From Verrucomicrobiales bacterium (GTDB lineage: Bacteria; Verrucomicrobiota; Verrucomicrobiia; Limisphaerales; CAIMTB01), in assembly GCA_016795425.1 (NCBI GenBank), contig JAEUHG010000013.1:1-33858 (forward strand): a DNA stretch of 33,858 bases, written 5' to 3'. The notes below the pieces were generated by a model. The model saw nothing but the letters and a program-made list of their open reading frames with translations. It was not told the origin of the DNA and made no database searches. Below are positions 1 through 33,858 of this stretch, one piece after another. The stretch's first letter is position 1, and each line of letters starts with the position of its first letter. A program made the translations under genes and the position numbers.

Positions 1-309
1 TTCCTCACCTCGAACTTTCGCGGACCGCATGGCGAGATCGACCTCGTCTTCCGGGATCAAGACTGCCTCGTGTTCGTCGAGGTCAAAGCACGCTCCGCTG
101 ACGCATGGACCCGCCCCGCCGCGGCGGTCAACGCTCGAAAACGCCGCGCCCTCGCGCGCACGGCTTTCGACTATTTGCGTCGCCTGGACCATCCCCGACA
201 GAAAGTTCGCTTTGATGTCGTCGAAGTCGTGCTGGAGGGAGATCAGGTGACGGAAGTCCGTCATCTGCCTTCCGCCTTTCAAATCCCGCGGCCTTGGAGT
301 TACGGGTAA
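1..309 (+). CDS. YraN/UPF0102 family endonuclease-like protein, 5'-truncated
   Basis: The frame is open from the first base of the window and ends at the TAA at 307-309, so the N-terminus lies outside. The visible 102 residues begin FLTSNFRG and contain HGEIDLVFRD followed by LVFVEVKAR. This is the E-[IV]-D ... E-V-K core of the YraN/UPF0102 family, which has a restriction-endonuclease-like (PD-(D/E)xK) fold. The invariant Asp and the Glu-x-Lys pair are present. The family's role is poorly known; members are often found near rnhB and DNA-processing genes. mutM follows after a 353-base gap. The C-terminal 30 residues are less conserved and look complete. Confidence 0.85.
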   Translation, partial: FLTSNFRGPHGEIDLVFRDQDCLVFVEVKARSADAWTRPAAAVNARKRRALARTAFDYLRRLDHPRQKVRFDVVEVVLEGDQVTEVRHLPSAFQIPRPWSYG

Positions 310-662
310 CTTCCTCGCTTTCCGCGATTGCCCGACGCCGCTGATCCCTCGTCGCAGGGCGACGAAGGCGACCGGACTGAATCCAATTCCAATCCAGGTG
401 GGCCCTGTCGCGCTGCGACAGGGCAATCCCGTCCTGATGCATGGTCCCGATACGTGTCCAAAACTTGGAAAACGCTCTTCGCCACGGTCCGGAGCCTTTG
501 ATCCTTCCACCCCCGGGGCGGATGGCATGAAGGAACCGAGGCAACGGACCTCGGCGAATTCCCACGTCACCGTCAACAGCCCGTGCCCCAGTCGGTCGGA
601 TCCTCGAACTCGCGCTGGACAGGCGGGGCGGCGATGCTGGAATCCGCCTTCCGTTTTTCGCC
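310..662. other. Gene-free gap between the YraN-family gene and mutM
   Basis: I see no convincing gene here; the short frames crossing it have no family resemblance and are antisense or shadow frames. It contains repeat copy 1 (344-446) and a separate short inverted repeat, CCGAGG (536-541) with CCTCGG (549-554). That hairpin has no T-tract, so I do not call it a terminator. The mutM promoter presumably lies in the right-hand part, but no clear -35/-10 pair stands out. Confidence 0.6.
344..446. repeat. Two-hairpin intergenic repeat, copy 1
   Basis: It shares its order of blocks with 4953-5070. The first hairpin is TCGTCGC-AGG-GCGACGA (349-365). A linker follows with CCAATTCCAATCCAGGTGGG. The second hairpin is GCCCTGTCGC-GCT-GCGACAGGGC (402-424), a perfect 10-bp stem. 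A short TGATGCATGG tail ends the block. The second copy keeps ATCCCTCGTCGCAG, the CCA-TTCCAA-TC linker and TGTCGCGCTG. The class is unknown to me; it behaves like a REP- or MITE-type intergenic element. Confidence 0.7.
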
Positions 663-1523
663 ATGCCCGAACTCCCCGAAGTGGAAGTCCTCGCCCGCCA
701 TCTGCGCCCGCAACTGATCGGACGGCGCATCCGTTCGGTCTTGGTACGCCACCCCCGCGTCGTGCGGCCGAATGACCCCGCTCACCTCACCGAGACGCTT
801 CGAGGCGCGACGTTGAAAGCTCTGCGCCGCCGCGGAAAATTCCTCCTCTTCGACCTCAGCCGCGACGGGCGGAGTGGCACGGTGCCACTGGTGGGGCATC
901 TCGGAATGACGGGCCGGCTGTATCTCTGTCCCGGTCTCGACGCCGCGCGTCGGATCCAGCATCTCACCGTGGCTCTCGATCTTGGCGATCAAGCCCTGGT
1001 GTTCGAGGACCCGAGGCGGTTTGGCCGGTTCACCCTCGACACGACTTCCGTGGAAGCGCTGGGGCCGGAGCCCGATGATCCGCATCTGACCCCTGAATCC
1101 TTGCGTCGGGCCCTCGACGGCTCGCGTCAATCGATCAAGGTGAAGCTGCTCGATCAAACCGTTCTGGCGGGTGTGGGTAACATCTACGCCTCCGAGGCGC
1201 TTCATCTGGCCCACCTCTCGCCGCGCCGCGCCGCCGGTCGCCTCTCCCTGCCGGAAGCCAAACGCCTGCTCCAGGCCATCCGAAAGGTTCTGCTGGACGC
1301 GATTCGGTTGGGTGGCAGTTTGCCCCTCGACTTGGATGGCCATGGAACCTCGGATGGTCTTTTCTATTACGGTGGTTCCCCGGACACACCCGTCGCGGCG
1401 GACGCGGAGCGATTCCGCGTTTACGATCGGGCGGGGTGCCCTTGTCCCGATTGCGGATCCAGGATTCGCCGCCTGCTTCAAGCCGGCCGCAGCACCTATT
1501 TCTGCCCCTCATGCCAAACTTGA
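663..1523 (+). CDS. mutM: Formamidopyrimidine-DNA glycosylase (Fpg/MutM)
   Basis: This base-excision repair enzyme removes oxidised purines such as 8-oxoguanine and formamidopyrimidines and nicks the abasic site by beta/delta elimination. The protein is 286 aa. It starts with PELPEVE, so the catalytic Pro2/Glu3 are exposed after Met removal. The conserved lysine is K59 (RRGKFLLFDL). The helix-two-turn-helix motif appears as LLDQTVLAGVGNIYASEALH. The C-terminal zinc finger has C261/C264 and C281/C284, with the catalytic-loop arginine R276 in QAGRSTYFC. The start at 663 is fixed by the required N-terminal proline. It stands in its own unit: 353 bases follow the YraN-family gene and 191 bases precede the protease. 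All key residues are intact. Confidence 0.97.
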   Translation: MPELPEVEVLARHLRPQLIGRRIRSVLVRHPRVVRPNDPAHLTETLRGATLKALRRRGKFLLFDLSRDGRSGTVPLVGHLGMTGRLYLCPGLDAARRIQHLTVALDLGDQALVFEDPRRFGRFTLDTTSVEALGPEPDDPHLTPESLRRALDGSRQSIKVKLLDQTVLAGVGNIYASEALHLAHLSPRRAAGRLSLPEAKRLLQAIRKVLLDAIRLGGSLPLDLDGHGTSDGLFYYGGSPDTPVAADAERFRVYDRAGCPCPDCGSRIRRLLQAGRSTYFCPSCQT

Positions 1524-1714
1524 TCCTCACCGTCGCGCGCTCATGGCAGTCCTACGCCGCGGCAACTGGCTCGCTCCGGTTGGCGTCCGATCGAGAAAGC
1601 GCCGGAAGTGTTGACCCATCGCCCCCAAAGGCGGAGGCCCGCCGAACGATGGGTCCCCGAACGCGTCCGCGTCTCCAAGAGACCCTCCTTTCATGGTGGC
1701 TTGCTCGTTTCCCG

Positions 1715-3064
1715 ATGAAGACCTGGGTTGCTGTCAGTTCCACCCTCCTGCTCCTGAGCCTTTCCACTCCCGCCGCGGAAAACCCGTCCCGGCCAGACAT
1801 CCGCCGGGATGCCACCGTCGCCGCGGTCGAGAAGGTTTTACCGGCGGTCGTGAACATCGGAACGCTCACCGTCTCACGCGCCGATCCTTATGAACAAATG
1901 CTCCGCGATTTCTTTGGGTACGGCAATCGCGCCCCCGACACGCTCTACAGCAGCGGCTCCGGCGTCCTCATCGACGACGAAGGCTGGGTCCTCACCAACT
2001 TCCACGTGGTGCGCGAAGCCGCGAAGGTCCAAGTCACCGTGGCCGACACCACCGATCCCATCGACGCCGAAATCGTTGCAGCCTCAGAGGTGAATGACCT
2101 TGCCGTCCTGCGCCTCAAGGTTAAGGCGGGACAGAAGTTTCGCAGCGTCGCATTTGCGGCGGACGACGATCTGTTGCTCGGAGAGACAGTGCTGGCCCTC
2201 GGCAATCCGTATGGCCTGGGCGGTTCAGTGAGCCGCGGCATTCTCAGTTCCAAAACTCGGCGCACCGAGCGCGACGGTGAGGCGATGGAACCCGAGGATT
2301 GGCTGCAAACCGACGCCTCCATCAATCCCGGCAACAGCGGCGGTCCGCTCATCAATCTCCGCGGGGAACTCATCGGACTCAACGTCGCCATTCTCGCCCG
2401 CGCGCAAGGCATCGGATTCGCCATTCCCGCCAAACGCATCAGCGCTGCCCTCGCCGAAATGCTCTCCCCAGAAACCACGCGCGGACTCTGGTTCGGCGCC
2501 ACCGTGACGGGATCCCGACCACCCGTGGTGGTTCAGGAAATCCAGCGTGGCAGCCCCGCCGACAACGGCGGACTCGAACCCGGAGACGAAGTCCTTTCTG
2601 TCAACGGCCGCCCCATCAAATCGTTCCTTCAACTCTACCGCGATCTCGACAAAGCCGATCGCGACACACGCCTGGTCGTCCTGCGCGGTGATGACCGAAA
2701 GGAACTCAAGATCCGGCTCGTCGCCGAGACGGCGGTGTTCAATGCCGATTACCTCCGGCGTCGCCTGGGACTGACGGTCGAGAAGGTGCCGGATGACATT
2801 CGTGTCCAACTCCGGCTCAACCTCAATGGCGCACTACTGGTGTCCACGGTGGACCGCGGTGGTCCAGCCGAACGCGCGGGCATCGCGCGGGGACAAATCA
2901 TCACGGCCGTCGACGGCCAGGCGCCGGGGGACGCCGTCTCGTTGGGCCGATCCATCCATCGACGGCGCAGCGGCGACAGCCTCACCATCGATCTGATCTC
3001 CGCGCGACGACGCGGCATGCTGCTGCAACTGAGCGAAGGCCGCGCCGTCATCCGACTCCGCTGA
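1715..3064 (+). CDS. Secreted HtrA/Deg-like trypsin-family serine protease with two PDZ domains
   Basis: The predicted protein is 449 aa and starts at the ATG at 1715, which places a signal peptide (MKTWVAVSSTLLLLSLSTPA, cleavage near AAE) at the N-terminus; the frame is open further upstream. The chymotrypsin-fold triad is visible: H97 in VLTNFHVV, D128 in NDLAVLRLK and S208 in NPGNSGGPL. Two PDZ domains follow: one around residues 260-340 (GSPADNGGLEPGDEVLSVNG), and a second around 350-449 (GGPAERAGIARGQIITAVDG). Architecture and length match periplasmic HtrA/DegP/DegQ quality-control proteases, which degrade misfolded envelope proteins. Which Deg paralogue it corresponds to cannot be told from sequence alone, so no symbol is given. 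An ATG at 1651 is a possible earlier start but would bury the signal peptide. Confidence 0.93.
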   Translation: MKTWVAVSSTLLLLSLSTPAAENPSRPDIRRDATVAAVEKVLPAVVNIGTLTVSRADPYEQMLRDFFGYGNRAPDTLYSSGSGVLIDDEGWVLTNFHVVREAAKVQVTVADTTDPIDAEIVAASEVNDLAVLRLKVKAGQKFRSVAFAADDDLLLGETVLALGNPYGLGGSVSRGILSSKTRRTERDGEAMEPEDWLQTDASINPGNSGGPLINLRGELIGLNVAILARAQGIGFAIPAKRISAALAEMLSPETTRGLWFGATVTGSRPPVVVQEIQRGSPADNGGLEPGDEVLSVNGRPIKSFLQLYRDLDKADRDTRLVVLRGDDRKELKIRLVAETAVFNADYLRRRLGLTVEKVPDDIRVQLRLNLNGALLVSTVDRGGPAERAGIARGQIITAVDGQAPGDAVSLGRSIHRRRSGDSLTIDLISARRRGMLLQLSEGRAVIRLR

Positions 3065-3069
3065 CCACC

Positions 3070-3993
3070 GTGACCGGCCGCTCGACCCAACGCATCTCAA
3101 TGCCATCAATGGAGTCCAGTCCAACCGAAACCGGCCCCTTCTCGGACCCGGAAGCCGTGGTTCGCGAATTCTGGCGGCGCATGGCCACCAACCATTTTAA
3201 GTCAGTCCAGGAGGTCCTCGCGGACAATCTCATCCTGGATTGGCCTCAGTCCTGCGAACGTATCTGCGGACCGTCCAACTTCGTCCGCATGAACGCGGAG
3301 TATCCTTCGCACGGTCGATGGTCTTTCGAGCTCCGTCGCCTCGTCGCCGAGCGCCATCAAGTGGTGACACACGTGGCCGTCACCGACGGCGTTCAAGCGG
3401 CTGAGGCCATCTCATTCTTCACCGTGGTTTCGGGCAAGATCTCCCGCATCGTCGAATTCTGGCCGGATTCGTTTCCGGCCTCCGAGCATCGCCGTCACCT
3501 CGTCGAATCCATGCCATCCATTCGTTCGCCGGTGACCCTCCTGCCCATCCTCGAAGACGGAAGCATCTCCCGGCCAGCACCTCTCGACGGACCGGCGGCC
3601 GAGGTCATCGCCGCAACGGTGTGCCTGTACGCGCGCCGCGGCTTTCAACCCCCGTGGATCGGCTACCTGGCCATGGAAGGAGATCTATGGATCGGGAGCT
3701 GCGGATTCGCCCATCCTCCCCGGAACGGCGAGGTCGAGATCGCCTACTTCACTTTCCCCGGCAACGAAGGCCGCGGCGCGGCGACACGTATGGCGCGAGA
3801 GCTTTTGCGCCAGACACGCCATGCCGCCAGGTCGGCGAGGGTGGGCTACATCGCCCACACGTTGCCGACCGAAAGCCCGTCCACCTCGATCCTCCGAAAG
3901 CTGGGGTTTCGGTGCGTCGGAGAGATCCACCATCCCGACGACGGCACGGTTTGGAAATGGACTGCCGATGCCGAGGTTGCCGGCGCCCTCTGA
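3070..3993 (+). CDS. SnoaL-like (NTF2-fold) domain fused to a GNAT acetyltransferase
   Basis: The open frame starts with GTG at 3070, five bases after the protease stop; ATGs at 3100 and 3109 are equally possible and I see no Shine-Dalgarno that decides. Residues ~20-145 look like a SnoaL/NTF2-fold domain: FWRRMATNHF, then DWPQSCERICGPSNFV, then the closing strand GKISRIVEFWPD. Residues ~155-300 look like a GNAT N-acetyltransferase of the RimJ/RimL type: WIGYLAMEGDLWIGSCGF, EVEIAYFTFPGNEGRGAATR with the acetyl-CoA pyrophosphate loop (GNEGRGAA), and STSILRKLGFRCVGEI near the end. Both domains exist widely as separate proteins; the fusion looks continuous, with no break in reading frame. The substrate is unknown. 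It follows the protease closely and may share its transcript. Confidence 0.8.
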   Translation: MTGRSTQRISMPSMESSPTETGPFSDPEAVVREFWRRMATNHFKSVQEVLADNLILDWPQSCERICGPSNFVRMNAEYPSHGRWSFELRRLVAERHQVVTHVAVTDGVQAAEAISFFTVVSGKISRIVEFWPDSFPASEHRRHLVESMPSIRSPVTLLPILEDGSISRPAPLDGPAAEVIAATVCLYARRGFQPPWIGYLAMEGDLWIGSCGFAHPPRNGEVEIAYFTFPGNEGRGAATRMARELLRQTRHAARSARVGYIAHTLPTESPSTSILRKLGFRCVGEIHHPDDGTVWKWTADAEVAGAL

Positions 3994-4076
3994 CGTTAGG
4001 ATTGCAGCCCGACCACGATGCAGGGTTCGCCCTTTTGCGAGTGGAAGAGCTCGACATCCTTCGGCACCCTTCCCGC

Positions 4077-4910
4077 GTGGCGATTCATCCCACAGCCGTC
4101 ATCGACACTGGCGCCCGTCTCGACTCCACGGTCGAGGTCGGTCCCTACGCCGTGATTGATGCGGGCGTTCAACTGGGCGCGAACTGCCGCGTGGGGCCCC
4201 ACGTTCATCTCACCGGATGCACAACCGCCGGAGCGCGCAATGTCTTTGGCACCGGCTGCGTCATCGGCGGTCCGCCGCAGGACATTCGATTCGACGGTTC
4301 GCCCACCCGACTGCGCATGGGCGATGACAATGTCTTCCGGGAACACGTCACGGTGCATTGCGCCAATCGAATGGACGAAGACACTCGCCTGGGCTCGGGC
4401 AATCTCTTGATGGCGCATGCGCACATCGGACACAACGCGTGCGTGGGCGACCGTGTCATCATTGCCAATGGCGCGCAGCTGGGGGGGCATGTGATCCTCG
4501 GTGATCGCGCCTTTATCTCGGCCAACTGCCTGATCCACCAGTTCGTCCGCGTCGGCACGCTGGCCCTGATGCAGGGCGGCGCCGCCATCAGCAAAGACCT
4601 TCCGCCGTACTGCATCGCCTGGGGTGACAACAGCATTTGCGGCCTGAACACCATCGGCCTGCGCCGGGCCGGAATGTCCGCCCCCGCCCGGCTCGAATTG
4701 CGCCGGCTTTACCGCGCCGTCTTTCGTTCACAACGCGGCTTGAAGAACGCGCTCAGCACCATCGATTCCCTGGTATCCACGGATGCCGGACGGGTCTTCG
4801 TCGACTTCCTCCGATCGAGCCGTCGTGGCGTGGTCACCCACCGTCCACGGGGACCGATCGCCATCGACAGCTCCGAGTCGCGTCCGGATGACGATGGCGG
4901 GGATACTTAG
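4077..4910 (+). CDS. lpxA: Acyl-ACP--UDP-N-acetylglucosamine O-acyltransferase (LpxA)
   Basis: This is the first step of lipid A synthesis: transfer of a 3-hydroxyacyl chain from ACP to UDP-GlcNAc in the cytoplasm. The protein is 277 aa, against 262 in E. coli. It is a left-handed beta-helix of hexapeptide repeats (IHPTAV, LDSTVEVGPY, IGHNACVGDRVIIANGAQLGGH) with a C-terminal helical part containing GLNTIGLRRAGMS. The spacing matches E. coli LpxA with a constant offset of 6: H116, H119 (catalytic, H125), H138 and H154. G167 aligns with the E. coli acyl-length ruler glycine G173, hinting at a long acyl chain (inference). The start is the GTG at 4077 (VAIHPTAVID), matching the family N-terminus; a GTG at 4041 is also in frame. 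No lpxD, fabZ or lpxB is adjacent, so this lpxA is isolated. Confidence 0.94.
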   Translation: MAIHPTAVIDTGARLDSTVEVGPYAVIDAGVQLGANCRVGPHVHLTGCTTAGARNVFGTGCVIGGPPQDIRFDGSPTRLRMGDDNVFREHVTVHCANRMDEDTRLGSGNLLMAHAHIGHNACVGDRVIIANGAQLGGHVILGDRAFISANCLIHQFVRVGTLALMQGGAAISKDLPPYCIAWGDNSICGLNTIGLRRAGMSAPARLELRRLYRAVFRSQRGLKNALSTIDSLVSTDAGRVFVDFLRSSRRGVVTHRPRGPIAIDSSESRPDDDGGDT

Positions 4911-4952
4911 ACTGGATACATCGACCTGCCCATCAATCGTGCGAGGCGGCAA

Positions 4953-5070
4953 ATCCCTCGTCGCAGCGCGACGAGGGCGACGAGGGCCACCTGGTCGGGC
5001 CCATTTCCAAATCTGGTAGGCCTTGTCGCGCTGTATCAAGGCCACACCGCCTTCAATGCCGTGCATGGCC
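4953..5070. repeat. Two-hairpin intergenic repeat, copy 2
   Basis: It matches copy 1 at 344-446. The first hairpin is perfect: CCCTCGTCGC-AGC-GCGACGAGGG (4955-4977). The linker is CCATTTCCAAATCTGGTAGG. The second hairpin is GGCCTTG ... CAAGGCC (5019-5043) around the shared TCGCGCTG. The fourth base pair of this stem is T-A here and C-G in copy 1, a compensatory change that supports selection for, or descent of, the RNA/DNA structure. The tail GTGCATGGCC also matches. It lies between the convergent lpxA and porin genes. Confidence 0.7.
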
Positions 5071-5105
5071 GCAACACGGATTCGGATGCGGGGATGGTGC
5101 CGGCC

Positions 5106-5143
5106 AAAAGAAAAACCCCCCGCCACCGTTCGGCAGCGAGGGG
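5106..5143 (-). terminator. Rho-independent terminator of the porin gene
   Basis: Read on the minus strand, a 12-bp stem is formed by GGCC-less arms CCCCTCGCTGCC and GGTGGCGGGGGG (three G-T wobbles) around a GAAC tetraloop. It is followed directly by TTTTTCTTTT. It begins about 25 bases past the porin stop codon, so it ends that transcript. Confidence 0.85.
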
Positions 5144-5166
5144 CTTCGAGGATCCGAGTTCGGACC

Positions 5167-6405
5167 TTAGAACTTGTAGATGACGTTCAAGCCGAGAACG
5201 TAGGCGCTGGCTTCCGGGTCGCCCGGGGAGCCGAAGCCCTTCGTGCCCGAGGACAGGTCGGTGTCCCAGCGGAATTCCAGCCGGGTGAGAACGTTGTCCC
5301 ACAAGCTGTAATCGATCGAGGTCGTCACGCCGAAGATCTCCTCGTTGTCCGGACCGCCCACGGGACGGAAGCCCCAGGAGCCGGCCGAGCCGGTGGCGTA
5401 CTCGCCGCGAACACCGAGCTTGAGCTGTTCGGAGAGCTGGTAGGTCAGGTAACCGGCAAATGCGGTGGCGTATTCCTCCGCGTTGGCGGCGCCCGGACGA
5501 TACCGGTCGGTGAAGCGATAGTCATAAGCGAGCCCCACACCGAGCCCCTCGAGCGGGGTCGGGATGGAAACTCCGGCGTACAACGAGGTGCGAGGATCGC
5601 CGTCGATCGAGTCGTTGCTGCCGTCGCCGTCGAGATCCGCATCCGCGCTGCTCAGGCCGTGAACAACGCCGGCGAAGAGCTGGGCGCCCTTGAGGAATCC
5701 AGCGCCCTCGGGAGCGGTGAGCACGATCGAGCCCATGTAGGTCTGCAGACCGAAATCACGGGTGGTGTTCGAGTCCGCACCCGCCGCGTTGATACGGGCA
5801 TTCCAGGAATCGGCGATGCCGGCATTCAACGTCAACCACTCGGTCACGGCGTAACTAAGGAGCAACCCGGTGTGCTGGGTCGGCTCGATATAGTACGCGT
5901 AAGAGCGGCTGTAGTTCGGATTCGCGCCGGCTTCGAAGACCTCGTAGCCGATCAGGGTGTCGAACACACCCACCTTGGCGATGAGATCATTGCCCACCGG
6001 GGTCTGCAGTGCGACATACGCCTGCTTGATCCCGAAATCGGAGTTGTTGTTCCCCAGCACCGACGAAGTGGCGAGGGTATTGGCATCCGGCCCGAAGAGC
6101 AGATCCACCTTGTAACCGGCAGACCAGTCGCCTTCAGCCAGCGGCTTCTCAATCGTCAGTTTGACGACGTCGAGGTTGATCTTGTCGATTTTGTCGGCGC
6201 CATCAAACGACCGGCCGGGAAGCAGCGTGCCGTTTGAATCCTCGCCCAGGCTGAAGAACGCCGAGGCGCTCACGTAACCGCTGATCGTCGTCGACGACAA
6301 CGCGGTCTCCACCGGGTTCGACTTGCCCTCTTCCGCCAGGGCAACCGCCCCGCTGCTGACCAAGCCGGCAGCCATCAGGGCCGCCGTGCGCAGGTTATAG
6401 TTCAT
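5167..6405 (-). CDS. Outer-membrane beta-barrel porin
   Basis: The predicted protein is 412 aa. The ATG at 6403-6405 gives a signal peptide (MNYNLRTAALMAAGLVSSGA, cleavage near ALA-EE), and GGAGG lies about 12 bases upstream. The mature part shows alternating hydrophobic/polar strands rich in Gly, Tyr and aromatic girdle residues, and ends in VIYKF, the terminal-Phe signal used for barrel assembly by BamA. It resembles the OmpL-like 'putative beta-barrel porin-2' type, where TISGYVSASAFF near the mature N-terminus is typical. An Asp-rich loop (DADLDGDGSNDSIDGDP) may bind a divalent metal (inference). The transported substrate is unknown. It has its own terminator downstream and a 181-base leader upstream, so it is probably a single strongly expressed gene. 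Confidence 0.85.
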   Translation of the reverse strand: MNYNLRTAALMAAGLVSSGAVALAEEGKSNPVETALSSTTISGYVSASAFFSLGEDSNGTLLPGRSFDGADKIDKINLDVVKLTIEKPLAEGDWSAGYKVDLLFGPDANTLATSSVLGNNNSDFGIKQAYVALQTPVGNDLIAKVGVFDTLIGYEVFEAGANPNYSRSYAYYIEPTQHTGLLLSYAVTEWLTLNAGIADSWNARINAAGADSNTTRDFGLQTYMGSIVLTAPEGAGFLKGAQLFAGVVHGLSSADADLDGDGSNDSIDGDPRTSLYAGVSIPTPLEGLGVGLAYDYRFTDRYRPGAANAEEYATAFAGYLTYQLSEQLKLGVRGEYATGSAGSWGFRPVGGPDNEEIFGVTTSIDYSLWDNVLTRLEFRWDTDLSSGTKGFGSPGDPEASAYVLGLNVIYKF

Positions 6406-6494
6406 ACCTATCAGGTTCCTCCGTTTAACTGCTGTCTTTTGCGTTGCGCCGCCTTTGAACCGCGTCCGGCCCCGGGGCGGCAATTCCGGGATGG

Positions 6495-6510
6495 TGCACC
6501 GGACGGTGCA
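6495..6510. promoter_or_regulatory. Palindrome upstream of the porin gene
   Basis: TGCACCG-GA-CGGTGCA is a perfect 7-bp inverted repeat with a 2-base centre. It lies about 90 bases before the porin start codon, between the permease end and the porin. The position and symmetry suit an operator for a dimeric regulator, or a 5'UTR hairpin. No regulator gene is adjacent. Only one copy was seen in the window. Confidence 0.35.
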
Positions 6511-6586
6511 TTAATCGCGGAGACCGTAGGTAAGGGTCGCGCTCGGGACAATAGCTTTTTAATGGGGGGAGCCCCTCCCGACCGCC

Positions 6587-7285
6587 TCAAGCCACGCCGC
6601 GAAAGCTGGCCAGGAGCCAGAAAACGCCCACCACGATCGCCGCTACCGAAGAAAACGTCATCAACCCGCGGGCCCACCGCATGCCCGCCGTGCCCGCTCG
6701 GTCGGCCAGAATGCCGAGCACCGAGGCGAAAACCACCATCGCCGTCACCGTTCCCAGGGCGTAGCAGGCCAGATACAATACGGCCTCGGCCGGACCCGGA
6801 GCCGCCAATGCCGGCAAAACCCCCAGGAAATGCGAGCCCCCCGCCAGTCCGTGCAGGGTCCCCACCGCCAATGCCGCATGGGTATGGTGATGCGCCGTCG
6901 ATTCGCGCGGATGGTGCGCTCCGGATTCCTCATGCACATGAACATGCACGTGCCGATGACCGTCGTGTTCGTGGACGTGAGTATGGAGCCGACGCGAGAA
7001 GGCGCGCTTGAGTCCCCACAGCCCGATTGCCACGAGGACAACGCCCACCAAGCGCTCCGACCATCCGGACAACCAATCGGCTTCGAAAGGCACCACTTCC
7101 CTCAGTGCCAAAGCCACCACGGCGATGATGGCCACCCCGCCGGCATGCCCCAACGCCCACGACACCCCGCCCCGCCAGGCCGCCCGTCGGTCGGACACCG
7201 CCAGGGGCGCCACCGCCGCCAAATGGTCTGGACCGGTTACCACGTGGTGCATCCCGGCCACAAATCCCGCGAGTGGAAGCAACAT
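6587..7285 (-). CDS. NicO-type nickel/cobalt permease with a His-rich loop
   Basis: The 232-aa integral membrane protein has about six hydrophobic segments. Near the N-terminus, HHVVTGPDHLAAVAPL (residues 13-28) carries the H-x(5-6)-D-H signature of NiCoT/NicO-type metal permeases. Between the third and fourth segments (about residues 100-137) is a His-rich stretch (HTHVHEHDGHRHVHVHVH, then AHHPRESTAHHHTHA), typical of metal-binding cytosolic loops. A second histidine motif, GTLHGLAGGSHFLG, begins the next membrane segment. The likely function is uptake or export of Ni2+/Co2+ or another divalent metal; direction and ion cannot be told. The porin 181 bases downstream on the same strand might act in the same pathway, but that is only proximity. 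Confidence 0.82.
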   Translation of the reverse strand: MLLPLAGFVAGMHHVVTGPDHLAAVAPLAVSDRRAAWRGGVSWALGHAGGVAIIAVVALALREVVPFEADWLSGWSERLVGVVLVAIGLWGLKRAFSRRLHTHVHEHDGHRHVHVHVHEESGAHHPRESTAHHHTHAALAVGTLHGLAGGSHFLGVLPALAAPGPAEAVLYLACYALGTVTAMVVFASVLGILADRAGTAGMRWARGLMTFSSVAAIVVGVFWLLASFRGVA

Positions 7286-7369
7286 GATCGTCCTGGGTGA
7301 AGAGCCTCGCCGCGTGCGAAACCTAGGCGGGCCACCAAAGCGGCGTCCATCGATTTTCCGTCGATCCCC

Positions 7370-8305
7370 TCAAAACACGTGCGGCACACCCTCCTCGAGG
7401 ATGCGGACTTTTTCCGTCAATCCGTGGTGCTGCGCCAACTCCGCCAACCAGCGGGGCGGCTCATCCAGGTCCTCGAAGGAGAGTTTGAAGGTCCCGAAAT
7501 GCATCGGAATAAAGAGCTGCGACCGCAGGTCCTTGAATGCCTTCACCGCCTCGTCCGGCCCCATGTGCACCCGCCGAAAGGTGTCGGGATAATAGGCTCC
7601 GATCGGCAGCAACGCGATTTCCGGCGCCAGGGTCCGACCAATTTCTCGGAACCCCCCGAAATACGCGCTGTCGCCCGCGTGATAAATGGTCCGTCCCTGG
7701 TGCCGCAGTACAAAGCCCCCGTATCCGCGGTGGTGGTCGTGCAAGGCGCGCGCGCCCCAATGCTCGCACGGCGTCAACGTCACCCCCCAATCCCCATGCG
7801 AGAATGTCTCCCACCATTGCAGCTCGATGATCCGATGAAACCCCAAGCCGCGGGCGAGATCGCCCATGCCCCACGGCATCACCCCAATCCGCGGTTCCGG
7901 CAACCGGCGCAAGGTCCGTTTATGGAAATGATCGAAGTGGGCGTGCGTCAGCAACACCAGGTCGATCGGCGGCAGATCCGACAGCTTCAGGCCGGTCCGG
8001 CGCAATCGCTTCAAGAGGAACAGCCAGTTCGCAAAATTGGGGTCCACCAAAACGTTCAAATCCGTGAACTGAATGAGGAACGAGGCGTGCCCAATCCACG
8101 TGATGGCCACCTGACCCTTGGTCAGCCGAGGAAATTTCGGCTCCTTGGTGGTCCCTGTCCGGCGCGTCAGGAGCGCCTTCCAGACCATTTGGTGAAAGAA
8201 GGTCCGCGGATTGAAATGATTGCTCGGCGTCAGTTCCCGAAAGGAGCGCGGCAACCGCCGTCGCGGCCGGTAAGGCGTCGGCCGTAATGGGCTGGATGGT
8301 GTCAT
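7370..8305 (-). CDS. MBL-fold metallo-hydrolase, UlaG/NAPE-PLD-like
   Basis: The 311-aa protein has a metallo-beta-lactamase fold. The zinc-site motif is THAHFDHF (H121, H123, D125, H126), preceded by the strand WIGHASFLIQF and LVDPNF. Further ligands come from CEHWGAR, the HAGDSAYF aspartate and MHFGTFKLSFED near the C-terminus. The arrangement GHAS ... DP ... HxHxDH ... HAGDS ... HFGTF is that of the COG2220 group, which includes NAPE-hydrolysing phospholipase D and lactonases such as UlaG. Substrate is unknown. The N-terminal 60 residues are basic and not part of the fold. The ATG at 8303-8305 was used. It may share a transcript with the permease 84 bases downstream. Confidence 0.88.
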   Translation of the reverse strand: MTPSSPLRPTPYRPRRRLPRSFRELTPSNHFNPRTFFHQMVWKALLTRRTGTTKEPKFPRLTKGQVAITWIGHASFLIQFTDLNVLVDPNFANWLFLLKRLRRTGLKLSDLPPIDLVLLTHAHFDHFHKRTLRRLPEPRIGVMPWGMGDLARGLGFHRIIELQWWETFSHGDWGVTLTPCEHWGARALHDHHRGYGGFVLRHQGRTIYHAGDSAYFGGFREIGRTLAPEIALLPIGAYYPDTFRRVHMGPDEAVKAFKDLRSQLFIPMHFGTFKLSFEDLDEPPRWLAELAQHHGLTEKVRILEEGVPHVF

Positions 8306-8416
8306 GCGTTCGCGGCCGCCCGCCCGGTCGCTGCGCCGGTCTTCCCGACCGGCACGGCCCCTGAATAAATCATTTCCGCCGCCGTCTCAACCCACGGAAA
8401 CGAAAAGCATCGAGCT

Positions 8417-8821
8417 ATGAATGCCAAGAAGTTCGCCAGTGTGGTCGCCTTAACACTTGTTACCGCGCTCCCCGCCTCTGCCGGTCATCGCGATGCGGGT
8501 TGGGCGGCGGTGGGTGGTTTCGTCGCCGGGACCATCGCGGGCGCTACCCTCGCCAGCGCCTCGTGCCCCCCTCCGCCCCCGCCCGCTTTCTACCCCCACC
8601 CGCCCGTCGTGGTGGTCCCCCGACACTGCCCCCCTCCGCGCCCGCGTGTCGTGTACTATGGCCCGCCCCGCGTCGCCTACCCGCGTCACCACCACCACCG
8701 GCCACCCCCACCCGTCGTGGTCTGCCCGCCGGTCCCCGTCTGTGCGCCGCCGGTCGTCGTCGCGCCGCCTCCCCACTGCCCGCCTCCGGGAATCCGGATC
8801 AGCTTCGGCTTTGGCTGGTGA
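8417..8821 (+). CDS. Small exported Pro/His-rich protein
   Basis: The 134-aa protein has a clear signal peptide (MNAKKFASVVALTLVTALPASA). A Gly/Ala-rich segment, AAVGGFVAGTIAGATLASAS, follows and resembles a glycine zipper that could insert in or pack against a membrane. The rest is low complexity: Pro runs, Val runs and His clusters (RHHHHRPPPP), with five Cys in CPP-type contexts. The protein ends RISFGFGW. I do not recognise a family. The His/Cys content could bind metal, and the neighbouring region encodes metal proteins, but that is speculation. A terminator lies about 65 bases downstream, so it is likely transcribed alone. Composition alone could mislead gene finders, but the signal peptide and the terminator support a real gene. 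Confidence 0.72.
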   Translation: MNAKKFASVVALTLVTALPASAGHRDAGWAAVGGFVAGTIAGATLASASCPPPPPPAFYPHPPVVVVPRHCPPPRPRVVYYGPPRVAYPRHHHHRPPPPVVVCPPVPVCAPPVVVAPPPHCPPPGIRISFGFGW

Positions 8822-8885
8822 AATGCCGGCGCGCCAGCCAAGCAACCCGCACTTTTCCCACCCACCCGGTCGTCCGTGTCCCCCG

Positions 8886-8915
8886 CCCCGCCCTGCGCGA
8901 GGCGGGGGATTTTTT
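8886..8915 (+). terminator. Rho-independent terminator after the Pro/His-rich protein gene
   Basis: CCCCGCC (8886-8892) pairs with GGCGGGG (8901-8907) around an 8-base loop, followed by GATTTTTT. It lies 65 bases after the stop codon at 8821 and 66 bases before the next start. Confidence 0.75.
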
Positions 8916-8981
8916 CTGCGGCGTGCCAGGTTCGGTCCGATTTTCGTTGGCGCACTGCCGGGCCCGACGTAAACCGGCGCC

Positions 8982-9536
8982 ATGGACGGCTTGAAGGAAC
9001 GCCTTGATCGGTACCTGCGCACGCCACCGCGGATAGGTCCCGGAGTTTTCATCGCGCGCGGCGCGACGGTGATTGGCGACGTGACGCTCGGCGCCAAAGC
9101 CAGCGTCTGGTACGGCGCGGTGCTGCGGGGCGACATCCAACGGATCGTCGTTGGCGAAGGATCCAACATTCAGGACAACGCGGTCGTGCATTTGGCTGAC
9201 GATTATCCCGCATTGATTGGGGATTACGTCACCGTGGGACATTCAGCCATCATTCACGCCTGCACCATCGGCAATGAATGCCTCATCGGCATGGGAGCCA
9301 CCCTTCTCGACGGCGCGGAGATTGGCGACCAATGCATCATCGGCGCGGGCGCCCTGGTCACCCCGCGCACCAAGATTCCTGCGGGCTCAATGGTGCTGGG
9401 GAGTCCGGGAAAGGTGTCGCGATCGCTGACCGCGGAGGAACGCGCCGGCCTTCGCTACTGGGCGGACAAATACGTCGCCAACGCGGCGTACCACTTGGAA
9501 CACGGTATCAGCGTCGGACAACCGTTACCCAGTTGA
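8982..9536 (+). CDS. Gamma-carbonic-anhydrase family hexapeptide-repeat protein
   Basis: The 184-aa protein is a left-handed beta-helix with hexapeptide repeats (VIGDVTLGAKASVWYG, IVVGEGSNIQDNAVVH, LIGDYVTVGHSAIIHACTIG). The three zinc-ligand histidines of gamma-class carbonic anhydrases are at H70, H87 and H92. The N-terminal VFIARGATVIGDV and the VLRGD motif are as in YrdA/PaaY/CamH-type members. Many relatives lack the acidic proton-shuttle loop of Methanosarcina Cam, and I see no such loop here, so activity as CO2 hydratase is possible but not certain. It sits between a terminator and a convergent gene, so it is a single-gene unit. Confidence 0.92.
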   Translation: MDGLKERLDRYLRTPPRIGPGVFIARGATVIGDVTLGAKASVWYGAVLRGDIQRIVVGEGSNIQDNAVVHLADDYPALIGDYVTVGHSAIIHACTIGNECLIGMGATLLDGAEIGDQCIIGAGALVTPRTKIPAGSMVLGSPGKVSRSLTAEERAGLRYWADKYVANAAYHLEHGISVGQPLPS

Positions 9537-9556
9537 TGCCCCCCTGCGCCGGGCTG

Positions 9557-10591
9557 TCAGGCGCGCGCCGGAACCGCGACGCTCTTCAGAACCTCGCTGT
9601 AGCCCGGATAGGTGACCGCGTACGGGAATCCGTCGCCCGTCCCGGCCGCGCCAAAGCGGCCGCGGCGATCAATCGCCAGGAAATTGATCGCCAGGTCCGT
9701 TCCGGCGGGATGTTTGCGCTGAATGCGGCGAATCGTTTCCGCGCAGGCCTCCGCGGGACTCGCTCCCGCCCGCATCAGTTCGACCACCTGGAACGTGCCG
9801 CAAAAACGCAGGATGTTTTCACCCACACCGGTCGCCCCCGCCGCGCCCACGTCATTGTCGACATACAGGCCGCTGCCGATGATCGGCGAATCTCCGACGC
9901 GTCCGGGTAGTTTGTAGGAGAGTCCGCTGGTCGAACATCCGCCGGCCAATTGCCCATCGGATCCCAGGATCACCATGGCGATGGTGTCGTGCGAATCCGG
10001 TGGGGCCGAAGCCGGTTGACCCCCGGTTTGGCGCGCCTTCCATTCCTGCCAGCGCCGACGCGCCGCTTCCGTCAGGAGATCCGTGTCCTTGAATCCGTTC
10101 GCCAAGGCGAATCGGCGCGCCCCATCCCCGACCAGCATCACGTGGCGGGTTTTCTCCATCACCGCCCGCGCCAAGCCAATCACCGGCAGGATGCCTTCCA
10201 CGGCCGCCACGCTCCCGCACTTGTGGGTCGGGCCATCCATGATGCAGGCATCCAACGATACCACCCCTTCCGCGTTGGGATCGCCCCCCGCGCCGACGGA
10301 GCTGACCGACAAATCGTGCTCCGTCACGCTGATTCCATCCACGATCGCGTCCAATCGACCGCCCCCCGCCTGCAGGACCTGGAGCGCCTTTTCATTGGCG
10401 GGCTTTCCAAAGGGCCAGGTCGAAACGATTAACGGCAGCGTGCTGCCCGCACGCGCCGGCGCGGCGCCGCCGGTCGAAGTCCGACATCCGGAGGCGGCGG
10501 CCAGCAGTGCGGAACCCAGGCTGGCGTTCGCCACCGTTCCCAGAAATCGGCGGCGGTTGAAGGAGGGATCGGCGGCGGAAGGGTTGATCAT
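9557..10591 (-). CDS. Tat-exported glycosylasparaginase/isoaspartyl peptidase-family Ntn hydrolase
   Basis: The 344-aa protein starts at the ATG at 10589-10591. A twin-arginine signal (NRRRFLGTV, residues 12-20) is followed by a hydrophobic stretch and AAASGC, possibly a lipobox, so the enzyme is exported and may be lipid-anchored. The family core is clear: WPFGKPANEKALQVLQAGG, then CGSVAAVEGI, then the autocleavage site HDTIAMVILG with nucleophile T203. After it come GGCSTSGLSYKLPGRVGDSP, GAGATG-type GAAGATGVGE and a C-terminal part. By family, it hydrolyses GlcNAc-Asn linkages or similar amides after self-processing into alpha and beta chains. The convergent 3' end lies 20 bases from the gamma-carbonic-anhydrase-like gene, with no terminator seen. 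Confidence 0.9.
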   Translation of the reverse strand: MINPSAADPSFNRRRFLGTVANASLGSALLAAASGCRTSTGGAAPARAGSTLPLIVSTWPFGKPANEKALQVLQAGGGRLDAIVDGISVTEHDLSVSSVGAGGDPNAEGVVSLDACIMDGPTHKCGSVAAVEGILPVIGLARAVMEKTRHVMLVGDGARRFALANGFKDTDLLTEAARRRWQEWKARQTGGQPASAPPDSHDTIAMVILGSDGQLAGGCSTSGLSYKLPGRVGDSPIIGSGLYVDNDVGAAGATGVGENILRFCGTFQVVELMRAGASPAEACAETIRRIQRKHPAGTDLAINFLAIDRRGRFGAAGTGDGFPYAVTYPGYSEVLKSVAVPARA

Positions 10592-10720
10592 GAGGTCCGG
10601 AAAGCTCGAGGATGACGGTTCGCGGGAGCATGCGCGAAATCGGGTGAAAGACGCCAGTCCTGTCGATTTCCCAACCCTTTGGACATGCGGAACGGACTCG
10701 GAAAGGGGGGGAATTGACAC

Positions 10721-10750
10721 TTGACGGTTCTTTCAGCCCGTACCTAGCCT
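10721..10750 (+). promoter_or_regulatory. Candidate promoter of the nusA operon
   Basis: TTGACG (10721-10726) and TAGCCT (10745-10750) are spaced by 18 bases. A second TTGACA at 10714-10719 overlaps the same region. Transcription would start near 10757, upstream of the leader hairpins. Matches to the -10 consensus are partial, so the exact element is uncertain. Confidence 0.4.
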
Positions 10751-10788
10751 GCTTCGCATCTTGGACAACTGGCTGGCCCGCCAGCGAG

Positions 10789-10815
10789 AAAAGTCGGTTA
10801 TCCACCGACTTTTTT
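10789..10815 (+). terminator. Terminator-like hairpin in the nusA leader (possible attenuator)
   Basis: AAAAGTCGGT (10789-10798), loop TATCC, ACCGACTTTT (10804-10813) form a perfect 10-bp stem, with the T run continuing to 10815. A second small hairpin, GCTGGC-CC-GCCAGC, precedes it at 10772-10785. The structure ends 28 bases before the nusA start codon, leaving no room for a promoter after it. If active, it would attenuate nusA-infB transcription. Confidence 0.6.
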
Positions 10816-10843
10816 GTTCCCTGGATGGGCCCGTCGACGACCT

Positions 10844-12130
10844 ATGAACGCAGAATTGCTGGCAGTTCTCGAGTACTGGGAACGCGAAAAAGGGATCAGC
10901 CGCGACGTACTGGTGCGCGCCGTGGAGGAGGCCCTCGTCTCCGCCGCGCGCCGGGCCGTTGGACCGGCGCGTGATCTGCGCTGCACCATCGACCCCAAGA
11001 CCGGCGCCATCAAGGCTTTCGCTCGCCTCATCGTGAGCGACAAGGTGATTTCCAAGCACGACCAGATCTCGGTCGCCGAAGCCAAGAAGCTCAAGGCAGA
11101 CGCCCAGATCGGGGACGAGGTGGAAGTGGAAGTGACGCCGGCGGATTTCGGCCGCATCGCCGCCCAAAACGCCCGTCAGGCGGTGATGCAGCAACTGCGA
11201 AAAGCCGAAAAACAGCTCATCCTCGAGGAGTTCAAGGACCGCGTCGGCGATATCGTCAGCGGCGTCGTCCGACGCTTCGAACGCTCGGATGTCGTAGTCG
11301 ACCTCGGCCGTTACGAAGCCCTGCTGCCCAACCGGGAACGCGTCCCCACCGAAGAATACCAAACGGGAGAGCGCCTCCGCGCCTACGTGCGCGCCGTTGA
11401 AACCACGCCGCACGGTCCAGAGATCATCCTCAGCCGGGCGGATCCGATGTTCGTCATCAAGCTGTTCCAGTTGGAAGTCGCGGAAATCTCGGACGGCACC
11501 ATCGAGGTCAAGGCCATCGCCCGCGAACCCGGTTACCGCACCAAACTCGCCGTCTACTCCCGCGATCCCAAAGTCGATCCGGTCGGCGCATGCGTCGGCC
11601 TCCGCGGACAACGCGTCAAGAACATCGTCCGCGAACTCAACAACGAGAAGGTCGACATCATCCCGTGGTCGGCCGATATCCGGACCTACATCGCCGCGGC
11701 GTTGTCCCCGGCTCAACTGAAGAATTTCGAGGTCGACGAAGCAAACAAACGCGTCAAAATCATCGTGTCGCCGGATCAGTTGTCCCTGGCCATCGGGCGG
11801 CGCGGTCAGAATGCACGTCTGACCTCGAAGTTGACGGGCTGGTACGTGGACATCGAGGAGGAAGTCATCGCCCCGGTGATGGGCTTCGAGGAGAAGGTCG
11901 CCGAGGCCATCAAAGGCCTCGCCGAAATCCCAGGGATCACCGAAGCGCATGCCAGCGCTTTGGTCCACATGGGCTTTCATACGTTCGAGGATCTTGCCCA
12001 GGCGGAGGTCGATGACCTCCAGTCCAATCCTGACATCGGCGATCAAGCGATCGCCGTTCTGGCCGCCGTTCAGGCAGAAGCCGCCCGCCGTCAAGGCGGA
12101 GCAGCTGCCGGTGCGTCGGGGGCCCCATGA
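10844..12130 (+). CDS. nusA: Transcription termination/antitermination factor NusA
   Basis: NusA binds RNA polymerase and nascent RNA and modulates pausing, intrinsic termination and antitermination. The protein is 428 aa. The N-terminal polymerase-binding domain (ELLAVLEYWEREKGISRDVL) covers residues 1-130. An S1 domain (VGDIVSGVVRRFERSDVVVD) covers about 134-200. KH1 has the loop GLRGQRVKNIVREL (GxxG at 252-255), and KH2 has LAIGRRGQNARLTSKL. A C-terminal helix-hairpin-helix segment (AEIPGITEAHASALVHMGF) is present, but the tail is shorter than in E. coli (495 aa). The ATG at 10844 matches the family start. The usual rimP partner upstream is absent; the divergent asparaginase-like gene is there instead. 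infB follows after 66 bases. Confidence 0.96.
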   Translation: MNAELLAVLEYWEREKGISRDVLVRAVEEALVSAARRAVGPARDLRCTIDPKTGAIKAFARLIVSDKVISKHDQISVAEAKKLKADAQIGDEVEVEVTPADFGRIAAQNARQAVMQQLRKAEKQLILEEFKDRVGDIVSGVVRRFERSDVVVDLGRYEALLPNRERVPTEEYQTGERLRAYVRAVETTPHGPEIILSRADPMFVIKLFQLEVAEISDGTIEVKAIAREPGYRTKLAVYSRDPKVDPVGACVGLRGQRVKNIVRELNNEKVDIIPWSADIRTYIAAALSPAQLKNFEVDEANKRVKIIVSPDQLSLAIGRRGQNARLTSKLTGWYVDIEEEVIAPVMGFEEKVAEAIKGLAEIPGITEAHASALVHMGFHTFEDLAQAEVDDLQSNPDIGDQAIAVLAAVQAEAARRQGGAAAGASGAP

Positions 12131-12196
12131 TCGACCGGCAGGGCGGAGAAGGCGCCGCCGTCATCGGAAAGTCGCCTTCGGATAAGTCACATTTCT

Positions 12197-15046
12197 ATGC
12201 CCGTTCGCATTTACGATATCGCCCGAAAGTTTGGTCTCGAGAGCAAGTTCGTGCTCGCGAAGGCGAAGGAGTTGGGCATCACCCACGTCAAGGTGGCGTC
12301 CAGCACCCTGGATAAAATCACCGCCGAGTACCTCGAGGAAAAACTCGCCCCCTTGGCGCCCGCGGCGGGCCACGCCTCCACGCCCACGCCGGATGCCCAC
12401 GCCGACGCTGAACCCGGCCATCCTGAATCCGCCAAAGCGACGCCTCCGCCCCAGGACGCCCCGGCGCCGGAACCCGAACACCCGGCTCCACCCGCCACCG
12501 CGCCCGCCACCACGGCACCCGAGCCGGTCGTAGCGGTCGCCGCCGAGCCCGTGGCTGTTCCGCCACCCCCCGCCGTCTCCGCCCCGCTTCACACGGAACC
12601 TGCCGCCGTGGTGAAGGCTGAACCTCCCGCTCCTGAACCGGCTCCCGCGCCCGCCGCCGAACCCATCGCGCCGCCGCCCGAGCCGCCCGCACCCGCGCCC
12701 CTCCCGCCCCCGGCGGAGGTCGTCGCCAAAGAAACGCCCGACCAACCCTCTCCCGAGAACATTCCAGCCCCAGCCCCAGCGCCGGCCGAGATCCCGACGG
12801 AACCCATCGTGCTTCCCGCTGCTGCCGCGGCCCCCGCGGTCCCGCCGCCGCCGGCGTCCGCCCCACCTCCCACAACCCCGCTGCCTATTACCGCGACATC
12901 TCCCGCTCCCCCGGCGCCCGCGCCGACGCTTCCGCCGCCGCCACCTCCCGCTCCCCCGGCACCCAAGGTGCCAGGACTCGGAGAACTGGTAGGCCGTATC
13001 GAACTTCCCACCCGCCACCGCCCCGCAGGCCGGGCGGCACCACCGACCCCGCCGCCTGCCCAGCAACCGCCGTCGCGGCGCCCGGAACCCGCTCGCGGTG
13101 CTCCCTCCGGCCGAACCCAGGGGTACGGAGGCCCGAACCGCCCACCCCAGGGCGGCTCGATGAACCGACCGCCCCCCGTTCAGCAGGCGCCCAAGCCTCC
13201 CGTGCCCGCCGCCGGTAAGACGCCGGCCCTGCCGGACTTCGCACCGCCGTCCGAGGGTCAGGTCATCAGCCTTAAGCCCCCCATCATCGTCCGTGATCTG
13301 GCGGAGAAAATGGGCATCAAGGCGTACCGCCTCCTCCATGACCTCATGGAGCTCGGTGTCTTCGCCAATCTCAACCAGTCCATCGACGAAAAGGTCGCCC
13401 AGTTCATCGCCGCCAGGCATGGCTTCCGATTCGAGGTCGAACGCCGTGAAAAGGGCGCCGGCCAGGTCCATGCCCCAGTCAAGAAGGTCGAACTCGATAT
13501 CGAGGATCGCCCCGAACAACTGGCTTCCCGGCCGCCCGTGATCACCATCATGGGCCACGTCGACCACGGCAAAACCACCCTGCTCGATGTCATCCGCAAA
13601 TCGAACGTCGCGTCACGCGAAGCGGGCGGCATCACCCAGCACATCGGAGCCTACACCATCCAGGTTCCGCACCCGGAACGTCCGGCCGAACTCCAGCAAT
13701 TGACGTTCCTGGACACGCCCGGCCACGCCGCCTTCAGCGCCATGCGCGCCCGCGGCGCCAACGTCACCGACATTGTCATTCTGGTGGTCGCGGCGACCGA
13801 GGGCGCCATGCCTCAGACCATCGAAGCCCTCAACCACGCCAAGGCCGCCAAGGTCCCCATCATGGTCGCCGTAAACAAGTGCGACCTTCCCGCCGCCAAT
13901 CCCCTGCGCACCCGCCAGGAACTCCAGGAACACGGACTCGTTCCCGAAGAATGGGGCGGTGAAACCATTTACGTCGACGTCTCCGCCACCACCAAGAAAG
14001 GCGTCGACCAATTGCTGGCCATGCTCGTCCTTCAGGCCGAGGTCATGGAGCTCAAGGCGAATCACAACCGTCGAGCCAAGGGCAATGTCATTGAGTCGGG
14101 CCTCGAGCCCGGCGGCCCGACCGCCACCGTCCTGGTGCGCAAGGGCACGCTCAAACAGGGCGACGTCATCATCTGCGGCCAGTTCTACGGCCGCACCCGC
14201 GCTCTCATCAGCGAAGAGGGCCAACGTCTCAAGGAAGCCGGTCCGTCAGTCGCGGTGAAGGTTCTCGGATTGAACGGCGTTCCTGAGGCGGGTCTCGAGT
14301 TCAGCGTGGTCGAGAACGAGCGCGCCGCCCGGGCCCTCGCCGAGGAACGCGAACTGCAATCCAAGGCCGCCGGACGCGAACGCGGTCCGCGCGTCACCCT
14401 CGAAAACCTTCTCAAGGCCATCGAGCAACAAACGGCCAAGACGCTCAAAGTCGTCGTCAAAGCCGATACCCAGGGCTCCGTCGAGGCCATCGTCGAAGCG
14501 CTCAAGAAGATCGATAGCAACAAGGTCGGTCTCGAAATCGTCCATAGCGCCGTCGGCACGATCACCGAGAGCGATGTCCTCCTGGCGGCTTCCGCCAAAG
14601 GCATCATCGTCGGCTTTCATACGCGCCTCGACAACGGCGTGCCCGCCGCCGCCAAGCGCGAAGGCGTGCAAATCAAGCAGTACGAGATCATTTACGAACT
14701 CATCGACGAGGTCCGCAACGCCATGGCCGGCCTGCTCGACCCGGAACTGCGCGAAGTCACGCTCGGGTCCGCCGAGGTCCGACAGATCTTCGACCTCTCC
14801 AAGGGTGGCCGCGTCGCCGGTTGCATGGTCATCAACGGCCGCATCATCAAGGGCAAAGCCCGCGTCGTTCGTCGCAAGGAAGTCATTCACGACGGCGTGC
14901 TCGGCACCCTGCGACGCTACCAGGACGAAGTCAGCGAAGTGCGCTCCGGCATGGAATGCGGTATCCGCGTCTCGAGTTTCGATGATTTCCAGACCGGGGA
15001 TCTCATCGAGAGCTACACCGTGGAAAAAGTCGCCCAACAGCTCTAA
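12197..15046 (+). CDS. infB: Translation initiation factor IF-2
   Basis: IF-2 is the GTPase that places fMet-tRNA on the 30S subunit and joins the subunits. The protein is 949 aa. An IF2_N domain ([20 protein letters not shown]) covers residues 1-52. An extreme low-complexity linker of Pro, Ala and Glu runs from about 55 to 350. A second IF2_N-type domain ([20 protein letters not shown]) comes before the G domain. G motifs are intact: GHVDHGKTT (453-461), DTPGH (506-510) and NKCD (560-563). Domains II, III and IV follow (C-terminal [20 protein letters not shown]). The ATG at 12197 fits the family N-terminus. The order nusA-infB-rbfA is conserved widely in bacteria. Confidence 0.97.
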
Positions 15047-15094
15047 ACCAGTCGGATCGGATCCTGCCGCCGTACCCCTGGATCCCAGCACGTC

Positions 15095-15451
15095 ATGCAA
15101 CGCGTCCGCTACGAGCGTGTCCGCGAGCTTCTTAAACGCGAGCTCGGCGAAATCATCCGCCGCCAGATTCCCATCGAGGAAGGCGGCGTCATTTCCGTCA
15201 ATGATGTCGGCCTCGCCGGCGACCTCCAGGCCGCCAAGGTCTTCGTCAGCATCATCGGAAATGCCGAACAACAGAAGCGGGGCGCGGAGTTGCTCCAACA
15301 GAATACCTCCGTAATCCAGGGGCTGCTCGGCCAGTCCGTCGTCCTCCGCTACACCCCCCACCTGCGCTTCGTCATCGACGACTCCATTGCCCGAGGCGAT
15401 CGGGTCCTGGAAATCCTCGCTGACCTCGAGCGCCGCGCCGACCAGCCATGA
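15095..15451 (+). CDS. rbfA: 30S ribosome-binding factor RbfA
   Basis: The 118-aa protein has a KH-like fold and assists late maturation of the 16S rRNA 5' end in the 30S subunit, also important during cold shock. The sequence shows RYERVRELLKRELGEIIRR at the N-terminus, the central strand AKVFVSIIGNAEQQKRGAEL, and LRYTPHLRFVIDDSIARGDR, the family's typical P-x-L-x-F-x-x-D-x-S segment. It follows infB after 48 bases. Its stop overlaps the nrnA start as ATGA (15448-15451), so the two are translationally coupled. Confidence 0.95.
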   Translation: MQRVRYERVRELLKRELGEIIRRQIPIEEGGVISVNDVGLAGDLQAAKVFVSIIGNAEQQKRGAELLQQNTSVIQGLLGQSVVLRYTPHLRFVIDDSIARGDRVLEILADLERRADQP

Positions 15452-16437
15452 CGGCGCCGTCCGACCCCCTCACGCCCATCCTCGCCGCCTTGCGCCAATC
15501 GGCCACGGTCTGCGTCGTCGGTCATGTCCGTCCCGATGGCGATTGCGTCGGATCGCAACTCGGCCTGGGCCTCGCCCTGCGCGAAGCCGGCAAGAAGGTC
15601 CGCATCTGGAACGAGGATCCCATTCCCAAGAAGCTCGCCTTTCTAGATCCCGACGACCTCTTCGGACGTCCCAAGCCCGGGGAATCGTTCGAATGCGTGG
15701 TGGCCGCCGATTGCGCCACTTACGAGCGCCTCGGCCTCGCCGGATCCTGCATCACCGAACGCAAGCTGCTCATCAACATCGATCACCACGCCAGCAATTC
15801 CCGCTACGGGGATCTCAATTGGGTGGTGCCGGACGTTCCCTCCACCGGCGAACTCATTCTCGAATTGCTCAAACGCGCGCGCTGGCCCGTCACCTCCGCC
15901 ATCGCCGACTGCCTGTTCACCGCCGTCTCCACCGACACCGGCTCCTTTCGGTATGCCACCACCCGACCGGAAACCTTTTGCGCCGCCGCCGAACTGGTGC
16001 GCCAGGGGGCGGACCTCGGGCGCATCGGCCACTGCGTCTACGATTCGCACCCGATGTCGCGGTTTCGGCTCCTCCGCCACGTCTATCGCCAATGCCGTCT
16101 CACTCATGACGATCGCATTGCCTATTTCTGGCTGCACAAAGGTGACTACGGCCGGGCCGGCGCGGAACGCGAGGAGAGCGAAGGGCTCATCGACCACATC
16201 CGCTCCATCGAACCGGTGATCGTCGCCTGCGTGTTCGAGGAAATGGAGGACGGCATCGTCCGCTTGAGCCTTCGATCCAAGAGCGAGGACGTCGATGTCA
16301 ACGTCATCGCCCAACAGTTCGGCGGAGGCGGACACAAAGCCGCCGCGGGCGCCCGCATCACCGGCACCCCCCTCGCGGTCCAACGCCGCGTCCTTCGTGC
16401 CCTTCGCCAGGCGATCACCGCGGCCCAGCGCCACTGA
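15448..16437 (+). CDS. nrnA: DHH-family oligoribonuclease / pAp phosphatase (NrnA-like)
   Basis: The 329-aa DHH/DHHA1 phosphoesterase degrades short RNA oligonucleotides (nanoRNA) and, in characterised members, dephosphorylates 3'-phosphoadenosine 5'-phosphate. Motif I is VVGHVRPDGDCVGSQ (H26, D30, D32), then AADC with D89, then the DHH motif NIDHHASNSRYG (D113-H115). Next come PSTGELI and STDTGSFRY, and the DHHA1 substrate-binding motif GGGHKAAAGARI near the C-terminus. It sits between rbfA and truB, a frequent arrangement in bacteria outside the Gammaproteobacteria. Its stop overlaps the truB start in TGATG. Confidence 0.93.
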   Translation: MTAPSDPLTPILAALRQSATVCVVGHVRPDGDCVGSQLGLGLALREAGKKVRIWNEDPIPKKLAFLDPDDLFGRPKPGESFECVVAADCATYERLGLAGSCITERKLLINIDHHASNSRYGDLNWVVPDVPSTGELILELLKRARWPVTSAIADCLFTAVSTDTGSFRYATTRPETFCAAAELVRQGADLGRIGHCVYDSHPMSRFRLLRHVYRQCRLTHDDRIAYFWLHKGDYGRAGAEREESEGLIDHIRSIEPVIVACVFEEMEDGIVRLSLRSKSEDVDVNVIAQQFGGGGHKAAAGARITGTPLAVQRRVLRALRQAITAAQRH

Positions 16438-17153
16438 TGCTTAATCCACCCGATCCTCTCGACGGGGCCATCCTCATCGACAAACCGGCCGGCCTCACCT
16501 CCCACGATGTCGTCGACCGGGTCCGCCGCCGGTTCGGCGTCAAAAAGGTCGGCCACTGCGGCACGCTCGACCCCATGGCTACCGGACTGCTCGTGCTCGT
16601 GCTCGGCCGAGGCACCAAACTGTCCGATTCCCTCATGGCGGCCGACAAGGTGTACTCCGGCCGCATCAAGTTCGGAGAATCGACCGACAGTTTCGACGCG
16701 GACGGTGAACTCGTGGCCTCGCTGCCGGTGCCGCCGCTGGGCATCGACGCCCTGAATGAGTCCGCCGCCAGCTTCGTCGGCGACCTCATGCAGACCCCGC
16801 CCATGGTCTCGGCCGTCAAGGTGAAGGGGGTCCCGCTCTACAAACTCGCCCGCAAAGGCGTCGAAGTCGCCCGCGAACCGAGGCTCATCCACGTCTACAG
16901 CCTCCGCTTCACCGCGTACCAGGAGCCCTTCGGCGATTTCCGACTCGCCTGCACCAAGGGGACCTACGTGCGATCCATCGCCCACGACCTCGGACAGAAA
17001 CTCGGCTGCGGCGCCCACCTCACCGCTCTGCGACGCCTGGATTCAGGTCGTTTCAGTGTTCAGGACGCCATGCCTCTCGACGAACTGTTGGCCTTGGAAC
17101 CTGCCGCCTTGCCGACCCGAGTCATTCCCTTTCTCAAGCTTGTCGCGGCCTGA
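16437..17153 (+). CDS. truB: tRNA pseudouridine(55) synthase TruB
   Basis: TruB converts U55 of the T-loop of tRNAs to pseudouridine. The 238-aa protein starts with GAILIDKPAGLTSHDVV, then the catalytic motif GHCGTLDPMATGLLVL with nucleophile D45. KVYSGRIKFGESTDSFDADG follows, then the Q-T-P-P-M-V-SAVKVKGVPLYKLARKG segment and TKGTYVRSIAHDLG. The C-terminal PUA domain of E. coli TruB is very short or absent, as in many non-proteobacterial members. The start overlaps the nrnA stop by one base, and ribF begins two bases after the truB stop codon begins to clear, so it is firmly inside the operon. Confidence 0.96.
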   Translation: MLNPPDPLDGAILIDKPAGLTSHDVVDRVRRRFGVKKVGHCGTLDPMATGLLVLVLGRGTKLSDSLMAADKVYSGRIKFGESTDSFDADGELVASLPVPPLGIDALNESAASFVGDLMQTPPMVSAVKVKGVPLYKLARKGVEVAREPRLIHVYSLRFTAYQEPFGDFRLACTKGTYVRSIAHDLGQKLGCGAHLTALRRLDSGRFSVQDAMPLDELLALEPAALPTRVIPFLKLVAA

Positions 17154-17154
17154 A

Positions 17155-18096
17155 ATGAAAGTCCTCACCGACGCGGAACCCCTGGGGTCTCCCCCTCAGC
17201 CGGCCAGTCTGGCGATCGGCGTTTTTGACGGCGTTCATCTCGGTCACGCATCTGTTATTCGCCAGACGCTGGCCGATGCCCGCGCGGTCTCCGGTATCGC
17301 CGTGGCCGTCACTTTCGATCGGCATCCCGACGCCATCGTGGCGCCAGAACGCACTCCCCCATTGCTTTACCCACTTTGGCGCCGCCTTGACGCCCTCGCC
17401 TCCCTCGGCATCTCCACCGCCCTGGTCTTTCCCTTCGACGCCAAGTTCCGAGCCCAACCCGCGGAAACCTTCGTCGATCGCCTCACCCGCGGCTTTGGCA
17501 ACGTCGCGAGCATCGCGGTCGGCAACCAGTTCGTCTTCGGCCACGGTCGCGGCGGCAATGTCGACCTGCTCCAGCGTCTCGGCCGCGAGCGCGGTTTCGT
17601 CGTCCACCCCATCCCGCCCTGCACCCTCGACGGCAAACCGGTGAGCAGCACACGCATCCGGGAACGGGTCGCCGCCGGTGATCTGGTGGGCGCCTCCACC
17701 CTTCTCGGCCGTCCGTACTCCATCGGCGGCGACGTGGTGATGGGTGACCAACTCGGACGCACCCTCGGCTTTCCCACCGCCAACCTTGCGGTGGCTGGCC
17801 TGGTCTTGCCTCCCATGGGAGTCTACACCGCCATCGCCCACCTCCAGGGACGGCGCATTCCCGCCGCCGTGAACATTGGACGTCGCCCCACGGTTGCCGA
17901 TTCCGCCCCGGAAACACGGGTGGAAGCGCACCTACTGGATTTCGAGGGCGATCTGTACGGCGCGCGCCTGGAACTGGAGCTGGCCGAACGTCTGCGTCCG
18001 GAGACCCGATTCCCGAGCCGCGAGGCGCTCGTCGACCAGATCGGGCGGGACGTATTCGAGGTGCGCCAGTGGGCAGGAAATAGGGGGTTGCTATGA
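17155..18096 (+). CDS. ribF: Bifunctional riboflavin kinase / FAD synthetase
   Basis: The 313-aa protein makes FMN from riboflavin and then FAD. The N-terminal FMN adenylyltransferase domain (about 15-185) shows the nucleotidyltransferase signature IGVFDGVHLGHASVI, then FDRHPDAIV, and the SSTRIRERVAAGD motif. The C-terminal riboflavin kinase domain (about 190-313) shows GFPTANLAV, PPMGVYTA, NIGRRPTV and the EAHLLDFEGDLYG motif. The ATG at 17155 is one base after the truB stop; the frame is open further upstream inside truB, but that longer frame is not used. The truB-ribF pairing is widely conserved. Its stop overlaps the next small gene as ATGA (18093-18096). Confidence 0.95.
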   Translation: MKVLTDAEPLGSPPQPASLAIGVFDGVHLGHASVIRQTLADARAVSGIAVAVTFDRHPDAIVAPERTPPLLYPLWRRLDALASLGISTALVFPFDAKFRAQPAETFVDRLTRGFGNVASIAVGNQFVFGHGRGGNVDLLQRLGRERGFVVHPIPPCTLDGKPVSSTRIRERVAAGDLVGASTLLGRPYSIGGDVVMGDQLGRTLGFPTANLAVAGLVLPPMGVYTAIAHLQGRRIPAAVNIGRRPTVADSAPETRVEAHLLDFEGDLYGARLELELAERLRPETRFPSREALVDQIGRDVFEVRQWAGNRGLL

Positions 18097-18365
18097 CCAC
18101 CCCCCCTCCTATAGTGCCCAACGTGAAACGTTTCGGATTCGCTCAAACCCTGCTCGCTTTGGTCGCCGTCGGCGGCATCGCCTCGGGTTGTGGCGGAGTG
18201 CGCGGCAGTCATTCCGTATCGCCCGCGACCTTCTTCATGCCGGGCCTCATGCATCACGAGCCGGCCCAACCGGTGCCGGCCCAACCGGCCCCCGTCGCCG
18301 ACCCGTCCGGTATCGAATCTTCGCCCCGCCTCTCGGGCCCCGCAGATCGGGCCCTCCCAAGCTGA
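18093..18365 (+). CDS. Small predicted lipoprotein
   Basis: The 90-aa protein starts with an ATG inside the ribF stop (ATGA); a GTG at 18123 (VKRFGFAQTLL) gives a more typical signal peptide. The hydrophobic stretch TLLALVAVGGIASGC ends in a lipobox-like ASGC, so the mature protein probably starts at that Cys with a lipid anchor. The remainder is Pro-rich (EPAQPVPAQPAPVADP) and looks disordered. No family is recognised. It precedes the hopanoid genes by 16 bases. The coupling at both ends supports a real gene, but the lack of conserved domains keeps confidence moderate. Confidence 0.6.
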   Translation: MTTPPPIVPNVKRFGFAQTLLALVAVGGIASGCGGVRGSHSVSPATFFMPGLMHHEPAQPVPAQPAPVADPSGIESSPRLSGPADRALPS

Positions 18366-18381
18366 CCGTTTCGCTTTTCCC

Positions 18382-19827
18382 ATGCGTTTTCCCCTCGCGC
18401 TCTCGCTCAAGATCACCCGGCACATCGTCAAGCATAAGCTTCGGCGAACGCCAAAGTTCGCCATGGTGCTGCAGCTCGAGCCGTTGCACACCTGCAACCT
18501 CACCTGCACCGGCTGCGGTCGGATCCGCGAATACTCCACCAGCCTCAAGGACATGGTGCCGCTCGAGCAATGCCTCGCCGCGGCTGCCGAATGCGACGCC
18601 CCCATGGTTTCCGTCTGCGGAGGCGAACCGCTGATCTACCCGAAGATCGAGGAACTCGTCGCCGGACTCCGCGCCCAGGGACGCATCATCTACATCTGCA
18701 CGAACGGGGTTTTCATGAGGAAAAAGATGCGCGAGTACCTCGCCGCGCATTATCAGCCGTCCTTCGAACCTCAGCTGCAAAGACTGGTCTCCGAAGAACT
18801 CGTCACCGAGAAGGAAGCCGCCCAGATCCGCGCCTCGGACGCCGCCGCCCGTTCCAAGATCACCATCGCGCCTTCGAAATGGATGTACTGGAACGTCCAC
18901 GTGGACGGCCTCGAATACACCCACGACCTGATCGTGGAACGCGAGGGCGTCTTCAAGGAATGCGTCGCGGCCATTCGCATGGCCAAGATCCTCGGCTACC
19001 AGGTCGCCACCAATACGACGGTTTACAAGGAATCCGACGTCCAGGAACTCGAGGACATGTTCAAGTTCCTCTCCTGGCTCGAAGTCGACGGCCACACCAT
19101 CTCGCCGGGTTACGATTACGATGCGGCCAAGAAGGACATGGTGAAGCGTCTCGGCAAGGATCCCACCGAGTTCTTTCTCACCCGCGATCTCACGCGCCAG
19201 AAATTCAAGGACATCCAGCGCTGGGGCGAGATGTTCACCATCTTCGGAACGCCGGTTTACCAGGAATTCCTCGCCGGCAAACGCGAACTCACCTGCACCG
19301 CCTGGGCCATCCCCACGTACAACGTCAAGGGCTGGAAGGCGCCGTGCTACCTCATGACCGATGGCCATTACCCCAGCTACGCCGAAATGCTCGGCCAGGT
19401 CGCGTGGGAGAAATATGGCGTCGTCAACGGCGTCGCCCGCGACCCGCGTTGCGAGAATTGCATGGTGCATTGCGGGTACGACCCCAGCGGCGCCCTCGGC
19501 ACCAATTACCAGGCCGGTGATAATTGGAAGAATTTCAAATACAACTTCTGGCCCAAACCCGCCCCCTTCGCCCGCGGCGGCGAGGTCATCGCTTTTAACG
19601 GCGTGTCCGTCGGCAAAGGCCACCTCGCCGAAGCCAAGGCCGCCGTCAACCGCGAACTCGCCGGTGCCAAATCCGCCTTCGCCCGCGGCGGCAATGCCCT
19701 GGACAGCTCCTCCCCGACCGCTCCGTCGTCCGGAGGTGGCTGCGCCTCGGGCACCGGCTCCGGCACCAGCGCCCGCGACGAACTCCTCGCCAAGATCCGC
19801 TCCGACGACAAGACGATCTCCTCCTGA
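18382..19827 (+). CDS. hpnH: Hopanoid biosynthesis radical SAM protein HpnH (adenosylhopane synthase)
   Basis: HpnH joins the 5'-deoxyadenosyl radical of SAM to diploptene to form adenosylhopane, the first step of C35 hopanoid side-chain synthesis. The start at 18382 gives MRFPLALSLKITRHIVKHKL, the usual family N-terminus. The radical SAM cluster motif is CNLTCTGC (C38, C42, C45), followed by VSVCGGEPLIYPKI, YICTNG, HVDGLEYTHD and TISPGYDYDAA. The C-terminal cysteine region, CENCMVHCGYDPSGA, is also a family mark. The protein is 481 aa, longer than the roughly 330-390 aa I recall for the family. An extra segment lies between TNG and HVDG (about 117-165), and a low-complexity tail covers about the last 95 residues. 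hpnJ starts immediately after the stop. Confidence 0.93.
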   Translation: MRFPLALSLKITRHIVKHKLRRTPKFAMVLQLEPLHTCNLTCTGCGRIREYSTSLKDMVPLEQCLAAAAECDAPMVSVCGGEPLIYPKIEELVAGLRAQGRIIYICTNGVFMRKKMREYLAAHYQPSFEPQLQRLVSEELVTEKEAAQIRASDAAARSKITIAPSKWMYWNVHVDGLEYTHDLIVEREGVFKECVAAIRMAKILGYQVATNTTVYKESDVQELEDMFKFLSWLEVDGHTISPGYDYDAAKKDMVKRLGKDPTEFFLTRDLTRQKFKDIQRWGEMFTIFGTPVYQEFLAGKRELTCTAWAIPTYNVKGWKAPCYLMTDGHYPSYAEMLGQVAWEKYGVVNGVARDPRCENCMVHCGYDPSGALGTNYQAGDNWKNFKYNFWPKPAPFARGGEVIAFNGVSVGKGHLAEAKAAVNRELAGAKSAFARGGNALDSSSPTAPSSGGGCASGTGSGTSARDELLAKIRSDDKTISS

Positions 19828-21285
19828 ATGAGCGCCCTTTTCCTGTCACCGCCAAGTTTCGACGGTTTCGATGGCGGCGCCGGTTCCCGTTATCAAGCCC
19901 GGCGCGAGGTCACGAGTTTCTGGTACCCCACGTGGCTCGCCCAGCCCGCGGCCCTTGTTCCCGGTGCCAAACTGCTCGATTGCCCGCCGCATAACATCGG
20001 CAAGGACGAGTGCCTCCGTATCGCCAAAGGCTACGACCACGTCGTCATCCACACGTCCACGCCGTCGCTCAAAAACGACTGCAAGGTTGCCGAAGCCATC
20101 AAGCAACAACGGCCCGACACCAAGATCGGATTCGTCGGTGCGCACGCGGCCGTCCTGCCCACCGAGACGCTCAAGGCTTCCAGCGCCATCGACTGGGTCG
20201 GTCGCAAGGAATTCGACTTCACCTGCAAGGAGGTCGCGGAAGGCCGTCCCCTTCAGGATGTCGCCGGGCTTTCCTACCGCGATCAGGACGGGAAATTCCG
20301 CCATAATCCCGAACGGGAACTCATCCACAACATGGATGTGCTCCCGTGGGTCGCCGACGTCTACAAGCGCGATCTTCAGATCGAGAAGTACTTCATCGGC
20401 TATCTTCTCCATCCGTACGTCAGCCTCTACACCGGGCGCGGTTGCCCCGCCCAATGCACGTTCTGTCTCTGGCCCCAAACCATCGGCGGCCACAAGTATC
20501 GCGTTCGCTCCGCTCAAAATGTCGCCGACGAAATGGCTTATATGAAGAAGTCCTTCCCGCAGGTCCGGGAATTCTTCTTCGACGACGACACCTTCACCGC
20601 CAATCTCCCGCGCGCCCGCGAGATCGCCAAGAAACTCGCCCCCCTGGGCCTCACCTGGAGTTGCAATTCGCGCGCCAATCTCGACGCTGACACCATCCGG
20701 TTTTTCAAGGATTCCGGCCTGCGCCTGTTCCTCGTTGGTTACGAATCGGGCAACGCCGACATTCTCGAGCGCATCAAGAAAGGGGTCACCCTCGAGGAAA
20801 TGCGCCGATTCACCAAGTCCTGTCACCAGGCCGGTGTCGTCATTCACGGCACATTCATTCTCGGCCTGCCCATCGAAACCCCCCAGACCATCGAAAACAC
20901 CATTCATTTCGCCAAGGAATTGGATGTTTTCAGTCTCCAGGTCAGCCTCGCCGCCCCCTACCCGGGCACCGAACTCTTCGAGATGGCCCGACAGAACGGC
21001 TGGTTCGCCAAACGCGACAAGACCGCCATCGTCCACGAAGACGGCTTCCAGGATTCCTCCCTCGAATACCCCGGCCTGAGCAAGGAAGAGGTGTTCGAGG
21101 CGGTCGACCGCTTCTATCGGTCCTACTACCTCCGACCAAAGCCGATCCTGCGCATCATCAAGACGATGCTCGAGGACAAGGACGTCTTCGTCCGACGATG
21201 CCGTGAGGGCTATGAATTCTTCCGCAGTCTGAGGCAACGCAAGGAGACCCTCGCCGCCGCGCGCACCGCCGTCGCCTCGACGTGA
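19828..21285 (+). CDS. hpnJ: Hopanoid biosynthesis B12-binding/radical SAM protein HpnJ
   Basis: The 485-aa protein begins with PPSFDGFDGGAGSRYQARRE and FWYPTWLAQPAAL, which I recognise as HpnJ. An N-terminal cobalamin-binding-like domain (about 1-160) is followed by the radical SAM motif GRGCPAQCTFCLWP (C206, C210, C213), the EFFFDDDTF motif, LVGYESGN and FILGLP. HpnJ has been linked genetically to bacteriohopanetetrol cyclitol ether formation, together with the glycosyltransferase HpnI and deacetylase HpnK. Neither of those partners is in the window. The ATG at 19828 directly abuts the hpnH stop. A role in modifying the polar hopanoid head group is expected; exact chemistry is inference. 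Confidence 0.92.
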   Translation: MSALFLSPPSFDGFDGGAGSRYQARREVTSFWYPTWLAQPAALVPGAKLLDCPPHNIGKDECLRIAKGYDHVVIHTSTPSLKNDCKVAEAIKQQRPDTKIGFVGAHAAVLPTETLKASSAIDWVGRKEFDFTCKEVAEGRPLQDVAGLSYRDQDGKFRHNPERELIHNMDVLPWVADVYKRDLQIEKYFIGYLLHPYVSLYTGRGCPAQCTFCLWPQTIGGHKYRVRSAQNVADEMAYMKKSFPQVREFFFDDDTFTANLPRAREIAKKLAPLGLTWSCNSRANLDADTIRFFKDSGLRLFLVGYESGNADILERIKKGVTLEEMRRFTKSCHQAGVVIHGTFILGLPIETPQTIENTIHFAKELDVFSLQVSLAAPYPGTELFEMARQNGWFAKRDKTAIVHEDGFQDSSLEYPGLSKEEVFEAVDRFYRSYYLRPKPILRIIKTMLEDKDVFVRRCREGYEFFRSLRQRKETLAAARTAVAST

Positions 21286-21331
21286 TCCCGCCTCAGACTC
21301 CGGCCTCCCACTCCCTTCCCACCGCGCCCTC

Positions 21332-22015
21332 GTGCTGATCGTCGGTGTCTGCGGCGGTTCCGGTTCCGGCAAATCGACGCTCGTCGCCGCGCTGCAACGG
21401 CATCTCGCCGCGTTCGCGGGCGTGGCCATCCTGCCGCTCGACGCCTATTACCGTTCGCTGCCTCCGAGCCACGACCCGGCTCACCGGAACTTCGACGATC
21501 CACGCGCTCTCGACCTCGCTCTGGTTCGACGTCACCTCGACCAGGCCCGCCGCCATCCACAACGGCCTCTCCGCCTGCCTCGCTACGATTTCGCCCATCA
21601 CCGTCGGCTGAGCACACCAACGCTTTTGGCCATGGATGCCGTGGAGATTCTTCTGGTCGAAGGCGTCCTGCTCTTCGCCGATGCCCGACTGCGCCGCTCC
21701 CTGGATGTCCGGGTGTTCGTCGATTGTCCAGTGGACCTGCGGTTCATTCGCCGTCTTCAGCGCGATGTGCGCGAGCGTGGGCGCACGCCCGAAGGAGTGA
21801 TCCAACAGTACCTCGCCACCGTCCGCCCGATGGATGCCATTCATGTGGCGCCGCAGCGGAAGTGGGCCCACGCGATCGTGAAATCAGAGGGATCGTTGGA
21901 TCAACTCGATCGCCAGGCCGCGCGATTGGCGCGCCAGCTTCTCCGCCGAGCTCAAGCGCGGCAGGGCCGCAGGCCCGTCGCACCCGTCACGGTGAAACCA
22001 CACGCACCCGAATGA
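21332..22015 (+). CDS. udk: Uridine kinase-type P-loop kinase
   Basis: The 227-aa protein resembles uridine/cytidine kinase of pyrimidine salvage. The Walker A loop is GVCGGSGSGKST (residues 5-16); LPLDAYYRSL and NFDDPRALD match the Udk acceptor-binding region, and EILLVEGVLLFADARLR matches the Walker B/lid entry. Later, VFVDCPVDLRFIRRLQRDVRERGR includes the R-x-x-R-D lid motif. The start is GTG at 21332, 46 bases after hpnJ; no strong Shine-Dalgarno was seen. Its 3' end overlaps the convergent selenoprotein candidate by 29 bases (21987-22015). Acceptor specificity within the PRK/Udk superfamily is not certain. Confidence 0.87.
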   Translation: MLIVGVCGGSGSGKSTLVAALQRHLAAFAGVAILPLDAYYRSLPPSHDPAHRNFDDPRALDLALVRRHLDQARRHPQRPLRLPRYDFAHHRRLSTPTLLAMDAVEILLVEGVLLFADARLRRSLDVRVFVDCPVDLRFIRRLQRDVRERGRTPEGVIQQYLATVRPMDAIHVAPQRKWAHAIVKSEGSLDQLDRQAARLARQLLRRAQARQGRRPVAPVTVKPHAPE

Positions 22016-22931
22016 AACCGGCCGGCTTCGCCCCCGCCGTCGACGTCTGCTGATAACGAACCTCGGCCGCGCCGGTGCCGTCGTAGAGATTGCGCACCGT
22101 GCCGACGCGGAAGATCTCCGACGTCCGGTTCGTCCAGTTGATCAGGTCTGGCGATGTCTCCACGACAAACTGCGCGGCATTTCCGGCAAATCGACGAAAG
22201 ATCACACCCAACGCCGGTTTGCCGGCCGGCCGTGCCAAATACCCGTCGATGAACGGCAGCGACGCCGGGCTCTTGGGTGACGACGAGAAGGTGAACTCGG
22301 TGAGGTTATCGGCGCCGTCGCCGTCCTCGTCCCCGGTCGGAGTCACCGCCAGGTTCCCGAACCATCCGTACTCCCAGTCATCCGGCAGTCCGTCCTTGTC
22401 GGTGTCGGCAGGTACTGCCAATTGCAGAAGCGCGTTCTTGAGCGCGTTGTAGTTTTGCACCTGTCCGAGATCGTGCTGGGTCAGGTTGTCCTTGAGCACC
22501 GGCCGATTGAAGGAATCCAGTACCACCACATCGCGTTGGATGATCCGCCACTTGCCCCAGACATCCTGCTCCGACGTGTCTTGGAGCCACGGCAACACGT
22601 TATGGGAATCCACCACCAGCTGATTGTACTCGGCTTGGCTAGCCATATTGATCCCGAGGATCTCCACGCGCAGGCCGGTGTTGGCTGCGTTCACTTCCGC
22701 CAGGATCTCTTGCAGGTGACCAAACTGGCCACGGCAGTATCCTCACCCCGCGTCCCCGAAGTAATACGCTGATATCTGAAGGCGATAGTCCCGTGGCGAC
22801 ACCGTTTGCTGGTACCGCGGCGAGTTCGAGTTGGCGTCTGTCAATTTGAAGTCCGGCATCGGCTGGACCTGGCCCGCGGCCGAAAGGGCCGCCGCCATCC
22901 AACTCACCAGAATGAACCATCGCGCCAACAC
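21987..22931 (-). CDS. Candidate secreted selenoprotein (UxxC thioredoxin fold, SelP-N-like) with TSP3-type repeat
   Basis: One minus-strand frame runs from GTG (22929-22931) to TGA (21987-21989), 314 residues, broken only by a TGA at 22743-22745. Read as selenocysteine, this is Sec63 in FGDAG-U-GYC-RGQFGHL, exactly the first position of a thioredoxin-type CxxC motif (C66 kept). The N-terminus, MLARWFILVSWMAAALSAAG, is a signal peptide. Residues ~24-170 look thioredoxin-like. The order U-x-x-C, VEILGIN, LPWLQ, DVW and VVVLD-x-x-x-R with similar spacings resembles, from memory, the N-terminal domain of animal selenoprotein P. Residues 176-210 (DTDKDGLPDDWE, GDEDGDGADN) form a TSP3/calcium-type repeat. 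Residues ~244-314 (VVETSPDLINWTNR ... FIRVRVVSP) resemble a C-terminal domain common on verrucomicrobial surface proteins. It is convergent with udk. Alternatives are a nonsense mutation or a sequencing error. Confidence 0.8.
22711..22745 (-). promoter_or_regulatory. Putative bacterial SECIS element with the Sec UGA
   Basis: Minus strand: UGA (22745-22743), 10 bases, then GUGGCC (22732-22727), loop AGUUU (22726-22722), GGUCAC (22721-22716). Outer pairs UGC (22736-22734) and GCA (22713-22711) extend the stem across a small internal loop. The apical loop starts 16 nt after the UGA and has G as its second base. That agrees with the bacterial SECIS rules I know (loop about 16-37 nt downstream, G within the first two loop bases, stem of at least 4 bp). 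Confidence 0.65.
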
Positions 22932-23129
22932 CGCGCCGTCATGCCACGCCCAAGGTCCCGAGTCAAAGGCTTCGATGCCCCACTTGCTTCCTGGAAATGG
23001 AGGACCGGCGCCCACGGTTCGCGGCTTGGCCTCGAACGGCTGGACCGATGGGATCCAGTCTTGCCGCCAAACTCGAAGCGCCGCAGGGCGGCGACACTCC
23101 CGATCCCCAACTCCACCCAAGGCCAAGGC

Positions 23130-23157
23130 GTGACGCAGGGGAAAGTTTCGCTACAAT
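23130..23157 (+). promoter_or_regulatory. Candidate promoter for the 23204 gene
   Basis: GTGACG (23130-23135), a 16-base spacer and TACAAT (23152-23157) resemble a housekeeping -35/-10 pair. The start codon at 23204 is 46 bases downstream. It lies in the 272-base divergent gap before the selenoprotein candidate; no comparable promoter was clear on the minus strand. Confidence 0.4.
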
Positions 23158-23203
23158 GTTGCCCCCGTCCCAACCGACGGTCGGAACGATTCATGGCCCA
23201 TCG

Positions 23204-24559
23204 ATGAAAAAACCTGCCGCACGCCCCAGCCCGTCTCCTTCGTCCTCCCCATCGGATCGCCCGCGTCTGGTGATCTGGGTCGCTCTCATCGGCGCCGTGG
23301 TGCTCGTTCTCGCGGTACTCATGCCTCGCGCTCAACATCGCGTCGCCACAGTGGCCACCGATTCCGCCCAGAATGGGTCCGGCGCGGACGACGATGCTTC
23401 CGGCAGTGCCGGAAGCGGCAGCCAGAGGGACCGCGTCCGCCCGGCTTTTGGCCGCGACCGCCTGGGCGGTTCTGGCGGCGCCACGCCGGAGCAGATCGTC
23501 GCCGATCGGGTCACCGACTTCACCCGAGGTCGCCGCAATCTCGCGGAAAACCTTGCCCGCCATTTTCAGGTGCCCCTGTCACCGGACGTTCAGAAGTTCT
23601 TCGACGCCGCCGAAAGCGGCGACTGGCGCCAGATCAAGAGCCTCTACGCCACGTTGAGCGCCCAGCGCGATGGTAGCGCCGCCACTGAACTCGCCGCCCT
23701 CTGGCCCGCCATTCGCGAAACCTATGGCGTCGCCGAACAAGCCACCGTCTGGCCCGCCCAGGAATTGCTCGCCTTCGGCAAGACGGTCCTCGGTTCGCTC
23801 CAACCAGGCTCCGTTTATGTTGCCGGCAACGAAGCGTCCCAGTTCGTGCCCGCGCTGCTCGGCGAAACCGGCGCCGGCACCCGACCGCTCGTCGTCTCCG
23901 CCGACTCGCTCAACGACCCGGCCTACGCTGCCTATTTCAGCCTCACTCATCCCGGCCGCTTGGATCTGCCTTCCCCCACACCCGTCGGCGCGCCTGCGAA
24001 TACCGCTGCGGACGGCTCGGACGCCGCGTCGCAGGAACGTATCGACGGCGGCAGCGTGTTGCGAAAACTGCTCGAGAAGAATCCCGGCCTGTCCATCGCA
24101 GTGGCGGATCCCGCCGCCGCGAAAGCCGTGGGCATGGATGTCGTCCCGCGCGGCCCCATCCTTGAGGTCGTACCATCCGGCACCGCCGAAGCCACCACGG
24201 CCGCGCACGCCGCCGAAACTTCCACCTTCTGGCGCGAGACCGCCGAACGTCTGCCCAAGGAATCGCTCCCCTCCGATTCACCCGCGCGCCAGGCCTACGC
24301 CAAACAAGCCACCGCCCAGGCGGCCCTGCTCGCCGAGCGCCAACTTCCCGCCGAGGCGGAACAGGTCTATCGCGCCGCGCGTGAGATCGCTCCCGGCGTG
24401 TTTGAACCCACCGAACAACTCACCAAGTTCCTCGCCGGCGCCGGACGCATTGCCGAAGCCGCCCAGATCCTGGACGACTACGCCCGCCAGAACGAGGCTC
24501 AGCGCTACATCGCCGAAGAGTTGAAGAAGAATCTGCAGGCCGCCGGCGGCAAGCCGTGA
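23204..24559 (+). CDS. Membrane-anchored hypothetical protein with TPR-like C-terminus
   Basis: The predicted protein is 451 aa from the ATG at 23204. A basic, Pro/Ser-rich N-terminus (about 1-20) precedes one membrane helix (LVIWVALIGAVVLVLAVLM, 22-40). A low-complexity Gly/Ser/Asp linker leads to a soluble domain starting at TPEQIVADRVTDFTRGRRNL. SGDWRQIKSLYATLSAQ and GSVYVAGNEASQFVPALL are its most distinctive parts. The last 100 residues (AERQLPAEAEQVYRAAREIA, then AGRIAEAAQILDDYARQN) are helical and look like two or three TPR units. I do not recognise a named family; the GSVYVAGNEASQ segment recalls membrane proteins seen in Verrucomicrobia. It most likely acts outside the cytoplasmic membrane. 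It is convergent with the helicase, 25 bases away. Confidence 0.75.
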   Translation: MKKPAARPSPSPSSSPSDRPRLVIWVALIGAVVLVLAVLMPRAQHRVATVATDSAQNGSGADDDASGSAGSGSQRDRVRPAFGRDRLGGSGGATPEQIVADRVTDFTRGRRNLAENLARHFQVPLSPDVQKFFDAAESGDWRQIKSLYATLSAQRDGSAATELAALWPAIRETYGVAEQATVWPAQELLAFGKTVLGSLQPGSVYVAGNEASQFVPALLGETGAGTRPLVVSADSLNDPAYAAYFSLTHPGRLDLPSPTPVGAPANTAADGSDAASQERIDGGSVLRKLLEKNPGLSIAVADPAAAKAVGMDVVPRGPILEVVPSGTAEATTAAHAAETSTFWRETAERLPKESLPSDSPARQAYAKQATAQAALLAERQLPAEAEQVYRAAREIAPGVFEPTEQLTKFLAGAGRIAEAAQILDDYARQNEAQRYIAEELKKNLQAAGGKP

Positions 24560-24584
24560 CGGACCCCCACCCGCCGCGCGCAGC

Positions 24585-27188
24585 TCAAATCAGTGCGCGC
24601 AGGCCCAGAAACGTTATCGCCGGCTCCCGTCGTGCCCTCGACGCCCGAAGGTCCACCCGGAATTCCACCATCCAGTCATTCAGTCCATCGGGGTCGACCA
24701 GGATTTGCTCGATGCGCCAGCTCTGCTTGTCCTCCGACGGCAACACCCGCGTGTGCCGCGCGTTTCGCGCCTCGGGATCCAACCGCAACGCCGCGTGACC
24801 CTCCAGATAGCGATCCCAACCTTCGCGCAGTTTGCCCGGGTTCCACGCCGCCGCCCCATCCACTGCCTCGCCTTCGACCGGCATCGCCGGCACGGCCGAA
24901 AGCGCGTCGTCGAAATCGCCCTGGGCCAACGCACGCAGGAAGGCGAAAACCCGAGCCCGCACCGCGGCAGTGAAGGAGGGCACGTCCCGGGTGATATCCT
25001 GGGAGGCTTCGTCCGCGCCCGGCGGTCGCAGCGCCGTTCCCGCCTCGCCGGCCGAATCCGGCATCCATGCCGGATCCCGCATCCGCTCCCACTCCTCCAG
25101 CAGACTCGAATCCACCGCGCGAATCATCTGCTCCAGGTATGCCACCATCTCCCGAACCGTTGGCGTCTTGGCGCTGTCGGGCACGGTCTGCTGCAGCACC
25201 TTGTAAACCGAGTTGAGATGGCGCAGTAACAAGCCTTCCGACCGCTGCAGTTCGTAGATCTTCACGTAGTCCGCGAAGGACCGGAATTCCTCGAACATTT
25301 CGCGCGCGATGGATTTCGGCCGGATGTTTTCCTGCCCCACCCACGGATGCTTGTCCGCAAAGGCGTTGAAGGTGGAATAGACGAACTCCCGCAATGGCTT
25401 CGGATGCTCCAACTTCTCCAGCTCGTCCATGCGGTCCTGGTACTCCATTCCCTGCGCCTTCAGTTCCGCCAGTTTCGCCGACTTCACCTTGTCCAATTGC
25501 CGGCGGAGGATGATCTCCGGATCCTCGAGAATCGATTCCACCAGGGTGAGCACGTTCAGCGCGTGGTCCGGCGCCTCCGGGTCCAGCAATGGAAGGGTCT
25601 CCAGCAGGTACAGCGACAAGGTCTGGTCCATCGAGAAGTCGTCCTGCAACTCGACATTCACCCGCACCTTGGCGATTTCGGTCGGCGGCGGCACCGGCGC
25701 AACGGCCTCGCCGGGTTCCACGAATTCCACGATCCGCCGCTCCAGCAACGATCGAAACAACTGCCAAGCCCGGCGGCGGTGCGCCTTCTTTTGATTTGGG
25801 GATTCGTGACAGGTCCGGATCAGCTCGCGCATCGCCAGGCACCCGTCGCCCTTCCGGCTCAGCACGTTGAGCAGCATGCCGTGGGTGACTTGGAATCGTG
25901 AGGACAGACGCTCGGGGGCCGCCGAGATCAGGCGATCGAAGGTCTTGCGATCCCAGTTCACCCAGCCGCGATCCGGCGGTTGCCGACGTTGGAATTTCTT
26001 CCCATCGCGCTTGGCCTTCTCTTCCAATTTGAGGTTCTCGATCACGTGCTCCGGCGCCTGCGCGACCACCCAGCCCCGATCATCGAATCCTTTGCGCCCT
26101 GCGCGCCCCGCGATCTGGTGAAAATCACGGGCGCTCAGAATTCCCACCTTCTGGCCATCGAACTTGCATAGCCGCGTGAACAGCACCGTCCGGATCGGAA
26201 CATTGATCCCAACGCCCAGGGTGTCCGTCCCGCAAATCACTTTGAGCAGGCCCTTTTGCGCCAGTTGTTCGACCAGCACTCGATATTTGGGCAGCAGCCC
26301 GGCGTGATGCAGTCCAATGCCGTGGCGCAGCCATCGTTTGATGTCAGGACCGTACGGGCTCGCGAACTTGAATCCTTCGATGGCGGACGCGAGGGCCGCT
26401 TTCTCCTCGCGGGTACAGACATTGATGCTGGTGAAGTTCTGCGCGCTGTCGGCCGCTTCCGCCTGCGTGAAGTGCACGATGTACACCGGCACCCGCTGGT
26501 CCTTTACCAGGGTCTCCAGCGTCTCGGCCAAGGTCGTCTCAGCATAGGAGAACTCCAAGGGCACCGGCCGATCCTGCGACCGCACTGTCACCGCCGGAAC
26601 CCCCGTCCTCCCGCTCAGTGTTTCCTCGAAGAACCCGGTGTCCCCCAGGGTGGCGGACATCAACAGGAATCGCGTCTGCGACAGGGTCAACAAGGGCACC
26701 TGCCACGCCACCCCGCGGTCACGGTCGGCATACCAATGAAACTCGTCCATCACCACGTCGTGGATCCGCGCCTGCGCCCCTTCCCGCAGCGCCAGGTTCG
26801 AAAGCACTTCCGCCGTGCAGCAGAGGATGGGGGCATCCCGATTCACCGTGGCGTCACCAGTGCTCAACCCGACATTGTCCGGCCCGAATTCACGACACAG
26901 CGCCATCCACTTCTCATTGACCAGGGCCTTGATCGGGCACGTGTAGATCGAGCGGCGCCCCCTGGCCACCGATTGAAAATGCAGAGCCGCCGCAACCAGC
27001 GACTTCCCGGAACCCGTCGGCGTGTTAAGAATGACGTGCTTGCCTTCAAACAGCTCGAGAATCGCCGCCTCCTGCGCGGGATACAGCGCGAGTCGGCGGT
27101 CCTCGGTATATTCCAGAAAGCGGCCCAGGAGCGTGTCGGAATCGACACCTCCGTCCTTCGGCAGCAAGTCGTACAAGGTCTTCGCCAC
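24585..27188 (-). CDS. Ski2-like DEAD/DEAH-box helicase with DUF3516-type C-terminus
   Basis: The 867-aa protein is a superfamily 2 helicase. Motifs: Walker A TPTGSGKS (56-63), Ia-like [12 protein letters not shown], motif II DEFH (148-151), motif III SAT (178-180), [14 protein letters not shown] and [11 protein letters not shown] in the second RecA domain, and motif [12 protein letters not shown] (358-367). This arrangement is that of Ski2/Mtr4-type RNA helicases. The long C-terminal region (about 400-867), with [19 protein letters not shown] and [19 protein letters not shown], matches the DUF3516 type found in actinobacterial and some other bacterial helicases. RNA processing or decay is likely but not shown. 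The start is GTG at 27186-27188. The 136-base gap upstream presumably holds its promoter. Confidence 0.9.
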
Positions 27189-27324
27189 GGTCCGGACACG
27201 CTCGCCCGGCGGTCCCCCGAATGGAAAGCGATATCCCGTGCGGTGAGTGGCGGATTCCAGCCTTTTGCACCGCTATTCTAGGGGCGCCGAAACCGGGTGA
27301 GAGGATTCCACCTTGAGGGGACGC

Positions 27325-27972
27325 CTACTTGACCGCGCCTGGCGTCACCACCTGGTATCGGTTCATGAACCATTCCTCCGGCGTTCGCGGCGTCTCCGGA
27401 CCCGGGGCGGGAAACGTGAAGCGCGGCACCACGGCGCGTTTCAACACGCCCGCTTCCAGCAAAGGCGCCAGTTCCTTCGGTGAACGGCTCACCGCATACA
27501 GCCCTGGCTTCCCTCCTGAACCCGCCGCGCCGTTCGTCAGCCTCAGATCTTTCGGATCCGGGGTTCCGATGAACGACACGATCGCGTCGACTTCCGCATG
27601 CTTCTCAGCCAACCGCTGCCAGCGCCGCGCCGACATTCCGGTTCCAGGCCCGTACTTGTCGCCCTTGGAAGCATCCACCTCGTCGGTCCTCACAACCTCC
27701 AGTCCCGGCCATTTCCCCAGTCGCTTCTGGAAGGCGTCGAACTGGGCATCGAGCACCGGGCTCGTCCCTCGCTCCAGGGTCACCAGCACCAACTGCCCGT
27801 TCGGTCCCACGGACTGTGCGATCTCGTCCGCGAACCGTTCTCCCACCCCGCGGTGCAATGCCAGATTGATTGCCGGCGGCGCCATCAGCGTTCGCCATGT
27901 CCACGCCACCGCCATGAGAGTGATCCCCACCAACACCGCTCCCGCGGCCATTCTGCGTGTCGAGGCATTCAT
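27325..27972 (-). CDS. Membrane-anchored hypothetical protein, coupled to the prepilin gene
   Basis: The 215-aa protein has a single N-terminal membrane segment ([18 protein letters not shown]), probably an uncleaved anchor or signal. The following domain ([57 protein letters not shown]) has the strand-helix pattern of a Rossmann-like or periplasmic-binding fold, but I cannot name a family. Its ATG overlaps the prepilin-like gene's stop (ATGA at 27969-27972), so the two are translated together and may act together at the envelope. No terminator was found after it. Confidence 0.72.
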
Positions 27973-28769
27973 GGCTTGCGCGGAAGTTTCCAGCGAATGC
28001 CGTCGACGCTTTCCTCGCTATCGACGCTCGGTATGCGGAACGTCGACCGTCCCTGCACGCTCCCGTCGAGAAACAGGAGATTCGACCGACGGCTGCCGGC
28101 GTGCCGTGCATTCACCCGTTCATCCTTGCCGTTCAACAGCCACCAGCCGTCGAAGATCGCCGGCATTTCCGAAGAGGCCGACGACACGCTCGTCAGCCGG
28201 TTCTCGGTGCGGTCGCCATTGTCGGTGGGGAACCGCGCGAAGGGACGTCGCTCGGCGCTGCCCAGGCCGGCATTGATCCCGTACCAACAGTGCAGATTGT
28301 ACTTGGTCCCGGTGCTCTCCGAGGTGAAGGCGAAGGCGCGCGCGCCCTCGGCGTCGTCGCGCGAAACCGGGTTCACCTCGTACACTTCCGGGCGTCCGGA
28401 AGGACAACGAAAGACCGAGGCGCCGGACGGTATCTTGCGGTACTCGGGCGAGGTCGGCGCGGGCAGATAGCCGGCATTGCGCAGGAGCGTCGGCCAGCCT
28501 TCCTCGTGAGGAGCCCCGTTGCGGACGTTATATTCCGCCGGCACCAGCTTGTCGTCGTCATCGCCTGCGTAGAGGACGATCGCCACGCCGATCTGCCGGA
28601 GGTTGTTGAGGCAGCCGGTGGTTCGCGCGCGTTCCTTGGCCGAGGCCAGAGCCGGCAGCAGCATGGCTGCCAGGATGGCGATGATGGCAATCACCACCAA
28701 CAACTCGATAAGGGTGAATCCGCCGGCCCTCCGGCGCTCTACCGTGGTTCGATTCCAATCCGTTTTCAT
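27969..28769 (-). CDS. Type II secretion/pilin-like protein with prepilin cleavage motif (H-x-DG type)
   Basis: The 266-aa protein starts at the ATG at 28767-28769, with AGAAG about 8 bases upstream; an ATG six bases earlier is possible. The N-terminal signature [20 protein letters not shown] is the type IV prepilin motif: cleavage after Gly-Gly, then Phe and a hydrophobic helix with Glu at +5. After the helix come [20 protein letters not shown] and the C-terminal [17 protein letters not shown], related to the H-x9-DG processing-associated motif of PVC-phylum pseudopilins, here with 11 residues between His and Asp-Gly. Such genes occur in dozens of copies in these genomes. Their role is mostly unknown. 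It lies 35 bases after the tandem kinase gene on the same strand. Confidence 0.9.
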
Positions 28770-28804
28770 GGTCATTTCTTCTGTGAATCCAGTTCCCGGG
28801 CCGT

Positions 28805-31168
28805 TCAGCCGCGCCCTTCGGTTCCCGATTTCAAACGTTCCTCGCAAAGTTCGAGCAAGGCCTGCACCCACGGCTGCCGATCGGGAAATTGCGTGCCGAT
28901 CTGAACCAGGCGCGCGAGGGAGAGTGTCGTGTAAACCTCCAGCCGGCTCTCCGCCGAGGCACCCAACCACTCGATGGCCGCTTCCCGATACGCCGCCTCG
29001 CCGCTCAGCGCGCAGTCCCTTCTGCCAAATCGCCGAAAACTCCACTCCACCAGGTGGGCAAGGAAATTCCCATGATCCAGGCAGGCATCGCCCATGGCAC
29101 AGAGATCCAGATCGAGAAGCCACAGCCGATCGCCATCCACCAGCACCTGGTCCGGGTAGTAGTCCCGGTGAATCAATGAAACTTCAGCTTCACCCAAACT
29201 CGACGCCAGGCGCTCGCACCCAGCCATCAGCGCGTCCAACCGATCCGCCCACAAACCATGGGTCGACCGCATCCGCTCCAATCGTCCGCGCAGGACCCTG
29301 AGTTCGTCCGCAATGGTGTGCGCACGCCCCACCGTCACCCCGCTGACGTGCAACCGATGGATCGCCGTCGCACAACGACGTGCCAGGTCGTCCACCTCGC
29401 GAACCCACGGCACGGCCTCGAACCGGGCAAAAACGGTCTGTCCATCCACCCGACGCTGCAGTTCCATGTGAATCTCAGGCACCTCGCCCAAGGGTTCCGG
29501 TACCGCCACCCAGCCGTCCTCGTTCAAACCGGCCTCGCGCAAACCACTGGCCACGCGCGTCGCCCAACTGCCCCCGCGTCGCGACCGCGCCTTGCCCAGC
29601 CAGGTGAGATCCGCGCCCGCACCGTGTTCGCCAAAACGATACTGGATGACGCACCGCCGTCCCGGCTTGTGGCGCACCAGTGTGGCGTCGATCAATCGTC
29701 GATCCTGCAACTCCGCCGTCGCCGCCTCCCCCATCCGGCGCAGTCGCTGATCCATCCAATCGACATCCAGCGCCTGCCCCAGGAAAGGCAGCGCCGGATC
29801 GGCCGTCACACCGGCGTTGGCAATCCCACCCACCCCCGATCCCATCGAATCGCGGGCACCCCCCACCCGACGCGCCGCCGGTGGTGCCGCCGCCAACGCC
29901 CGCACCCGGTCGAGCACACGGGTCAACGCCTCCAGCCAATTCGGTTCCCGGCGCCGAAAACAGTGGCAGGCCTGAACAAAAAGGCGTGCCGCCACCCCCG
30001 CCGACAGGGCAGCGGGCAGCGACGCCCCCGCCGCCGCCTCGTAACTCGCGACCAAGACCTCGGCTGCCACCCGTGCGGACGTCGTCGTGATCCGTCCCGC
30101 CAAGGTCGCCGCTTCCAAATGCGCGAGAAAATTCGCCACATCCACCCAGGCCGGACCCTTCCTCGCTTCGTCGAGATCCAGGAAAACCACGGTCCCAGAA
30201 CGCCAAAGAACCTGCTTCGCATAGAAGTCTCCATGCACCACCGCCTCGTTTCCACCCAAAGCCCCGAGCGCCGCGGACAGATCTTCCACCAGCGCGTCGA
30301 CCATCGATTTCAATCCCGGGACCAGCCATCCCATCATCGCGGCATGCTCGACCAGTTCGGCGGCCATGAGTTCGGAGCTCAGCACGCGCAGTCCCGCGGC
30401 GGGCGGCAATCGATGAAGCTCGGCCAATCCGGCACCCACCGCCTCCAGAATTCGCGGACTTCCCTCCCCACGCTCCAGCATCGGTTCCAGACCGACACCT
30501 TCCTGCCAATGGTAGAACAGAGTCGCATGCCGTCGCGATTTTCCCGCGTACCGCGACACCTCGTAACGCGCGCCTGGCGCCACTGCCTTGGCTGCTTGGT
30601 AGGCGGCTTCAAATCCCGAGTCCGCATGCATCTTGACCACCGCCGCAGGCCGTCCGTCGGACCAGTTCAAGCGCCCCACCAACCGTCGCTCGGCTTTGTA
30701 GTTGAGCGTCTGCCATCCGGTGGTCTCCGCCAGCGCCTGCACCGACTCGCGTCCCGCCAGAAATCGCCTCCTTGCCGCCGGATCCATCCAAAGCCCCATC
30801 GATCGAAGCTTCGCGTCTGACGGAAAGACACGGACCAAACACGCGACCTCGGGAAGAGAGCCTCCTGTCAATGGTCCGGTGCTCTCGAACCCGTGTCCCA
30901 GACTCTTCACCGCCGCCAGCTCCATCTCACCAGGACGCCACGTCTTTCCATGCACCCACCAGGTCGAGCCTTGGGCATCAATCTCATAACTGGCCAGGCA
31001 GTTGGTACCCGGCTTGTAGCGAAGATATCGAAGCCGGGCCGCCGATAGTTCCATGCCAGGATTCAGCCTCTGCATGGCCGACAAGAAGGCGGTCTCGTCG
31101 AGAAGCGTGCGGAAACCCGGCAGACAGGTCTCGCGCCGGATCAAATCCTCGTCAGCGTGCTGCCACAT
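28805..31168 (-). CDS. Tandem APH-fold (aminoglycoside phosphotransferase-like) kinase
   Basis: The 787-aa protein starts at the ATG at 31166-31168, preceded by AGGAGG at 31175-31180, which fixes the start inside the ABC gene's 3' end (17-base overlap). It holds two related kinase halves. Half one: [17 protein letters not shown] (48-64), WVHGKTW, catalytic [12 protein letters not shown] (H312, D314, Q319) and VVFLDLDEA. Half two: [16 protein letters not shown] (497-512), [19 protein letters not shown] (H667, D669, Q674) and WLLDLDL. In both halves the magnesium-ligand Asn of the usual HxDxxxxN is Gln, as I recall for maltokinases. Both keep the second-site D-x-D. A small-molecule or glycan phosphotransferase is likely, and the operon suggests a sugar or exported glycoconjugate substrate. 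Confidence 0.85.
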
Positions 31169-32957
31169 GTGTCTCCTCCTTGGCCGCACCGCCGTCCCCA
31201 TCAGCCGACACCGCGATCGGGCGTCCGTTCTCGAGGCGGATGACTTGATCCGCCATCGCCGCTTCGCGCGGATGATGGGTGGCAAGAATGACGGTTGCGC
31301 GTTCGGCCAGTCGGCGGATGCCGGCAAACACGGCCTCGGCACCGGACTCGTCCAATCCCGCGGTCGGTTCGTCGAGCAACAGGATCGGCGATCGGCGCAC
31401 GGCCGCCCGAGCGACCGCCAAACGCTGGCGTTGGCCTTGCGACAGGGTGACCCCGCGTTCTCCCAATCGGGTCGCGTAACCTTCGGGCAACTGGGATATA
31501 AACTCGTCCGCCTGCGCCTGGATCGCCGCGGCCTCCACCTCCGCATCGCTCGCTTCGTCCCTGCCGGCCCGGATGTTGTCGGCCACCGTGCCCGCAAAGA
31601 GTCCGGTGTCCTGCAACACCACCGCGACCTGGGACCGAACTGAAGCGACGGTCAGATCCCGCAAGTCCACCCCATCAATCAGCACCCGGCCCTTGTCCGG
31701 ATCCTGCAGACGCGAGACCAGGGACAGCACCGTCGATTTCCCGCTTCCTGACGGTCCGACCAACGCCACGATCTGACCCGGGTGGGCGGTGAAGCTGACT
31801 CCCTCGATCCCTCGCCCGCGACGACCATCTAGACCCTCGTGCTGATACCCAACCCCCTCGAACCGCACCTCGCCAACAAAGGGCGGAGCCACGCGCGCCC
31901 CCGGGCGGTCCACCACCTTGACGCGTTCCTCCAATACCGCGAGCACTCGTTCGCCCGCCGCCGCCGCCTTGGCCAAGCGACCGGAGTATTTCGCGGAGTC
32001 CTGAAGTGGACGAAACGCGGTCTTCAAATAAGCCAGGAACACCAGCAGATCGCCCGGGGTCAATTGCCCGGACCACACCAATTCCGTGCCTTGCCACAGC
32101 ACCAGTGCCGTGGCCGCGGCAATGAAGACATCCACCGAACGCTCGAGCTTCGCCGACAGTCGCTTGCCTTGCACATCCTCGCGCAAGGCCTTGGCATTTC
32201 GTTGGCCAAAAACTTCCGCAAACTGTTCCTCCAGAGACAGCGACTTGACCACGGACATCGCGCCCAGCGACTCGGCCGCCGTCGCCGCCATCTCACCCTC
32301 CCGATGACGCTGCCGACGCGCCACCTCGTGGATCCCGCGACTCAACTTCAGTCCACGCAGCCAGAAGATCGGTAGCACGGCCATCGCCACGCCTGCCAAC
32401 CGCGGATTCATCGCGAACATCAGGGCCACCATGCCCACGAGCATCACCACCCGGGTCACCAGGGGAACGACGGCCGTCACCAGCACGTCCTGCAACTGGC
32501 TCACGTCATTGATCACCCGCAATACCAGGTCGCCGCCGCGAGAACGTTGGTGGAAGGAAAGCGACAGGCATTGCAGATGTCGAAACACCATCCCGCGCAC
32601 CTCAGACATCGTCCGGCTTCCCGCCTGGGCAAATCCGATGGTCGAAGCATAAGCCGCCCCCGCCCGAAGGCCCGTCAACACCACCACCATCACGCACGTT
32701 CCGGCCAGCACGCCGCTCCGTCCGAAGTTCTCCAGGGCTCCCTGCATCCAGGTCACCTGATTCGGGCCGGACACCAGCAGTGCGTCGAAGATGATCTTCA
32801 GCAGCCACGGTTCCAGGAGTCGAATGCCGATCTCCAACACCAGGGCCGCCAACGCCCAGATGAGAAGCAGGCGCTGCGCCCGCAGCTGCGGACCAAAACG
32901 CCGCATCACCGCCCATAACACTCGCGCCGTCTCGGAGATCCGGACGGGACGTTTCAC
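31152..32957 (-). CDS. ABC exporter (fused permease and ATPase)
   Basis: The 601-aa protein starts with GTG at 32955-32957, overlapping the glycosyltransferase stop by 4 bases (GTGA). Residues ~25-320 form a type IV ABC exporter transmembrane domain (six helices, with FRHLQCLSLSFHQRSRGGDL and SVVKSLSLEEQFAEVF coupling segments). The nucleotide-binding domain has Walker A GPSGSGKST (401-409), Q-loop VVLQDTGLF, signature LSQGQRQRL (505-513), Walker B ILLLDEPTAGLDE and H-loop ATHHPREA. It resembles MsbA/lipid- or peptide-exporting half-transporters that work as homodimers. The operon with a glycosyltransferase and a kinase suggests export of a glycolipid or sugar-bearing metabolite; this is inference. 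Confidence 0.92.
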   Translation of the reverse strand: MKRPVRISETARVLWAVMRRFGPQLRAQRLLLIWALAALVLEIGIRLLEPWLLKIIFDALLVSGPNQVTWMQGALENFGRSGVLAGTCVMVVVLTGLRAGAAYASTIGFAQAGSRTMSEVRGMVFRHLQCLSLSFHQRSRGGDLVLRVINDVSQLQDVLVTAVVPLVTRVVMLVGMVALMFAMNPRLAGVAMAVLPIFWLRGLKLSRGIHEVARRQRHREGEMAATAAESLGAMSVVKSLSLEEQFAEVFGQRNAKALREDVQGKRLSAKLERSVDVFIAAATALVLWQGTELVWSGQLTPGDLLVFLAYLKTAFRPLQDSAKYSGRLAKAAAAGERVLAVLEERVKVVDRPGARVAPPFVGEVRFEGVGYQHEGLDGRRGRGIEGVSFTAHPGQIVALVGPSGSGKSTVLSLVSRLQDPDKGRVLIDGVDLRDLTVASVRSQVAVVLQDTGLFAGTVADNIRAGRDEASDAEVEAAAIQAQADEFISQLPEGYATRLGERGVTLSQGQRQRLAVARAAVRRSPILLLDEPTAGLDESGAEAVFAGIRRLAERATVILATHHPREAAMADQVIRLENGRPIAVSADGDGGAAKEETHVAAR

Positions 32958-33858
32958 GCCGCACCTCCCACCAGAATTCCTGGGCACCGCTCCCCGGACG
33001 CTTCCCGAGGCAACCTGGCCAGCCGCAGGATCTCCATCGCCACCGAAGCCCAGGTATGGCGTTCCTCCACGGTCGCTCGCGCCCGCAGCCCCATGGTGCG
33101 TCGCATTTCCGGGTGTTGGGCGAGCGTTGTCAGGGCCGACGCCAGGGCTTGCGAGTCCCCAGGTTCCACCAGCAACCCGGTGACGCCGTGATCCACCACC
33201 CGTTCCAACTGGCCAATCCGGCTGACCACCGCGGGCAGACCGGCCGCCATGTATTCGTACACCTTCAGCGGCGAAAAATAGAATCGGTCGAGACGTGGAT
33301 AGGGCGCCACGGCGATATCCATCTCTCCCAACCACCGGGGTACTTCCGCGGCATCCACGGCACCCACAAAGGTGGTCAAATGTTCCACACCCCGCCTCCG
33401 CACCTGGCCCTCCAGGCGCTCCCGCTCCGGTCCATCGCCGACAATGAGCAGTCTTAGGCACGGCCGGACCAGCACCGCCATCGCGAAGGCCTCCACCAAT
33501 CGGTCCACCCCGTGCCACGGCTTGAGCGTGCCCACAAATCCCACCGTCAACTCCGACCGCTCGCCCGTTGTCGATCGCAGATTCCTTCGCGGCAACAACC
33601 CGTCGAATCGGGTCACATCCACGCCGTTCGGCAGGACTCGCACACGGTCGCCCGATTCTGGAAATCGTTTCAGGTATTCCCCAACTTCGTCGGAAACCGC
33701 CAACAGCGCGGTCGCCGCAGCGAAGATACGCCGGGCGCATTGGGTGGCCGCCGCCTCATCCACCAGGCCGCGATGCACCGACTGTTCCTCGATCAACGGC
33801 GCGTTCACCTCGAGCAACGACGGAATTCCAACCCGCCGCGCGTGCTCGAGGGCGAAAT
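32954..33858 (-). CDS. GT4-family glycosyltransferase, 5'-truncated
   Basis: The frame enters from the right window edge (ALEHARRVGIPSLLEVNAPL), so the N-terminal domain is missing; about 301 residues are visible. It is a GT-B glycosyltransferase: VGFVGTLKPWHGVDRLVEAF, LLIVGDGPERERLEGQ, DIAVAPYPRLDRFYFSPLKVYEYMAAG-type donor-binding loop with the E-x7-E-like region, and GVTGLLVEPGD. Such GT4 enzymes transfer sugars from NDP-sugars to lipids or growing glycans. Its stop overlaps the ABC exporter start by 4 bases, so the two are coupled. It is the first gene visible of the minus-strand operon; earlier members are outside the window. Confidence 0.88.
   Translation of the reverse strand, partial: FALEHARRVGIPSLLEVNAPLIEEQSVHRGLVDEAAATQCARRIFAAATALLAVSDEVGEYLKRFPESGDRVRVLPNGVDVTRFDGLLPRRNLRSTTGERSELTVGFVGTLKPWHGVDRLVEAFAMAVLVRPCLRLLIVGDGPERERLEGQVRRRGVEHLTTFVGAVDAAEVPRWLGEMDIAVAPYPRLDRFYFSPLKVYEYMAAGLPAVVSRIGQLERVVDHGVTGLLVEPGDSQALASALTTLAQHPEMRRTMGLRARATVEERHTWASVAMEILRLARLPREASGERCPGILVGGAA

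Follow-up and report, generated by a model that had tools for sequence, protein, structure and literature searches.

A predicted selenocysteine codon in the gene of a presumably exported thioredoxin-fold protein of family NF053656 from Verrucomicrobiota

Selenoproteins of the Prx-like thiol:disulfide oxidoreductase type (PF00578, with a UxxC motif) have been tabulated in PMC9312934 and PMC13188914, and the latter also lists a 'redoxin family protein' (PF08534, UxxC), which is known here by its description rather than by sequence comparison. A further family, NF053656, is catalogued by curators under the name 'TUGYCR motif thioredoxin fold (seleno)protein'. The string 'TUGYCR' did not occur in the literature searched, NF053656 did not occur in the main text of the 2026 review PMC13188914, and a term search for 'verrucomicrob' returned nothing from the main texts of PMC13188914, PMC9312934, PMC12013277 and PMC5029168. 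Since papers containing both 'selenoprotein' and 'verrucomicrobia' exist, we do not claim that the selenoproteins of this phylum are missing from print.

The DNA analysed here, called the window, is the whole stretch of 33,858 nucleotides from a Verrucomicrobiales bacterium. The gene of interest and its predicted decoding site are located as follows.

21987-22931, minus strand: predicted selenoprotein coding sequence of 314 residues with Sec at position 63; GTG at 22929-22931 is the assumed start and TGA at 21987-21989 the terminal stop
22743-22745, minus strand: in-frame TGA that is predicted to encode Sec63, the first residue of UGYC
22734-22736, minus strand: TGC codon of Cys66, the predicted resolving cysteine of UGYC, invariant in the alignments of 7 and of 12 sequences
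22716-22732, minus strand: hairpin GUGGCC-AGUUU-GGUCAC, predicted as a bacterial SECIS element, which begins 10 nt behind the TGA and has its loop at a spacing of 16
22692-22694, minus strand: internal GTG, start of the predicted 235-residue truncated protein P0001

The first-pass annotation of this DNA had described a single minus-strand frame from 22931 to 21987 that is broken by one TGA at the place of the first cysteine of a CxxC motif, and translation confirms this description. The 315 codons contain one internal TGA (22743-22745) and end in another, and residues 57-66 read YFGDAG*GYC, so that the TGA takes the place of the first residue in a CxxC-type motif (AG-TGA-GYCR; YFGDAG-U-GYCRGQF when read as Sec), while the frame stays open upstream of the assumed start. 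As had been forecast for standard gene callers, the predicted protein of the window, P0001, is the fragment beginning at the internal GTG, so that gene prediction truncates the gene and loses the active site. The description as an unannotated selenoprotein is right in that the predicted gene is incomplete, yet its family, NF053656, had already been curated as a (seleno)protein, and the novelty is therefore below the earlier claim.

The truncation extends to the predicted protein sets at large, in which 36 of the 42 database homologues, P0001 among them, begin after residue 63 and thus lose the active site of the enzyme. Such a pattern speaks for an arrangement of two genes, in which the TGA would terminate a short secreted peptide and a second protein would start downstream, from GTG 22692-22694. 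We nevertheless regard this arrangement as extremely improbable, given that the six homologues covering the site (P0006, P0007, P0027, P0028, P0030 and P0032) are single unbroken proteins across it, all with Cys at the position of residue 63, and that the predicted start lies inside the thioredoxin domain, behind its active site.

With the TGA read as U, residues 25-170 match NCBIfam NF053656.1 (redoxin_TUGYCR) with 188 bits at a cut-off of 100 (182.5 bits in the whole-genome search), and on this match the predicted protein is a member of the catalogued family. It has in common with the family the UGYCR motif, and the members read at the site have either TGA or Cys there; in contrast to the motif of the name, G and not T precedes U, this residue being mostly G in the members from Verrucomicrobiota and T in those from Myxococcota. 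Moreover, the family model covers the thioredoxin domain only (146 positions), whereas about 140 residues follow this domain in the protein of the window. The kind of protein is thus already known to curators, and what is new here is the SECIS evidence, the repeated exchange of Sec and Cys and the fused C-terminal module. The Prx-like selenoproteins are alike in their AhpC/TSA-type thioredoxin fold with UxxC, but the protein of the window stays just below the gathering score of Pfam PF00578 (25.1 bits against 26) and has a family model of its own. From ResA, DsbE (CcmG) and TlpA it differs by the predicted Sec in place of the first Cys, by an identity of 14-15% and by the extra C-terminal module, and the NCBIfam TlpA/ResA models gave no match to it at E up to 1. 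The modelled thioredoxin domain appears similar in fold to DsbE/ResA.

In a phylum-wide sample of 387 genomes, the window's own match was the only one above the NF053656 cut-off. Within the order of the window, 18 of 320 genomes had a match above this cut-off, 17 of them with exactly one TGA, which occupied the UxxC position in every case, and one (G406) with none. A one-residue insertion in locus L067 shifts the TGA, which still stands three residues before the Cys. Searches of named genomes added six loci from Verrucomicrobiota (L081-L086, the first four repeating four of the 17) and eight (L087-L094) whose titles give Polyangiaceae, Myxococcales, Myxococcota or Deltaproteobacteria, L088 being titled only 'bacterium'; all 14 have the TGA. 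The part of the protein past the TGA comprises 105-111 residues in L087-L094 and 252-256 residues in L085 and L086. The genome of L087, G705 (Polyangiaceae), belongs to an order in which 26 of 183 genomes had the family above the cut-off, with 33 matches, 29 of which contain one TGA, the site itself being read in those matches that were made loci (30, at most one per genome). Four genomes of this kind (G719, G720, G721 and G723) each hold a TGA-containing and a TGA-free copy of the family; L199 and L200, TGA-free copies from this order, read TGT and TGC at the site. Altogether, the alignment of homologues continues through the TGA, and their codon at the site is TGA or one for Cys. TGA stands at the same motif position in 31 loci of more than 35% identity, which represent 26 distinct 36-mers, some loci being the same contig from two collections; the loci from the order of G705 raise this number to 45 distinct 36-mers. 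Judged from these alignments, the TGA is kept at the UxxC site in relatives from Verrucomicrobiota and Myxococcota, far beyond what chance would produce.

The 6-bp stem of the predicted hairpin behind the TGA was paired in 154 of 156 cells across the 26 distinct TGA sequences, a count that none of 1000 codon shuffles reached (maximum 146); codons were exchanged within a column and only between sequences sharing the residue there, which preserved the proteins. In four of the six stem pairs both sides had changed, and 22 cells were changed doubly compared with 4.3 in the shuffles. These sequences were drawn from 43 loci by the presence of TGA and an identity of more than 35%, leaving out L075 and L077 (about 28%; one of six pairs each). 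After addition of TGA loci with more than 38% identity to L087, which contributed 19 further distinct 36-mers, 257 of 270 cells were paired and 39 of the 45 sequences were paired fully, again with no shuffle out of 2000 reaching this count (maximum 236). L203 and L206 (TGA, about 26% identity; one and none of six pairs) were left out of this larger set, in which L204 and L205 had no tblastn row. By these counts the predicted hairpin co-varies. The folding energy of the 64-nt segment was not significant (z -1.09), for which reason we relied on the co-variation instead, and Rfam returned no match at gathering scores.

According to the rules given in PMC13188914, a bacterial SECIS element has a loop of 3-9 nt with a G in its first two positions, a stem of 4-16 bp, a distance of 16-37 nt from the UGA and a minimum free energy of at most -7.5 kcal/mol. 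The hairpin of the window falls within these limits, with -8.9 kcal/mol when one flanking base per side is included and -7.8 without, as do 24 of the 26 sequences, L058 (-4.3) and L088 (-7.4) lying outside in energy. Among the 45 sequences, the hairpin was incomplete in the standard register in six. Two of these, L201 and L202, have a shifted 7-bp hairpin (CCCAGGU-CGUGC-ACCUGGG, spacing 20), L088, L193 and L197 have weaker hairpins only (-5.1 to -5.8), and in L058 the rules tried yield no hairpin. The stem is absent from all ten Cys loci compared (L068 and nine distant ones), which pair none to three of the six positions, and the Cys loci L199 and L200 pair three and four; in L068, a 28-nt piece folds differently, with -8.1 kcal/mol. 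Below the family cut-off, L075 (genome G551) and L077 (G545) share another hairpin, CCAGAU-CGUGA-AUCUGG, at a spacing of 20.

The genome of the window (301 contigs, 94% complete) contains selA, selB, selD and tRNA-Sec: selA (463.8 bits) and selB (297.8 bits, joined) are adjacent on contig C38 and selD (259.1 bits) lies on contig C193, and a tRNA-Sec of 62.7 bits, to which ARAGORN assigns the anticodon tca, lies on contig C178, all four scoring above their cut-offs. In the order sample, selA was above the cut-off in 15 of the 17 genomes with the TGA form compared with 91 of all 320 (Fisher p 2e-7, relatedness ignored), and the two without a match, G424 and G511, are 66% and 60% complete. For selB the count was 13 of 17 (missing in G424, G427, G435 and G511), and a tRNA-Sec match at 1e-9 was found in 14 of 17 (missing in G407, G424 and G511). 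The Rfam count of tRNA-Sec, 154 of 320 genomes, looks inflated by tRNA-Ser-like matches, as ARAGORN calls L002, L004 and L005 in the genome of the window tRNA-Ser, and selA was therefore used for the co-occurrence statistics. The selA gene is present in each of the ten genomes that carry loci L085-L094; from the order of G705, five of the 26 family-bearing genomes were searched for it. Two more distant relatives differ in this respect: L077 has TGA at the UxxC site and a genome with selA and selB, whereas L075 has TGA, yet its genome (93% complete) gave no selA, selB or tRNA-Sec match.

A different state was found in G406, which belongs to the genus of the window and is 96% complete. Its locus L068 has TGC (Cys) as the site codon, and the genome gave no selA match, for selB only a match at the level of EF-Tu, and no tRNA-Sec match at 1e-9. 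Probably, Sec was recently replaced by Cys and the trait lost within this one genus. A tree of 64 thioredoxin domains (51 with TGA, 13 with Cys) required seven changes between U and C, at least five of which are forced by well-supported branches, and Cys forms (P0006; L068 with P0007) stand among TGA forms in the genus of the window. The members above the cut-off from the order of the window form one group (100/99) with L085, L086 and the six Cys homologues, apart from Myxococcota. The tree left out L075, L077, L203, L204, L206 and all but three of the Cys loci of the distant f132 group, and it was rooted at the midpoint, so that the direction of the changes between Sec and Cys is what we infer from it.

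In any one genome, an ordinary Cys gene hit by a nonsense mutation or misread by a sequencing error would look just so, with a lone TGA in an otherwise open frame; the gene would be broken and give a fragment of 62 residues. The first-pass annotation had considered a chance mutation at this place improbable, and we give such a reading hardly any credence at all, as it is already refuted by the conservation of the TGA: independent genomes carry it at this site, 45 distinct sequences from two phyla have it at the same motif position with the co-varying hairpin behind it, and selA was present in 15 of 17 and in ten of ten genomes with TGA. In addition, pN was below pS on both sides of the TGA. 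For codons 22-62, upstream of it, pN was 0.16-0.34 compared with a pS of 0.59-0.92 in five comparisons, and this upstream part is thus constrained as a protein, too.

The continuation of the frame past the TGA would equally be expected if the codon were read in another way, by leaky read-through with a near-cognate tRNA or by a genome-wide reassignment of TGA, and nothing else speaks for this. A genome-wide reassignment was rejected because TGA ends 12 of the 14 window genes checked, the selenoprotein gene included; furthermore, the TGA-free relatives read at the site have Cys and not Trp or Arg, and the hairpin and the sel genes are present, which makes other decoding of either kind very unlikely. 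We consider it highly probable that TGA 22743-22745 is a selenocysteine codon in the gene of an NF053656 member, predicted to be an exported UGYC enzyme with a thioredoxin fold. The insertion of Sec at residue 63, as proposed from the first reading of the DNA, has thereby gained support from the sel genes, from the Cys and TGA homologues, from the co-varying hairpin and from the congener with TGC and without sel-gene matches, and a well-supported predicted selenoprotein is added in Verrucomicrobiota.

We hypothesize that the SelA/SelB/SelD/tRNA-Sec set of the genome decodes the TGA by means of the predicted SECIS hairpin 10 nt downstream, to which SelB would bind in order to deliver Sec-tRNA-Sec. 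In the protein, the attacking selenolate would be that of Sec63 and the resolving thiol that of Cys66, and the reaction would be a thiol-disulfide (or peroxide) exchange taking place outside the cytoplasm. That the selenoprotein is a peroxidase of the AhpC/TSA kind and not a disulfide oxidoreductase appears rather unlikely to us. For the oxidoreductase reading as for the other, the redox role, the export and the function of the C-terminal part are what we propose for the protein, which is composed of the following parts.

22872-22931, minus strand: probable signal peptide, judged by eye (Arg, hydrophobic stretch, SAAG), with a pLDDT below 50 at residues 1-20
22410-22868, minus strand: thioredoxin-fold domain, residues 22-174
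22296-22406, minus strand: Asp-rich putative Ca-binding repeat linker, residues 176-212 (DTDKDGLPDDWE, DEDGDGADN)
21990-22256, minus strand: C-terminal beta domain, residues 226-314, with a model mean pLDDT of 94.8

The Asp-rich repeats and the C-terminal beta domain may place or hold the enzyme. The linker has invariant D, W and E residues, and its match to a Ca-binding domain, that of clostridial binary toxins, is weak and below the cut-off (Pfam 17.8 bits, cut-off 25; PDB E 0.037); we take this match as a common DxDxDG repeat, with no sign of a toxin. The beta domain alone gave no Foldseek match in PDB at E up to 0.001, and its low-ranked rows, mostly immunoglobulin- or MHC-like, were not trusted. 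The repeat and beta domain together (21990-22406, minus strand) match many other contigs, mostly from Verrucomicrobiota and mostly outside the thioredoxin part, and they therefore look like a mobile surface module.

Taken further, the family might be an exported cell-surface selenoenzyme of Verrucomicrobiota and Myxococcota, in which the thioredoxin domain is joined to different surface parts (behind it in the former, in front of it in the latter), an invariant Arg-Asp lies at a central strand, and Sec and Cys switch, within a single genus too, in step with the presence of the complete sel set. We put this forward tentatively, as a picture that has some chance of being right but is doubtful as a whole; if true, nature would here have tested what an extracytoplasmic enzyme gains from Sec. 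The most useful part of this study is the pair from one genus, the genome of the window (G000) with TGA and sel genes versus G406 with TGC and no sel-gene matches, in which the costs and benefits of Sec in an enzyme predicted to be exported are directly testable.

A comparison of the surroundings of 28 loci revealed no neighbour common to most of them among the 15 largest clusters, the largest cluster consisting of antisense frames of the selenoprotein gene itself. A GlgC-like gene lies upstream in four congeners (G406-G409), both the window and G408 have a B12-binding radical SAM gene behind the selenoprotein gene, to which L094 adds one more match, and genes of the Planctomycete cytochrome type occur nearby in L163 and L164; no function was drawn from these shared neighbours. 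In the window itself, a convergent phosphoribulokinase/uridine-kinase-like gene (PF00485; 21332-22015, plus strand) overlaps the last 29 bases of the selenoprotein gene, and a divergent open frame of 520 residues (22997-24556, plus strand) had no Pfam match at E up to 0.001. The region 12197-21285 of the plus strand encodes IF-2, DHH, TruB, RibF and two radical SAM proteins, all in one direction, the radical SAM genes being distinguished by DUF3463 (18190-19827) and a B12-binding domain (19828-21285).
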